DNA of 64,000 nucleotides from Gammaproteobacteria bacterium (lineage in GTDB: Bacteria > Pseudomonadota > Gammaproteobacteria > Steroidobacterales > Woeseiaceae). The notes below the pieces were generated by a model. The model had not been told where the DNA came from, searched no databases, and saw only the letters and a program-made list of their open reading frames with translations. The stretch spans positions 1-64,000 of the forward strand of contig QOPG01000002.1 in assembly GCA_003331585.1 (NCBI GenBank), read 5' to 3'. Positions within the stretch are counted from its first letter, which is position 1. Each line of letters starts with the position of its first letter. A program made the position numbers and the translations under genes. This document shows positions 1-64,000 of the stretch, in pieces.

Positions 1-1
1 T

Positions 2-1450
2 CCAGGAACTATAGGTGGTGCAGCACTGCAAAATATAAGCCCAGAAATAATTGAAAGAATTGAAATTGTTAAAGGCGCTAGATCTTCCTTATACGGAACC
101 GATGCAATTGGAGGTGTGATAAATGTTATCACTAAAAAAGTAAACTCCAGTTCCATTAATACGAGTGTGGGTTATGGTTCATTTAATAATCGAACCGCTT
201 TGATGGATTTAGGTTATGCAAATCAATCATCTGAACTTGGAGTAACAATAAACTCAAATCAGACAGATGGTTATGCGATCAGAACTGACAGTGACACTAA
301 AAGAGGATATGAAAATTTAACCTCAAATGCTTATTACAAACAAAAATTCAGTAGCAGTGATATTGCCATGAGGTATTGGAGATCAGAAGGAAAAGTTGAG
401 TATCTGGATTTCTTTTTATCTCCTCTTGATCAAGATTATTTAAACGAAAGTACTGCATTTGAAATAAATAATGTAATCTCCGATCAATTCAAGAGTAAAA
501 TTCTTTTAAGTCATATCAAGGATGATATTAAACAAAACCAATCAACAGATTATGTCACCTCCAAACGTAATGTATTTGACGCTCAATTAGATTTCAGCAT
601 AGAAAAACATAATATTGCCGCAGGAATCTATATAAGCGATGAAGAGGCAGCAAGTTTCGCATGGGGATCAGGATATACAGAAGACACAAGATCAGAGGAA
701 TTCTTTATTCAAGACAGCATTATTGAGGGAAAACATAGAGTATTTATTGCGACTCGATACATAGATCATGAGACTTTTGGTGATGAGATTGTCTGGAATG
801 CTGAGTATGGATTTGATTTAAACGATCGTATATCTTTTTCAGGCTCATCAGGAAGTGGTTTCAGAGCCCCTGATGCAACTGATCGATTTGGCTTTGGTGG
901 AAATATAAATTTACTTCCTGAAGAATCAAATGATATTCAACTTAGTGCTTCATTCAAAAAAAATGATAACTCCTCTTACAAATTTGAAATTTTTGATACT
1001 CAGATAAGCAATCTCATCGAGTACGATATGAATGCAAATAAAATGCAAAATATCGGTCGCGCTTCAATGAAAGGTATGCAAATTGGTTATCAATATACGG
1101 ATGATATATATGTATTTAGAGCTGATGTAATTAATCAAAGAGCTAAAAATGACATTACAAATAGCGATCTTTTGAGAAGAGCAGATCAAAGTCTCACACT
1201 GAATATATCTAGAAAATTTAATGAGAATATCTTCGGTTTGTCACTTCTTGCAAGTGGAGAAAGAAAAGACTTTGGTGTCACACTTCCTGGCTATGCTATT
1301 GTTAACTTAACTGCAAAACTTAAGGTAACCAGTAACTTATCAATTAATGCTCAAATTGAGAATATTACGGATAAAGATTACCAAACTGCGTCAAATTATA
1401 GAATGCAAGGCGCAAGTGTATTTATTGATTTAACTTATAACTGGCAATGA
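2..1450 (+). CDS. btuB: TonB-dependent outer-membrane receptor, BtuB-like (5' end truncated by window edge)
   Basis: Frame is open from base 2 (PGTIGGAALQNISPEIIERIEIVKGARSSLYGTDAIGGVINVITKK = plug domain motif). C-terminus LSINAQIENITDKDYQTASNYRMQGASVFIDLTYNW is a typical TBDR beta-strand end. Neighbours are B12-related. Confidence 0.85.
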   Translation, partial: PGTIGGAALQNISPEIIERIEIVKGARSSLYGTDAIGGVINVITKKVNSSSINTSVGYGSFNNRTALMDLGYANQSSELGVTINSNQTDGYAIRTDSDTKRGYENLTSNAYYKQKFSSSDIAMRYWRSEGKVEYLDFFLSPLDQDYLNESTAFEINNVISDQFKSKILLSHIKDDIKQNQSTDYVTSKRNVFDAQLDFSIEKHNIAAGIYISDEEAASFAWGSGYTEDTRSEEFFIQDSIIEGKHRVFIATRYIDHETFGDEIVWNAEYGFDLNDRISFSGSSGSGFRAPDATDRFGFGGNINLLPEESNDIQLSASFKKNDNSSYKFEIFDTQISNLIEYDMNANKMQNIGRASMKGMQIGYQYTDDIYVFRADVINQRAKNDITNSDLLRRADQSLTLNISRKFNENIFGLSLLASGERKDFGVTLPGYAIVNLTAKLKVTSNLSINAQIENITDKDYQTASNYRMQGASVFIDLTYNWQ

Positions 1451-1460
1451 GAGTAAGATA

Positions 1461-2021
1461 TTGGGAAATAGATTAAGCAAAATTTATACCAAAACTGGTG
1501 ATGATGGTACAACTGGCTTAGGCGATGGAAGTCGTATTCAAAAAGATGCACTCAGAGTTGAAGCATACGGAACAGTTGATGAGGTAAACAGTGCAATTGG
1601 TATTGTCCTATCTAACGATCAAATACCGGAAAAAGTAAGGGAATCACTTGTATGTGTTCAACATGATCTTTTTGACCTAGGTAGTGAACTTTGTATTCCT
1701 AATTACGAAGTAATAACCGAGGAATTCACTAAAAATCTTGAAGAATATCTCGATCATTTTAATGATTCTTTACCTGCCTTGAAAGAATTCATATTACCCG
1801 GAGGAAGTCCAGCGACAGCTCATTGCCACCTTGCCAGAACAATTACTCGAAGAGCAGAAAGACGTGTTACTTCACTAATGAAATCAGAAGAAATTCGAAT
1901 AGAGGTTTTGCATTATTTAAACCGCTTATCTGATTTGCTTTTTGTAATTGCTAGAGTGATAGCCCGAAATGAAAATAAGCAAGAGATTCTATGGGATAGG
2001 AAAAATATCAATAAAAAATAG
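1461..2021 (+). CDS. PduO-type cob(I)alamin adenosyltransferase
   Basis: IYTKTGDDGTTGLGDGSR near the N-terminus, VEAYGTVDEVNSAIG, and RAERRV / LNRLSDLLFVIAR motifs of the PduO family. Confidence 0.93.
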   Translation: MGNRLSKIYTKTGDDGTTGLGDGSRIQKDALRVEAYGTVDEVNSAIGIVLSNDQIPEKVRESLVCVQHDLFDLGSELCIPNYEVITEEFTKNLEEYLDHFNDSLPALKEFILPGGSPATAHCHLARTITRRAERRVTSLMKSEEIRIEVLHYLNRLSDLLFVIARVIARNENKQEILWDRKNINKK

Positions 2022-2043
2022 GGCTCAACCATAAGTATAAATT

Positions 2044-2910
2044 TTATAGTTTTGATCTAGCTTGTTCTAATTTAGAGCAAATTTCTTTGCCAGCATTAAC
2101 TAATCCAGAAGTCGGTCTTTCTAACTCCCTTGCATTTAAATAAAATAAATTATCCAATTTTATTGCCGACATATTTTCGAATTTTTCCCATATCTTAAGT
2201 TTCATTTTATTAGAAGCCACATCTCTACTTAAGATGACTTCTGGATCCCTGGAAACTACGGATTCCTCAGAAATTGATGGAGCAGTTTGTTTTACATCTG
2301 AAAAAATATTAATTCCACCACAAATATCAATGACCTCACTAATAAAATGAGATCCTCCAATAGTAAAAATTGGTTTTTCATCTATTTGAAAAAAAACCCT
2401 TAATTTTTTCTTTTTTTGATAAGTATCTTTTAGATATTTAATGCCTGTTTTAAACTCATTAGCAATTTTTTTAGCCTCGTTTTTTTTCCCAACGACGTCA
2501 CCCAATAACAATATAGATGAAGCTATATCCTCAAGATTTTTAGATTTAATAATTTTCACTTTAAATCCTAAATTGACTAGCTCATCCACAATATTTCGTG
2601 GTGTCCCGCTTTCCCAAGCCAGAATAATATCTGGTTCTAAAATAGTGATTTTCTCAATATCCAATACAAAAGCATCTCCTATATTAGGTAAGTTTTTTAA
2701 CTCTTCAGGAAAGTCGGTATATGCACTGACACCAACCAAAGTATTCAATGCACCAAGATTGAACAACATTTCAGCTAAGTGAGGAGATAAAGTGATAACT
2801 CTGCTCGCATTATTTTCAATAATAGATTCCTCTTTTTTTGAATTCTCACTAGTGCAAGACGCCATTATAAATAGAAGAAAAATACACAACTTATAAAAAT
2901 TACTAGACAT
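2044..2910 (-). CDS. btuF: Cobalamin-binding periplasmic protein, BtuF-like (lipoprotein)
   Basis: Lipobox-like LFIMASC; RVITLSPHLAEMLFNLGALNTLVGVSAYTDFPEEL..LPNIGD; LEPDIILAWESGTP typical of BtuF. Confidence 0.88.
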   Translation of the reverse strand: MSSNFYKLCIFLLFIMASCTSENSKKEESIIENNASRVITLSPHLAEMLFNLGALNTLVGVSAYTDFPEELKNLPNIGDAFVLDIEKITILEPDIILAWESGTPRNIVDELVNLGFKVKIIKSKNLEDIASSILLLGDVVGKKNEAKKIANEFKTGIKYLKDTYQKKKKLRVFFQIDEKPIFTIGGSHFISEVIDICGGINIFSDVKQTAPSISEESVVSRDPEVILSRDVASNKMKLKIWEKFENMSAIKLDNLFYLNARELERPTSGLVNAGKEICSKLEQARSKL

Positions 2911-2919
2911 TATTGTTAT

Positions 2920-3510
2920 TTATCCCCCAATCAAATGATCGTATAATTTACACCAGTCAAATGCAGGCCCTGGATCCGTTTTTCTCAATGGTGCAATATC
3001 ACTGTGAGCCACAACATCTCTCGGGGTAATATGGGGATATAAATTAAATAATGCGTTTAACGTTTTAGCTAATTTTATATATTGAATATCCTCATAAATA
3101 GTGTGGTCCTCGCCCTCTAACTCAATACCAATTGAAAAATCATTACAATTATTTTTCCCTTTGAATTCTGACTTACCGGCGTGCCAAGCTCTTTTATCAA
3201 AAGGAACAAACTGCGTTATAACGCCCTTTCTGTTAATTAATAGATGTGCTGAAACTCTCATTTGTCCAATTTGCTTAAAATAATGATGTTTATTCTGGTC
3301 TAAGGTATTCAAAAAAAGATTCCTGATGTAATCACCACCGAATACACCAGGAGGAAGGCTAATCCCATGAATTACTATAATTTCAGGCTTGCATTCTTTT
3401 GGTCTATCATCCTGATTTGGAGAATCTATGAATTCGCATGAGCTTAGATGAAAATTTTTTTTATTAACCCAGAAAAGATCGTCATTATCTGATTCAGCTA
3501 TGCCATTCAT
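2920..3510 (-). CDS. ampD: 1,6-anhydro-N-acetylmuramyl-L-alanine amidase
   Basis: IIVIHGISLPPGVFGG, VSAHLLINRKGVITQFVPFDKRAWHAGKS, AHSDIAPLRKTDPGPAFDW. Confidence 0.93.
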   Translation of the reverse strand: MNGIAESDNDDLFWVNKKNFHLSSCEFIDSPNQDDRPKECKPEIIVIHGISLPPGVFGGDYIRNLFLNTLDQNKHHYFKQIGQMRVSAHLLINRKGVITQFVPFDKRAWHAGKSEFKGKNNCNDFSIGIELEGEDHTIYEDIQYIKLAKTLNALFNLYPHITPRDVVAHSDIAPLRKTDPGPAFDWCKLYDHLIGG

Positions 3511-3587
3511 AGAGGAATGATATAATAGTTACTTTTTTTCATATAGAAAATTTTCATCAAAGCGCCAAATAAATAATTAACATTTTT

Positions 3588-4343
3588 ATGACCAAGCATC
3601 GTTTATACATTGATTCAACAATTATTGTTGGAAATGAAATTCATCTAAGAATGGATAGGATGCACTATATTGTGAATGTTCTTAGATTAACTATTGATGA
3701 CAGCTTGATAATTTTCAATGGCAGCGGTCATGAATATTTTGCAGAAATTATTGAAATTAATAAAAAGTACGTAACGCTTATACCCAGAGAATTAACTTAT
3801 TATGAAAAACCCTCTCCTCGCACTATTCGTATTGGGCAGTGCTTAATTAAAAAATCTAAAATGGACCTAATGCTTCAGAAAACAACTGAATTAGGAGTAA
3901 ACGTTATCGTCCCTCTGGTATCAAAATATTCAGTCATTAAAATTAAAAAAAGTAACGAAAGATTAAAAAAGGATCATTGGGAAAAAATTGCTCGTAGTGC
4001 CTGCGAACAATGTGGTAGAAATTTCATCCCTGAAATTGAGAATCCTAGGTTATTAGATGAATTCATAAACGAAAAAAGCAGTAACTTTAAAATTATTCTC
4101 GATCCCACGTCCTCAAAAACTTTTAATGAAATTAACCCACAAGATAGAAACATTGATATTTTGATTGGTCCAGAAGGTGGATTTCATAACAGAGAAATCG
4201 AAGTTGCTGGTAGAAATAAATTTGTGCGTGTTTCAATGGGACCAAGAATATTGAGAGCAGAAACGGCCGCCATTAGTGCAATATCAATTATTCAGTCTCT
4301 CTGGGGCGATATGAGTGCTGACTTCCCCCTCAAGAAACGATAG
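3588..4343 (+). CDS. rsmE: 16S rRNA (uracil-1498-N3)-methyltransferase
   Basis: MHYIVNVLRLTIDDSLIIFNGSG; KTTELGVNVIVPL; ILIGPEGGFHNREIE; LGPRILRAETAA-like motif. Confidence 0.93.
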   Translation: MTKHRLYIDSTIIVGNEIHLRMDRMHYIVNVLRLTIDDSLIIFNGSGHEYFAEIIEINKKYVTLIPRELTYYEKPSPRTIRIGQCLIKKSKMDLMLQKTTELGVNVIVPLVSKYSVIKIKKSNERLKKDHWEKIARSACEQCGRNFIPEIENPRLLDEFINEKSSNFKIILDPTSSKTFNEINPQDRNIDILIGPEGGFHNREIEVAGRNKFVRVSMGPRILRAETAAISAISIIQSLWGDMSADFPLKKR

Positions 4344-4377
4344 GATTAATCAAACAAAAACATTTTGGATCTTAATT

Positions 4378-5331
4378 ATGAAAGCATCAAAATATAAATT
4401 AGGTATTGTCATGGATCCGATATCTGAGATAAACCCAAAAAAAGATAGCTCTTTTGCGATGTTGCTTGAAGCTAAGAAGCGAGGCTATGAAATTTTTTAT
4501 ATGGAACAGAGAGATATTAAATTAACTGACGGTATACCTACTGCTGATTCAACTGTTATTGATGTTTTCGATAAAAGTGAACCATGGTTTGAATTTAAAG
4601 AGAAATTATCGATTAATTTAAATGAATTAGAAGTTATATTGATGCGAAAAGATCCGCCTTTTGATATGGAATTTATTTATACCACATATATTCTAGAAAA
4701 AGCTGAAAAAGAGGGTGTGCTTGTTGTGAATAAGCCTCAATCTCTAAGAGATATGAATGAAAAAGTTTATACAACTTGGTTTCCAGAATGCACCCCACCA
4801 TCTTTGATAACCAGATCCATGGTCGAAATAAAATCTTTTCTCAAGGAGTATAAAAAAATTGTTGTTAAGCCTCTGGATGGAATGGGCGGTAAATCTATTT
4901 TTGTAATTGATTTAAACGATGGAAATGCAAATGTAATATTAGAGACAATTACAGATTATGGTAATCGCTTTGCCATGGCTCAATTATATATACCTGAAAT
5001 TAAAGAAGGCGATAAAAGAATTCTTCTTATTGACGGTGAACCGGTTCCGTTTGCATTAGCTAGGGTTCCTTCGGCAGATGATAATCGAGGAAATCTCGTT
5101 ATGGGCGCGACTGGAGAAGGCAGAGATCTTACAGAAAATGATAAATTAATTTGCAAAGCAATTTCTGCAACTTTGAAAAAGAAAGGAGTGTTATTCTGTG
5201 GTATTGATGTTATCGGTAACTATCTCACAGAAATTAATTCTACTAGCCCAACTGGAATAAGAGAACTGGATAACATCTTCCAATTAAACATTTCAAAAGA
5301 TCTATTTGATGTTATCGAAACTAAAATATGA
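4378..5331 (+). CDS. gshB: Glutathione synthase (the track start at 4315 is probably too far upstream)
   Basis: KLGIVMDPISEINPKKDSSFAMLLEAKKRGYEIFYME; MRKDPPFDMEFIY; VVKPLDGMGGKSIF; EINSTSPTGIREL. Confidence 0.95.
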   Translation: MKASKYKLGIVMDPISEINPKKDSSFAMLLEAKKRGYEIFYMEQRDIKLTDGIPTADSTVIDVFDKSEPWFEFKEKLSINLNELEVILMRKDPPFDMEFIYTTYILEKAEKEGVLVVNKPQSLRDMNEKVYTTWFPECTPPSLITRSMVEIKSFLKEYKKIVVKPLDGMGGKSIFVIDLNDGNANVILETITDYGNRFAMAQLYIPEIKEGDKRILLIDGEPVPFALARVPSADDNRGNLVMGATGEGRDLTENDKLICKAISATLKKKGVLFCGIDVIGNYLTEINSTSPTGIRELDNIFQLNISKDLFDVIETKI

Positions 5332-5756
5332 AGAAAACTTCTGTTGTTATTGCGTTTGATTTTGGATTGAAAAGAATTGGGTGTGCGATCGGACAAAATC
5401 TCACGAATACAGCCAATCCTCTTGGAACAATATCCAATTCCAGAAGCGGTATAGATTGGAATAGAATCGAACAATGGATTGAAGAATGGCAACCGGATAA
5501 ATTGATTATTGGGAAAACTAAAAAAGCTGATGGCTCAAAATCTGATCTAGATGAGGCAATAAATATTTTCGCTAATAAATTAAGAAAGAAAAATATCCCA
5601 GTAGATTATGTAGATGAAGCCAGAAGCTCAATCGAAGCCCGGGAAATACTTAAAATAAAACGTAGAATTGGATCAAATAAAAAAATCAAAAAAGAAATGA
5701 TTGACGCAATTTCTGCATCAATCATAGCTGAAAGATGGCTTAAATATAATAATTAA
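5328..5756 (+). CDS. ruvX: YqgF/RuvX-type Holliday junction resolvase
   Basis: VIAFDFGLKRIGCAIG; NPLGTI; VDEARSSIEAREIL. 4-nt ATGA overlap with gshB. Confidence 0.92.
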   Translation: MKKTSVVIAFDFGLKRIGCAIGQNLTNTANPLGTISNSRSGIDWNRIEQWIEEWQPDKLIIGKTKKADGSKSDLDEAINIFANKLRKKNIPVDYVDEARSSIEAREILKIKRRIGSNKKIKKEMIDAISASIIAERWLKYNN

Positions 5757-5814
5757 TTTAAGCTTCCACTCTTAATAAGTTTTATTTACATTAATAAGAA
5801 ATCGAGAAAATCTG

Positions 5815-6780
5815 ATGCAAAATGAATCACAAATTCAACTCGGTCAGGATGGAAGGTTACGTCACTTATTGACATTAGAAGATTTAAATAAAAATATAAT
5901 CGAAAATATACTGCACACAGCAAAAAGATTTGTTATTTCTAAAAAAATTTCAGAAAAAGAAAAAAAGATCTTTCAGAGTAGTACTGTAGCAAATTTATTT
6001 TTTGAGCCAAGCACAAGAACTCGTGGCTCGTTTGAGATTGCTTCAAAATTACTGGGATGCAACTCAATTAATATTGACATAAAAAATTCCTCAGAAAAAA
6101 AAGGTGAAACACTGCTTGATACCGTTAAAACAATACAATCGCTCGGGGTAAATTTCTTAATAGTAAGACACAGTGAAAGTGGCTCACTTAATTTAATAAC
6201 GCAAGAGATTGGCGATAAATGCATAGTTATAAATGCTGGTGAGGCAAACGTATCTCACCCCACTCAGGGCCTTCTTGATCTTTTGACGATCAGCCAAACA
6301 AAAAAAAGCTTTAATAATCTTATCGTTACAATTATAGGGGATATTTCACACTCAAGAGTAGCTCGATCAACAATTCATGGATTGACGACAATGGGAGTAA
6401 AGGAAATAAGACTAGTAGCCCCAGAAGAGTTTTCAGTAATAGAGAGAATTACACCGATATGTAAAAATTTCGAAAATATTGATGAAGGATTATTGGATGC
6501 AAATGTGGTGATGGCTCTCAGAATACAACACGAGAGAATTAAAAACTCCAAGAAAATAAAAGCGCTAAATAATTATTTTGAAAACTTCGGTCTTACACAA
6601 AAAAGAATGAAGTTGGCATCTCCTGATGCAATAATTATGCATCCTGGACCAATGAATAGAGATGTAGAGATCGAATCTTCGCTCGCCGATGGATCTCAAT
6701 CTGTTATTTTACAGCAAGTTGCAAATGGGGTTGCGATCAGGATGGCATTATTAATGGAATTATTAACACAACATGATTGA
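5815..6780 (+). CDS. pyrB: Aspartate carbamoyltransferase catalytic subunit
   Basis: LFFEPSTRTRGSFEIASKLLG; NAGEANVSHPTQGLLDLLTI; MHPGPMNRDVEI. Confidence 0.96.
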   Translation: MQNESQIQLGQDGRLRHLLTLEDLNKNIIENILHTAKRFVISKKISEKEKKIFQSSTVANLFFEPSTRTRGSFEIASKLLGCNSINIDIKNSSEKKGETLLDTVKTIQSLGVNFLIVRHSESGSLNLITQEIGDKCIVINAGEANVSHPTQGLLDLLTISQTKKSFNNLIVTIIGDISHSRVARSTIHGLTTMGVKEIRLVAPEEFSVIERITPICKNFENIDEGLLDANVVMALRIQHERIKNSKKIKALNNYFENFGLTQKRMKLASPDAIIMHPGPMNRDVEIESSLADGSQSVILQQVANGVAIRMALLMELLTQHD

Positions 6781-7456
6781 ACAAAATTATAATCATATTC
6801 AAAAATTAATTTGCACTGCCAAGACTCAGTACAACAGAGAAAATGAAAATATATCTCTATTAGCAGTGAGCAAAAAACAGCCACTTACTGCAATTAAAGA
6901 AGCTTACAATCTTGGTCAACTCGACTTTGGTGAAAATTTTGTTCAAGAAGGTGTAGAGAAAATAAAAGAACTCAATAATAAAAATATAAATTGGCATTTC
7001 ATTGGACATATACAGAGCAATAAAACACGTCTGATTAGTGAAAATTTTGACTGGGTACATACGGTAGATAGAATTAAGATTGCAGAGAGATTAAGTAAAC
7101 AGAGACCAGAACATGCCAATAATCTTAATATTTGCATTCAAATTAACGTAGATGATGAGAAAACTAAATCAGGAATAGATATCAAAAATGTTTTTGATTT
7201 GTGCTATGTAATTGATGAACTACCAAATCTAAATTTGAGAGGTTTAATGTGTCTTCCAATGACAAGATCGGACCATGAACAACAAAGGCAACCATTTAAG
7301 GTGCTAAAAAAACTATACGAACATCTCAATAAAGAAAGATTTCATTTGGACACATTGTCAATGGGAATGACCAATGATTTTAGTGCAGCAATTCAAGAGG
7401 GTTCAACAATAATCCGAATTGGAACGGCTCTGTTTGGCCCAAGAGATAAATCTTGA
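6773..7456 (+). CDS. yggS: YggS-family PLP homeostasis protein
   Basis: LLAVSKKQPLTAIKEAYNLGQLDFGENFVQE; WHFIGHIQSNKTR; LSMGMTNDFSAAIQEGSTIIRIGTALFG. Confidence 0.95.
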   Translation: MIEQNYNHIQKLICTAKTQYNRENENISLLAVSKKQPLTAIKEAYNLGQLDFGENFVQEGVEKIKELNNKNINWHFIGHIQSNKTRLISENFDWVHTVDRIKIAERLSKQRPEHANNLNICIQINVDDEKTKSGIDIKNVFDLCYVIDELPNLNLRGLMCLPMTRSDHEQQRQPFKVLKKLYEHLNKERFHLDTLSMGMTNDFSAAIQEGSTIIRIGTALFGPRDKS

Positions 7457-7515
7457 ATAAAGAAAATTAACCCATAGATCTAAACGATGATCCAAATATT
7501 AAACAAAGAAAACAG

Positions 7516-8064
7516 ATGAAAGATGCATTGTATTTTTTAACCCAAACAATTGGAAATTTAGTTGTACTGATTTTTATTTTGAGATTTTGGTTGCCAATAT
7601 TTAGAGTAGATTTTAGAAACCCGATATCTCAATCAGTATTAAAATTTACATCACCAATTGTTAATAAAGCCAGAAGATTTATACCTTCTTTTGGTCAAAT
7701 TGACACCTCAGTTATTCTTGTGACTTTTTCTATACAATCTTTATTAATTTTTATGTTATTAACTATCTCTCAAAATACCGTAGACTTTTCATTGGTATTG
7801 ATAGCTGCAATTTTTGAACTCGCCCTTTCCAGTGCTAATTTATTTTTTTTAGTAATAATAATTAATGTGCTTTTTAGTTGGATTGCCCCTTATACCTATA
7901 GCCCGTTTAAAACCTTGGTTGAAAATATAGCCGATTCAATACTATCTCCATATAGGAAGATGTTTGGCCCAATTGGAGGACTTGATCTATCTCCCTTGTT
8001 TGCAATTATTGCAATCCAAACAATAATGATCTTTCTTAAAAGCTCTGCACCCCTCAATGTTTAG
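7516..8064 (+). CDS. yggT: YggT family integral membrane protein
   Basis: Two repeats of hydrophobic segments ending FRNPISQSVLKFTSPIVNKARRFIP and ILSPYRKMFGPIGGLDLSPLFAII; adjacent to yggS. Confidence 0.92.
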   Translation: MKDALYFLTQTIGNLVVLIFILRFWLPIFRVDFRNPISQSVLKFTSPIVNKARRFIPSFGQIDTSVILVTFSIQSLLIFMLLTISQNTVDFSLVLIAAIFELALSSANLFFLVIIINVLFSWIAPYTYSPFKTLVENIADSILSPYRKMFGPIGGLDLSPLFAIIAIQTIMIFLKSSAPLNV

Positions 8065-8086
8065 TTGATCTTGAAAAATTAAAAAA

Positions 8087-8545
8087 ATGAAAAGATTGCA
8101 CATTACATTTTTCTTTTTAATTATATTATGGGGTTGTGGGGGCGAACAAAAAAAAATTCCACAAGCACAGAGTGCACAAAATAATATTTTCGAAATCAGA
8201 AATCATGTTGTCTATTTGAGCACCAATTACACAGAAGATATCCCTGACGATGTGGCTGAGAAATTCAGAATAGAAAAAAATGAAAATAACATATTACTAA
8301 ATGTATCAATCTTTAAAAAATCAAATAATCAGTCGACAAATGCAAACATTTCTGTGAAGGCAAATAATCTTCTAGGGCAGAGCAAGAAAATACAATCGTT
8401 TGAGATAATTGAAAATGGTAATACTTCATATGCATACCTAAGCTCAATATCTGATCAGGAGACATTGAATTACAATATAGCAATAAATATAGAAAATAAT
8501 ATTAGTAGCACGCTCAAATATTCCAATAAATTTTATGTTGAATGA
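8087..8545 (+). CDS. Small uncharacterised lipoprotein
   Basis: Signal peptide and lipobox-like MKRLHITFFFLIILWGCGGEQKK; no recognised domain. Confidence 0.65.
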   Translation: MKRLHITFFFLIILWGCGGEQKKIPQAQSAQNNIFEIRNHVVYLSTNYTEDIPDDVAEKFRIEKNENNILLNVSIFKKSNNQSTNANISVKANNLLGQSKKIQSFEIIENGNTSYAYLSSISDQETLNYNIAINIENNISSTLKYSNKFYVE

Positions 8546-8660
8546 TTTTTGGCAATGAGAGTAATAGTTATTTCTTTTTTATTATTATAGGATAATGAGG
8601 TCTTTAAAAAAAACTTCTCCAAGTTAATAGATTTGATGCTTAACTCAGGAAGATAAGTCA

Positions 8661-8999
8661 ATGAAGAGAAAAAAAACAACAGATAAAGAGATGAATAAGC
8701 AGCCAACCAAATCAGAAATATTTAGCCATATTGCCAATGAAACAGGGCTTACAAAGAAAGATATCGCTGCCGTTTTTGACTCAATGACTAATCTCATAAA
8801 GAAGAACATCAGTGGCAGAAAATCTCCAGGAATGTTCACAATACCCAATCTAATCAAAATAAAAATTGCCAAAAGAGCTGCAACTAAAACAAGACAAGGT
8901 ACTAATCCTTTTAATGGAAAAGCAATGACGGTAAAAGGAAAACCAGCAACTAAAGTTATAAAAGTTTCTGCCCTCAAACGTCTCAGAGATATGATTTAG
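8661..8999 (+). CDS. HU-related DNA-binding protein with Lys-rich N-terminus
   Basis: HU-like helices SEIFSHIANETGLTKKDIAAVFDSMTNLIKKN and NPFNGKAMTVKGKPATKVIKVSALKRLRDMI. Confidence 0.82.
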   Translation: MKRKKTTDKEMNKQPTKSEIFSHIANETGLTKKDIAAVFDSMTNLIKKNISGRKSPGMFTIPNLIKIKIAKRAATKTRQGTNPFNGKAMTVKGKPATKVIKVSALKRLRDMI

Positions 9000-9005
9000 A
9001 TATAG

Positions 9006-9725
9006 ATGATCGAATCTCTTCTTAATCCGAATCACTTAATAGAATACTTGCAGTCTTATTACTACTATATCTATCCATCAATTTTTATTATTTTAATTAT
9101 CAATTTTTACTTTCTTTTCAAGTATCGCAAAATAATAAATAGACAAAATATAAAATTAATTAGATTGAATGCAAGTTACACTCAGATCAAAAAATTAGTA
9201 AGAAGTCTCTCAGCAAAGATAAAAATCCATAAAAAATTTGATAATAAGAAATTTGTTTCAACAACAAATGATCGTGATTTGAACTTCATACCCGACAGTG
9301 AAAAGAATAAAATATTGTCAAGAGAATTAAGGCAATGGAAAAAAAGAGTTAGCCCGTTAATTGATAGATTCAAAAAACTATCTAATGAAAATAAGAGACT
9401 CAAGAAAGAATTATCTGAAGCTCAAAGAATTATATCAACAATTGATATAATGCAATCTCCCGACGAAACTAAAACTGTAATAAATCTAAATAATTATAGG
9501 TCCAGGGATGACTTACAAAGTATAAGAGGAATTGGCTCGTCAATTGAGAAAGTTTTAAATAAGTACGACATTTTCAGGTATCAACAAATAGCAAATATAA
9601 CTGAATATGAAATTAACCTAATTGCAAATGATATAAAAGGATTAAAAAGTCAGATATACAGAGAGGACTGGATTGGGCAAGCAGAATATTTTTGTAGTCA
9701 GGATAGTATAAAGTCAGATAGTTGA
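9006..9725 (+). CDS. Membrane-anchored coiled-coil protein with C-terminal helix-hairpin-helix domain
   Basis: N-terminal TM segment YIYPSIFIILIINFYFLF, central coiled-coil-like region, C-terminal DLQSIRGIGSSIEKVLNKYDIFRYQQIANIT..WIGQAEYF resembling the HhH domain fused to NuoE/L21-like proteins. Confidence 0.65.
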   Translation: MIESLLNPNHLIEYLQSYYYYIYPSIFIILIINFYFLFKYRKIINRQNIKLIRLNASYTQIKKLVRSLSAKIKIHKKFDNKKFVSTTNDRDLNFIPDSEKNKILSRELRQWKKRVSPLIDRFKKLSNENKRLKKELSEAQRIISTIDIMQSPDETKTVINLNNYRSRDDLQSIRGIGSSIEKVLNKYDIFRYQQIANITEYEINLIANDIKGLKSQIYREDWIGQAEYFCSQDSIKSDS

Positions 9726-9744
9726 ATTGATTACAATTTAACCT

Positions 9745-10146
9745 CTACTCTGATTCATCAAATTTCAAAGAGACTGAATTTATACAATATCTCAATCCAC
9801 TTGGTTGAGGTCCATCTTCGAACACATGCCCAAGATGCGAATCACATTCATTACATAGAACCTCTAAACCAGAAATGGAACCGTCTGGTCTTATATGTTT
9901 TTTATCTACTTTTGTTTTTATATTATTTTCAGATAGTGGTAGGAAAAAACTAGGCCATCCGGTACCAGAGTCAAATTTATGCTCAGATGAAAACAGTTCT
10001 ATACTACAACAGATACAGTTGAATTTTCCCTTACGTTCCTCATTTAGAAGCTCTCCAGTAAATGGCATTTCTGTTCCTTTTTCCTGCGTTACATGAAACT
10101 GCTCAGGCGTAAGATCTTCTTTTAAATTTTTATTGTTTTTAGTCAT
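9745..10146 (-). CDS. msrB: Peptide-methionine (R)-S-oxide reductase
   Basis: EDLTPEQFHVTQEKGTEMPFTGE; CICCSIELF; FDSGTGWPSF; CDSHLGHVFEDGPQPSGLRYCINSVSL. Confidence 0.96.
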   Translation of the reverse strand: MTKNNKNLKEDLTPEQFHVTQEKGTEMPFTGELLNEERKGKFNCICCSIELFSSEHKFDSGTGWPSFFLPLSENNIKTKVDKKHIRPDGSISGLEVLCNECDSHLGHVFEDGPQPSGLRYCINSVSLKFDESE

Positions 10147-10191
10147 TCTTATTATCTTGATTAATATTTTAAAGATTTTATCTCAGTGTTA

Positions 10192-12144
10192 TCATTTTTT
10201 TTTCGAAGCCTTCTTTTTTGTTACTTTCTTTTTAGATATTTTTTTCTTTGAAGAGGGCTTAGGTGATGATTTATTGATTAATAAACTTGAGACTCTTTTG
10301 ACATAGTCCGAAGGATTTTGCAGCTGCTCACCGTCTGATATTAGTGCATGATCGAGTATCACATTTGATAATGAGTTAAAAAAGTCATGATTTTTGGTGT
10401 TCTGCAGTTCATTTATTAAGTCGTGATCTGCATTAATCTCTAAAATAGGTTTAGTTTCTGGTAATTGTTGCCCAGATGCTTCTAGCATTCTTTTCATTTG
10501 GGGTGGTAAATCATTATCTCCAGGAACGACACAAGCCGCTGACTCAACTAGCCTTTGACTAATATTAATAACGTCAACTCTGTCATTTAGAGCACTTTTC
10601 ATTTTCTGAATAAAATCAGCGTGTTTACTATTTACCTTTTCTTGATCTTGCTCTTTTTCTTTTGGTAGTGATATATTTCCACGGCCTACATCTTGGAGTT
10701 CTTTTCCATCAACCTGTTTGAGGTGTTCAGCCATCCATGGATCAATTCTATCTGTAAAAAATAGAACTTCTATATCGTGCTTCTCAAGTTGCTCAAGATG
10801 GGGGTTTGATTTAGCGGATTGATAATTATCCGCTAACAGATAATAAATTTTATCCTGACTCTTCTTGCTGTCATCAATATAATTTTTAATAGATCTTGTT
10901 TGGTTGTCTGATTCTGTTTTTGTTGACGCAAACCTGAGAAGCTTTGTTAATTTTTCGTGGTTTTTTGGATCCTCAACAAAACCTTCTTTTAAAACTTGGC
11001 CAAATTCTTTCCATAAATTTTGATAAATTATTTTATCTTCTTTTGTGTCTTTGGATTCCAATTTACCCAGCATATCGAGCACACGTTTTGTTAACGCGGA
11101 TTTGATTGCCTCTATTTCTGGATTTTTTTGTAATAACTCTCTTGATATATTAAGGGGCAAATCGGAACAATCAATTACGCCTTTTATAAATCTCAGATAA
11201 AGCGGTAAAAACTGCTCTGCCTCATCCATTATAAACACCCTTTTTACATAGAGTTTAAGACCTTTCGGCGCTTCTCGATTCCAGAGATCAAAGGGTGCTC
11301 TTGAGGGGATATAAAGAAGACTGGTATATTCTCTCTTACCTTCAACTTTATTATGACTCCATTGAAGTGGATCTGAATAATCATGCGCGATGTGCTTATA
11401 GAACTCTTTATACTCATCGTCCTTAACTTCTGTTCTTGACCTGTTCCAGAGCGCGGTAGCAGAATTTACTATATTTGATTCCTCTTCTTTATCATCTTGA
11501 CTAGATAGTTCTACTGGAAAAGCAATATGATCAGAATACTTTCTGATTAAATTTTCAAGCCTCAATTTATCTGAATACTCTGTTTCGGTAGGCTTAAGAT
11601 ATAGAGTAATTTTCGTGCCACGACTTTCTTTATTAATTTTTTCAACTGTAAATTCGCCTTGCCCATCAGATTCCCATTTAAAACTCTCAGAATTTTTTAA
11701 TCCAGCACGACGAGTTTCAACAACAACTCTATCAGCGACAATAAAAGCAGAATAAAAACCAACACCAAACTGACCAATCAGTTGAGCATCTTTTTTTTCA
11801 TCGCCAGTTCTTTTGCTCAGAAACTCGGCTGTTCCTGATTTAGCTATTGTTCCAAGATTTTCTATTAATTCATTGCGTGTCATTCCAATCCCATTGTCAA
11901 TTATCGAAACGGTTTTCTTCTTAGAATCGAATGAGATTGCTATTTTTAAATTAGGGTCATCTTCCAATAACTTGGTATCTGCTAATGATTCAAATCTTAA
12001 TTTATCGGCTGCATCTGATGCGTTAGAAATTAACTCTCTTAAAAATATTTCTTTGTTGCTATACAAAGAATGAATCATTAAATGCAATAGTTGCTTAACT
12101 TCTGTTTGAAAACCTAATTTTTCTTTTTTTTGCTTTTTTGACAA
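10192..12144 (-). CDS. htpG: Molecular chaperone HtpG (Hsp90) with Lys-rich C-terminal tail
   Basis: LLHLMIHSLYSNKEIFLRELISNASDAADKLR; GIGMTRNELIENLGTIAKSGT; QFGVGFYSAFIVAD; tail SSPKPSSKKKISKKKVTKKKASKKK. Confidence 0.96.
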   Translation of the reverse strand: MSKKQKKEKLGFQTEVKQLLHLMIHSLYSNKEIFLRELISNASDAADKLRFESLADTKLLEDDPNLKIAISFDSKKKTVSIIDNGIGMTRNELIENLGTIAKSGTAEFLSKRTGDEKKDAQLIGQFGVGFYSAFIVADRVVVETRRAGLKNSESFKWESDGQGEFTVEKINKESRGTKITLYLKPTETEYSDKLRLENLIRKYSDHIAFPVELSSQDDKEEESNIVNSATALWNRSRTEVKDDEYKEFYKHIAHDYSDPLQWSHNKVEGKREYTSLLYIPSRAPFDLWNREAPKGLKLYVKRVFIMDEAEQFLPLYLRFIKGVIDCSDLPLNISRELLQKNPEIEAIKSALTKRVLDMLGKLESKDTKEDKIIYQNLWKEFGQVLKEGFVEDPKNHEKLTKLLRFASTKTESDNQTRSIKNYIDDSKKSQDKIYYLLADNYQSAKSNPHLEQLEKHDIEVLFFTDRIDPWMAEHLKQVDGKELQDVGRGNISLPKEKEQDQEKVNSKHADFIQKMKSALNDRVDVINISQRLVESAACVVPGDNDLPPQMKRMLEASGQQLPETKPILEINADHDLINELQNTKNHDFFNSLSNVILDHALISDGEQLQNPSDYVKRVSSLLINKSSPKPSSKKKISKKKVTKKKASKKK

Positions 12145-12364
12145 ATCATTGCTCCAGTAATTTTAATTTTCTGTATAACTACCAAAAGATGGTGATATTA
12201 CTGATATTTTCAAGTAAATCCAATTTATAATAATTTACAGACAAAACAAAATATGAATACGATGCAATTATTTTAAAAGTCAAAGATACTTATCTATTAA
12301 AAAATAAGAATGAATTGCTGTATCCTAGGTATTTAATTTATGTCTATCTAAATATCAGTGACTT

Positions 12365-13306
12365 ATGACGCGAGAAAAAAAAATACCGCTTTATACTTTT
12401 CTGACACCGTCAAATATGCACATTTGGTTGCTCTTTCTAATTTTAAGAATTAACAGTTTTTTTTCACACAACATCCAAATCAAAAATGGTAAATTTCTAG
12501 GCAGAATTCTTCATAAATTTATACCAAAAAGAAGAGCAATTACGCGACGCAATATATCCCTGGCCTTCCCTGATAAAAATAAATCACAGGTAAATCATCT
12601 GGCACTGAAGCATTTTGAGGAAGTCGGTGCTTCAGTTGCAGAATTAGGGATAGCCAGATGGGGCTCCAGTCAGAAAATTTATGAAACCAGCACTTGGGAA
12701 GGCAAACAATTTATTGAAGAAGCTAAAAAAAATAATAGAGGGATCCTTCTCTTGAGTGCTCATTTCACTACACTTGAAATTGGTGGCTCCCTATTGAGAT
12801 ATGAGTTTCCTGAGTTTGATGTTGTGTATAGAAAAAATCGTAATGAGTTTGTTACTGAAATATTTCGATCAACCAGAGAGGGCTTCGCGCGAAAAGCAAT
12901 TGAAAAAAGAGATATTAAAACAACAATAAGAACTCTGAAGAATGGCGGTGTTGTCTGGTATGCACCTGATCAAAGTTACAACAGAAAACAGTCGGCTGTC
13001 ATTCCCTTTTTTAATAGGCCAGCAATGACTAATACCGCTACCTCGGCTATAGCTAAATTAGGAAATGCTGTGGTGCTGCCTTTTTTCCCAAGAAGAAAAG
13101 AAAACGGTCATTATATTATGACGTTTAAACAGCCATTAAAAAATTTTCCAAGTGATGACTCTGTTTCGGATACGGAACAATACGTAAAAATTCTCGAGAA
13201 AGAGATTCGATTGTGTCCTGAACAATATTATTGGATTCACAAAAAATATAAAAACCTTCCAGTGGGTTTCAAGGATTTCTATTCTAATCTAGATGAATGG
13301 AAATAA
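12365..13306 (+). CDS. lpxL: Lipid A biosynthesis lauroyl acyltransferase
   Basis: RRAITRRNISLAFPDKN; GILLLSAHFTTLEIGG; YRKNRNEFVTE; WYAPDQSYNRKQSAVIPFFNRPAMTNTATSAIA. Confidence 0.9.
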   Translation: MTREKKIPLYTFLTPSNMHIWLLFLILRINSFFSHNIQIKNGKFLGRILHKFIPKRRAITRRNISLAFPDKNKSQVNHLALKHFEEVGASVAELGIARWGSSQKIYETSTWEGKQFIEEAKKNNRGILLLSAHFTTLEIGGSLLRYEFPEFDVVYRKNRNEFVTEIFRSTREGFARKAIEKRDIKTTIRTLKNGGVVWYAPDQSYNRKQSAVIPFFNRPAMTNTATSAIAKLGNAVVLPFFPRRKENGHYIMTFKQPLKNFPSDDSVSDTEQYVKILEKEIRLCPEQYYWIHKKYKNLPVGFKDFYSNLDEWK

Positions 13307-14004
13307 CTCTCCTGGAGTTCGTCCCAGTTTGAATCACAAAAATTTATAACCGAATTATTTCTTATGATCTTGTTTATTGAAGATTTTAGTCTAGTTAAAT
13401 TAGATCGTTGTCTTCTTTTGGATTCGGTTAAATAACTTTTATCGAAATCTATTAACCAAAATTTATTATTATCATCAATCTGGATGTTATAAGCATTTAA
13501 ATCTGCGTGAAAAAGACCGATATTATGAAATTTTGCAATGAGTACTCCTACTTGTTGCCAAAAATTATCGAAATAATCTCCATCAATTAAATATCTTGCC
13601 AATGGTTTAACTTTAGGTAACTCAGCTGTAATTAGATCCGCCTTATAAAAAAAATGATATCTTTTGTAACGGGCTGCAACGGGTCTAGGGACAGGTAATC
13701 CCAAGCTGAACAACTTTCGTAATAACCTCCATTCGGAAAATGAACGTGTATTTTCTGCTCCTGTCCAAAAATAAGAATCCTTTATAAAATGTGATACTGC
13801 ACCACCCCGATTATAGTGACGTAATACATAATTACTTTCATTATTGGTCAAATAAAAAATATTATCGCGACCACCGATATCTTTTCCGGATATTCTGGAA
13901 TGTGGCCATGAGGATGGTACAAATAAATCATCTGTGACTTTCTCTATAATTGAACTATCATAGAGGATTGCTCCATGATCTATGTTATGTACAATATCAG
14001 TCAA
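13279..14004 (-). CDS. kdkA: 3-deoxy-D-manno-octulosonic acid kinase
   Basis: YVLRHYNRGG; TEWRLL-like SFSEWRLLRKLFSLGLPVPRPVAARY; IAKFHNIGLFHADLNAYNIQID; WLIDFDKS. 28-nt convergent overlap with lpxL. Confidence 0.9.
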   Translation of the reverse strand: MTDIVHNIDHGAILYDSSIIEKVTDDLFVPSSWPHSRISGKDIGGRDNIFYLTNNESNYVLRHYNRGGAVSHFIKDSYFWTGAENTRSFSEWRLLRKLFSLGLPVPRPVAARYKRYHFFYKADLITAELPKVKPLARYLIDGDYFDNFWQQVGVLIAKFHNIGLFHADLNAYNIQIDDNNKFWLIDFDKSYLTESKRRQRSNLTRLKSSINKIIRNNSVINFCDSNWDELQESYFHSSRLE

Positions 14005-14047
14005 TGCTTTTTCCTTGTGTTATTTGGTTTAACTTAATAGAGCAGCC

Positions 14048-15091
14048 ATGAAAAATATCTGCATAGTTCGTTTATCAGCTGTCGGTGATGTCTGTCATGT
14101 AACAGCAATAGCAAGATCTATTCAAGATCATTATCCAAACACAAAGATAACATGGATCATTGGAAAAGTTGAATCAAGGTTAATTTCTAAAACTAATGAT
14201 ATTGAATTCATTGTTTTTGATAAAAAAAACGGCTTGAAAGAATATATCAATATTTACAAAAAACTTTCAAAACTCACCTTTGATGTATCCCTCCTGTTAC
14301 ATGCATCATTGAGAGCTAACCTCATCTCATTGATGCTCAAATCGCCAATTAAAATTGGTTATGATTTTATTAGAGCTCGAGATTTCCAGTGGATGATATC
14401 TAATAAAAAAATCGCTCAATCCTCTGGCAAGCATGTTTTAGACAGTATGTTCGAATTTTTAAAACTTATTAATATTAAAACTAAAAACTTTAAATGGAAT
14501 ATCCCGATAGATAAAAAGAAAGCATCAGAAATTCTAAATCTTTTATCAGAAAATAGACCTAATGTGATTATTAGTCCATTCAGTAGTATAAGATTAAATA
14601 ATTTCCGTAACTGGAGATCAGAAAATTATTCAAAGATCATTGAATACCTTGTTTTAAAATATAACTGTAATGTTTTTCTCACAGGAGATCATTCTGAATT
14701 TGATAAAAAAAATGGAAAGGAAATAGAATTAAATTGTGACTCAAAATTCAATAATCTTATTGGTAAAACTTCGCTTAATGAATTATCGGCGTTAATAAAA
14801 AATTCGGACCTTGTTATTTCACCAGATTCAGCACCCATTCATCTAGCAACTGCATTAAATATTGATGTAATTGGTCTATACGCCTCCTCAAACCCAAAAA
14901 GAACTGGTCCTTATCAAAATACCAAATATACGGTAAATGAGTATCCTGCAGCCTGTATTAAATACTTAGGAAAAAATGAGAAAGACGTAAATTGGGGTAA
15001 AAGAATTAGAAATCCAAGTGTAATGGATTTGATAAAGCTAGATGATGTTGTAGAGAAAATTGATAATTATTTCTCTGATAATAGCATTTAG
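14048..15091 (+). CDS. Glycosyltransferase family 9 protein (heptosyltransferase I-like)
   Basis: ICIVRLSAVGDVCHVTAIARSIQDHYPNTKITWIIG; IGYDFIRARD; LIKNSDLVISPDSAPIHLATALNIDVIGLYASSNPKRTGPY. Confidence 0.87.
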   Translation: MKNICIVRLSAVGDVCHVTAIARSIQDHYPNTKITWIIGKVESRLISKTNDIEFIVFDKKNGLKEYINIYKKLSKLTFDVSLLLHASLRANLISLMLKSPIKIGYDFIRARDFQWMISNKKIAQSSGKHVLDSMFEFLKLINIKTKNFKWNIPIDKKKASEILNLLSENRPNVIISPFSSIRLNNFRNWRSENYSKIIEYLVLKYNCNVFLTGDHSEFDKKNGKEIELNCDSKFNNLIGKTSLNELSALIKNSDLVISPDSAPIHLATALNIDVIGLYASSNPKRTGPYQNTKYTVNEYPAACIKYLGKNEKDVNWGKRIRNPSVMDLIKLDDVVEKIDNYFSDNSI

Positions 15092-15220
15092 TGACTTTTA
15101 ATGTATTTTAGATACTTTTATACATAATTATCAAAGTTTTATAAATAAATGTATTTTTTTAGTGAATTTTAGATACTTTTAGTCAATTATAGATACTTTT
15201 AGAGAGTTATAGATATTTTT
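15080..15220. repeat. Degenerate ~20-bp tandem repeat between two convergent glycosyltransferase genes
   Basis: Three consecutive 20-bp units: 15161-15180 agtgaattttagatactttt, 15181-15200 agtcaattatagatactttt, 15201-15220 agagagttatagatattttt. A near copy lies at 15100-15119 (aatgtattttagatactttt, 18/20 to unit 1) and a weaker one at 15080-15099. Confidence 0.85.
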
Positions 15221-16253
15221 TATATATATTTTCTAGTTCGAGCAGCACTTCATCTGGCTTCAATTTAACCAGGCTTGAATGATAACCCCCGTCAGCATCG
15301 CCTACTCTTATTCGACTATATCCACTCCTTTTCCTTAATGTGATCGCCCTTTCAGATAAGGGCGGTGTAAATTCGGGGCTTGTTGGGCCATAAACTGCTA
15401 CTAATGGTGTATCAACAGCTGCTGCAATGTGCATCAAGCCAGAATCATTTGTCAGAACAATGTTCATATTTGACAATACATCAACAACATCAGTAAGGGC
15501 TGTTTTTCCAGTAAGATCAAACAAATTATCATTATCCATAAAATCAGTTTTATTTATTATCGCATTCGCATCTCTTTGATCTTTCTTGGAACCCATCAGA
15601 AAGACATTCCATTCCATCGAAAGGTAATGTTTTACTACAATAGAATAATATGAAGCAGGCCATTTTTTTGCTTGGCCATATTCTGCTCCTGGAAGAATAC
15701 CAATAGATTTTCTCTCTGTATTTACATTTATTTCTTTGAAAATTCGTTTGCAATTTCTAATAGAAACATCGAGCTTAGGATAAAGGATTGATAGCTCTTT
15801 ATTCGTTTTTTTTAATCCAAGCGCGGCATATCTCTTCACGGTTTGTTCTTGGATATTAGGATTGAATGCTCGAATATCATTGATAATTCCATAACGCATT
15901 TCACCTCTATATCCTGTTCTTATAGGTATATTAGCTAACCATGGAATTAATGCAGACTTTAAACTTCTAGGGAGGATTATTGCTTGATCGTAAGCAGTAG
16001 TTTTGAGTTCTCTTGCAATCTTGAAAATAGCTTTCAAGTTTAAATGATTATGTTTGCCCAATGAATTAATCGAATTATTAACTTCAGGCATCCTCTCAGT
16101 TATAGGCAATGACCACTCAGGAGCAATAACATCAATAATCATTTCAGGTGATTGTAGTTTTAGAAGCTTAAAGAGTGACTGAGCCATTACCATATCGCCA
16201 ACCCAAGAAGGACCAACAATTAGAATTTTTTTCTTTGCATTCAAATTATTCAA
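15207..16253 (-). CDS. waaF: ADP-heptose:LPS heptosyltransferase II
   Basis: KILIVGPSWVGDMVMAQSLFKLLK; IILPRSLKSALIPWLANIPIRTGYRGEMRYG; GAEYGQAKKWPASYYS; VLTNDSGLMHIAAAVDTPLVAVYGPTSPEFTPPL. Confidence 0.93.
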   Translation of the reverse strand: MNNLNAKKKILIVGPSWVGDMVMAQSLFKLLKLQSPEMIIDVIAPEWSLPITERMPEVNNSINSLGKHNHLNLKAIFKIARELKTTAYDQAIILPRSLKSALIPWLANIPIRTGYRGEMRYGIINDIRAFNPNIQEQTVKRYAALGLKKTNKELSILYPKLDVSIRNCKRIFKEINVNTERKSIGILPGAEYGQAKKWPASYYSIVVKHYLSMEWNVFLMGSKKDQRDANAIINKTDFMDNDNLFDLTGKTALTDVVDVLSNMNIVLTNDSGLMHIAAAVDTPLVAVYGPTSPEFTPPLSERAITLRKRSGYSRIRVGDADGGYHSSLVKLKPDEVLLELENIYKKYL

Positions 16254-17202
16254 CGAGAGAATTTAGATACTGCTTGATTCCATTATGAATATCTGTGAAC
16301 TTTTTTGAGTATCCAATTTTTCTGAGATTACCAATATCTGCCTTGGTTTCAGCTTGATAAGTTCCTTTGAGATTCTCAGGAAAATCAATGTAATTGATTT
16401 CCCCCTTTCCATGCCAATTAATGATTTCACGAGCAATTTGATTAAATGAATTTGATATTCCAGTTCCCAAATTAAAAATCCCTGAGATCTGAGAGTTTTG
16501 GTAAAACCATAAATTCACTTCTGCAATATCTTTCACGAATATGAAATCACGAAGTTGCTCACCATCCTCAAATCCATGGGAACCTTTAAATAAATTTGCA
16601 ATCCCATGATCAAGTATTTGTTGGTTAAAATGGTAAACCACGCTAGCCATTTTTCCTTTATGTTCCTCTCCTGGGCCATAAACATTGAAATATCTTAAAC
16701 CAACTACCTGATTATTCTTTGATAGACTCATATTCCTTACATATTGATCAAAGAGTAATTTTGAATACCCATAAACATTCAATGGGCTTTCATTATTCTC
16801 ATGCTCATTGAATTTATCTGATGAGCCATAAACTGCCGCAGAGGATGCATATATAAATCTCGCATTTGTTTGGAGACAAGCTTCTAATAATATCTTTGAA
16901 AAAGTGTAATTATTGTTCATCATATAATTGCCATCCCATTCAGTGGTATCAGTGCAAGCTCCCTGATGAAATACGCATTTAATATTCTTAAGAAAGTTGT
17001 CGTTCTTGTTTATAGATTTTAGAAATTCTTCTCGATCAAGATAATCACATATTTTTATATCAGAAATATTTGAAAACTTTTTCCCATGACTTAGATCATC
17101 AACAATTATGATGTCTTCATTTGTTTGATGTTCAAGCATCCTAGCTAAATTACTTCCAATAAACCCGGCGCCACCGGTAACAATTACCATAAATTTATTC
17201 AC
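16246..17202 (-). CDS. hldD: ADP-L-glycero-D-manno-heptose 6-epimerase
   Basis: VTGGAGFIGSNLARMLE; VFHQGACTDTTEWDGNYMMNNNYTFSK; SSAAVYG; LRYFNVYGPGEEHKGKMASVVYHFN. Confidence 0.95.
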   Translation of the reverse strand: MNKFMVIVTGGAGFIGSNLARMLEHQTNEDIIIVDDLSHGKKFSNISDIKICDYLDREEFLKSINKNDNFLKNIKCVFHQGACTDTTEWDGNYMMNNNYTFSKILLEACLQTNARFIYASSAAVYGSSDKFNEHENNESPLNVYGYSKLLFDQYVRNMSLSKNNQVVGLRYFNVYGPGEEHKGKMASVVYHFNQQILDHGIANLFKGSHGFEDGEQLRDFIFVKDIAEVNLWFYQNSQISGIFNLGTGISNSFNQIAREIINWHGKGEINYIDFPENLKGTYQAETKADIGNLRKIGYSKKFTDIHNGIKQYLNSLVE

Positions 17203-17410
17203 TATCCTTCAGATAGTATTCGGCACCGCAATATGGGCACTTTGCTTCACCGGTATCTTGAATAGGCAGATAAACTTTGGGATGAGAGTTCCATAGGTAC
17301 ATTCCAGGCATCGGGCAAGCTAGAGGAAGATCCTTTGTTGATACTTGATATCGACTTTGTGCATTTGCCTTATCAAGATTCTCTGAATCTTTTCCTTTTC
17401 TAATTTTCAT
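17195..17410 (-). CDS. zf-CHCC (NDUFS6-like) zinc-finger domain protein
   Basis: LACPMPGMYLWNSHPKVYLPIQDTGEAKCPYCGAEYYL. Confidence 0.8.
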   Translation of the reverse strand: MKIRKGKDSENLDKANAQSRYQVSTKDLPLACPMPGMYLWNSHPKVYLPIQDTGEAKCPYCGAEYYLKDSE

Positions 17411-17524
17411 TTACAAAAACCATTAATTTCAAATTAAAAGTAATTATATCAATGAATACATTCACATAACAAAACAAAGATAAAGATAAATTTATAAATT
17501 AGTTTTTACTGATATCATGAATCA

Positions 17525-17986
17525 ATGAATAAGCAAAAGAATCTCCTTGTAGTTCATCACACCAAATCAGGCAGCACGATGAAGATGACTGCTGCTATTA
17601 TAAAAGGAGCAAAAAAAACCAATATAAATATTCGATCTATAAGCGCACTCAAAGCTTCCTCTGCAGATGTATTTTGGTGTGATGGGTTAATCCTCGGTAC
17701 TCCTGAAAACTTTGGCTACATGAGTGGAGCAATGAAGTATTTTTTAGATGAAATTTATTATGACTGCCTTGAAAAGAAAGAGGGATTACCATATGCGATC
17801 TATGTAAAAGCAGGAAATGATGGAACAGGAGCAATAGTGAATATTGAGAAGATTCTATCAGGCTTATCATTTAAGAAAATCCAAGATCCAGTTTTAGTTG
17901 TTGGTGACTTAGATAAAATAGCATTATCAAGATGTGAAGAACTTGGCCATCTTATGGCGGCTGGGCTTATAGAAATGATTTTTTAA
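17525..17986 (+). CDS. Flavodoxin/NAD(P)H-reductase family protein
   Basis: LLVVHHTKSGSTMKMTAAIIKGAK FMN-loop motif; GLILGTPENFGYMSGAMKYFLDEIYYDC. Confidence 0.82.
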   Translation: MNKQKNLLVVHHTKSGSTMKMTAAIIKGAKKTNINIRSISALKASSADVFWCDGLILGTPENFGYMSGAMKYFLDEIYYDCLEKKEGLPYAIYVKAGNDGTGAIVNIEKILSGLSFKKIQDPVLVVGDLDKIALSRCEELGHLMAAGLIEMIF

Positions 17987-17993
17987 CTTAAAT

Positions 17994-19469
17994 TTAATCC
18001 TCGTAATTATATAACCATTGCATAATCGAATCTTGCAATTCCTCGCCAAATCCCTTGTGAATATCTCTTTCATTGTGAATTATTGCTAAACCATAACGCT
18101 TTCCTGATTTTGAATGAATGTAACCCGCGACCGAGCTTACATGATCAATACTTCCTGTTTTTATATGCAACTTCCCAGTTAATTCATCATTTTCATTTCG
18201 ATCAGACATAGTTCCATCTAAACCTGATATTGCAAGTGATGATAGAAACTCTGGCATAAAATCACTAGCATATGCATATTTTAATAAATGAATAATTTGG
18301 TCAGCGGAAACAGTTGCTATTCTTGATAATCCAGATCCATTTTCGATATAAAATCCATCAGTACTAAGATTTTTTTCTTCAAGCCATGAGTAAATGAATT
18401 TTTGCCCCTTGATAATATCTCCTGGAGCAGAGATTTTTTCTGCCGCTAACGTAAGTAACAAATTTCGACTCATAGCATTATTACTATTTTTATTTATTTT
18501 ACTAATTAAATAAGAAAGGCTATCGGATTCATGAACAAAAAATGGTTCTAAAAGCTCATCCCCGATTGCTTTTGCCCAAACCCCATCAAATTCACCGCCA
18601 ATACTCTTCCATATAGATTGAAACAAACCATATGAATATTCGTTATGAGATAATACAGAACGAAAAAGGCTGTAATCTTGACAAGAATCTGGAAAAGTTC
18701 CTGAAAATACAAATTTCTCTTTTTTTTGAGAACTCGAAATTTGAATACCCTTTTGATAACCGACGCATTTGCTGACAACAGACTTTAAATTATTTGAAAA
18801 CCTGAAATTAGGTAATAAAGGGTCCTGCTTAATTTTTATGTATTCATCTTCAATGCTTGATTCCACAAAAAAACGAACAGATCTAAAATTAAACATTAGT
18901 GCATTTGGTCCGACATTATATGATCTGAGCGGCTCATTATCGAATTCACCTGGGTCATAACTGGGGTTCAAAAAATAACTATCGTCTATCAACAAATTTC
19001 CTGTAATTTTTTTAACTCCCTCAACTTTAAGTCTATTAAGCATTTTCCATACATTCTCAGTCGTAAGATACGGATCACCATAACCTTTAATTAAAAGATC
19101 ACCACTCAATACACCATCATTTAGATCACCTTTGACATAGAATGCGGTCTTCCATTTATATGTTGGCCCCAAAGCATCAAGAGCTATTGCAGTTGTAAAT
19201 AACTTCATTACTGAAGCAGGAGTTCTGGGTACCTTTGAATTCCATGATAAAATGATGTCCTCATTCTCTAAATCAACAATAAGAACACTCAGAGATGATG
19301 GATTTAAGTTCCTATGCTTGAGGACAGACTGAATATTCTTTGGTAACATCACAGATTCTTTTCCTGAAGCCATCGAAGCATAAAAAAGCACTACGCTTAA
19401 AATCATAGAAGAAAGAAATTTTTTTAAATAGCAATGCATTGATTCGTATTTCAAAAAACCCTGAGACAA
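17994..19469 (-). CDS. dacB: D-alanyl-D-alanine carboxypeptidase/endopeptidase (PBP4, DacB); start may be 19439
   Basis: PASVMKLFTTAIALDALGPTYKWKT (SxxK), SNN motif (KNSNNAMSRNL), KTG motif (HIKTGSIDHVSSVAGYI). Confidence 0.93.
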   Translation of the reverse strand: MSQGFLKYESMHCYLKKFLSSMILSVVLFYASMASGKESVMLPKNIQSVLKHRNLNPSSLSVLIVDLENEDIILSWNSKVPRTPASVMKLFTTAIALDALGPTYKWKTAFYVKGDLNDGVLSGDLLIKGYGDPYLTTENVWKMLNRLKVEGVKKITGNLLIDDSYFLNPSYDPGEFDNEPLRSYNVGPNALMFNFRSVRFFVESSIEDEYIKIKQDPLLPNFRFSNNLKSVVSKCVGYQKGIQISSSQKKEKFVFSGTFPDSCQDYSLFRSVLSHNEYSYGLFQSIWKSIGGEFDGVWAKAIGDELLEPFFVHESDSLSYLISKINKNSNNAMSRNLLLTLAAEKISAPGDIIKGQKFIYSWLEEKNLSTDGFYIENGSGLSRIATVSADQIIHLLKYAYASDFMPEFLSSLAISGLDGTMSDRNENDELTGKLHIKTGSIDHVSSVAGYIHSKSGKRYGLAIIHNERDIHKGFGEELQDSIMQWLYNYED

Positions 19470-19486
19470 ATTAAAGTCGCACTATC

Positions 19487-20905
19487 ATGACACAAGATAA
19501 TACAGTTAAAAATAATAAGTATAAAAGCTGGATTTCAATATTTTTTAATTCTCTTAAAGAAAACGATGAAGATTTCACCACAACTCCAATAAAAATAGCT
19601 CTACCCATGCTAGCTATTCCGATGATGATTGAACTATCAATGGAGGCAATTTTTGCAGTTGTTGATATCACTTTTGTTTCTTTTTTAGGAACAAATGCTG
19701 TTGCCGCAGTCGGTATCACTGAAGCATTGATAACAGTGTTGTATGCAGTTTCTATGGGTCTGGGTGTAACTGTTACAGCGATGGTATCAAGAAGAATTGG
19801 TGAAAATAAAAGAAAAGAAGCTGCAGAAATTACAGGACAAATTATATGGATAAGCGGGGTTATTTCTATTTTTATAGCAACAATCGGTTATCTATATGCC
19901 GCAGATATGCTGGAATTACTTGGAGCGAATAAATCAGTTGTTGAAATCGGTGAAAGCTATACAACAATATTATTTTGTGGTTCGGCTAGCATAATGTATC
20001 TATTTCTTCTTAATGCCGCATTCAGAGGCGCAGGTGACGCATCCATCGCATTCAAGTCCCTCGCTTTAGCTAATGGAATAAATATAATACTGGATCCTTG
20101 TCTTATTTTTGGAATTGGATTTTTTCCCGAGCTTGGTGTTAAAGGGGCGGCAATTGCTACAACAATTGGCAGAACAATAGGCGTGCTTTACCTAGTATAC
20201 GTTCTGTTTCAGGGCAACAACAGGCTGCAACTGAAAGTGAAAAACTTAGCGATCAGACTGCATATCATAAAAAGAATTATCAAAATCTCTGTATATGGTA
20301 TTTCACAATTTCTCCTCTCAACTTCTAGTTGGCTTTTACTCATAAAAATTATAGCTATGTTCGGTTCAGCGCCAATAGCAGCATACACGATTACTCTCAG
20401 ACTAATGGAATTTGTGTGGTTACCTGTATGGGGCCTTGGAAATGCAGCAGCCACGCTTGTTGGGCAAAATCTTGGTGCAAATAGAGCAGATAGAGCGATA
20501 AGGTCAGTCAAATTAACAGCAAAATACAGCCTATATTTCATGATCATTTTCGGTGTCTTGCAATTCATATTTGCCAGTCAAATAATGAATTTATTCAGTG
20601 ACAACCAAGATGTGATTAATTACGGTATAAATTGCCTCAAAATAATTGCCTGTGGTTATCCAGCCTTAGCGATTGGAATGATTATAGTGCAATCATTAAA
20701 CGGTGCGGGCGACATAAAATCACCAGCAATTATTAATTTTTTATCCTATTGGGTTATACAAATTCCACTTGCCTACTTTCTCTCAGTACATACTGATTTA
20801 ATGGGTAATGGAGTATTTATATCAATCTTAGTTGCTGAAATTATTCTGGCAATTCTCGCCTACCTCGTTTTCCAGAAATCAAAATGGCAAGAAGTAAATA
20901 TCTAG
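19487..20905 (+). CDS. MATE family efflux transporter
   Basis: ALPMLAIPMMIELSMEAIFAVVDITFVSFLGTNAVAAVGITE; LVGQNLGANRADRA; twelve-TM-like hydrophobicity. Confidence 0.92.
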   Translation: MTQDNTVKNNKYKSWISIFFNSLKENDEDFTTTPIKIALPMLAIPMMIELSMEAIFAVVDITFVSFLGTNAVAAVGITEALITVLYAVSMGLGVTVTAMVSRRIGENKRKEAAEITGQIIWISGVISIFIATIGYLYAADMLELLGANKSVVEIGESYTTILFCGSASIMYLFLLNAAFRGAGDASIAFKSLALANGINIILDPCLIFGIGFFPELGVKGAAIATTIGRTIGVLYLVYVLFQGNNRLQLKVKNLAIRLHIIKRIIKISVYGISQFLLSTSSWLLLIKIIAMFGSAPIAAYTITLRLMEFVWLPVWGLGNAAATLVGQNLGANRADRAIRSVKLTAKYSLYFMIIFGVLQFIFASQIMNLFSDNQDVINYGINCLKIIACGYPALAIGMIIVQSLNGAGDIKSPAIINFLSYWVIQIPLAYFLSVHTDLMGNGVFISILVAEIILAILAYLVFQKSKWQEVNI

Positions 20906-20915
20906 GGCTAACTGG

Positions 20916-21725
20916 ATGAATGAAATAAAAATATTCTTTGAGGCTCATAAAGTTGATTTATTCAGAAGCAATAAATTAATTTTAAAAAACCTTAACCTAA
21001 AGATTAACGATAATGAGTCTATTGCCATTCTTGGTCCAAATGGATCAGGAAAAACAACACTTATAAAAACCATTAATCGAGAAATATATCCTGCCATAAA
21101 AAAAAGTTCGTACTTAAAGATTTATGGCAAAAAGACATGGAATGTTTGGCGATTGAGATCAATGATTGGAATCGTATCCGACGATTTAATACAATCTTAT
21201 AATCAAGATGTTATTGGAATTGAGGTTGTAATGTCTGGATATCACGCAAGCATTGGCGTTCATGGGCAAATTCAACGAAGATTGACGACCAAGCAAATTG
21301 ATAAAGCTGAAGAGATTATGGAAAAACTGGATATCTCATTACTTAAAAATCAGCCTCTAAAAAAAATGTCAATGGGTCAGAAAAAAAGATGCTTATTAGC
21401 ACGCGCCCTGGTCCATAACCCGAAGATCCTCCTCTTAGATGAACCTACAACCGGACTGGATCTTTCAAGTACCTACAAATATATGGATATTCTATCCAGT
21501 CTTAAGAAAGAGGGGCACAATATAATTCTTGTTACACATAACATCCATGAAATAAATAATGTGATAGAACGTGTCATTATGCTAAAACAAGGAAAAATTG
21601 TTGCAGATGGCAAGAAAGATAAAATTCTTACTGAAGAAAATTTAACCAATACTTTTGATATTGAAGTCGGTTTAAAAAAATTAAATGGGAATTTATTACC
21701 TTACAGAAAAACTATTCTGCAATAA
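20916..21725 (+). CDS. ABC transporter ATP-binding protein without adjacent permease
   Basis: Walker A LGPNGSGKTTLIK; signature MSMGQKKRCLLARALVHNPKILLLDEPTTGLD; H-loop VTHNIHE. Confidence 0.93.
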   Translation: MNEIKIFFEAHKVDLFRSNKLILKNLNLKINDNESIAILGPNGSGKTTLIKTINREIYPAIKKSSYLKIYGKKTWNVWRLRSMIGIVSDDLIQSYNQDVIGIEVVMSGYHASIGVHGQIQRRLTTKQIDKAEEIMEKLDISLLKNQPLKKMSMGQKKRCLLARALVHNPKILLLDEPTTGLDLSSTYKYMDILSSLKKEGHNIILVTHNIHEINNVIERVIMLKQGKIVADGKKDKILTEENLTNTFDIEVGLKKLNGNLLPYRKTILQ

Positions 21726-21996
21726 AAGCGTCAATAAAATCTCTTAATTCACTTGGATTGCTTAAGAAATATTCCTTCTTGTCTTTTGAAAACTTTTTGA
21801 GTTGATACTCGAGTTTGAGAGCCTGCCCTTTTTCTTTAATTTGATGAGAAAAAACTAAATTGAAAGGCTTCTTACCCTGAAGATATTTTGCTCCTCGCTT
21901 TCCAGATGTATGCTCTCTCTGTCTTCTTTCTATATCATTGGTGATGCCGATGTAAAGGCTGTCATCGTTGCATCTTAATATATAAATATTCCACAT
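21712..21996 (-). CDS. GIY-YIG domain protein (UPF0213-like)
   Basis: WNIYILRCNDDSLYIGITNDIERRQREHTSGKRGAKYLQGKKP. Confidence 0.9.
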   Translation of the reverse strand: MWNIYILRCNDDSLYIGITNDIERRQREHTSGKRGAKYLQGKKPFNLVFSHQIKEKGQALKLEYQLKKFSKDKKEYFLSNPSELRDFIDAFIAE

Positions 21997-22014
21997 ATTG
22001 GCACATATTATTTT

Positions 22015-22899
22015 TTATAAAAAATCATGTTTTATTTCAGAGATTTTTGTGTCTTTTTCTTGCCATAGCTGATTTAACCAACTGTGAAATTTCTCTTTAT
22101 TTTTGCTGTTTTCATGATAATCATTTGCAAGCATCCAGTCCTCAATTTCTATTTTTTTAATATCAACAATAACTCTATCAAATCCGCCACAAAGAAGATT
22201 CCAAAAACTTACCGTGCCATCTGGATAAACAATTGTTATATCCAGAATCTTGTTAAACATTTCTCCCATTGAGGATAATGCCAAACTAATTCCACCAGCT
22301 TTAGGTGCAAGTAGATTTTTGAAAGGCGAGTTTGTTTCTTTTAGCTTTTCCTCACTACATCGTGTGCCTTCAACAAAATTGATCACGCTGGTCGGATTGT
22401 CTTGAAATTTTTTACAGGCTTTTTGAGTGGCTTTAATGTCTTGCCCCTTTTTATTTGGAAATTTCTCCAAATAGGATTTTGAATATCTTTGCATGAATGG
22501 CATATCGAGTGCCCACCATGCTATCCCCAAGAACGGAAGCCAGATCAATTCACGTTTAATGAAAAATTTTAAAAAAGGAACCTTCTTATTAAGAACTGTC
22601 TGCAGAACAATGATATCGACCCAAGATAGATGATTTGCCAGGATTAAATACCAATTTTCTACAATCAACTGATCATTGCCTTTAATATTCCATTTTGTTT
22701 TATTTATGGAAGAAAATATAAACGAATTACATGAGACCCACATTGAAGCCATCTGGCTGCAGTATTTATTAAAAAAGACTTTTGAAGATTTTGCAGGTGA
22801 TATTCCTCTCAATACAGCGAAAAGTATCAGTGGAATAAACCACAACACCGTGTTCAAAAATAAAACAAATAAAACTAGTGCGCCTCTTATATTTTTCAC
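22015..22899 (-). CDS. Acyltransferase (PlsC/YihG-like)
   Basis: LILANHLSWVDIIVLQ (NHxxxxD), FIKRELIWLPFLGIAWWALDMPFMQR, NFVEGTR. Confidence 0.87.
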   Translation of the reverse strand: MKNIRGALVLFVLFLNTVLWFIPLILFAVLRGISPAKSSKVFFNKYCSQMASMWVSCNSFIFSSINKTKWNIKGNDQLIVENWYLILANHLSWVDIIVLQTVLNKKVPFLKFFIKRELIWLPFLGIAWWALDMPFMQRYSKSYLEKFPNKKGQDIKATQKACKKFQDNPTSVINFVEGTRCSEEKLKETNSPFKNLLAPKAGGISLALSSMGEMFNKILDITIVYPDGTVSFWNLLCGGFDRVIVDIKKIEIEDWMLANDYHENSKNKEKFHSWLNQLWQEKDTKISEIKHDFL

Positions 22900-22953
22900 A
22901 GAAAGCGCCTTTGTTTTATTATCCGATTAATTGATTGTATTTGAAACATTCTG

Positions 22954-22982
22954 CTTTGCTTGATAACTCTTATGAGTATAAT
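22954..22982 (+). promoter_or_regulatory. Putative promoter for folD
   Basis: TATAAT at 22977-22982; only weak -35 candidates upstream (e.g. ttgctt at 22956). Position fits folD at 23044. Confidence 0.35.
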
Positions 22983-23043
22983 GTAGACCATAAATTTAAA
23001 GTGATGCAATTATCGCTTAATTCACAAGAGGTATTCAATAATT

Positions 23044-23937
23044 ATGTCAGAAGCCAAGCTCATTAATGGAAAACTGAAAGCCCAGGAACTCACTGATAAA
23101 ATAAAGCAATCTACATCTGACTTAAAGAATAATGGAATTGTACCTGGATTGGCAGTCATAATCATTGGTGAAGATCCTGCAAGTCAAGTTTATGTCAGAA
23201 ACAAAAAAAGAACTGCGGAAGACTGTGGTTTTTTCTCTGTGCAGCATAATTTATCTAAAAATGTAAGTCAGCCAGAGGTATTGGATCTTATCAATAAATT
23301 GAATAATGATGACCAGATTCACGGTATATTGGTTCAGCTGCCACTTCCTAGCCACTTGGATGAAAAAGAAATAACACAAACTATTGCACCTTATAAAGAT
23401 GTTGATGGATTTCATTACGTTAACATAGGTCAATTGTCTGCTGGAGAATTAGAGCAAGCATTCGTTCCATGTACTCCAGCTGGATGTATGCTGATGATCG
23501 AAGATCATGTTGGCAAAGATCTCTCTGGAATGCACGCGGTTGTTATTGGAAGATCAAATATTGTTGGTAAACCAATGGCAAATCTACTCCTTAAGGCCAA
23601 TGCAACAGTGACCATCTGCCACAGCAGAACCTCAGATTTAGAATCTATTACAAAAACAGCAGACATTGTTATTGCCGCGGTCGGTCGACCAGATATGGTG
23701 AAAGGTGAGCACATAAAAGACGGAGCAATTGTGATAGATGTAGGTATAAATCGTATAGAGGTAGAAGAAAAAGGAGAGACAAAATCAAAACTTACTGGAG
23801 ATGTTGATTTCAAAAGTGCTGCAATGATCGCAAGCGCTATCACTCCAGTTCCTGGGGGAGTTGGCCCCATGACAATCGCAATGCTTATGTTTAATACATT
23901 GAAAGCAGCCGAATTTTCAAGCACAAAGCAAACATGA
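23044..23937 (+). CDS. folD: Bifunctional methylenetetrahydrofolate dehydrogenase/cyclohydrolase
   Basis: [79 protein letters not shown]. Confidence 0.97.
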
Positions 23938-24896
23938 TTGAACTAAAAGAACCGCCAAAAATCGATCTCAACCAACTTCGAAAAGATTCCCCGGATTACA
24001 AAAAAACCATCCAAGAAATTAAACAAGCCGCATTAGATCCCGGTTTCTTTTGCCTTGAAAATATTTCAGAGGAGCAGACGGACCTTTTCGAGAACACAAA
24101 GAAACAAATGGATGCTTTCTTCTCACTTGGAAGTGATGACCCCATTAAACTGGATATCGATACAACTAATTCGGATAACAGCTATGGATGGATGCCAATG
24201 TTCCAAGAGCCGGCCTACGAGGCAGGAACCCTCGCTCATCTTGAGTCATTTGATTTTGGTAGAAGAAAAAAATCAACAGAGAAGCCATGTTATAAACCAA
24301 ACCGTTGGCCACAAATAAAATTGTTTAAAGAAGATATTCGAAATATATGGGATGCATACACAAATATAGGAATGCTGACACTTGATGCCCTAAATGAAGC
24401 TTTTATTTTTCCTAATGAATTTCTCAAAAATAATTGCAGTACCCAAGACCTCAGTACGATGAGATTGCTGAACTATCCAAAAGTAGAGAGTTCTTTTATC
24501 AATAAAAATAATGTTGGTATATCTGCACATACCGACTTTGAGTGTATTACATTGATATCGCAAACTTCTCCTGGACTGGAAGTCAAAGGCGTCAATGGAG
24601 ATTGGTATAAAGCTTCAACCGATGATAAGAAAATCATGGTAATTTTTGGAAAGATGCTTGAGGTATGGACTAATGGTGAAATCAAAGCTACACCTCACAG
24701 GGTATTAAATCGCGAATGGCAGAGATACAGCATTGTGATGTTTTTTGGAGTAAATGATGAGATTACCATAAAACCATTGGCTCAATTCACAGAGAATAAA
24801 GAGAATAAATACGCTCCAATTAAACAAAGAGCACATATCGACGAGGAAATAAAAAAAGCTCTCGAGAACAGAGATTCACTGAATGATGCTATATAA
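23934..24896 (+). CDS. Isopenicillin N synthase-like 2-oxoglutarate/Fe(II) oxygenase
   Basis: [33 protein letters not shown] (HxD), [22 protein letters not shown] (distal His, RxS). Confidence 0.88.
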
Positions 24897-25857
24897 TCTT
24901 CTTTAATGAATCTCTAGATATATTTCCACCACAAATTACAATAACGGCTTTCTTCCCGACATATTTTCTTTTTGTCGCTAAAAATCCCGCTATAGCAACA
25001 CTTGCCGCACCCTCTATCAGCATTCTGTGGTTATCAATAAAATTATTAAGATTCATTATTATTTCATTCTCAGAAATGAGTTCAAAGCGATCTATTAATT
25101 GTTTGCATAATTCAAAAGTTATTGCCCCCTTTTCGATGCCACCAGCGGTTCCATCTGAAAGTGTTGGTTCACTTTCAATGTCTAAAATTTCGTCCGCATC
25201 AATCGAGTGAGCCATAACAGCAGAATTAGAAGGTTGGCATCCAATAATATCAAGGGCTTTATTGGAAAATTTAGCATACGAACTGATTCCAGATATCAAT
25301 CCACCACCTCCAACCGAGACAGAAATCACATCACAGTCTGGCAATTGATCCATTATCTCAAAACCACAAGTTCCTTGCCCTGATATCACATCGAAATCAT
25401 TATAGGGTGATAGGTATGTTAGATTATTTTTAGTTGCATAGTCTCGGGCAAAATTTTCTGTATCAACGCCATCCTCACCATGAAAACGCACCTCACATCC
25501 AGAATTTTTTATGGCATTAACTTTGACTGAGGATGTAGCTTCAGGCACAAAAACTAGACCTTTAATACCGAGCTCTTTCATCGCGAAAGCTGATGCCGCT
25601 CCGTGGTTTCCGCTAGATGCAGTTACACACCCATCCTTTTTTTCTTTCTTAGATAAAGAAAGAATTTTATTGAACGCCCCTCTCGCTTTGAATGATCCGG
25701 TAACTTGAAAATTTTCTAATTTCAACCAAACTTCTGCGCCACTATGTTCACTCAAATAAGCTGAATACTCAAGAGGCGTAACTCTCGTGAAATCTTTGAT
25801 TCTGTCAACAGCCTCTTCTATCGAAGATGGCAGAGAATCTAGATTTTTTTTATTCAC
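24889..25857 (-). CDS. PLP-dependent threonine/serine dehydratase-like protein
   Basis: EVWLKLENFQVTGSFKARGAFNKI (PLP Lys); ASSGNHGAASAFA; VSVGGGGLISGIS; VICGGNIS. Confidence 0.9.
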   Translation of the reverse strand: MNKKNLDSLPSSIEEAVDRIKDFTRVTPLEYSAYLSEHSGAEVWLKLENFQVTGSFKARGAFNKILSLSKKEKKDGCVTASSGNHGAASAFAMKELGIKGLVFVPEATSSVKVNAIKNSGCEVRFHGEDGVDTENFARDYATKNNLTYLSPYNDFDVISGQGTCGFEIMDQLPDCDVISVSVGGGGLISGISSYAKFSNKALDIIGCQPSNSAVMAHSIDADEILDIESEPTLSDGTAGGIEKGAITFELCKQLIDRFELISENEIIMNLNNFIDNHRMLIEGAASVAIAGFLATKRKYVGKKAVIVICGGNISRDSLKKII

Positions 25858-25871
25858 AATTCATCTTTAAG

Positions 25872-27056
25872 CTAGACGCATTTGGAAAGTATTTCCATAT
25901 CACTTTCATAGGAACTTGCATCGAGCGGACCAAAAGAAAACCTAATAAAGTTATCCATAGGACTTGATGATTCACCGTCTCGAGTCATATCACAAAGATA
26001 TCCAGGTAGAATTCCAGCATCATATTTAAAAAGCCTTTCATTGAATTCATCAGCAGAGGTTCCATTAGGTAATAACCCCCAATGATAAAAACCTCCGCAT
26101 CCGGTAAAAAGCTCAAAACCTAGGTCACTCAAACCTTTCTCATATCTTTTTCTTTGCGACATAAAGAAATCACAAACTGCCTGACGAGCTTGTGACACCC
26201 GATCTTTTTCAAGTAGCTGCGTTACGTATAGTTGAGATGCTCTAGAGACGCCACCCATACCAATTGATGAGTAGTTCCTGAATAATTCGATATGCTTCTT
26301 CGCCGCAATTATCCACCCAACACGCATTCCTGGAACCTGAAGTCCCTTTGTAGCTGCGCCGGCAATAAATATATCTGTATCGTCTATGTTGTCAACATAT
26401 TGAATCGCACTCATTGGTTCTGGGTCATTATAAAATTCATAGGCCTCGTCGAATAGAGCACCTTTTCCTTCTTGGCTGTATTTCTTGACGATTTTTCTTA
26501 ATCGATCTGGTTCTAGTGCAACTCCTGTCGGATTGCATGGATTACTCTTAAGCAAAAAAACCCTTTTGGTATCTTCAACAGGCTCAATATCATAATCCTC
26601 ATCAGAGGGTCTAAAATTGTTGTCAATGTTGCTAGGGATAAAATGAACTTTTCTATCTAACAATCTAAACATGTCCCAATAAGGTGTATATTCTGTCTCC
26701 TCAAGTGCAACGCAGATATCTGATTCAAGAAATGTCATACATGCCATTAATCCGGGTCTGCCACCAGCAAACACTCCTACATTATCTGGAGTAATGCCGG
26801 CATCATAGTGATTGTTGTAATAATCAGAAATAGCTGTTCTTAGTTCAATTTCACCAGTTGCCTTTGGATACTTTAGGTCATATGTCGTATCAAGATTGAT
26901 CGTATCAGGTAAAGCCGGTCCATTTGGGAGTTGAGAAGTAATAGGATAACCTTGTGCCCATGGATGAGTTTTGCCATCACCCATATATTTATTTGTTGCG
27001 TCTGCAAATTTAAATAGCGTCTCGTATACACCCATTGGTGGAAATTGAATCAACAT
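25872..27056 (-). CDS. PLP-dependent aminotransferase, class I/II fold
   Basis: FLLKSNPCNPTGVALEPDRL; ALFDEAYEFYND; AAATKGLQVPGMRVGWIIA (Schiff-base Lys region). Confidence 0.9.
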   Translation of the reverse strand: MLIQFPPMGVYETLFKFADATNKYMGDGKTHPWAQGYPITSQLPNGPALPDTINLDTTYDLKYPKATGEIELRTAISDYYNNHYDAGITPDNVGVFAGGRPGLMACMTFLESDICVALEETEYTPYWDMFRLLDRKVHFIPSNIDNNFRPSDEDYDIEPVEDTKRVFLLKSNPCNPTGVALEPDRLRKIVKKYSQEGKGALFDEAYEFYNDPEPMSAIQYVDNIDDTDIFIAGAATKGLQVPGMRVGWIIAAKKHIELFRNYSSIGMGGVSRASQLYVTQLLEKDRVSQARQAVCDFFMSQRKRYEKGLSDLGFELFTGCGGFYHWGLLPNGTSADEFNERLFKYDAGILPGYLCDMTRDGESSSPMDNFIRFSFGPLDASSYESDMEILSKCV

Positions 27057-27261
27057 AATTTTTCCTTATTTTTTCTGATTTAACTTTTTTACTTTTAAGG
27101 TATTATCCATAAAAGTATATTGCGAATAGATTAAAGAATAGGTGAAAATCTTATCATTTTTTCTGGCTAGAACAATAAAAATCACACATTTCGATAGAAA
27201 AAGATTGAGATCAATTATCAAAGATAAAATATTTCTTCTCAGATGAATTAGGCAATAATAA

Positions 27262-28215
27262 ATGGCCGACAATAATATTAGTAAAGATAAGTTTGGTTTG
27301 GCATTGTCCTATCTCCTTTTAGGTGAATTTTCGGGTCTTGCCCTCGATATTTCTGCCAAATATATTCTTCAGCAATATTCTCTTGTTCAATTTATTTTTG
27401 TTAGAAGTTTAATCGCAACTCTCATTTTTTTATTGATTTGCCCTTGGTATGGCGGTCTTTCGAGTATAAAAACAAAAAAATGGAAATGGCATCTACTCAG
27501 AGCATTCTTATCAATAGTTGCAATGTTTGGATTCTTTTATGGTATCAGCAGAATGCCATTGGTCAATACAGTTACTATAGTGTATATCGCTCCAATTATT
27601 GTCACAGCACTATCCTCTTCCCTCCTTGATGAAAAAGTCGGATGGCCGAGATGGATAGCAGTTATTGCAGGATTTTCTGGAGCTTTAATAATATTAAGGC
27701 CTGGAGCAGAATCGAACATTGAGGCTTCTATAGCAGTATTCGCTTCAGCAATTGCTTTCGCACTCTTAGCTATAACAGCCAGAAAAATGGCAAAAACAGA
27801 ATCGATTATTGCAATGTCTGTTTATGTGTTGATTGGCCCAATGATTGCTGCAATATTCTTTCTTCCAAATAACTATATCTCGCCGGAAGGATCAGATTGG
27901 TTTATATTTTTATTCGCAGGGATAGCATCTGTTTTTACTTGGATTGGATACATTAATGCATACAAAAGATATTCACCTGTTTCATTGGCACCTTTTGAAT
28001 ATTTAGCTCTTATTGGAGCGGCCATTGCTGGATACTATCTTTGGAATGAAGTTCCAGATAAGTATGTATTAATTGGTGCGTCTATAATCATCGGCAGTGG
28101 TATATTTATTGCTCGTCGTGAAATAGGAAAATCGAACTCTAACTCATATATAAGAGGTTTTAGATCCTCGGGTATTAATTCAATTAGAATTAAATTGAAG
28201 CGAAAAAAATTATGA
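27262..28215 (+). CDS. DMT superfamily (EamA) transporter
   Basis: Ten-TM-like protein with two EamA repeats; LIGAAIAGYYLWNEVPDKYVLIGASIIIGSGIFIARRE. Confidence 0.88.
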   Translation: MADNNISKDKFGLALSYLLLGEFSGLALDISAKYILQQYSLVQFIFVRSLIATLIFLLICPWYGGLSSIKTKKWKWHLLRAFLSIVAMFGFFYGISRMPLVNTVTIVYIAPIIVTALSSSLLDEKVGWPRWIAVIAGFSGALIILRPGAESNIEASIAVFASAIAFALLAITARKMAKTESIIAMSVYVLIGPMIAAIFFLPNNYISPEGSDWFIFLFAGIASVFTWIGYINAYKRYSPVSLAPFEYLALIGAAIAGYYLWNEVPDKYVLIGASIIIGSGIFIARREIGKSNSNSYIRGFRSSGINSIRIKLKRKKL

Positions 28216-29016
28216 AATCAATGCTCTGAATTCTTTTATAAATTGCTTAATTCTGCTTGAATGTCTCTTACCTGTCCTGATGAGAAGTTTTTGGCCGCTA
28301 GATAGTGATTCTAACTCAGGGTGAACAAACTCAAACAAAATATTTGGTCTATGAAGTATTATTGGATCATTTACTTCAGGAGTAGCTAGAAGATGATCAA
28401 TAACATCTATAAGACGGTCATTAAAATAGGCATCAGGGTAACCTAAATCCTGATATGCCTCCTGAAGTAACGGATAAAATCTAAGATAAATATCAGCTAA
28501 TTTATTTACATCAATTGAATCTAGTGCATTTACAAGATAATCATATCTGTCATAATTTTCTTCACTAAGAATAAAGCCACTCAAATTTCCCTGAGCTTCT
28601 ACAACAAATGAGCTTGGTTTGATTTGAATGGGCCTCATTCTCTCAGCCATATAAGATCTTGGTATATTGTCTATTGTAGCTACAATTTTTTCTACTAATG
28701 TAGTCTTAGCTATTGTCTGAGAAATATCAGCAAGCATTACATTCACTAATTCCATTCTAAGATATTCATCACTCTCACCTATAGGTGGAAGTGATATAAG
28801 ATTTTTTCTATCTATCTCATTCTCAGATATGTCCGGGATAGGGTAACGAGGAATTATCTCTTCAATTTCTTGATTTTCTGTCGGAATGTCAAGAAGAAAT
28901 TCATTTTTTTCTGTCCTAACTTGATCTGCGGTTTTCATCTGAAAATACAAAAAAGCAATGGTAAATATAAATACCAGTGAAAGAGTATATTTCAAAAAAT
29001 TATTATTTCTCTGCAT
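28210..29016 (-). CDS. DUF3014-like membrane-anchored protein
   Basis: N-terminal TM; YPIPD, ISLPPIGESDEYLRMELVNVM, GYPDAYFNDRLIDVIDHLLATPEV, LESLSSGQKLLIRTG typical of DUF3014. Confidence 0.75.
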   Translation of the reverse strand: MQRNNNFLKYTLSLVFIFTIAFLYFQMKTADQVRTEKNEFLLDIPTENQEIEEIIPRYPIPDISENEIDRKNLISLPPIGESDEYLRMELVNVMLADISQTIAKTTLVEKIVATIDNIPRSYMAERMRPIQIKPSSFVVEAQGNLSGFILSEENYDRYDYLVNALDSIDVNKLADIYLRFYPLLQEAYQDLGYPDAYFNDRLIDVIDHLLATPEVNDPIILHRPNILFEFVHPELESLSSGQKLLIRTGKRHSSRIKQFIKEFRALIS

Positions 29017-29189
29017 TGAATGTTTTTTTGTTTTCTATCATTCGCAATAAACGTTGCTGATTGTTATTACATAAAACTATAATACTTAAGAGTACTTAAA
29101 TACATAATATAAAGATATTTTTCATTTACACAATAAACGAAAGAAATAACTCTAATACGCACAATCATTTCAATAGAATATAAAAAACT

Positions 29190-29813
29190 ATGATTAACAC
29201 CACGCTTTTAGGCAGTCTTATCAGTCTAACTTTTTTAAGTATAATAACACCGGGACCTTCAAATATAATGATGATGTCATCTTCTGCTCTATTTGGTTGG
29301 AGGAGAACAATCCCTTTGTATCTTGGAATAAATTTTGGTTCAGGTGTTCTTGTTACCGCTTCTGTTTTTGGTCTTGGTGCGATCTTAGAAGCCTGGCCGT
29401 GGTTGTTATTTATTGCAAAATTATTTGGTACTTTATGGTTAAGCTTTCTCTCAATTAAATTCTTTAGAAACTCCTTTAAAGATTCAAATCAAATACAAGC
29501 ACCTGAAAATCAAAAAACCGTTAGGCCTTTTTACTTCTATGAAGGTGTATTGATGCAATGGGCAAATCCAAAAGCAATTATTGTTGCTATTGCGATTGCT
29601 GCTGCCTTCATCGACATATCTGACACTCCGGCGAAGAGTCTTTCGGTTATTGTCTTAATTTTTATTTTTATTGGTATGCCAACAGCCAGTACATGGCTGT
29701 TTCTCGGAAATATTATCAATAAATTTATGTCTAATGAAAAATACAATAAAAAATTTAATTTTGTAATGGGATTGTCTATTTTACTTACAGCTTTTGTAAT
29801 ACTTTTTGCTTGA
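29190..29813 (+). CDS. LysE/RhtB family amino-acid exporter
   Basis: SIITPGPSNIMMMSSSALFGWRRTIPLYLGINFGSG; EGVLMQWANPKAIIVAIAI. Confidence 0.9.
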   Translation: MINTTLLGSLISLTFLSIITPGPSNIMMMSSSALFGWRRTIPLYLGINFGSGVLVTASVFGLGAILEAWPWLLFIAKLFGTLWLSFLSIKFFRNSFKDSNQIQAPENQKTVRPFYFYEGVLMQWANPKAIIVAIAIAAAFIDISDTPAKSLSVIVLIFIFIGMPTASTWLFLGNIINKFMSNEKYNKKFNFVMGLSILLTAFVILFA

Positions 29814-29835
29814 AAAGTGACTATCATGAATAATC

Positions 29836-29862
29836 AAAATTAGCTTATATTTGACTAATTTT
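29836..29862. promoter_or_regulatory. AT-rich inverted repeat upstream of the class-III aminotransferase gene
   Basis: aaaattag (29836-29843) ... ctaatttt (29855-29862); TTGACT at 29851 and TATAAT at 29870 overlap it but have only 13 bp spacing. Confidence 0.3.
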
Positions 29863-29934
29863 AATGTTGTATAATAGATCTATAACCATATATATTGATA
29901 TAATTACACACATAATATAACCGGATATAAAGAC

Positions 29935-31455
29935 ATGGCTCAACCTGCAAATGTAATAACACAAAATATTTTGCTTGACCGGCTTGAAGAAATGAGAAGC
30001 TATGGCGGGGAACGATTAACATTTGGAATAAGTAATAAAATCTTAACCAAATTTATCGAACATGATATCAACCTAAAAAAAGCGATTAATGATGCACACG
30101 AAAGATTCAACCTCTTAAAAAAAAGCCATCCTAAATTTCTGACTCTATGTGAAAATGATCAAATCAAAAAAGCACAGAACAGTATTGTAAACTTTTACGC
30201 AAAAGATATGGTTAATCCCTACGTCGCAATAGGTGCAATGGGACCATGGGTTATCTCATTGAAAGGTGCGGTAATCTATGACTGTGGTGGCTATGGTATG
30301 CTCGGTCTGGGGCATTCTCCTGAACTGGCCCTTAGTGCAATGAAAAGACCTCATGTGATGGCAAATATTATGACGCCTTCACTCAGTCAAATGGAATTCG
30401 TAAAAATCTTAAAAAAAGAAATCGGTCATACCAGAAAAGATAAAACTAATTTTTCGGATTTTTGTTGTCTAAATAGCGGATCTGAATCGGTCACTATTGC
30501 TGCTCGTTTAGCTGATGTAAATGCAAAAGAAATAACCTCAAAAGGAGCACTTCAAGAAGGGAAGAAAATCGCTAGATTAACACTTGCTGGCAGTTTCCAT
30601 GGAAGAACAGATCGACCAGCCCAATTTTCGGACTCAACAAGATCCAGTTACAAAAAACATCTCAAATCTTTCGAAAATAATAATGAATTGTTCACAGTTG
30701 AACCAAATGATATTGAAGGTCTAAAAAACGTTTTCGATCGGGCTGAAAAAGAGAATATATTTTTTGAAGCATTCTTTATGGAGCCAGTTATGGGTGAAGG
30801 TAATCCCGGACAAGCCATAACTCCAGAATTTTATGATACAGCAAGACTATTAACAAAAAGCACGGGAACATTACTTTTAATTGACTCCATTCAAGCAGGA
30901 TTGAGGGCACAAGGTGTATTATCGATCATTGATTATCCAGGTTTTGAAAACTCTGAATGTCCTGACATGGAAGCATATTCAAAAGCGTTAAATGCAGGTC
31001 AATATCCATTATCAGTATTAGCAATGAATGGAAAAGCAGCTGAACTATATAGATCAGGAATATATGGAAATACAATGACGAGCAATCCAAAAGCTCTAGA
31101 TGTCGCCACGGCTGTTATAGATTCGCTCGATCCTGAAATTCGAAAAAATATTCGTAATCGAGGAAAAGAGTTGACCGAAAAACTCAAGAAATTAGAAGAT
31201 GAATTGGGTAATGATATAACTAACGTTCAAGGAACGGGGCTTTTAGCTAGTTGCGAATTGAGTAATAAATTCAAATGTTGTGGCTCCGAAAGTACAGAAG
31301 AATACTTAAGAATAAATGGGCTTGGAGTAATACACGGTGGAATCAATTCATTAAGATATACCCCTTATTTTAAGATAACATCTGAAGAAGTTGATTTAAT
31401 TGTTGAGTTAACAAAAGATGCAATCCTAAATGGACCGAAAGCTCAAAATATCTGA
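29935..31455 (+). CDS. Aminotransferase class III-fold PLP enzyme (divergent)
   Basis: CCLNSGSESVTIAARLA; LAGSFHGRTDRPAQFS; FFMEPVMGEGNPGQ; LLLIDSIQAGLRAQG; YSKALNAGQYPLSVLAM. Confidence 0.87.
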   Translation: MAQPANVITQNILLDRLEEMRSYGGERLTFGISNKILTKFIEHDINLKKAINDAHERFNLLKKSHPKFLTLCENDQIKKAQNSIVNFYAKDMVNPYVAIGAMGPWVISLKGAVIYDCGGYGMLGLGHSPELALSAMKRPHVMANIMTPSLSQMEFVKILKKEIGHTRKDKTNFSDFCCLNSGSESVTIAARLADVNAKEITSKGALQEGKKIARLTLAGSFHGRTDRPAQFSDSTRSSYKKHLKSFENNNELFTVEPNDIEGLKNVFDRAEKENIFFEAFFMEPVMGEGNPGQAITPEFYDTARLLTKSTGTLLLIDSIQAGLRAQGVLSIIDYPGFENSECPDMEAYSKALNAGQYPLSVLAMNGKAAELYRSGIYGNTMTSNPKALDVATAVIDSLDPEIRKNIRNRGKELTEKLKKLEDELGNDITNVQGTGLLASCELSNKFKCCGSESTEEYLRINGLGVIHGGINSLRYTPYFKITSEEVDLIVELTKDAILNGPKAQNI

Positions 31456-31852
31456 CTCAATTACAGCATCAACATGGTTGTTCTTGATTATTTTGATGTT
31501 TTCGTCGGCACCTCTTTTATCCGAATCAGGATTATCTACTAACGATAAAATATTCAGTAAAAAGCAAGCCAAGACTGGTCAAAAACTCTACGAGCAAAAC
31601 TGTCTAATATGCCATGATAAAAAATACTTCAGACCGGTATTTAAATCATGGGAAGGACAATCACTTGGTACTTTGTTTTTAGTTATGAGCTCATCAATGC
31701 CTCAAGGCAATCCAGGCTCTCTACCAGATAAGGAATATATTGATATTCTCGCTTATATGATGTCACAGAACCGATATAGCACCGGAGAAAAAGAGCTACC
31801 GACTGATGTAGATAAGCTTAATTCTATTACCATAAAATCAAGAAAAAAATAG
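31430..31852 (+). CDS. Exported class I c-type cytochrome
   Basis: Signal segment STWLFLIILMFSSAPLLSES; heme motif CLICH; distal Met region MPQGNPGSLPDKEYIDILAYMM. Confidence 0.88.
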   Translation: MDRKLKISDSITASTWLFLIILMFSSAPLLSESGLSTNDKIFSKKQAKTGQKLYEQNCLICHDKKYFRPVFKSWEGQSLGTLFLVMSSSMPQGNPGSLPDKEYIDILAYMMSQNRYSTGEKELPTDVDKLNSITIKSRKK

Positions 31853-31950
31853 AATAAAAAAACTTCAAAGAATGAATCAGTAGTGTTAAGGTTTGTTAAT
31901 AATAAGGTAAAGTTTTGTAAATATAAAAATAATCATTTGATGGGGTTCTC

Positions 31951-33297
31951 ATGAAAAAATTAGTTCAATTTGATAGAAGATCATTTATAAAAGGCGCATC
32001 AATAGGTGCAGCAGCTGGCTCTTTGGCTAGCGTTACCAATATCGCTTCGGCAGCAGAAAAAAGACCTGGTGGAATGATAAATGGAAAATTTAATTTTGAT
32101 GAAATTTATGACCGAGATGGCACTGGGAATGTTAAATGGGATCAACAATACGGAAGATTTGGTGAAGAAAATGTTGATTTAGGGATGGGGGTTGCTGATA
32201 TGGACTTCAGAGGTGTTCCTGCTATTAAAGATGCTTTGGAAGATCGTATTCAACATAATAACTGGGGTTATGAAAATCTTACTAAATCCTACAAAGAAGC
32301 CATTGTTCAATGGAATGAAGAGAGACATGGTTATAAACTTGACCCGGATACAATAGTTATTTCGTCTGGTGTTCACACACCTCTTATTGCGACTCTGAAT
32401 GCAGTATGTCAACCACAAACCAAAGTGTTAATGAATACCCCAACATACAATGGGTTCTATGGCGATCTACTTTGGAGTAGAACTGTTGCAGCTGATAGCG
32501 AAATGTATAAAGATGAAGACGGTATCTATCATATCGATTGGGATGATTTTGAAGCTAAGATGACACCTGATTGTCACGCTTTCCTTTTGTGTAACCCGCA
32601 GAACCCAACTGGCAATATGTGGTCAGAAGATGATTTGATGAAAATGGGTGAGCTTTGCCTTAAACATGGCGTCACTGTTCTTGCTGATGAAATACACTGC
32701 GATTTTGTTATGGAAGGTAAAAAATATATTCCTTTCGCAAGTCTTCCAGACAAGGCTATTGTAAACAACAGCTTAACTTATAAAGCGGTCAGTAAAACAT
32801 TTAGCCTGGCGTCAATGAAGAGTGCTTATTTCTTTTCTACTAATCCCGTTCTCCTGGAACGAGTGAAGTATATGCACCGAGCTGATTTGAATTCGCTAGG
32901 AATTATAGCTAACGAAGCGGCCTACAGAAACGGTGGTGAATACTTTACCCAACTTAATGAATACATTGATGGAAATCAGACCTTTGCTGAAGCCTACATC
33001 AAAGAAAAAATGCCTGCAGTGAAATCCACAAAAGGTGAAGGTACCTATCTTCATTGGCTAGACATCAAAGAGGTTGCTGCAGCTGTTAATGCAGAACAAC
33101 ATGCTAAAGATAAAGGGATGAAAAGTGATTCGCATTATATGGAAGAATGGTTTGTTAAGAATGCTAAGGTACAGTTAAATCCAGGAGGAAACTATGGTAC
33201 TGGAGGTAATGGCCACATGAGGATGAATCTTGGTACTGCAAGACCGAATATTAAAAAAGCGATTGATAATATGGCTGCAGCTATAAAGAAAATCTAA
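31951..33297 (+). CDS. Tat-signal PLP-dependent aminotransferase (MalY/PatB-like)
   Basis: DRRSFIKGASIGAAAGSLASVTNIASA Tat signal; GVADMDF; NPQNPTGNMWSEDDLMKM; ADEIHCDFV; KAVSKTFSLASMKSAYFF. Confidence 0.9.
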   Translation: MKKLVQFDRRSFIKGASIGAAAGSLASVTNIASAAEKRPGGMINGKFNFDEIYDRDGTGNVKWDQQYGRFGEENVDLGMGVADMDFRGVPAIKDALEDRIQHNNWGYENLTKSYKEAIVQWNEERHGYKLDPDTIVISSGVHTPLIATLNAVCQPQTKVLMNTPTYNGFYGDLLWSRTVAADSEMYKDEDGIYHIDWDDFEAKMTPDCHAFLLCNPQNPTGNMWSEDDLMKMGELCLKHGVTVLADEIHCDFVMEGKKYIPFASLPDKAIVNNSLTYKAVSKTFSLASMKSAYFFSTNPVLLERVKYMHRADLNSLGIIANEAAYRNGGEYFTQLNEYIDGNQTFAEAYIKEKMPAVKSTKGEGTYLHWLDIKEVAAAVNAEQHAKDKGMKSDSHYMEEWFVKNAKVQLNPGGNYGTGGNGHMRMNLGTARPNIKKAIDNMAAAIKKI

Positions 33298-33312
33298 ATA
33301 TTAAGTCGGAAT

Positions 33313-33349
33313 TAAAAAAAAGCATTTGCAAAATGCAAATGCTTTTTTT
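33313..33349. terminator. Bidirectional Rho-independent terminator between convergent genes
   Basis: Perfect 10-bp stem agcatttgca (33321-33330)/tgcaaatgct (33334-33343), AAA loop, flanking A-run and T-run. Confidence 0.9.
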
Positions 33350-33356
33350 ATGTAAA

Positions 33357-34706
33357 TTAAATAGACCAGCCGTCCACCGTATCGAATAAGACTGCTATTA
33401 GTTTCACCAAATCATCTATATCCACCCATTCATTCGGTCCATAGAAATTTCCACCTAATGAACCTATCCCATATGCAGGGACCCCTAGCAGGCGAATTGG
33501 ATATCGAATATCACCCGCGTAATGATTTGGATAGGATTTTGGTGCTATTCCAGTTATATCAGTTATTGACTCTCTTAGCACTAAACTCTCTTTTCCATTC
33601 CATCGTGCTTCACCTGGATTAGTTCGATAACCTTTAGCTAATATATGTATTTGGTATTTATTATTTTTTGATGAGATCTGATCAATAAACAATTGAGCTT
33701 CATTTTGAATTTTTCTGAGCAAATCGGCCCAATTATAATCAGCCTTAAATTTTAACCTAAAATTAATAGTAACTTTATCGGGTACTGATCCAATTCGATC
33801 TCCACCATTGAATTTTCCTACATTCATCTCTATTTCTTTTAGGATATCTTTCTTTAGATGATCCAAAAATCGCATTGAGGTATCTATAGCATCTCCTCCT
33901 TCTTTCCAATCAGATGAGTCTATACTGCCAATTTCCATCTGTGGTCCACGCCAGCCTCTAACCCGCATTTCCAGATCCAATACACCAAGAACTGCATTTT
34001 TAACATCCTCCAAACCTCTGCCAGTTTCTGCAGGATGAGCGTATAAAACAGACTGGATATTATGTTTTTGTTTTCTTATCCGCTCAAAAACAGGAAGACT
34101 TCCTCGACTACCACCACCTTTTCCATGAAGACTCATAACAACAGGTAGGGGTTTATCGTTCTCGCTTAAAATTCTTGCCGCAATCAGCATTGCAGCAACG
34201 CCGCCCTTGTCGTCGGACGTACCCAATCCATACATTCGATTTTTTTTAATGATTGGTTTATATGGGTCAGTTTCCCATCCTGCATCCTCAGAATGTGTAT
34301 CTATGTGCGAAAATATTGCTGATGTCTTTCTAGATGTTTTTTCAGGCCAGCCAACAATATTTATAAATGGCCCATCACTCTCTGGATTAGGTGGCATAAA
34401 TTCTGGATGATTCTGATATAAACTCGGCCTATCTGAAGACCTTTCTATCCTGTAGGGTAGATCACTGAGATAATTATTCACTAACGCCTGTGCTTCTTCT
34501 GCTGACTCACCTGTTTGGCTTCTGATAGTTATCAAATCACTAAGTAAGCTGATTAATTCCTCTCGTTTATTTTCTGCTAAATTGAGTGCGTTTGAAGATG
34601 CCGTCATAGCCTTTCCTTGAGAGAACGAACTTAAACCAACTGCAGTTAAACTTGAACCGACAATAAAATCTCTTCTTGATGACATGTTCTTTTTCTTTTG
34701 GCTCAT
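33357..34706 (-). CDS. M20-family amidohydrolase/peptidase with Tat signal
   Basis: MSSRRDFIVGSSLTAVGLSSFSQGKA Tat-like signal; IFSHIDTHSEDAGWETDP; GLGTSDDKGGVAAMLIA metal-site motif. Confidence 0.88.
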   Translation of the reverse strand: MSQKKKNMSSRRDFIVGSSLTAVGLSSFSQGKAMTASSNALNLAENKREELISLLSDLITIRSQTGESAEEAQALVNNYLSDLPYRIERSSDRPSLYQNHPEFMPPNPESDGPFINIVGWPEKTSRKTSAIFSHIDTHSEDAGWETDPYKPIIKKNRMYGLGTSDDKGGVAAMLIAARILSENDKPLPVVMSLHGKGGGSRGSLPVFERIRKQKHNIQSVLYAHPAETGRGLEDVKNAVLGVLDLEMRVRGWRGPQMEIGSIDSSDWKEGGDAIDTSMRFLDHLKKDILKEIEMNVGKFNGGDRIGSVPDKVTINFRLKFKADYNWADLLRKIQNEAQLFIDQISSKNNKYQIHILAKGYRTNPGEARWNGKESLVLRESITDITGIAPKSYPNHYAGDIRYPIRLLGVPAYGIGSLGGNFYGPNEWVDIDDLVKLIAVLFDTVDGWSI

Positions 34707-34728
34707 TTCGCTCTCCTTTAATACAATA

Positions 34729-35373
34729 TTATAAATTCATAATGGCATAATCGACAGATGCTTGAACAGGATCCAGTACAGTAATACCTAATAACTCTTC
34801 TAGAGAATCTCGATATCTTGCCATACCTGCACACCCCAGGATAATTATTTGCGCATCTTTTTCATCAATTAAATATTTACTCGCTTTTAAGATTTTATCC
34901 ATTGTGCTCTCTCCATTTACAGCTTCATCAACATCAATATCAAGACTCGTTTCACCTACATAGAATTTTTTTAAATTTAGTTTATCTATATATTTCTCGT
35001 GCCTAATGATTGAATCCTCTCCTAAAGCGATGACCCCAAAATTCTTTCTCTGATGATGGCAATATTTAACTGTGGTTTCATGGATACCATATATTGGGGC
35101 TGAAAATGCAAGAACTGATTCGCGAAGACCGGGGTCTGAATAACAAGCGATTATAAATGCGTCGAAGCTTGATAGTTTATTTTGTATTTTATTTAAGACC
35201 AGAGGTGCAACATTATTGATGTCTTCATCAGTTTCAATGCCGAATGGACCTTGTTTTAGTGAGATACAATCTACTTTCGTATTCTTTTTTTTTGGATAAT
35301 CAAGAAAAATAGCTGTCAGTTTGGTCGTAACATCTTCGTTCGAATTGGGGTTTATAACTAAAATTTTATACAT
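34729..35373 (-). CDS. Asp/Glu/hydantoin racemase family protein
   Basis: YKILVINPNSNEDVTTKL; two Cys motifs FIIACYSDPGLR and IIILGCAGMARY. Confidence 0.9.
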   Translation of the reverse strand: MYKILVINPNSNEDVTTKLTAIFLDYPKKKNTKVDCISLKQGPFGIETDEDINNVAPLVLNKIQNKLSSFDAFIIACYSDPGLRESVLAFSAPIYGIHETTVKYCHHQRKNFGVIALGEDSIIRHEKYIDKLNLKKFYVGETSLDIDVDEAVNGESTMDKILKASKYLIDEKDAQIIILGCAGMARYRDSLEELLGITVLDPVQASVDYAIMNL

Positions 35374-36845
35374 TAAAAATTAATATCTACCCCAAAATTT
35401 TGATCTCGATCCAATTCAGGGGCTAAGCGACCTGGCATACCAGTGCAATCAATTTTTTTTCTATGAATAAACTCACCATCACCACGATTAACTTTGAGGG
35501 AATTATCCTCTATTACTACCTCCCCTCGTTGTATAACAATTTCAGGCCAACCTGTTATTTTCATCCCTTCATATGGCGTAAATTCCATATTGTCGTGCAG
35601 ATCTTTAGCTCTAATAATTCTTTTAGCTTTTGGATTCCAAATAGCGATATCGGCATCTTTACCTTCTGTTATCGATCCTTTTCGATGATCTAAACCATAA
35701 ATTTTAGAAACATTTGTGGCTGCAAGCGCGACAAAATGATTGAGAGAAATTCTTTTCTTCACAACCCCTTCTGAGAATAATAAAGGTAATCTGGTTTCAA
35801 TGCCCGGTAATCCATTTGCGATTTTGGTAAAAGGAGGTTTCTTGCCTGCATGTAGTTTTCCGCTTTCATCAAAACGATAAGGTGCATGATCAGAGGAATA
35901 TACCTGAAATGTTCCATTTTGCAGACAACGCCATATCTCCTCTTGAGATGCCATATCTCGTAATGGAGGGCTACAACAAAATTGAGCTCCATACATTTCT
36001 GGTAAATCCATATCATTTGCATTTAAAAACATATACTGAGGGCATGTTTCACCAAATACCTTATGTCCTTCGTAACGAGCTTGTGCAATGATTCTCGCGC
36101 CTGCTTCTGTAGATACATGCACGATCAATATAGGCGTATCAATGAAACTTGAAAGTGCGACAGCTCTATTTATCGCCTCAGATTCAGCTGTTCGAGGATG
36201 ACTGAGGGCATGGTACTTTGGTTCTTTATGTGATCCTTTGATTAGCTTTTCACTCATCCAGTTAATCATGGCATTATTTTCGGCATGAATCATAGTTAGG
36301 GCACCTAATTTTTTAGCTGCTGCCATAATTTCAAGCATTTGTTCGTCATTTACAATTAGCTTGTCATAGGTCATATAAATCTTAAAGGAAGTTACTCCTT
36401 GCTCAATGACATTTGGTAATTCAACCTTAATCGCCTCTTCGGTAGGATCTGAGATAATTAAATGAAAGGAATAATCAATGACCGATTTAGGTTTTGCTCT
36501 TGAATGATATAAATCGAGAACATCCTGTAACTTTTGCCCTCTATGTTGAGCCGCGAAAGGTATAATGCATGTATTCCCTCCAAATGCAGCTGAAACACTA
36601 CCAGAGTAATAATCGTCAGATGTCATAATGCCACCGGATGATTCTTGCTCAATGTGACAATGAGCCTCAATTCCACCAGGCAATACAAGCTGACCCTCTG
36701 CATCAATTATTTTTTTAGAATCGCCGATATTTTTACCGATCGCTACTATGATTCCATCTTTTATGCCAATATCCGATCTAAAGGTTTCAGTAGCATTCGC
36801 TATCGTCCCATTTATAATCTTTAAATCCAGTTTTTTCATCTTCAA
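35373..36845 (-). CDS. Dihydropyrimidinase/D-hydantoinase-like amidohydrolase
   Basis: GQLVLPGGIEAHCHIEQ; GVTSFKIYMTYD (carboxylated Lys region); IHAENNAMI; PILIVHVSTEAGA; SSDHAPYRFDE. Confidence 0.92.
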   Translation of the reverse strand: MKMKKLDLKIINGTIANATETFRSDIGIKDGIIVAIGKNIGDSKKIIDAEGQLVLPGGIEAHCHIEQESSGGIMTSDDYYSGSVSAAFGGNTCIIPFAAQHRGQKLQDVLDLYHSRAKPKSVIDYSFHLIISDPTEEAIKVELPNVIEQGVTSFKIYMTYDKLIVNDEQMLEIMAAAKKLGALTMIHAENNAMINWMSEKLIKGSHKEPKYHALSHPRTAESEAINRAVALSSFIDTPILIVHVSTEAGARIIAQARYEGHKVFGETCPQYMFLNANDMDLPEMYGAQFCCSPPLRDMASQEEIWRCLQNGTFQVYSSDHAPYRFDESGKLHAGKKPPFTKIANGLPGIETRLPLLFSEGVVKKRISLNHFVALAATNVSKIYGLDHRKGSITEGKDADIAIWNPKAKRIIRAKDLHDNMEFTPYEGMKITGWPEIVIQRGEVVIEDNSLKVNRGDGEFIHRKKIDCTGMPGRLAPELDRDQNFGVDINF

Positions 36846-36862
36846 GACCTTATAAAATAAAT

Positions 36863-37798
36863 CTAATTACCTTTTAAGCTTAGCTCTAAACGATCAATTA
36901 ACCTTATTAATTCTTTTTTATCCTCTGCACTTAAGCTTGGTCCAGGATCACGCGACTTCGATGAACTAATAGCACCTCGCCGTAATAATGTTTCTTTTCG
37001 AATTGCTAAACCCAGTCCTGGTTGTTGCTCATATCTAACATACGGAAGATAAATATCAAATAAATCTTCAGCCTCATCAATTCTCCCTTGTTTGTGCAAC
37101 TTTATTACTTCTACTAACATTTCAGGGTATGCAAAACCGGTCATTGCTCCATCAGCTCCCCTTTGCATTTCTTGAGGAAGAAATAAACCGCCGTTTCCAG
37201 TCAATACCGATACTCTACGAGTATCACCGTTATCGCTATGTTTTCGGAGCTTTGATAGTTTATTTAAACCAGGCCATTCTTCATGTTTAAACATTACCAC
37301 TTGATCATATTCTTCTATTATCTTATTGAAAGTGGCAACTGAAATTTCTGATTTCGTAAAAAAAGGATAGTCTTGATAACAGACTGGAATTCGATCATCC
37401 AATTTATCAAGAATATTAGTTAGATAATTATAAAGCTTTTCCTCTGTTCCAATCCCGGGAGGAGGAGCAATCATCACTCCCGCCGCATCATTATCCATAC
37501 TAAAATTAGATAAATCGATTAAATTATCGATACCAGGGTTTGATACACCAACAATAATAGGCACTCTTTGATTAACTTGCTTTAATACCGTATTCAAAAA
37601 AAGTTTCGATTCTTCTATCGTCAGTTTAGGCGCTTCCCCCATAACACCTAATACAGTAATTCCATCCACACCTTTTTCTAGATAGAAATCAACAAGTTTT
37701 TTTGTACTTTCGAGATCAAGTTCGCCAGAATCCTTAAATGGTGTAGCTGAAATGATATAGACTCCCTCAGCAGTTTCATCAAGTTTGTTGTATAACAT
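36863..37798 (-). CDS. DapA-superfamily (dihydrodipicolinate synthase-like) lyase/aldolase
   Basis: GVYIISATPFKDSGELD; GVDGITVLGVMGEAPKLTIEE; VCYQDYP; QVVMFKHEEWPG (Schiff-base Lys); VLTGNGGLFLPQEMQRGADGAMTG. Confidence 0.9.
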   Translation of the reverse strand: MLYNKLDETAEGVYIISATPFKDSGELDLESTKKLVDFYLEKGVDGITVLGVMGEAPKLTIEESKLFLNTVLKQVNQRVPIIVGVSNPGIDNLIDLSNFSMDNDAAGVMIAPPPGIGTEEKLYNYLTNILDKLDDRIPVCYQDYPFFTKSEISVATFNKIIEEYDQVVMFKHEEWPGLNKLSKLRKHSDNGDTRRVSVLTGNGGLFLPQEMQRGADGAMTGFAYPEMLVEVIKLHKQGRIDEAEDLFDIYLPYVRYEQQPGLGLAIRKETLLRRGAISSSKSRDPGPSLSAEDKKELIRLIDRLELSLKGN

Positions 37799-37821
37799 CT
37801 GTAATAATCCTTATTTTCAAT

Positions 37822-39228
37822 CTATGATTTCTTTATGTATTTTTTTGATTCATCTATTAACTTAGTTTCGTATTTCATTTTCCCAGAAATATAATCTTGC
37901 ATTAAATTTATAAATACTCCACTTAAAAACAACAACGCAACTAAGTTTGGTATGGCGCTCACTGCAACAGAAATATTTGCTAATTGCCATAATTGATCAA
38001 CATTTGTTATCCCAGCAAAAATTATTCCAGGAAGAAAATATATCCATTTAATTATTCTAAATATTTTTTTACCAACTAATTCTGTAAGAGCTGTCTTGAA
38101 ATATATAAAAAAACCAATCTGAGTGGATAAACAAAAAGTTGTAATCGCAACTGATATAATTATGCTTGCAGTTGCCGTTGAATAATAACTGGAAAATCCA
38201 TCCAATAATAGCTCAATTCCTGAATTTCCACCTGCCAAAACGCCGCTAGATAAAATAACTACAGCTGTTATTGTGCAAACTAACGTAGTGTCAAAAAATA
38301 CCTCAGCTGCACCCCATAACCCCTGTTGAAATGGATGCTTTGTTTCAGCATTTGCATGCACCATTGGAGCAGTTCCCAACCCTGCTTCATTAGATAACAT
38401 ACCTCTAGCCATGCCCATTTGTATAGCCATCATTATTGAAGCGCCGGCAAAACCTCCAACTGCTGGTGCAGGAGAAAAAGCATAGCTTAGGATTTGCATA
38501 AATACTTCAGGAAGACTTTCAATATTGGCAAAAAATATAATTAACCCAAACCCTAGATACAATAGAGTCATTAACGGTACTAGTGCCTCGCAAAATTTTC
38601 CTATCCTCCTCACACCACCGATTGTTACAACCATCGTGACAAAAGCCATAAGTGATGTTGTTAGGTATGGGTTAATATTATAACTGGCATCCAATGCACG
38701 TCCTACAGTATGAGCCTGCAACAAAGATGAAGTGAAAATACAATTAATGGTAATGCCCAAACTGAATAAGATAGCCAAAAACCTCCATCCAAGTGCTTTT
38801 TTTATATAAAGCATTGGTCCACCAAAAATATCGCCATTGTCGTCTACTTCCCTATAATGTATGGCGAGAGTAATCTCAGCGGCTTTTGTGATCATTCCGA
38901 ATAAGGCCAGTACCCACATCCAAAAAATTGCTCCTGGCCCTCCAATCGATAGAGCGGTAGCAACACCAGCCATGTTCCCCATGCCAACTGTTCCGGCGAG
39001 TGATGTAGAGGTGGCTTGAAAAGGCGAGATAGTATTTTTTTCTCTGATATCTGAACGCTGAAATACTTTCAAAAAAGTCTCAGAAAAAATATATCTAAAA
39101 TTAGATAGTTGAAAAAACCGACTTTTAAATGTAAGAAATATCGACACGAATGCAATAAAGCACATTGTCCAAGGACCCCAGAGAAAAGCATCCAAATTAC
39201 TTGCTGCATTAAAAAAGATATCCCACAT
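37822..39228 (-). CDS. AGCS-family sodium:alanine/glycine symporter
   Basis: LAGTVGMGNMAGVATALSIGGPGAIFWMWVLALFGM; MGMARGMLSNEAGLGTAPMVHANAETKHPFQQGLWGAAEVFFDT. Confidence 0.95.
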   Translation of the reverse strand: MWDIFFNAASNLDAFLWGPWTMCFIAFVSIFLTFKSRFFQLSNFRYIFSETFLKVFQRSDIREKNTISPFQATSTSLAGTVGMGNMAGVATALSIGGPGAIFWMWVLALFGMITKAAEITLAIHYREVDDNGDIFGGPMLYIKKALGWRFLAILFSLGITINCIFTSSLLQAHTVGRALDASYNINPYLTTSLMAFVTMVVTIGGVRRIGKFCEALVPLMTLLYLGFGLIIFFANIESLPEVFMQILSYAFSPAPAVGGFAGASIMMAIQMGMARGMLSNEAGLGTAPMVHANAETKHPFQQGLWGAAEVFFDTTLVCTITAVVILSSGVLAGGNSGIELLLDGFSSYYSTATASIIISVAITTFCLSTQIGFFIYFKTALTELVGKKIFRIIKWIYFLPGIIFAGITNVDQLWQLANISVAVSAIPNLVALLFLSGVFINLMQDYISGKMKYETKLIDESKKYIKKS

Positions 39229-39434
39229 CAGACGATTCCCTATTTATAAGATTTATAGAATTATAATAACAAAAAGACTCGCATATTCCTCAATAACAAA
39301 AATGAACAACGAATATATTTTACCTATAACAAATAGTTTATTAGACTGAGTTGTATAACAGAATAATAAAGAATTTAATAAACATTAAAATCTCCAGCTT
39401 TTACTGGGAATTAAAGAGTTTAAGGATAAAAATT

Positions 39435-41498
39435 ATGCAAAATAAAAAAGGGATAAATATACTTACTTCTTACTTCGTATCTATCATATGCTTAATTGGA
39501 CTGATCGGCCTTGGTGGATGCACTCAAGAATCAAAATCCAGTAGCGAAGTAACTGTGAGCTCTGGGCAAGGAACAGAAGGAGGTCAATGGGAATATTTAG
39601 GTGGGGATGCTGCTCACACTCGATACTCGCCTGCGAATCAAATAAATGCAGAAAATTTTGAAGACCTTGAAGAGCAATGGGTTTGGGATGGAGCCAGTTT
39701 CAATGCTCAAAGTGGGAGATCTACACCGAGTTACATTAATGGAAAGCTCTATACTGTAGCTGGTGCAAGACGCTATGTGACAGCAATTGATCCAGCAACA
39801 GGTGAGTTAATTTGGTCTTATGGTGAACCGAAGACAGGTCGCTATGAATATTCGATGAGAAAAGATTATGGTAAGGGTGTTGCTTATGCTGAGATTGACG
39901 GAAGAGGTGTTATTTATATTTCTTCCCCCGCCTTCTTTTTGACGGCTCTTGATGCTGAAACGGGGCAACCTCTTGAAAACTGGGGAACACCTGTACCAAT
40001 AGATGGCTTTCCGAAATCTGGTGTTGTCGACATGCTTGCTGATCTTGGCCATGATTATGATCCTTACGAAGGCTTGCCACTTGAAACAGGCTATATAACT
40101 ACCTCGTCACCCCCTATTGTTGTCAATGGTGTAATAATCGTTGGAAACTCGCATGAGCAAGGTTATTACCAATCTCGTATTGAAAATGTACCGGGCGATA
40201 TATTAGCTTATGACGCCAAAACAGGAAAATTCCTATGGAAGTTTAATGTCATTCCAAGGCCGGGTGAATTTGGACATGAAACTTGGGAGAACGATGCATG
40301 GAAATATACTGGCGATGTATCATCATGGGCTCCTTTATCTGCGGATTTAGAAAGAGGAATTGTTTATATCCCGACTAATGGAGTCACTATCGACTACTAT
40401 GGAGGTTTTAGCCCTGGTGATAACTTATTCTCAACAAGTTTGATAGCTTTGGATGTTAAAACAGGAAAACGAGTTTGGCATTACCAGTTGGTCAAGCACG
40501 ATATATGGAACTATGACACGCCAACAGCTCCTGTATTATTGGATGTTGTCATTGATGGAAAAGAAGTTCCCATAGTCGCTCAAACTGCAAAGCAAAATAT
40601 GGTTTATACCTTTAACAGGGAAACGGGAGAGCCAATTTGGCCGATTGAATATAAATCAGTTCCTGCTTCTGATATTCCTGGTGAAAAGCTATCTGAGACG
40701 CAACCATTCCCTACTCTACCGAAACCATATGGTATGCAAGGACTTACACATGATGATCTAATTGATTACACCCCAGAGCTTAGAGAAGCAGCAATAGATG
40801 CTCTAAAGGAATATAAAATTGGACCACTATTCAACCCCCCTCTTCATAGAGATAATGATCAAGGATATAGAGCGGCATACTGGTGTCCTGGAGATGGAGG
40901 TGGAACAAATATTGATGGTCCAACTGTGGCTGATCCAACAACAGGAATCCTCTATGTATCCACAAGAAAAGCTTGTACTGCAAGAACAATAGTCTCGGGC
41001 GAAGAGCGTGATAAAAATATTAAACTGCCAACAGGAGCAAAATTCTCAGATTTCGCATCACTCAGATATGATAATCCTAGAGGACCTGATGGTCTGCCTT
41101 TCTTTAAACCACCATACAGTCATATCACTGCTATTGATATGAATACGGGTGAACATTTATGGCAGCTTCCTATTGGTGAAACACCCGAAAGAGTGTTAAA
41201 TCATCCAGATCTTAAGGATATGGATATCCCAACTACGGGAACTGGAAGAAATGCAGCGATGGGTGTAACTGATTCCATCTTTATGTATGCATCGACAGCG
41301 AGTGACGATACTCCAATGCTTTATTTTGTAGATAAAATTTCTGGAGAGCAACTCGGTGGTATTGAAATGGAAGATAAAACAAATTATGGCTTAATGACTT
41401 ATATGCATGAAGGAAAGCAATACATAATTTTACAAACTGGGCCAAAATTAACAGCACTTGCATTATATGATGAAGATGCTGAGGATGAAGATTACTAG
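39435..41498 (+). CDS. PQQ-dependent dehydrogenase (lipoprotein); track start 39351 is probably too early
   Basis: Lipobox LIGLGGC; GGQWEYLGGDAAHTRYSPANQINAENFEDLE; beta-propeller repeats; HDIWNYDTPTAPVL; TQPFPTLPKPYGMQGLTHDDLIDYTPELR. Confidence 0.93.
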   Translation: MQNKKGINILTSYFVSIICLIGLIGLGGCTQESKSSSEVTVSSGQGTEGGQWEYLGGDAAHTRYSPANQINAENFEDLEEQWVWDGASFNAQSGRSTPSYINGKLYTVAGARRYVTAIDPATGELIWSYGEPKTGRYEYSMRKDYGKGVAYAEIDGRGVIYISSPAFFLTALDAETGQPLENWGTPVPIDGFPKSGVVDMLADLGHDYDPYEGLPLETGYITTSSPPIVVNGVIIVGNSHEQGYYQSRIENVPGDILAYDAKTGKFLWKFNVIPRPGEFGHETWENDAWKYTGDVSSWAPLSADLERGIVYIPTNGVTIDYYGGFSPGDNLFSTSLIALDVKTGKRVWHYQLVKHDIWNYDTPTAPVLLDVVIDGKEVPIVAQTAKQNMVYTFNRETGEPIWPIEYKSVPASDIPGEKLSETQPFPTLPKPYGMQGLTHDDLIDYTPELREAAIDALKEYKIGPLFNPPLHRDNDQGYRAAYWCPGDGGGTNIDGPTVADPTTGILYVSTRKACTARTIVSGEERDKNIKLPTGAKFSDFASLRYDNPRGPDGLPFFKPPYSHITAIDMNTGEHLWQLPIGETPERVLNHPDLKDMDIPTTGTGRNAAMGVTDSIFMYASTASDDTPMLYFVDKISGEQLGGIEMEDKTNYGLMTYMHEGKQYIILQTGPKLTALALYDEDAEDEDY

Positions 41499-41504
41499 AT
41501 ACGC

Positions 41505-41539
41505 AGGGCTCCTCTAAGGGGAAGGGGCCCTATTTTTTT
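41505..41539 (+). terminator. Rho-independent terminator after the PQQ dehydrogenase gene
   Basis: Stem agggctcct (41505-41513)/aggggccct (41523-41531) with one G-U pair, followed by T-run 41533-41539; overlaps the stop of the convergent APC permease. Confidence 0.85.
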
Positions 41540-42825
41540 ATGTAAGGCGTTCTCAGTTTTATATAGATCATTACAAATGAAATATAAAGCAGGACTAGAA
41601 GCCATCCGCTTTGGTCAATATCTGAAAATGATAATGATCCCTGTCCAATCAGAATCAGTACCCCGATTGCACTGATAATCTTAAGCTTTTTCTCAGAAAA
41701 ATTCATAGTTGCATTGCTAAAAACATTCGGTAGTTTTTTTGCAAATCGAAAAGCCGCAATTAAAGGAATTAAATCATAAATAAAGACTAATCCTCCACCA
41801 AGCATAATAATGTACCTCAAATCCTTTCCTGCAAGAATTGGAATTAGACCAAATATTAAAATTACCGTTAAAAGAACATGTGGTGTATTAAATCGTTTAT
41901 TTACTTTTGCTAGGCTCTTTGGAAGCCAACCGTCATCACATGCAATTAATAATGATTTTGTCGCCCAAGAGAAAGTTGAATTAATGCTTGTAGCTAATGC
42001 AAAAAGACCAGCACCTACGATAAAAGCAACATATATTGATGGTGGTAATATTGCCTTAGCAACCTCTGCTAATGGCTTTCCTGCGGTTTGTTCAATCGGT
42101 AAGATTCCAACCGCCACGATCGAAACTAATGCAAAAAATACCGCCGCAACTGCCGTACTCAATATTATGGCACGTGGGAGATCCTTTTGCGGATTCTGCA
42201 TCTCACCCCCTAATTCTGAAATATATTGAGCACCTCCTGTTGAAAAAGAGAGAACGACACATGCCAAACCGAAGCCATACCAACCTTGAGGAAGTAACTT
42301 TTCAGGTTGAACAAAATTTTTATAATCAACTTCAAGGATTCCAAAAAATATCAATGACGAGAGACCACATAATAATAGGACAATCATAATCTTTTGTATT
42401 GAGGCAGCTTGCTTTACGCCAAATAAATTTACCACGTAAAACAAAAGCATGATTCCTATCGCTGTTAGATTAGGATTCAATTGTGGTAGCAATGCAATTG
42501 CATACTGAGAAAAACCTAGTGCAAATAACGCAATAAGGATATGCGTAAAAGTGAGTATCGCAAGATAAAAGAATCCGACTTTTGGTCCTAATATTCTCTT
42601 ACAGTATACGTATAAACCTCCTGTTGCAGGCATTGCCGACCCCATAAAAGCGATTGGTAATTGCTTTATAATGGATAATGTTGCTGACAATATAAAAGCA
42701 AATGGAATAGCATAAGCAGTAAAACCTATACCAATACCAATCAAAACCATTATTCCAGAACCAATTACCTGGCCCATCGCAATTGAGAACACATCCCAGA
42801 AATTTAAAGATCTTTTTAGTTCCAT
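41530..42825 (-). CDS. APC superfamily amino-acid permease
   Basis: FWDVFSIAMGQVIGSGIMVLIGIGIG; AMPATGGLYVYCKRILGPKVGFFYLAI; ELGGEMQNPQKDLPRAIILS. Confidence 0.92.
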   Translation of the reverse strand: MELKRSLNFWDVFSIAMGQVIGSGIMVLIGIGIGFTAYAIPFAFILSATLSIIKQLPIAFMGSAMPATGGLYVYCKRILGPKVGFFYLAILTFTHILIALFALGFSQYAIALLPQLNPNLTAIGIMLLFYVVNLFGVKQAASIQKIMIVLLLCGLSSLIFFGILEVDYKNFVQPEKLLPQGWYGFGLACVVLSFSTGGAQYISELGGEMQNPQKDLPRAIILSTAVAAVFFALVSIVAVGILPIEQTAGKPLAEVAKAILPPSIYVAFIVGAGLFALATSINSTFSWATKSLLIACDDGWLPKSLAKVNKRFNTPHVLLTVILIFGLIPILAGKDLRYIIMLGGGLVFIYDLIPLIAAFRFAKKLPNVFSNATMNFSEKKLKIISAIGVLILIGQGSLSFSDIDQSGWLLVLLYISFVMIYIKLRTPYIKK

Positions 42826-42829
42826 AGCT

Positions 42830-44032
42830 TTATTTAATTAGCATCAATGCCTCTTCAAAATCAGCAATCAAGTCATCAGGGTCTTCTAGACCCGTCGACA
42901 CTCTGATCATTCCTTGATAGATGCCCATTTCTTGTCTTTCTTCTTCGGGAATATCTAGAAATGCCATAGTTGCAGGAATTTGTGTCGTGGTTCTTACGCC
43001 TCCCAAACTAGCTGCAAAACAAGCTAATTCTAAGTTATCTAGGACAGTTAATGCATCATCACCATTATTAACTTCAAAAGTCAGCATACCTCCAAAATTT
43101 GGCATTTGCTTTTTAGCCAGGTGGTGTTGAGGGTGACTTTCTAATCCCGGGTACCAGACTCGTTTGACTTTAGGGTGTTTTGAAAAGTATTTAGCCAAAA
43201 TCATAGCTGTTTTACATTGCCTTTCCAGTCTTACTGATAAAGTTTGAATACCTCTCAATAATACCCATGCATTGAATGGGGAAAGAGGTGAACCCCATTT
43301 GACCATCGTGTTCCATCTTATTTGCTCCATGAAATCATCTGGAAGCAACTTTGACTTCATTGCGATGACACCACCAAGAGCATCATTGTGACCGCCGATA
43401 AATTTAGTGGCACTTTCAACAACAATGTCAACGCCCCAATCAAGCGGTCTAATTACATAAGGACTGGCAAATGTGTTATCACAAACAACAACCACTTCTT
43501 TTTCATGTGCTATTTTTACCAAAGCATCAAAATCAGGAACTTTCATACTTGGATTGGCTATGGATTCAAAATACAGAACTTTTGTGTTTTCTTGAATTGC
43601 ATTTTTTACTGCATCTGCATCTGAAGTATCAACAAATGTAGTACTAATGCCATAGTCGGTTAAACGATGATCCAACATCTCATGTGTTGAACTGTAAGTA
43701 GTCCAATCACAAACAATATGATCGCCACTTTTTAAAAGCCCAAATAAAGTTACTGATATAGCAGCCATACCTGATGCAGTTGCGAGGCAAGCATCAGCCC
43801 CTTCTATCATTATCATTTGCTCTTCAAACTGATATTCATTTGGATTGCCGCATCTGCCATAAATATTTACAGATTTTCTCTCTCCGTCAACTACCTTTTG
43901 ATAAACATCAGCACCATAATGAAAACTTGATGACATAAATATTGGAGCTCCAATAGAATTGGATCCCTCATCTGGAGCATAATATACAGCTTTGCTATCG
44001 AAATTCAGTTTTCTTCTCTTGTCTTCTTTCAC
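42830..44032 (-). CDS. Cys/Met metabolism PLP enzyme (cystathionine gamma-synthase/lyase-like), GTG start
   Basis: GRCGNPNEYQFEEQMIMIEGADACLATASGMAAIS; VVCDNTFASPYVIRPLDWGVDIVVESATKFIGGHNDALGG; SLGGVRTTTQIPA. Confidence 0.94.
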   Translation of the reverse strand: MKEDKRRKLNFDSKAVYYAPDEGSNSIGAPIFMSSSFHYGADVYQKVVDGERKSVNIYGRCGNPNEYQFEEQMIMIEGADACLATASGMAAISVTLFGLLKSGDHIVCDWTTYSSTHEMLDHRLTDYGISTTFVDTSDADAVKNAIQENTKVLYFESIANPSMKVPDFDALVKIAHEKEVVVVCDNTFASPYVIRPLDWGVDIVVESATKFIGGHNDALGGVIAMKSKLLPDDFMEQIRWNTMVKWGSPLSPFNAWVLLRGIQTLSVRLERQCKTAMILAKYFSKHPKVKRVWYPGLESHPQHHLAKKQMPNFGGMLTFEVNNGDDALTVLDNLELACFAASLGGVRTTTQIPATMAFLDIPEEERQEMGIYQGMIRVSTGLEDPDDLIADFEEALMLIK

Positions 44033-44041
44033 ATTAATTCC

Positions 44042-44152
44042 TTATTGATTTATATGATTAGGATCCCATATGTCGCGAGCTTCAATGTAGCTCTTTAGTC
44101 CAAATTTATAAAGAAAATTTTTCACATAAAGAGGTAATTTTACTGATAACAC
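44042..44152 (-). other. Unannotated 36-codon open frame (GTG start) just upstream of the Cys/Met PLP gene
   Basis: Translates to (V/M)LSVKLPLYVKNFLYKFGLKSYIEARDIWDPNHINQ*; in-frame stop just upstream; ends 9 nt before the next start. No clear RBS. Confidence 0.3.
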
Positions 44153-44167
44153 TTTATACTAGACTTA

Positions 44168-44184
44168 TGTTTAGAATATAAACA
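44168..44184. promoter_or_regulatory. Perfect inverted repeat, putative operator of the HTH-kinase gene
   Basis: TGTTTA-gaata-TAAACA (44168-44173/44179-44184), ending 6 nt before the ATG at 44191. Confidence 0.45.
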
Positions 44185-44190
44185 AATGTT

Positions 44191-45297
44191 ATGATACTTA
44201 CAAATAGAGAAAAAGAAGTAATCAATGAGATATCAAAAAACCCAGAAATAACACAGATAGAGTTATCAAAAAAACTGGGTATATCGAGATCTTCAGTTGC
44301 TGTACATATTATGAATCTCAATAAAAAAGGATTCATTAAAGGAAGGAAATACATTTTAGGTAATGAATCTTCTGTCATAGTGATTGGTGGTTCAAATGTT
44401 GATATTCACGGGATATCAGATAGTAAAATAAAGTTTAGTGATTCCAATCCAGGGAAAATATATGTATCACCAGGAGGGGTAGCTAGAAATATCGCTGAAA
44501 ATTTATGTCAAATGAACTTATCTTGTAAATTAATATCTGCCATAGGCAGAGACTCCCATGGGGAGATGTTACTAACCCAAAACATAGAAGCTGGAATTGA
44601 CACAAGATATATAATTAAACACGAGAGATATCCTACTTCATCCTATCTTTCTATTGTTGATGACACAGGAGAGATGGTTGGCGCGATATCAGATATGGAT
44701 ATCATTTCAACTATTACTCCTAATTATCTAGAGTCAATTAAAAAAGTTGTCATGATGGCTGAAGTTATATGCCTAGATACCAACTTAAATGAAGATTCAA
44801 TAGAATATATTTTTAATACATTTGGTAATATCCCTATATTTGTAGATCCTGTTTCTGCAAAAAAAGCAAAAAAGATACTTCCCTTCATCAGCAAAATTAG
44901 CACTTTGAAACCAAATATTAACGAGGCAGAAGAATTATCAAACATAAAAATAAAGAACAAAAAAGATTTGAATCGTGTATCAAGCTGGTTTCATGAAAAA
45001 GGCCTTGATCAACTTTTTATCTCATTAGGGAGCAAGGGATTATTTTATTCGAATAAAAATGAATCTGGATCCGAAGAACCGAAAAATAAAAAAAATAGAG
45101 TGAAAAATGTTTCAGGTGCTGGAGATACCTTAATGGCATCACTAATCCACTCCTATAAAAAGGGGTATGAAATCAGAGAAACTGCCAGAAATGCGTTAAT
45201 CGCAGCTTCTATCTCAATTGGAGATCAAAATTCAATCAGCAGGAGCTTATCTGCCGATAAAATAAAAAGAGAATACAATGAACAATATGCACAATAG
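44191..45297 (+). CDS. psuK: PfkB-family kinase with N-terminal winged HTH; probable pseudouridine kinase
   Basis: HTH: REKEVINEISKNPEITQIELSKKLGISRSSVAVHIMNLNKKGFIKG; PfkB: VIGGSNVDIHG, PGGVARNIAENL, KNVSGAGDTLMASLI; next gene is psuG. Confidence 0.9.
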   Translation: MILTNREKEVINEISKNPEITQIELSKKLGISRSSVAVHIMNLNKKGFIKGRKYILGNESSVIVIGGSNVDIHGISDSKIKFSDSNPGKIYVSPGGVARNIAENLCQMNLSCKLISAIGRDSHGEMLLTQNIEAGIDTRYIIKHERYPTSSYLSIVDDTGEMVGAISDMDIISTITPNYLESIKKVVMMAEVICLDTNLNEDSIEYIFNTFGNIPIFVDPVSAKKAKKILPFISKISTLKPNINEAEELSNIKIKNKKDLNRVSSWFHEKGLDQLFISLGSKGLFYSNKNESGSEEPKNKKNRVKNVSGAGDTLMASLIHSYKKGYEIRETARNALIAASISIGDQNSISRSLSADKIKREYNEQYAQ

Positions 45298-46225
45298 CAA
45301 ATTTGATTCTTATCTGGATATAAATTCAGAAGTACAAAATGCAATCGATAATAGAGAGCCAATTGTTGCTCTAGAATCCACTATTATTTGTCACGGGATG
45401 CCGTTTCCAAAAAATTTAGAAACAGCAATCGAAGTTGAAAGTGTTGTAAGAGAAAATGGCGGAATTCCTGCTACGATAGCTATATTAGATGGTCGTCTTA
45501 AGGTTGGAATAAGCAACGAAGAAATGCAATTTCTCGCTGAAAAAGGAAAAAATATAAAAAAGGTAAGTCGTCGTGATATTCCATTTTGTCTAGCCAATAA
45601 AGATCATGGCGCTACAACTGTTGCTGCAACAATGATTATATCATCTTTAGCTAATATCCCCATCTTTGCAACCGGTGGTATAGGCGGTGTTCACCGTGAC
45701 ATAAACGATTCCTTGGATATTTCAGCAGATCTTCAAGAACTAGCACAAACCAATGTTGCTGTAATATGCTCAGGTGTTAAATCAATACTAGATATCCCAA
45801 AAACCCTGGAGTACCTTGAAACTTTCGGAATTCCTGTGATCGGTTACAAAACAAAAACTATGCCTGCTTTTTATAACAGTTCCAGTGACAGCACTCTTGA
45901 TCATATGTGTAATAAACCAGAAGAAATAGCAAAGATCATAAGCATAAAATGGGATATTCCGCAAAAAGGTGGAATTGTTATAGCTAATCCAATACCAGAA
46001 AAATACTCTATTGATAAAAAAGAGATCGATTCTGTGATTGAAGATGCATTGATTGAAATGAAAAAACAAAACATCACAGGAAAGAAAACAACCCCATTTT
46101 TATTGGAAAGAGTGGCAAAACAAACAGAAGGAAAAAGTTTAAAATCAAATATTCAGCTTGTATTGAGTAATGTTTCACTTGCTACTAAAATCTCAAAAGA
46201 ATTCAACCAAATGAGTAGAGGTTAA
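45278..46225 (+). CDS. psuG: Pseudouridine-5'-phosphate glycosidase
   Basis: PIVALESTIICHGMPFPKNLETA; GGIPATIAILDGRLKVG; NKDHGATTVAATMIIS; FATGGIGGVHR. Confidence 0.96.
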   Translation: MNNMHNSKFDSYLDINSEVQNAIDNREPIVALESTIICHGMPFPKNLETAIEVESVVRENGGIPATIAILDGRLKVGISNEEMQFLAEKGKNIKKVSRRDIPFCLANKDHGATTVAATMIISSLANIPIFATGGIGGVHRDINDSLDISADLQELAQTNVAVICSGVKSILDIPKTLEYLETFGIPVIGYKTKTMPAFYNSSSDSTLDHMCNKPEEIAKIISIKWDIPQKGGIVIANPIPEKYSIDKKEIDSVIEDALIEMKKQNITGKKTTPFLLERVAKQTEGKSLKSNIQLVLSNVSLATKISKEFNQMSRG

Positions 46226-46227
46226 TC

Positions 46228-47208
46228 GTGAGCAAAAATCAGTCAATCCCTTCGATTGATATTAACTCTTTCTTAAATGGAACAGATGAAGAAAGAGATA
46301 AAATTGGACGACTCGTTGATGAAATATGCAGTCAAGTCGGATTCCTAAAAATCAAAAATCATTGCATCGAAGAAAAAATTATTAATGATATGTGGTCGGT
46401 GTCTGAAGAGTTTTTTTCAAATACCGAAAATGAAAAAAATAAAGCTAAACCAATTGATAATAGCTCACCCAGAGGTTACTTCCCTATGCAGTCAGAAACT
46501 CTGACTAAATCAAGAGGTATTGAAACACCGCCGGACCTTAAGGAAGCATTTAGTATTGGACCATTAAATTCACCAGCTACCAAAAACAAAAATAATGATT
46601 TTTTTTATGGGGAGAATATCTGGCCATCCAGCCCCTCAAGTTTCAAAAAAGTATGGATAGATTATTACCAAGCCATGCAACAACTTAGTTTAGAGATTAT
46701 GTCTCTTTTTGCAGTATCTCTTAATTTAGAAAAAGATTATTTTGATAGGTACTATACCCATCACATTAGTGCGCTCAGAGCATTAAACTATCCTCCTACA
46801 AAAACTAAGCAATTGCCAAATCAACAGCGAGCTGGGGCTCATACAGATTATGGCAGTCTCACTATCCTCCTTCCAGATCCAAATGTAGGTGGACTGGAAG
46901 TTAAATATGCAGATGGAACTTGGGTCCCGATTCAGTCAGAAAAAAATACTTTCATAATTAATATTGGTGACATGATGGCGCGATGGACTAATGATCGATG
47001 GGTTTCAACGCTTCATCGAGTAACTAGTTGTAACGAAGAAGCATTGTCGCCCAAAAGAAGGCAATCAATTGCATACTTTCAAAATCCAAATTTTGATGCT
47101 GAAATTTCATGTCTTCCAACCTGTCTCGATAAGAATAATCAATCCAAATATCAAGATATTGAGGCAGGTCTATACCTAATGGATCGATTTAAAGCCACAA
47201 TCAACTAA
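46228..47208 (+). CDS. Isopenicillin N synthase-like 2OG/Fe(II) oxygenase (GTG start)
   Basis: PSIDINSFLNGTDEERDKIGRLVDEICSQVGFLKIKNH; RAGAHTDYGSLTILLPDPNVGGLEVK; TLHRVTSCNEEALSPKRRQSIAYF. Confidence 0.9.
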   Translation: MSKNQSIPSIDINSFLNGTDEERDKIGRLVDEICSQVGFLKIKNHCIEEKIINDMWSVSEEFFSNTENEKNKAKPIDNSSPRGYFPMQSETLTKSRGIETPPDLKEAFSIGPLNSPATKNKNNDFFYGENIWPSSPSSFKKVWIDYYQAMQQLSLEIMSLFAVSLNLEKDYFDRYYTHHISALRALNYPPTKTKQLPNQQRAGAHTDYGSLTILLPDPNVGGLEVKYADGTWVPIQSEKNTFIINIGDMMARWTNDRWVSTLHRVTSCNEEALSPKRRQSIAYFQNPNFDAEISCLPTCLDKNNQSKYQDIEAGLYLMDRFKATIN

Positions 47209-47214
47209 GCAAAA

Positions 47215-48399
47215 TTATTTTTCCAATAATTGAGGTGAATATTGCTCCAACTTATTTCTCATTATTAGATATACCACAATGCTCAAACCAGTAAAAATCA
47301 TACACATTACAAAAACTGCACTATAACTATAATTAGCTCCCAGTATTGTGGCGGCTATGTTGGGCCCAACAATTTGCCCCATCCCCTGAGCCCCAGGCAT
47401 CAGAGCAGAAAAAGAACCTTCTCGGTCAATAGTTGCAACAGTCGCCATTTGAAATACATCAGTGAAAATCCATAGAAAATTAAACATAAAGACACTAATC
47501 AAAAGATTAGTATCAGTTATTCCGCCAATCAATAACCCTACAATTATCATCATACCTATGGAGGCACCAACAAAAGGTTTTACAATTCCGTAAAGATTAT
47601 TTGCAATAGCAGCAAACCCACAACCAACTAGCGTGAGCAAAGATCCCCAAAATAGAACTCCGCCTGTCCAAGATTGTGATATTCCATAACTAAAACTAGC
47701 TAACTCTATATATACCCAGTAAGCACCAATGTTTATATAGGCTAAAAATATTGCTCCCATTGCAAGCCACAAAATATATTTTGGAACATCAGGTATTGAT
47801 GAAGTTTCTTTATCACTTTTAATTTGACTCATAATCCCATACGGAACAATCCACTTGATAAATAATAGGCTGATTGAGATAGCAATTATGAAAAACCAGT
47901 ATATTCCATCCATGGATAGTTGAGGAAGGACTCTCATTTCCATGGCTTGTGAAAAAGCAAATGCAAATAAAAAAAGATTAAAAGCCCTGACTGGTTTTAT
48001 TGTCGCTCCCAATGCGGCAACAGCAACACCAGTATATATACCATTCCCTATGCCAGAGAGAACTCTCAACCATAAAACTATCTCATATTGTTCAAATATT
48101 GTGCATAGATAATTTGCAAATATTGTGATCAAAGCACCATAAATGACTAGATACCTCCTATTCATTCTGGATATGATAAAGGCGACAACTACAGCACCTA
48201 GTGATAAACCTCCCATATCAGCCCCTGCAACTCTCCCAACTTGTTCGGCAGTAAATCCAAGTTTTTCTGACCAAGCCGAGCTGATAACTGGAATCCCTAC
48301 CATTACACCATAACCAACAAGCCCCATATACAAGGATAGTGTTACAGATCTCCAGTCATCAAATTTTGTTTTTGTTTGATTAATTTCCATATATTCCAT
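47215..48399 (-). CDS. MFS transporter (start probably 48390)
   Basis: Twelve-TM-like protein; SAWSEKLGFTAEQVGRVAGADMGGLSLGAVVVAFIISRMNRR. RBS GAGGG is better placed for Met4 (48390). Confidence 0.85.
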   Translation of the reverse strand: MEYMEINQTKTKFDDWRSVTLSLYMGLVGYGVMVGIPVISSAWSEKLGFTAEQVGRVAGADMGGLSLGAVVVAFIISRMNRRYLVIYGALITIFANYLCTIFEQYEIVLWLRVLSGIGNGIYTGVAVAALGATIKPVRAFNLFLFAFAFSQAMEMRVLPQLSMDGIYWFFIIAISISLLFIKWIVPYGIMSQIKSDKETSSIPDVPKYILWLAMGAIFLAYINIGAYWVYIELASFSYGISQSWTGGVLFWGSLLTLVGCGFAAIANNLYGIVKPFVGASIGMMIIVGLLIGGITDTNLLISVFMFNFLWIFTDVFQMATVATIDREGSFSALMPGAQGMGQIVGPNIAATILGANYSYSAVFVMCMIFTGLSIVVYLIMRNKLEQYSPQLLEK

Positions 48400-48409
48400 C
48401 CCTCAATAT

Positions 48410-48486
48410 TGGCGCGCCCGGAGAGATTCGAACTCCCGACCACCTGGTTCGAAGCCAGGTACTCTATCCAACTGAGCTACGGGCGC
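48410..48486 (-). tRNA. tRNA-Arg(TCG), CCA encoded
   Basis: Minus strand GCGCCCGTAGCTCAGTTGGATAGAGTACCTGGCTTCGAACCAGGTGGTCGGGAGTTCGAATCTCTCCGGGCGCGCCA folds as a cloverleaf; anticodon loop CTTCGAA. Confidence 0.96.
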
Positions 48487-48531
48487 ATAATTTGTGTAAA
48501 TATTGTTCCTTCTGAACAATTGTATCTTAGA

Positions 48532-49914
48532 CTAAGTACTTTTTTTTGAAATCACAAAACTTTCATTATTGAAGTAAAGACCACCATATTCTTTTAATGT
48601 TTCTGCTGTTATTTTTAAGTACTCATTAGACTCTATTATCGGTTGTATTTGATCGTCACCAATTTGATTTACATACACGGCTGCATTCCAAGCAGCAAAT
48701 AATGTTGAGGTACCGATACTGTCTTCAAGCTCATTAGACATGACATGCATATTGTAACGAATTAAGGATTTTTCATCAGAACCTGATAAAAAATTATAGT
48801 TTTTTGACTCTCTTCCTAATTCGGTTTTTACTGCTTTAGTTAATTTATGCCTATCAACTGGAAAAGGATTTTCATCAGGCCAAATTTTACGAATTAGTTG
48901 TAATGCAGGATCATTGCCATATGATTGAACTCCAAGTAACCTTCCATTACTTGATAATGCTCTTGAAAGAGGTGCTAATACATTTTTTGCCTTTATTCTT
49001 GCACTAACTCTTGCTCTCCATGGCTGGGAAGCAATAATCAAATCATAGTTACCTTCAACTTGCCCTGGCTTTGGTATCACATCATTTAATAAAAATTTAT
49101 GATCTTTTCGGTAAATCACCATGACAGAGGGTCTAATGTAAATTGGGTTGCCGGTTAGTTTACTGGATTTAACTTTCCACCCATCAATTAGAAATTCATT
49201 CAAATCTCTTAATTGTTCTCCATATTGGTGGGAGCTTTCTCCATCTAACTCAACATTTTGCCAATTTAAAGCAGCCGCTAGATCGATATTTTTTGGTCTG
49301 AGCCAAGGTGCTTCAGAATAATGCATATTGGTAACTACAATCACAGTTGCGGGATGCTCCACAAATCTATCTGATAACTTAGATAAAGAGATTCGAACAT
49401 CTTCTAAACTTATTTCTTTTGCGACTACAAGAAACGGCATTATAGGATATCTCCTGTGCAACGCTCTAAGAAGATGAGATAAAATAGTAGCGTCCCCCAT
49501 TCCAGCATCGAACAATTTTAGTGCTGGCGGAGTTGGTTTTAGATATTTCAACTCTTTAGCGGCCCTCTGAGCAATCTGCCATTTTTCATTGGTTGTATTG
49601 ATGAAAGAGAGATAATTTTGACGATTATCATAGAAACGTTTTGTTTTATCTGATTCAGAATTTTCTGTGTTTGAATTTTTTTTAACGACTTCAGTATTTT
49701 CACTGGAAACTTTTTTTATCTCAGATTGACTCTTGTTTGAAATAAATTGTCTTATTTTCTTACTTGTTTTTAAAGTAACGTCATTGCCATTTCTTAAGCG
49801 TGATACTAATTTTCCGTCATTTACTGATAATCTTCCAAATGTAGAGATAGCCATTTTGTGTTCATTGCAAAAGGCTTCAATTACTTCAAGTAAATTTTTT
49901 ATCTCGTATGACAT
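48532..49914 (-). CDS. Uncharacterised protein: N-terminal lambda-repressor-like HTH plus SAM-methyltransferase-like fold
   Basis: N-term FGRLSVNDGKLVSRLRNGNDVTLKTSKKIRQFI; motif-I-like LKLFDAGMGDATILSHLL; YDLIIASQPWRARV; LAPLSRALSSNGRLLGVQSYGND. Confidence 0.65.
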   Translation of the reverse strand: MSYEIKNLLEVIEAFCNEHKMAISTFGRLSVNDGKLVSRLRNGNDVTLKTSKKIRQFISNKSQSEIKKVSSENTEVVKKNSNTENSESDKTKRFYDNRQNYLSFINTTNEKWQIAQRAAKELKYLKPTPPALKLFDAGMGDATILSHLLRALHRRYPIMPFLVVAKEISLEDVRISLSKLSDRFVEHPATVIVVTNMHYSEAPWLRPKNIDLAAALNWQNVELDGESSHQYGEQLRDLNEFLIDGWKVKSSKLTGNPIYIRPSVMVIYRKDHKFLLNDVIPKPGQVEGNYDLIIASQPWRARVSARIKAKNVLAPLSRALSSNGRLLGVQSYGNDPALQLIRKIWPDENPFPVDRHKLTKAVKTELGRESKNYNFLSGSDEKSLIRYNMHVMSNELEDSIGTSTLFAAWNAAVYVNQIGDDQIQPIIESNEYLKITAETLKEYGGLYFNNESFVISKKST

Positions 49915-50073
49915 AATTTATTTTAAATTGAATAAGTGGGCAATATACCATTTATTTTCTTTAATAAATATCTTTTATATGATTTGTTTAAAATTTCCTA
50001 CTGACCAAACACTTATAATGATTGGGATTTAGGGATTTATGAAAAATATTTGCCCACTTTTCTTAGATGTAAT

Positions 50074-50853
50074 TTATCCAGAAGCTGCAATCATCCCACC
50101 GTCAACTACTATAGTTTGTCCGCATACCCATGATGAAGCTCTTGAGCATAAATACATAGCTGTCCCTGCTATATCTTCTGGTGAACCCATACGTTTTATA
50201 GGTATTTTTTTTATAACTTCTGCAGAAAGCGCTTCATTCTTAGCAATATGGGATGTCATTTTACTGGGAAAGAATCCTGGCGCGATTGCATTTACATTTA
50301 TATTGTTTCTCGCCAAATCAGCACCTAAATGCCTAGTTAAATGAATAAGTGCTGATTTGCTTGAGGAATAGGAATAAGTTGGCATTAACGGATGTGTGAT
50401 GCCATTTATCGATGCGATATTTATTATTCGAGATGGATCATCTTCTTTCCCAGATTTTTTTAATAATGGAAGAAATTTCTGTGTTAAGAAAAATGGGGAT
50501 TTTAGATTTATATCCATTACTTTATCCCACCCCTTCTCTGGAAAATCTTCAAAAGATGAAGCCCATGCAGTTCCAGCATTATTTATCAATATATCTATTT
50601 TTGATTCATAACTGCAGATCTCTTCGAACAATCTATTTATTCCGTCGTTATCTGAAAGATCAGCTTGAATTGCTATACATTCACCGTTTGATGAAAATTC
50701 TTCACATTTTTCTTCTAGGGCATCTGCTTTTCTTGATGTGATATATGTTTTTACACCATTTTGAACGAAGGCTTCAGCAATCATTGCACCTATCCCACTA
50801 GATCCACCTGTTATGATTGCCGTTTTTCCCTCAATTGAAAATAAGTTTTTCAT
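50074..50853 (-). CDS. SDR family oxidoreductase
   Basis: KTAIITGGSSGIGAMIAEAF; INNAGTA; YSYSSSKSALIHLTRHLG; VVDGGMIAASG. Confidence 0.94.
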   Translation of the reverse strand: MKNLFSIEGKTAIITGGSSGIGAMIAEAFVQNGVKTYITSRKADALEEKCEEFSSNGECIAIQADLSDNDGINRLFEEICSYESKIDILINNAGTAWASSFEDFPEKGWDKVMDINLKSPFFLTQKFLPLLKKSGKEDDPSRIINIASINGITHPLMPTYSYSSSKSALIHLTRHLGADLARNNINVNAIAPGFFPSKMTSHIAKNEALSAEVIKKIPIKRMGSPEDIAGTAMYLCSRASSWVCGQTIVVDGGMIAASG

Positions 50854-50863
50854 AAAATGCCTA

Positions 50864-52141
50864 TCATTGTTTTGTTGTAAGAATACTTTCTAATATTTTT
50901 AAGAACTCTTTTATTTCTTCTATAGAGTTATAATGCACGGGTCCTGTTCTGATGACACCTCCATTCTCATATAGACCAAGACTTTTCACCACCTCGATAG
51001 CATAGCTGTGACCACTCCAAACAAAGATATTATTCTTTCCCAGTTCAGTCGCAATCTCTTCAGGATGGACTCCATCCACACTAAAAGAAACAGTTGGTAG
51101 TCTTCTGTCCATTGCATCTGATTGTGTTATTCCCTGAATCTTAATTTTTTTTAAATTAATTAGACCTTCTATTAAATATAAAGTTAATAATTTTTCATAC
51201 TCAAACAAATAATCCAGCGCTGCATGAACATATTTTGTGCGCTGACGATCAAAAGCATGTTCTTTTTGAAATTGTCCTGCGAACTCTTTACCAATCCAAG
51301 CAAAATAATCAACAGCTGCAGTGGTCCCAGCCATTCCTTCGTGACTCTGTGTTCCTGTTTCGAAAGACCCTGGAAGTTCTGATGTGGCAGGTCTCACTTT
51401 ATAAGGTTGAAGCGTTTGCATTATTTCTTTTCTGCCCCAGAGAATACCTTGATGTGGGCCAAAAAATTTGTAAGAGGAGCAAACAAGAAAGTCACAATCA
51501 ATCTCCTGCACATCTATTGCAACATGAGGAGCTAATTGAACGGCATCTATATACGTCAAAATTTTCTCATTTTTTGCTTTTTTACATATTGTTTTAATAT
51601 CATTTATTGTTCCAATTAGATTACTAGCACCCCCAACACAAATAATTCTGGTTTTTTCAGAGAATAATTCATCTAATTGATTTAAATCGAATTCAAAGGT
51701 TTCTTTATCAAAAGTTAGCCACTTTACTTTTAATCCTATGTCTTCCGCTAAAAGCAACCATGGGGATATATTTGCATCATGATCCATTTTTGAAAGAATA
51801 ATCTCATCACCTTCCTTAAAAAGACGGCCTATAGATCGAGAAATATGCAAAGTAAGAGTGGTCATATTTTGACCAAAAATAATTTCTTCCTTATACCGTG
51901 CATTGAGAAAATCAGCCATACTTTGATGAAATTCATCTAATATTTTATCAACACGATTGGATGTTTCGAATCCTCCCTGAATATTTGCATTTGATTCAAT
52001 CATGCATTTTTTCATAGCATCAGCGACCTCTGTAGGCACTTGGGTCCCAGCTGGATTATCAAAATAAATTCGTTTTCGGCCAGAATCTTCTATTGATAAC
52101 GCAGGAAATTTACTCCTAATAGTTTCCAAATGATAGTTCAT
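50864..52141 (-). CDS. Class V aminotransferase / cysteine desulfurase-like protein
   Basis: YFDNPAGTQVP; DHDANISPWLLLAED; CSSYKFFGPHQGILWG; NIFVWSGHSYAIEVVKSLGL..GGVIRTGPVHYNS. Start Met8 of the track ORF is more likely. Confidence 0.9.
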   Translation of the reverse strand: MNYHLETIRSKFPALSIEDSGRKRIYFDNPAGTQVPTEVADAMKKCMIESNANIQGGFETSNRVDKILDEFHQSMADFLNARYKEEIIFGQNMTTLTLHISRSIGRLFKEGDEIILSKMDHDANISPWLLLAEDIGLKVKWLTFDKETFEFDLNQLDELFSEKTRIICVGGASNLIGTINDIKTICKKAKNEKILTYIDAVQLAPHVAIDVQEIDCDFLVCSSYKFFGPHQGILWGRKEIMQTLQPYKVRPATSELPGSFETGTQSHEGMAGTTAAVDYFAWIGKEFAGQFQKEHAFDRQRTKYVHAALDYLFEYEKLLTLYLIEGLINLKKIKIQGITQSDAMDRRLPTVSFSVDGVHPEEIATELGKNNIFVWSGHSYAIEVVKSLGLYENGGVIRTGPVHYNSIEEIKEFLKILESILTTKQ

Positions 52142-52146
52142 ATAAT

Positions 52147-52995
52147 TTAATCCTCCCTGCAATAATTAGGGTCATGATTGCCTATAGTTTTGAAGCTCAT
52201 ATATGTTGATGACGCAAGAGTTGCGAAGCCAGGCATTCCATTGTCATTCTGTGTATCTGTAAAGATTGCGTGCTCCACATACATATCATAGTTCTGGCCA
52301 GGCTCTAATTTCCCTGCAGGCACAGAATATTCTGAAGCCTCATAAGTTAAATATCCATTTTTTTCAAAAGGTCGGCCACTGTGGACGATATCCTCTATAT
52401 TGCAACTGTCGATAGCAACAAAAATTGGATCATCCAGTATCTTTTTTGGATCTTTTTTTCCTACACTGAATTCGGGCCAGGTAATAATTAACTCTTTTTC
52501 TGAATCCACTTCATTTATTTCTATTTTTTTTTCATTTTGTATAAAAATAATTTTTGGATGAGGGGGGAATGAAGAATTTTTGTAACTTACAATACTATTT
52601 TTAACCTTACCTTCGGATGTTTCAAAACTAAAACTATAATCTCCCATGGGAAACTCATCCTCAAGACTTTCATAACTATCTAACATTGCACTAATGTACA
52701 TCACATCGCCTATTTCATCAGATTCAGAATATCTGTATTCAAGACTTTTAATTTCACCAGAGATTTGAGGTAGTTGGACACTAGCATTCTTAACTGTTCC
52801 GCCATCTGTTATGAAAATTTCAGCAAAAAATAATGGTTCTAATCGTTGTAGTGAGCCGTCATTAATTTGTTGATATCTTGAGACCTTACCCGTACCAAAA
52901 AAGGTCACATCTTTTTGTGTGAGAATGTTTTGTTTAGTTTCACAGCCTGATGCAAAAAAAAGACATACAGTTAAAGTTCCTAACAGACGGTACAC
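52147..52995 (-). CDS. Uncharacterised secreted lipoprotein
   Basis: MYRLLGTLTVCLFFASGCETKQN lipobox; no recognised domain. Confidence 0.65.
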   Translation of the reverse strand: MYRLLGTLTVCLFFASGCETKQNILTQKDVTFFGTGKVSRYQQINDGSLQRLEPLFFAEIFITDGGTVKNASVQLPQISGEIKSLEYRYSESDEIGDVMYISAMLDSYESLEDEFPMGDYSFSFETSEGKVKNSIVSYKNSSFPPHPKIIFIQNEKKIEINEVDSEKELIITWPEFSVGKKDPKKILDDPIFVAIDSCNIEDIVHSGRPFEKNGYLTYEASEYSVPAGKLEPGQNYDMYVEHAIFTDTQNDNGMPGFATLASSTYMSFKTIGNHDPNYCRED

Positions 52996-53003
52996 AAATT
53001 ACC

Positions 53004-54080
53004 CTATCTGAAGCGATTCATAATGTTTGCTAACTCTTTTTTTCCTGGGCCTAGCTCTTCATATGAAATTTCAGACAATGGTATGGAAGATGATCCAGAG
53101 CTCTCATGCATATCATCCGCTTCTTTGTCTATGTACAATAATCCAGTTATAATTTCTTGTTTAGCTTGGCTCTCTCTCAAGAATGAATAAGCTCCTGCCC
53201 TACTGGTCGGATCATAATTCTTATCAACTTTTCGAAAAACAATTTTACTGCCATCATGAAGTGACACAGGCATCGCTTCTCCTTCTTTATATTTAGTTAA
53301 AATCTCTTCAGCAGGAGGTACAAAATCCGCATCAACAACTTCATTTTGTGATTTTCTAACATGAGAATAACTTTTTGTGGATTCAGGGTTATCGTTAAAT
53401 GTTACGCATGGACTTATAATATCGAGTAATCCAAAACCTTTATGTGAGATAGCACCTTTAATTAATGGCACTAATTGCTCCTTGTCACCAGAAAATCCTC
53501 TCGCAACATAAGTTGAACCTAGGGCGATTCCCATACTTACAGGGTCAATCGGTTTTTGTTGATTCGCAGGACCTTTCTTTTTCTTGCTACCAATGTCAGC
53601 AGATGCAGAATACTGGCCTTTAGTTAACCCATAAACACCATTATTTTCGATTATATATGTCATATCCAAATTCCTACGTATGACATGTGCAAATTGACCC
53701 ATACCTATTGAAAGTGAATCACCATCACCTGATATACCAATATAAGTTAGATCTCTGTTGGCTGCATTCGCTCCGGTTGCAACAGAAGGCATCCTTCCAT
53801 GAACAGAATTAAAACCATGAGATTGGCTCACAAAATATGCCGGAGTTTTTGAGGAGCAACCTATGCCGGATACTTTAGCTAAACGATGTGGTTCTATTGC
53901 TAATTCATAAACTGCTTGAATTAAAGCTGCAGTTATTGAATCATGACCACACCCAGCACAGAGAGTAGAAACAACACCCTCGTAATCTCTACGCTTGAGT
54001 CCAATATTATTTTTCTTTGACTTTGGATGACTGACTTTTGGTTTACTTATATAGCTCACTAATAATCTCCGATTATGCAA
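53004..54080 (-). CDS. 2-oxoacid:ferredoxin oxidoreductase, beta subunit
   Basis: LCAGCGHDSITAALIQAVYEL; VHGRMPSVATGANAANRDLTYIGISGDGDSLSIGMGQFAHVIRRN (TPP site); ENNGVYGLTKGQ. Confidence 0.93.
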   Translation of the reverse strand: MHNRRLLVSYISKPKVSHPKSKKNNIGLKRRDYEGVVSTLCAGCGHDSITAALIQAVYELAIEPHRLAKVSGIGCSSKTPAYFVSQSHGFNSVHGRMPSVATGANAANRDLTYIGISGDGDSLSIGMGQFAHVIRRNLDMTYIIENNGVYGLTKGQYSASADIGSKKKKGPANQQKPIDPVSMGIALGSTYVARGFSGDKEQLVPLIKGAISHKGFGLLDIISPCVTFNDNPESTKSYSHVRKSQNEVVDADFVPPAEEILTKYKEGEAMPVSLHDGSKIVFRKVDKNYDPTSRAGAYSFLRESQAKQEIITGLLYIDKEADDMHESSGSSSIPLSEISYEELGPGKKELANIMNRFR

Positions 54081-55893
54081 TCGATTCGTTATCTAATAAC
54101 TCTCTAACAATGAGATTAGCGTAAATTGGATTTCCATCATAATGGAGTATAGAAAAGAGTTTGCTTGGATTAACTTCTAAATCTAATATAAGAAGCGACC
54201 GCATTTGAGCATCCCTATTTTGTTCAATAACATATATCTTCTCATGTTTATTTATAAATTTCTTAATTGATTCATTAAAAGGAAATGATTTTATTCTGCA
54301 ATAGTTAACCTTTAGTCCACTTTTCCTTAGTTTTATAATCGCTTCATTTGTGGCTCCATCACTGCTACCAAACGCAATAACACCAATCTTATTTGTCTTT
54401 GAATATTTGATATCTGGCTTAGGAACCATTTTTCTTGCTGTATTCCATTTTACTTTCAACCTGTCAACAACCTCTTGATACTCATGGCCTTCTTCAGTGT
54501 ATCCTCCATATTTATTGTGTCCAGAGCCACGAGTAAAAAATGAGCCTTTTGGGTGAACGCCCGGAAGCGACCTATATGGAATACCATCACCATCTGAATC
54601 GAAATATCTATAAAAGTTTTCAAGCTTCTCTAACTGCTCAGCAGAGAGAACTTTTCCTTTTTTTGGCTCATATTTATTGTCCCACTCAAAATCTGAAGAC
54701 ATCCAATCATTCATTCCTATATCTAAATCACTCATTACAAAAATTGGAGTTTGCAGTTCATCACCAAGATCAAAAGCATTTACTGTCATATGAAAACATT
54801 CCTCAGGATTTGCTGGAAATAACATTGGATGTCTTGTATCGCCATGAGAGGCATAGGCGCATGTCAAAAGATCGCATTGTTGAGTTCTTGTTGGCATACC
54901 TGTAGAGGGTCCAGTCCTTTGAATATTGAAAATAACTGCTGGCAGTTCTGAATAATAAGCAAAACCAATAAATTCGCTCATAAGAGAAATTCCTGGTCCA
55001 CTCGTGGGAGTAAAAGCTCTCGCACCATTCCATGTTGCACCTAAGACCATTCCTATTGCAGCCAGCTCATCTTCAGCTTGTATGATGCAATAATTATTCT
55101 TATCATCTTTTTTGTTTTTACGAAATTGACTGCAAAATGTTTCATATGCATCCATGAGTGATGTTGATGGTGTCAGAGGATACCAAGCACCGACTGTTGC
55201 ACCAGCATAAACACAACCCAAACCAGCAGCAGTATTTCCATCAATAATTATATGATCTTTTGTTTTATTTATTTTCTTTACAGTGATTGGCAGAGGATTT
55301 GTGAGATTCTTTATCACGTAATTATATCCAAGCATAATTGCTTCTAAATTCGATTTAGCAAGATGTTTTTTCTTTGCGAATGTCTCATTTAAAAGAGTTT
55401 TAATAATATCTAAATCAATTTTCAATAAAGCTGCAAGCGCACCAACATAGGCTATATTTTTCATCAAAATTCTTGATCGAATTCCTTCAAAATTTTCGAT
55501 ACAAAGTTTAGAGAAAGGTATACCTATTACTGAAATATCGTTTCTATCGAGTAATTTACTTCTGGGCCAAGTTGAATCATATACTAACCACCCTCCAGAT
55601 TGGACACTCGCTAAATCTTTCTCGTATGTTTGCACGTTCATTGCTATCACAATATCAATATCATTTGATGCAGAATGATATCCGTCTTTAGTAACTCTGA
55701 CTTCATACCATGTAGGCAACCCCTGAATATTTGACGGAAAGTAGTTTTTTCCAACTACCGGAATACCCATACGAAATAGTGCTTTGAGTAACAAACCATT
55801 TGCGCTAGCTGAACCAGTTCCATTAACTGTCGCTATTTTTATTACACAGTCATTTACCCTTGGAGGTAAGTTCTTATTGTTTTGAGTTTTCAT
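54073..55893 (-). CDS. 2-oxoacid:ferredoxin oxidoreductase, fused gamma-alpha subunit
   Basis: Gamma: NGTGSASANGLLLKALFRMGIPVVGKNYFPSNIQGLPTWYEVRV; alpha: GAWYPLTPSTSLMDAYE, QAEDELAAIGMVLGATWNGARAFTPTSGPGISLMSEFIGFAYYSELPAVIFNIQRTGPSTGMPTRTQQ. Confidence 0.94.
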   Translation of the reverse strand: MKTQNNKNLPPRVNDCVIKIATVNGTGSASANGLLLKALFRMGIPVVGKNYFPSNIQGLPTWYEVRVTKDGYHSASNDIDIVIAMNVQTYEKDLASVQSGGWLVYDSTWPRSKLLDRNDISVIGIPFSKLCIENFEGIRSRILMKNIAYVGALAALLKIDLDIIKTLLNETFAKKKHLAKSNLEAIMLGYNYVIKNLTNPLPITVKKINKTKDHIIIDGNTAAGLGCVYAGATVGAWYPLTPSTSLMDAYETFCSQFRKNKKDDKNNYCIIQAEDELAAIGMVLGATWNGARAFTPTSGPGISLMSEFIGFAYYSELPAVIFNIQRTGPSTGMPTRTQQCDLLTCAYASHGDTRHPMLFPANPEECFHMTVNAFDLGDELQTPIFVMSDLDIGMNDWMSSDFEWDNKYEPKKGKVLSAEQLEKLENFYRYFDSDGDGIPYRSLPGVHPKGSFFTRGSGHNKYGGYTEEGHEYQEVVDRLKVKWNTARKMVPKPDIKYSKTNKIGVIAFGSSDGATNEAIIKLRKSGLKVNYCRIKSFPFNESIKKFINKHEKIYVIEQNRDAQMRSLLILDLEVNPSKLFSILHYDGNPIYANLIVRELLDNESIA

Positions 55894-55898
55894 CTCTC

Positions 55899-57710
55899 TT
55901 AGATATTACTTACTTTCTTTAATGGGGAAGATTCTGCTTCGTCTTTAGCTTTTGGAAGAAGTATGGTTGATTTCTGCATATCCCATGCTCCTGTTGGACA
56001 TCTTTCAGCACAAAGACCGCAGTGAACACATAGGTCCTCATCTTTCACCATAACCCTTGCTGTCTGGGGTAATTCTTCAGATACATATAGATCCTCTTCC
56101 AAATTCTCAGCTGGAGCAGTAAGTCTTGTTCTAAGATCTTTTTCATCACCATTTTCTGTTATTGTCAAACAATCCACGGGACATACATCAATACAGGCAT
56201 CGCATTCAATGCATAGGTTTGCTGCAAAAACAGTCTGAATATCACAATTCAAACAACGTTCAACCTCTTTTACTGTTTGATCTAACGTAAAACCTAATTC
56301 CACCTCAATATTTAATTGTTTGAACCTTTTCTTTAAATCAACATGTGGCATCAATCTTCGTTCAGATCCATCGTAGTCATTTGAATAGCTCCATTCATGT
56401 AGACCCATCTTTTGACTCGTGAGATTCATTCCGGGAGGAAGACGTTCCTCAAGGTTCTCTTGTGAACAATACTTATGAATCGATATCGCAGCTTCATGAC
56501 CATGAGCCACGGCCCATATAATATTTTTCGGTCCAAAGGCAGAGTCACCACCAAAGAAAACTCCATCAAGTGAACACATCATAGTTACTTCATCAACTAT
56601 TGGACAATCCCACTTATCGAATTCAATTCCCAGATCTCTCTCAATCCATGGAAATGCATTATCTTGTCCAATCGCAAGAATCACATCATCGCATTCGATG
56701 ATTTTTTCCCCAATTACATCAGAGCTCTCAATTTTACCATCATCATTGATTTGATATTTTATTTCTTCAAATAACATACCAATTAATTTTCCATTTTTAA
56801 CGACAAATTCTTTTGGTGAGTGATTAACAATAATCTCTACATTTTCTTCTTCCGCATCTTCAAGCTCCCAATCTGATGCCTTGAAAAATTCTCTGGGTTT
56901 CCTTGCCATAACTTTTACATTTTTGGCACCCAATCTTAATGATGTTCTACAACAATCCATTGCTGTATTTCCAACACCAATTATCAGCACATCTTTTCCT
57001 ATTTTATCGATATGCTCAAAAGCAACCGATTCAAGCCATTCAATACCAATATGTACATTTTTACTATCATATCTGCCCGGCAGATTAAGCTCTTTACCTT
57101 TTGGTGCACCTGTTCCAACAAAGATAGCATCAAAATTATTTTTTTCTCTAAAGTCTTTTAAACTCTCAATACGATGATTGAGTTTAAGATCTGCTCCCAT
57201 ATCAAGGATATATTGAATTTCTTCATTTAACACTTTTGGCGGCAATCTAAATTGCGGAATGTTAGTTCTCATCAAACCGCCAGTTGTACCAAGTGCTTCA
57301 AATATTGTTACGTCATAACCGAGAGGGAGTAAATCATTTGCAACAGTCAGTGAAGCACAGCCAGCACCTATTAATGCTATCTTTTTACCATTCATCTTAG
57401 ATGGCGGCTTAGGTAATCTTGCAGTTATATCATCTCTATGATCCGATGCGACACGTTTTAGCCTACATATAGCTACTGGCTTATCTTCTACTCTTGTTCT
57501 TCTACAAGCTGGCTCACATGGCCTGTCGCATACCCTGCCAAGAATCCCAGGAAAAACATTAGACTCACGGTTAACCATATATGCATCTGAAAATTCGCCT
57601 TGAGCAATTAAGCGAATATATTTCGGTACATCAGTATGAGCTGGACATGCCCATTGGCAATCTACTACCTTGTGAAAGTAATTTGGATCTGAAATATTTG
57701 TTGGTTTCAT
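55899..57710 (-). CDS. GltD-like FAD-dependent oxidoreductase with two C-terminal 4Fe-4S sites
   Basis: GRVCDRPCEPACRR; IALIGAGCASLTVANDLLPLGYDVTIFEALGTTGGLMRTNIPQFRLP; CIECDACIDVCPVDCL and CVHCGLCAERCPTGAW. Confidence 0.93.
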   Translation of the reverse strand: MKPTNISDPNYFHKVVDCQWACPAHTDVPKYIRLIAQGEFSDAYMVNRESNVFPGILGRVCDRPCEPACRRTRVEDKPVAICRLKRVASDHRDDITARLPKPPSKMNGKKIALIGAGCASLTVANDLLPLGYDVTIFEALGTTGGLMRTNIPQFRLPPKVLNEEIQYILDMGADLKLNHRIESLKDFREKNNFDAIFVGTGAPKGKELNLPGRYDSKNVHIGIEWLESVAFEHIDKIGKDVLIIGVGNTAMDCCRTSLRLGAKNVKVMARKPREFFKASDWELEDAEEENVEIIVNHSPKEFVVKNGKLIGMLFEEIKYQINDDGKIESSDVIGEKIIECDDVILAIGQDNAFPWIERDLGIEFDKWDCPIVDEVTMMCSLDGVFFGGDSAFGPKNIIWAVAHGHEAAISIHKYCSQENLEERLPPGMNLTSQKMGLHEWSYSNDYDGSERRLMPHVDLKKRFKQLNIEVELGFTLDQTVKEVERCLNCDIQTVFAANLCIECDACIDVCPVDCLTITENGDEKDLRTRLTAPAENLEEDLYVSEELPQTARVMVKDEDLCVHCGLCAERCPTGAWDMQKSTILLPKAKDEAESSPLKKVSNI

Positions 57711-57826
57711 TTTTATATTATTTGGCTAATTATTCCTAATTAAAGGCATGAAATAGTGGAGCAACAAATTCTTCGTTAATATGGTATGGATGATAAACTC
57801 TTCACCGATAAAGTAAACAACTTTCG

Positions 57827-59170
57827 TCAGTTTCGTGAGCGATTAAAATGCAATCTTTTGCCCGGAATTGAATCGTTAAGTTTACCGTCACTATATGCAA
57901 TAACCCCATTTACAATTGTTGTCTGAATGGAAGAGCTGAAAGTATGACCTTCAAAGGGTGACCACTGGCATTTGTAAAGAATATTATCTTTGTTTACTTT
58001 GTAAGGTTTTTCGGTATCCACCAATACTAAGTCAGCATAATACCCTTCTCTAATATACCCTCTATCAATCACACCGAACAAATCTGCAGGGGCATGACAA
58101 GCCTTTTCTACTATTAATTCATGGGTAATCTCTCCACGCCGAGCAAGATCAAACAGCATTGGGAGTGCATGCTGTACAAGAGGTAATCCCGCGGGTGTAT
58201 TAAAATAACTACCAGATTTCTCTTCAAGGGTATGGGGCGCATGATCTGTCGCAATAACATCCAATTTACCGGAGTTTAGTGCTTGAATTAGTGCTTCTCG
58301 GTCACTTTTTTTCTTTATAGCAGGGTTGCACTTTATTAGAGCGCCTTTTTCGGGATAACTGCTCTCATCAAACCAAAGATGGTGAACGCAGACTTCAGCA
58401 GTTATTCGTTTCTCAGATCTGTGTTTCGTTGAAAATAATTCCATTTCTTTTGCAGTTGTCAGGTGCAGAATATGTAATAGAGCATCATATTTTTTTGCTA
58501 ACTCATAGGTATTTCTGGATGATCTATAACAAACCTCATCGGAACGAATGTATGGATGTTCTGACATTGGAACATCATCGCCGTATTTTTCTCTCGCTTT
58601 TTTTTCGTTTTCCCATATTAACGGGGAATCCTCACAATGTGTCACAACGATTATTGGTGCATGCTCAAATAATAGCTCCAATGCCTCAGGATCATCAACC
58701 AATAGGTCACCTGTGGAGGCGCCTAAAAAAGCTTTTATCCCACACGCATCATCAACCTCTATGGACTTTATATCTTCAATATTTGTGTTTGTTGCACCCA
58801 AATAAAAACTGTAATTTGCCCTACATCGATCCTTAGCCAATCCATATTTGTTGCGCAAAGCTTGTTTATTTGTTGTTTGAGGGTCTACATTTGGCATCTC
58901 CATAAAACTAGTGATACCTCCTGCAACTGCTGCAGCAGACTCTGTAGCTAGATCGGCTTTATGCGTCAGACCAGGTTCGCGGAAATGATCCTGATCATCA
59001 ATCATACCTGGGATTAAAAATCGGCCTTGAGCGTCAATCTCGCAAACATTATTATCAACTGTTATTGATGGTGAAATCTTAGCAATTCTTTCTCCGTCGA
59101 TAAGAACATCAGACTCATTGATTGAGCCTTCGTTTATCATTCTCGCATTTCTAATTATTGTTTTACTCAA
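57827..59170 (-). CDS. pyrC: Dihydroorotase, type I
   Basis: IDAQGRFLIPGMIDDQDHFREPGLTHKADLATESAAAVAGGITSFMEMPNVDPQT; CGIKAFLGASTGDL; HCEDSPL; LHILHLTTAKE; VIATDHAPHTLEEK. Confidence 0.9.
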   Translation of the reverse strand: MSKTIIRNARMINEGSINESDVLIDGERIAKISPSITVDNNVCEIDAQGRFLIPGMIDDQDHFREPGLTHKADLATESAAAVAGGITSFMEMPNVDPQTTNKQALRNKYGLAKDRCRANYSFYLGATNTNIEDIKSIEVDDACGIKAFLGASTGDLLVDDPEALELLFEHAPIIVVTHCEDSPLIWENEKKAREKYGDDVPMSEHPYIRSDEVCYRSSRNTYELAKKYDALLHILHLTTAKEMELFSTKHRSEKRITAEVCVHHLWFDESSYPEKGALIKCNPAIKKKSDREALIQALNSGKLDVIATDHAPHTLEEKSGSYFNTPAGLPLVQHALPMLFDLARRGEITHELIVEKACHAPADLFGVIDRGYIREGYYADLVLVDTEKPYKVNKDNILYKCQWSPFEGHTFSSSIQTTIVNGVIAYSDGKLNDSIPGKRLHFNRSRN

Positions 59171-59325
59171 AAGTGACTCTCTTTATGTTTTATAATGAAT
59201 AATAATTGTAAATTTTATATTAAAATAATGTGCTTATATATACGAGAAAATAGCAAACTAATTTTAAATCTTATTATTTTAAAAGATTAACAAAATCATG
59301 AATTATAATTTAGGATAGACTAATC

Positions 59326-62058
59326 ATGTTTAGAACATTAAAAATATTTTTATTCCCTTTTTTCATATTACAAACAGCAATCGGTGCAAATATGGTCGAC
59401 ATTAATTACGAAGAATTCAAACTGGATAATGGCCTAAGATTAATTGTACATGAAGATCATAAAGCACCAATCGTAGCTATAAATTTGTGGTATCACGTCG
59501 GCTCAAAAAATGAGGTGAAAGGCAAAACTGGTTTTGCCCATTTATTTGAACATTTAATGTTCAATGGAAGCGAAAACTATAATGATGAGTTCTTCAAACC
59601 ATTTGAGCGTGTAGGTGCAACTAATATGAATGGAACAACCTACTTTGACCGCACAAATTACTTTGAAAATGTACCGAATACAGCCCTTGATATGGCTCTT
59701 TGGATGGAATCAGATCGAATGGGTCATATGCTTGGAGCTATTACGCAAGAAAGATTGGATGAACAAAGAGGTGTAGTTCAAAACGAAAAAAGACAAGGGG
59801 ATAACCAGCCATATGGAATGGTGGAATATCATCTATTAGAGGGTATTTTTCCTAAGGATCATCCGTATTCTTGGAGCACTATTGGATCAATGGAAGATTT
59901 AGATTCTGCAAGTTTAGATGATGTTCATAGTTGGTTTAAAAAATATTACGGTCCGAATAATGCTGTGATTGTAATTGCTGGTGATGTTAATCCAGAAGAA
60001 GTTTTCCAAAAAGTCAAAAAATACTTTGGTGACATAGAGCCATCACCACCGGTAAATAAATTACTTGATTGGACAGTCAGATTGGATACTAATAAACGAG
60101 AAATTATTAAAGATGATGTCCCACAAATACGAATTCACAAAGCATGGGGCGGTCCCGCATTTCGCGATCTTGATTCGGATGTACTGCAACTCATCGATAT
60201 TATTCTTACTTCAGGAAAAACATCACGCTTATACAATCGATTAGTATATAAAGATCAGATTGCAACCGACGTTGACTCTTATCAATTTGCAGGTGATATA
60301 GGAGGGTTTTATTATATTCAATCTTCAGTTCAACCAAATGGAAATCACGAAGCTGTTAAATTAGCCATGAATGAAGAGATTGAGAGATTCTTGGAAGACG
60401 GACCAACAAAAGCGGAGTTGAGAAGAGCTAAAATGAAATTGACTTCAAGTTTTATCAGAGGTCTTGAAAAAGTTGGAGGATTTGGAGGTAAATCAGACAT
60501 ACTTGCACAGAACGCAGTATACACCGGTGACCCTGGGTACTATAAAAAATCATTTAGTGCCATTGAAAATGCTACTCAAAAAAGCATTCTTTCTGTAGCA
60601 AAAAAATGGCTGGGTAAAGGTTCTTATAACCTTGAAGTTCATCCATCACAAAAGCTTAGCTCTATTGGAAGCGGGGCTGATCGATCTTCAGTTCCGGAAA
60701 CAAAAACATTCCCTGAGAGCGAATTCATTGAGTTTGAGAGAGATAGGTTATCAAATGGATTGGAATTAATTGTGGCAGAACAAAAAAATGCTCCAATTGT
60801 AAGTTTTAATCTTCTTTTGGACGCAGGATACGCTTCAGATCAATTTTCTGAACCTGGCACATCCAGCCTCACTATGTCGATGTTAGATGAGGGAACAAAA
60901 AAAATGGATGCTCTTAAAATCAGTGATAAAGCTGCTGAAATAGGCGCAATCATAGGTTCTGGATCCGGTATTGATAACTCCTCAGTAACATTGAATGCAC
61001 TTAAGGAAAATCTTGATGAATCATTGGAATTATATACAGATATCATTTTAAATCCGAGTTTTCCTGAAGCAGAATTAGAAAGATTAAGAAACCAAAAATT
61101 AGCGCAAATACAGCAAGAAAAAAATCAACCATTTGGTATTGCTCTTCGAGTTCTTCCTGAACTTTTATATGGGAAAAATCATGCATATTCACTCCCTTTA
61201 ACAGGATCTGGAACTGAGGAATCAATTAAAAAAATAACAAGAGAATCATTGGTCGATTATCACAATAAATGGTTTAAACCTAATAATGCTTCCTTGATTA
61301 TAGTTGGTGATATTTCAATGGGTGAAATAAAGCCAAGACTGGAGAAATATTTCAAAAACTGGTCTTCGGCCGAAATACCACAAAAAAATATAAATCCTGT
61401 TGAGGTCGCTGAAAATGAAGTCATCTATTTGATAGATCGACCTGGAGCTCAGCAATCGATCGTACTAGCTGCAAATATAGCACCAAGTCCGAGTGACTCA
61501 GATGAATTAGCTATAGAGTCAATGAATGACATCATTGGTGGTTCATTTACATCTAGGATAAATATGAACCTCCGAGAAGATAAAGGCTGGGCATATGGTG
61601 CTCGCTCTCTTCTACTTAAAACTAAAGGCCAGCGTCCGTTTATTGCTTATGCACCGGTTCAAACTGATAAGACTTCTGAATCAATTACAGAAATTAAGAA
61701 TGAGCTATCAAGTTACCTTAATGCTAAACCTGCGACAGAGGAAGAAATTCAAAAAGTAAAAGACAACAATACCCTTAGTCTTCCCGGAAGATGGGAGACA
61801 ATCAGAGCGATCTCATCTGATTTATCACAAATAGTCACGTATGGACTGCCTGATAATTATTGGGGTACCTATACAGAAAATGTTCGAGGCCTGACCAAAG
61901 AGAGACTTACTAAAGCTGCTAAGGAAGCAATTAAACCAGAAAACTTAATATGGGTTATTGTTGGAGACCTGAGTGAGATAGAAGATAAAGTTAGGCAACT
62001 AGATATAAAAAATATCATAAATTTAGACGCAGATGGAAAAGAGCAAAATACCAAGTGA
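59326..62058 (+). CDS. M16-family zinc protease, two-domain, exported
   Basis: N-terminal signal; inverted zinc motif HLFEHLMFNGS; second M16-like half RLSNGLELIVAEQKNAPIVSFNLLLDAGYASD lacking HxxEH. Confidence 0.93.
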   Translation: MFRTLKIFLFPFFILQTAIGANMVDINYEEFKLDNGLRLIVHEDHKAPIVAINLWYHVGSKNEVKGKTGFAHLFEHLMFNGSENYNDEFFKPFERVGATNMNGTTYFDRTNYFENVPNTALDMALWMESDRMGHMLGAITQERLDEQRGVVQNEKRQGDNQPYGMVEYHLLEGIFPKDHPYSWSTIGSMEDLDSASLDDVHSWFKKYYGPNNAVIVIAGDVNPEEVFQKVKKYFGDIEPSPPVNKLLDWTVRLDTNKREIIKDDVPQIRIHKAWGGPAFRDLDSDVLQLIDIILTSGKTSRLYNRLVYKDQIATDVDSYQFAGDIGGFYYIQSSVQPNGNHEAVKLAMNEEIERFLEDGPTKAELRRAKMKLTSSFIRGLEKVGGFGGKSDILAQNAVYTGDPGYYKKSFSAIENATQKSILSVAKKWLGKGSYNLEVHPSQKLSSIGSGADRSSVPETKTFPESEFIEFERDRLSNGLELIVAEQKNAPIVSFNLLLDAGYASDQFSEPGTSSLTMSMLDEGTKKMDALKISDKAAEIGAIIGSGSGIDNSSVTLNALKENLDESLELYTDIILNPSFPEAELERLRNQKLAQIQQEKNQPFGIALRVLPELLYGKNHAYSLPLTGSGTEESIKKITRESLVDYHNKWFKPNNASLIIVGDISMGEIKPRLEKYFKNWSSAEIPQKNINPVEVAENEVIYLIDRPGAQQSIVLAANIAPSPSDSDELAIESMNDIIGGSFTSRINMNLREDKGWAYGARSLLLKTKGQRPFIAYAPVQTDKTSESITEIKNELSSYLNAKPATEEEIQKVKDNNTLSLPGRWETIRAISSDLSQIVTYGLPDNYWGTYTENVRGLTKERLTKAAKEAIKPENLIWVIVGDLSEIEDKVRQLDIKNIINLDADGKEQNTK

Positions 62059-62082
62059 ATTTTCATGAACCGATAAAATACT

Positions 62083-63597
62083 GTGAATAAAATTAATTAC
62101 ACTCATTTGATAGATGAAGCTGATGTATACAGCGTAGCAAAAAAATCGCCACTGAATCATGCATTAATCATCTCTTCTAAGCTAAATAATAAAATTTTAT
62201 TAAAAAGAGAAGATATGCAAAGGACTTTTTCTTTTAAAGTTCGAGGTGCAATTAATAAAATCAATCAATTAAATAAAGAGGACCTTAAAAATGGTGTAGT
62301 TTGCAGCTCTGCTGGAAATCATGCCCAAGGCGTTGCTTTAGCATCTCAAATACATAAAACTCAAGCTTTTATAGTCATGCCTCAAACAACTCCAAGTATA
62401 AAAATTGATGCAGTTAAGTCGCTTGGAGCCAATGTGATCCTTTATGGGGATAATTATGATGAGGCTTTCAAAAAAGCCAAAGAACTAGAAAAAGAGAAAT
62501 CACTGATATTTATTCATCCTTTTGATGATCCTCATGTAATTGCAGGACAGGGAACAATAGCAAAAGAAATTCTTGAGGAAGTTGATGAAAATATAGATGC
62601 AATTTTTGTGCCCATTGGAGGCGGTGGTTTGATATCCGGTATAGCAGCGTATATTAAGGAAAAAAGAAGTGAAATAAATATTATTGGAGTTGAACCAGAA
62701 GATTCTGCCAGTATGAAAATCGCATTAGAAAAGGGAAAGCCAATAAAATTGGATCATGTTGGTATATTCGCTGATGGTGTTGCAGTAAAAAAAGTTGGTG
62801 ATGAAACTTTTAAAATATGCAAAAAACATCTAGATGAAATAATCACCGTTAACACAGATCAAATTTGTGCAGCAATCCAATCTATTTATGAAGATACTCG
62901 CACAATTGTTGAGCCTGCTGGAGCACTATCAATCGCAGGCATAACCAAATATGTAGCTAGAAATCAATGTTCAAAAAAAACATTTGTCGGGATAAATTGC
63001 GGTGCTAATGTCAATTTTGACCGACTCAGGCATATTGCTGAAAGATCAGCTATAGGAAAACAAAGTGAAATCATATTAGCAGTTGAAATTGATGAGAAAC
63101 CAGGAAGTTTCAAAAAGTTCTGCAAATCAATTGGTAAAAGAAATATCACAGAATTCAATTATCGATACAATAATGATAGATTTGCTAGAGTATTTGTGGG
63201 TGTCAGTTTGGGTGGTAATCCAAATGAGCGAAGTGAGATTATTAATCAAATTAATAATTCGGGATATAAAGTTTTTGATCTCAGTGAAAATGAGATGGCT
63301 AAACTTCACATTCGTCATATGGTCGGTGGAAGAGCATCAATTAATAATGAACACTTATTCAGATTTGAATTTCCAGAAAGGCCAGGCGCCCTCCTAGAAT
63401 TCTTGGATTCCATTGGAAATGATTGGAATATCAGCCTGTTTCACTACCGAAACCATGGCTCAGACTTTGGAAGAATTCTCACAGGAATTCAAGCTAGCTC
63501 TGAGCAAATGAACCAACTAAATGAATATCTTTCAAAATTAGGTTATAGATATTGGGAAGAAACTTCCAATCCAGCATATACAATGTTTTTAGCTTAA
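62083..63597 (+). CDS. ilvA: Threonine ammonia-lyase, biosynthetic (GTG start)
   Basis: ILLKREDMQRTFSFKVRGAINKI; SSAGNHAQGVALAS; VPIGGGGLISGIAAYIK; two C-terminal ACT-like regions. Confidence 0.96.
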   Translation: MNKINYTHLIDEADVYSVAKKSPLNHALIISSKLNNKILLKREDMQRTFSFKVRGAINKINQLNKEDLKNGVVCSSAGNHAQGVALASQIHKTQAFIVMPQTTPSIKIDAVKSLGANVILYGDNYDEAFKKAKELEKEKSLIFIHPFDDPHVIAGQGTIAKEILEEVDENIDAIFVPIGGGGLISGIAAYIKEKRSEINIIGVEPEDSASMKIALEKGKPIKLDHVGIFADGVAVKKVGDETFKICKKHLDEIITVNTDQICAAIQSIYEDTRTIVEPAGALSIAGITKYVARNQCSKKTFVGINCGANVNFDRLRHIAERSAIGKQSEIILAVEIDEKPGSFKKFCKSIGKRNITEFNYRYNNDRFARVFVGVSLGGNPNERSEIINQINNSGYKVFDLSENEMAKLHIRHMVGGRASINNEHLFRFEFPERPGALLEFLDSIGNDWNISLFHYRNHGSDFGRILTGIQASSEQMNQLNEYLSKLGYRYWEETSNPAYTMFLA

Positions 63598-64000
63598 AAA
63601 ATCCTCAATTGTACTGGCAAGTGTTTCTGGATTTTCCAGATGTATCATATGGCCTGCGTCGGGTATTTCGACTATCTGTGAATTAGAAAAGATCGAACTC
63701 CTTTCTTTATTCTTCATTGTATCTAGTTGTTCTTTAAAATTAGTATTCTTACCAAAAATAAATATTATATTTGCTTGAATTAGACTCCAGCATGCTTCAG
63801 CTTCATTTCTTCGATATTGAACAGCATTAGGTAGCTTGTGAAAGGGATCTGCCCTAAGTTTTATTTTGCCTGATTCGTGCTTCATTGCCCACTCATTCGC
63901 TACAAACATAGCTACATCTTTACTCATTTTTGGGTTTCTTTTTAGTAGCTTTTCAGCGAGCTCATCGAATGTTTTATATTCGCTAAATTTTTGATCACAA
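63589..64000 (-). CDS. Alpha/beta hydrolase, C-terminal part (continues past window end)
   Basis: Frame stays open upstream of the track Met to base 64000 (..CDQKFSEYKTFDELAEKLLKRNPKMSKDVAM); IIFIFGKNTNF..VEIPDAGHMIHLENPETLASTIEDFL is a typical hydrolase C-terminus. Confidence 0.8.
   Translation of the reverse strand, partial: CDQKFSEYKTFDELAEKLLKRNPKMSKDVAMFVANEWAMKHESGKIKLRADPFHKLPNAVQYRRNEAEACWSLIQANIIFIFGKNTNFKEQLDTMKNKERSSIFSNSQIVEIPDAGHMIHLENPETLASTIEDFLS

Follow-up and report, generated by a model that had tools for sequence, protein, structure and literature searches.

A conserved hydantoinase-racemase operon of marine Woeseiaceae with a predicted exported, non-canonical M20-fold protein

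The D-hydantoin (hyu) pathway combines a D-hydantoinase, an N-carbamoyl-D-amino-acid hydrolase and a hydantoin racemase, as in the clusters of Alloyangia, Variovorax and the Sulfitobacter W027 plasmid. Ergothioneine utilisation (ErtD/ErtE) shares the logic of a hydantoinase followed by a carbamoylase. In the open-access literature searched, we found no published pathway that joins hydantoinase, racemase and a DHDPS-family enzyme. Pelagic Woeseiaceae have been reported to be rich in peptidase genes, the substrates of which are unclear (PMC12175321). Here we analyzed a window of 64,000 nucleotides (the whole stretch of DNA under study) from a marine Woeseiaceae bacterium, in which five co-directional ORFs occupy positions 33357 to 39228 of the minus strand. 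An earlier note had read them, in transcription order, as an AGCS symporter, a DapA-like lyase, a hydantoinase, a racemase and an M20 hydrolase forming a hydantoin-type operon. ORF positions confirmed the order and profile matches the families, and the analysis supports a hydantoin-type operon for catabolism in which the M20 protein is predicted to be exported and the transporter is of the AGCS family; the M20 carbamoylase and the DapA-like enzyme as an oddity were not supported.

Gene order and conservation of the locus

The operon comprises the following genes.

37822..39228, minus strand: AGCS-family Na+/amino-acid symporter, 468 aa, first gene (TIGR00835, PF01235)
36863..37798, minus strand: DHDPS-superfamily Schiff-base lyase of the 3dz1 subfamily, 311 aa (PF00701; PDB matches)
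35373..36845, minus strand: D-hydantoinase/dihydropyrimidinase-type cyclic amidohydrolase, 490 aa, or 488 aa from the ATG at 36839 (NF009941, TIGR02033)
34729..35373, minus strand: Asp/Glu/hydantoin racemase-family protein, 214 aa (PF01177, 148 bits)
33357..34706, minus strand: predicted Tat-exported M20-fold protein with a non-canonical active site, here called M20*, 449 aa (PF01546, 76 bits; PF07687)

The hydantoinase stop and the racemase start do overlap in the TAATG pointed out earlier; such stop-start overlaps recur in other clusters, and TAATG is ordinary for this gene pair. Scans for promoters and terminators gave no excess over shuffled sequence.

The five-gene set is syntenic in seven of the nine genomes of the host genus, within which the DapA-like gene and M20* are either both present, and then adjacent, or both absent. 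A second genus (g417) keeps the same gene order with an extra SDR gene. The arrangement AGCS-DapA-SDR-hydantoinase, followed by the racemase where the contig reaches, was found in G137, G721, G722 and G711, with M20* elsewhere in those genomes, and the AGCS-DapA-SDR-hydantoinase-racemase form occurs in other Woeseiaceae genera, mostly near PQQ-dehydrogenase and aminotransferase genes. AGCS is the first gene in every syntenic locus. No SDR orthologue was found elsewhere in the host genus, the best matches being just about 30% identical. The dN/dS values of the five genes lie between 0.02 and 0.2 in all comparisons but one, the L038/L042 racemase pair, which has too few changes; the five genes are under purifying selection. 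Together with the synteny in other Woeseiaceae, this selection shows that the gene set is not a chance association. In four Woeseiaceae genomes M20* lies apart from the operon, and G109 carries M20* without this DapA, so that its functional link to the operon stays putative.

Four plus-strand genes flank the operon.

39351..41498, plus strand: divergent PQQ-dependent dehydrogenase-family lipoprotein, ATG at 39435 (PF01011, 523 bits)
31951..33297, plus strand: convergent, Tat-tagged PatB/MalY-like PLP enzyme (TIGR04350, 328.5 bits, under the cut-off of 340)
31430..31852, plus strand: small cytochrome c (PF13442), syntenic in relatives
29935..31455, plus strand: class-III aminotransferase-like protein (best NCBIfam matches acetylornithine-transaminase-like, under cut-offs), syntenic

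The PQQ dehydrogenase keeps its place in six named relatives and L048, as well as in G137, G721, G722 and G715, and the PatB/MalY-like gene adjoins the cluster in most relatives. These flanks had escaped the first reading, as had the altered M20 active site and the SDR gene that relatives carry and this locus lacks. Their retention across Woeseiaceae genera would suit a locus for the catabolism of D-amino acids or oxidised amino acids, in which the hydantoinase serves one entry compound while the PQQ dehydrogenase, cytochrome c, PatB-like enzyme and aminotransferase provide the main periplasmic and supply steps; so would the occurrence of this DapA subfamily beside D-amino-acid transaminase and 5-oxoprolinase genes, or beside SDR and PatB-family genes. 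However, the flanking genes lie on the opposite strand as separate transcription units and none has an assigned substrate, and we regard this as a minority possibility. It overlaps the hydantoin-operon explanation, and the two are not mutually exclusive.

The M20-fold protein and the carbamoylase question

Four segments of M20* are needed for what follows.

34605..34706, minus strand: predicted Tat signal, SRRDF at residues 10-14 (SRRxF-type motif in homologues)
34110..34127, minus strand: HGKGGG motif, residues 194-199, at the canonical catalytic Glu-Glu site (alignment to DapE and to one canonical M20 protein)
34020..34037, minus strand: HPAETG motif, residues 224-229, invariant in 29 homologues (alignment)
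33498..33527, minus strand: NHYAGDIRYP motif, residues 394-403, with an extra invariant H395 (29-homologue alignment)

M20* is predicted to keep the M20 fold: PF01546 exceeds its cut-off, and the AlphaFold model (pLDDT 84.7) matches DapE/CPG2, with a Foldseek E value of 2e-26 and a probability of 1.0. Like DapE, ArgE and carboxypeptidase G2, M20* has the fold and domain layout as well as the HxD and GxxDxKGG motifs, but unlike them it carries a Tat-type signal, and the catalytic Glu-Glu, the third ligand Glu/Asp and the C-terminal ligand His are all replaced, which sets it apart from canonical M20 metallopeptidases and deacylases. As controls, two further M20 proteins encoded in this genome retain the canonical residues. 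With the catalytic residues missing, M20* was rejected as an ordinary peptidase or carbamoylase, and it may be misleading to count M20*-like proteins among the peptidases on the basis of homology.

H194, G195, K196, G198 and G199 are invariant in 29 homologues, H395, D399, I400, R401 and P403 are likewise invariant, and in the alignment H224 takes the place of the Zn2-ligand Glu of DapE. These homologues, from several phyla, have the signature HGKxGG / HPAET / H-x3-DIRxP / FYxPxEW in common; this M20-fold clade holds strictly conserved, non-canonical residues at catalytic positions. The N-terminus, SRRDFIVGSSLTAVGL, has a twin-arginine motif and then a hydrophobic stretch, as expected by motif of a Tat substrate. 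The Tat signal proposed in the earlier note is borne out as a prediction of export, since the SRRxF-type motif is kept in most homologues from Woeseiaceae, Bacteroidota and Acidobacteriota; it is absent in a distant Acidimicrobiia group. M20* is predicted by motif to be Tat-exported, and the hydantoinase, racemase and lyase appear to be cytoplasmic.

M20* has lost the general base and three of the canonical metal ligands, is predicted to be exported and shares its operon with a transporter; it could therefore also be a pseudoenzyme, or a binding protein of the periplasm that catches an amino-acid derivative for uptake by the AGCS symporter. We think this unlikely, because more than 60 residues are invariant across the 29 homologues, including clustered His/Lys/Asp/Glu motifs that resemble a catalytic site, and AGCS carriers are not known to require a binding protein. 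Somewhat better placed, yet still tentative, is the idea that the M20* clade represents an unrecognised exported enzyme family with a new mechanism, feeding a hydantoin-type pathway in marine bacteria. Its metal site would be rebuilt around H134, D165 and H224, kept or substituted, together with the invariant H194, K196 and H395 of neighbouring conserved motifs.

The classic hyu pathway would instead have M20* hydrolyse the N-carbamoyl amino acid released by the hydantoinase, displacing the nitrilase-type D-carbamoylase. M20* does sit in a hydantoinase-racemase operon of the kind that carries a carbamoylase elsewhere, and a true M20-type carbamoylase, ErtE, lies in such a cluster of Microvirga. 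Nor was a recognised carbamoylase found in the nine genus genomes (most incomplete, one 99% complete), either as an M20 protein over the TIGR01879 cut-off of 204 or as a DCase-like nitrilase orthologue. The sole TIGR01879 match in the window's genome is DapE on contig 27, under the cut-off; the nearest protein in the 99% complete genome is AguB, and a nitrilase-like protein of the window's genome (L114) shows 21% identity to an annotated DCase and no NCBIfam match. The carbamoylase role given to M20* in the earlier note nevertheless seems rather improbable: M20* lacks the Glu-Glu and the ligand His that M20 carbamoylases have, NCBIfam places it far from TIGR01879 and nearer ArgE/DapE, predicted Tat export parts it from a cytoplasmic hydantoinase, and the family also occurs apart from hydantoinases.

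Transporter, cytoplasmic enzymes and the proposed pathway

The transporter belongs to the AGCS family, as first claimed (TIGR00835, 397 bits against a cut-off of 273), and its sole PDB relative is AgcS (6cse, E 4e-75). Since the known role of AGCS proteins is to carry amino acids, it is doubtful that this symporter takes up a hydantoin. The hydantoinase scores 723 bits for NF009941 (cut-off 647) and 546 bits for TIGR02033 (cut-off 393), matches the D-hydantoinase 1k1d (E 3e-116) and has complete metal-site motifs (HCH62, K155, H187, H243, D319), which places it among D-hydantoinases/dihydropyrimidinases. The adjacent gene completes the hyu gene pair; its product has both cysteines of PF01177 racemases (C77, C181), common to the cluster homologues, and matches the hydantoin racemase 3qvj (E 1e-9). 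PF01177 also includes other racemases and lyases.

The DapA-like protein best matches 3dz1 (E 2e-82) and next L-2-keto-3-deoxyarabonate dehydratase; with both it shares the Schiff-base Lys in register (K171) and QD where DHDPS has the Tyr-Asn motif, but the operon is without sugar-acid genes. K171 and Q142-D143 are invariant, and GVMGE and YQDYP stand in place of the DHDPS motifs TTGE and YN-x-P. A lysine-biosynthesis DHDPS was rejected on these replaced Thr-Thr and Tyr-Asn motifs and on a TIGR00674 score of 94 bits against a cut-off of 206.

According to the above analysis, the locus is most likely a catabolic hydantoin/cyclic-ureide operon of a known kind, into which a non-canonical M20-fold protein of the periplasm has been recruited, and a cyclic urea-type compound is probably broken down inside the cell. 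We give roughly even odds to the fuller proposal, that the substrate is a 5-substituted hydantoin, a similar cyclic ureide or N-carbamoyl/amino-acid relatives and that the exported M20* acts first. In the scheme we infer, M20*, most likely as a periplasmic hydrolase with such a rebuilt metal site, would free or modify a conjugate ahead of import, and AGCS would take up a small, zwitterionic compound resembling an amino acid. Once in the cytoplasm, its chiral centre would be interconverted by the two-cysteine racemase and the ring opened by the zinc hydantoinase; the lyase may then cleave or dehydrate the derived keto acid. The SDR oxidoreductase would participate in relatives and have been lost in the host genus. 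The locus offers a defined, conserved gene set with a testable substrate.

Relation to known systems

Compared with the hyu clusters of Alloyangia, Variovorax and Sulfitobacter W027, the hydantoinase is 51-55% identical, the racemase is of the same two-cysteine family, and the two genes overlap or nearly so in several of them; in contrast, the window operon is without the nitrilase-type carbamoylase, has AGCS in place of an ABC/TRAP transporter, and adds the DapA-like lyase and M20*. HyuA/HyuB-type genes are found in the vicinity of distant M20* homologues, and genes for DapA, hydantoinase, carbamoylase and racemase stand together in one genome from the same phylum. The ergothioneine system differs in its hydantoinase: ours reaches 238/650 and 198/600 bits, far under both ErtD cut-offs, and an ErtD reading was rejected. 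The Microvirga cluster, with ErtD/ErtE over cut-off, is of the ergothioneine kind. A DHDPS-family gene beside hydantoinase and racemase in Ketogulonicigenium was excluded from the subfamily, having no BLAST match to the window DapA at 1e-5.

The DapA-like enzyme had been taken for an unusual addition, whereas in many Proteobacteria its orthologues are repeated neighbours of racemase and amidohydrolase genes, and in Alpha- and Betaproteobacteria its subfamily is found repeatedly next to genes for a racemase, a cyclic amidohydrolase and an SDR. Such clusters, in Sulfitobacter alexandrii, Labrenzia, Martelella, Microvirga and Comamonas, differ from ours in having ABC or TRAP transporters, no M20* in those read, an SDR that the host genus has lost, and an amidohydrolase that may be D-hydantoinase, ErtD-like or TRZ/ATZ-like, so that some of the clusters may act on a substrate other than a hydantoin. 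Their DapA proteins are 48-57% and their racemases about 30-40% identical to ours, and the SDRs beside DapA are 46-55% identical to that of a Woeseiaceae relative, which ties the locus to an uncharacterised racemase/amidohydrolase/DapA/SDR catabolic module of Alpha- and Betaproteobacteria.

Gene organization and conservation of the operon

The earlier note described five same-strand genes at this locus, which is borne out by the ORF positions and by NCBIfam and Pfam assignments that agree for every gene:

37822-39228, minus strand, AGCS symporter
36863-37798, minus strand, DHDPS-family (DapA-like) lyase
35373-36845, minus strand, hydantoinase (Hyd)
34729-35373, minus strand, racemase-family protein (Rac)
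33357-34706, minus strand, M20-family protein (M20*)

The TAATG overlap between the hydantoinase stop and the racemase start is present as claimed, and the putative Tat signal of M20* is likewise recognizable as SRRDF followed by a hydrophobic stretch. The neighborhood check proposed in the same note found the five-gene set syntenic in seven of the nine genomes of the host genus, to which the window's own assembly (1.31 Mb, 81% complete) belongs, and at locus L048 of a second genus (genome G715). The DapA and M20* genes occur in the same seven genomes, adjoining each time, and the two genomes lacking both are about 65% complete.

When 84,980 genomes were scanned with an alignment built from four M20 homologues, the closest matches were Woeseiaceae records. 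Six named MAG records share the gene order AGCS-DapA-Hyd-Rac-M20 and have a PQQ dehydrogenase gene at one side, and a Tat-tagged PatB-like gene follows M20* in five of them; the sixth locus (L037) stops about 1.4 kb past the M20* match, and no PatB-like gene was detected in that span. L048 reads AGCS-DapA-SDR-Hyd-Rac-M20 (SDR, an oxidoreductase gene), flanked by PQQ and PatB-like genes. Genomes G137, G721 and G722 of one genus and G711 of another have AGCS-DapA-SDR-Hyd, followed by Rac if the contig is long enough; all four carry an M20* homologue away from the operon. G137 and G721 keep all flanks (PQQ dehydrogenase, PatB-like, cytochrome c, class-III aminotransferase), the contig of G722 covers the PQQ and aminotransferase side and then ends, and G711 has none of these four beside the operon. 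It appears that, en route to the host genus, the operon gained the M20* gene and lost the SDR gene. Pairwise dN/dS was 0.02-0.2 for the five genes, the exception being a single racemase pair that differs at very few sites; the values for more distant pairs depend on synonymous sites close to saturation.

Exported PLP enzymes are uncommon; the PatB/MalY-like PLP enzyme at 31951-33297, which adjoins the operon across Woeseiaceae genera, carries its own Tat signal. The PQQ-dependent dehydrogenase (39351-41498) is divergent from the operon, and G137 and G721 have a second copy after cytochrome c (L172, L175). In relatives, too, the PQQ gene is followed by an APC permease and an adjoining methionine-gamma-lyase-like gene (41530-44032 in the window). 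In the interval from the PQQ dehydrogenase to the APC permease, genome G096 encodes a protein that by eye resembles penicillin acylase (L031, 15195-17429), absent from the corresponding place in the window.

Active site of M20* and the carbamoylase step

With the AlphaFold model of M20* (pLDDT 84.7), Foldseek found matches to DapE, carboxypeptidase G2 and carnosinase structures. In a profile alignment to DapE, and in an hhalign comparison with a canonical M20 side represented by a single sequence, G195-K196 occupy the position of the catalytic Glu-Glu and H224 that of the third ligand Glu, the C-terminal ligand His corresponds to Y422 or F421, and H134 and D165 are retained. The functions named here are those generally ascribed to the DapE residues in this family. 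Among 29 homologues, with identities as low as 30%, there is no variation at H194, K196, H224, E227, H395, D399, R401 and Y422; the hosts of these homologues include Woeseiaceae, Maribacter, Flammeovirgaceae, Acidobacteria and Acidimicrobiia, among others. Because the DapE and the other M20 protein of the same genome have the canonical residues, the loss is specific to M20*. We conclude that what makes this locus surprising is a clade of M20-fold proteins whose active-site residues have been exchanged for others that are themselves strictly conserved; the gene list is not the surprise. Outside the operon, M24 metallopeptidase-family genes adjoin solo M20* homologues (L041, L043, L053 and L054; family scans covered the first three), and HyuA/HyuB-type genes are found in the vicinity of Acidimicrobiia homologues.

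The proposal that the M20 protein acts as the hyu carbamoylase is made unlikely by the replaced Glu-Glu and C-terminal His, and also by its apparent Tat-type N-terminus, in contrast to the hydantoinase, racemase and lyase, which have no visible export signal. If exported, M20* cannot hydrolyze the hydantoinase product in the cytoplasm. Across the nine genus genomes, including G096 (99% complete), we found neither a TIGR01879 carbamoylase over the cut-off nor a clear D-carbamoylase orthologue, the nearest G096 protein being AguB. Thus either the ring-opened product is dealt with differently, for example by a nitrilase-superfamily protein of the window's own genome (L114, 1351-2403, contig C1), a possible candidate for the missing carbamoylase, or M20* has a new role. 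The L114 protein has no NCBIfam match and adjoins an ORF read as VOC-like. In the order we favor, M20* would act first in the periplasm and AGCS would then take up the product, followed by racemization, ring opening and Schiff-base cleavage in the cytoplasm. Overall, we regard the operon as a conserved, so far uncharacterized variant of hydantoin-type catabolism.

The DapA-like lyase and its relatives

Relatives of the DapA-like protein occur in 73 plasmid records. Of 15 annotated DapA neighborhoods, our reading of the tables gives 8 with a racemase-family gene, 9 with some type of amidohydrolase and about 10 with an SDR; given the 6- to 12-kb windows and the choice of records from annotated hits, these rates are not free of bias. 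The amidohydrolase type differs: D-hydantoinase in Comamonas, ErtD (over the cut-off) in Microvirga, ErtD-like in Maritalea and TRZ/ATZ-like in S. alexandrii. SDRs adjoining DapA are 46-55% identical to that of L048. Among 18 neighborhoods fetched from the phylum search, both hydantoinase and racemase lie close to DapA in 4. DapA, hydantoinase, carbamoylase and racemase are grouped in genome G544, whose carbamoylase shares 58% identity with an annotated N-carbamoyl-D-amino-acid hydrolase. On Salipiger and Agrobacterium plasmids (L142, L144), the DapA subfamily adjoins 5-oxoprolinase PxpA/B and D-amino-acid transaminase genes. A Microvirga cluster (L112, 6596-12918) holds ErtD, ErtE, racemase, DapA-like and SDR genes, a set that suggests a link to ergothioneine-type hydantoin use.

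By sequence, the DapA-like protein of the window falls within the PDB 3dz1 subfamily, whose namesake structure is uncharacterized, with L-2-keto-3-deoxyarabonate dehydratase next nearest. It has an invariant K171, but the Thr-Thr and Tyr-Asn motifs of DHDPS are replaced.
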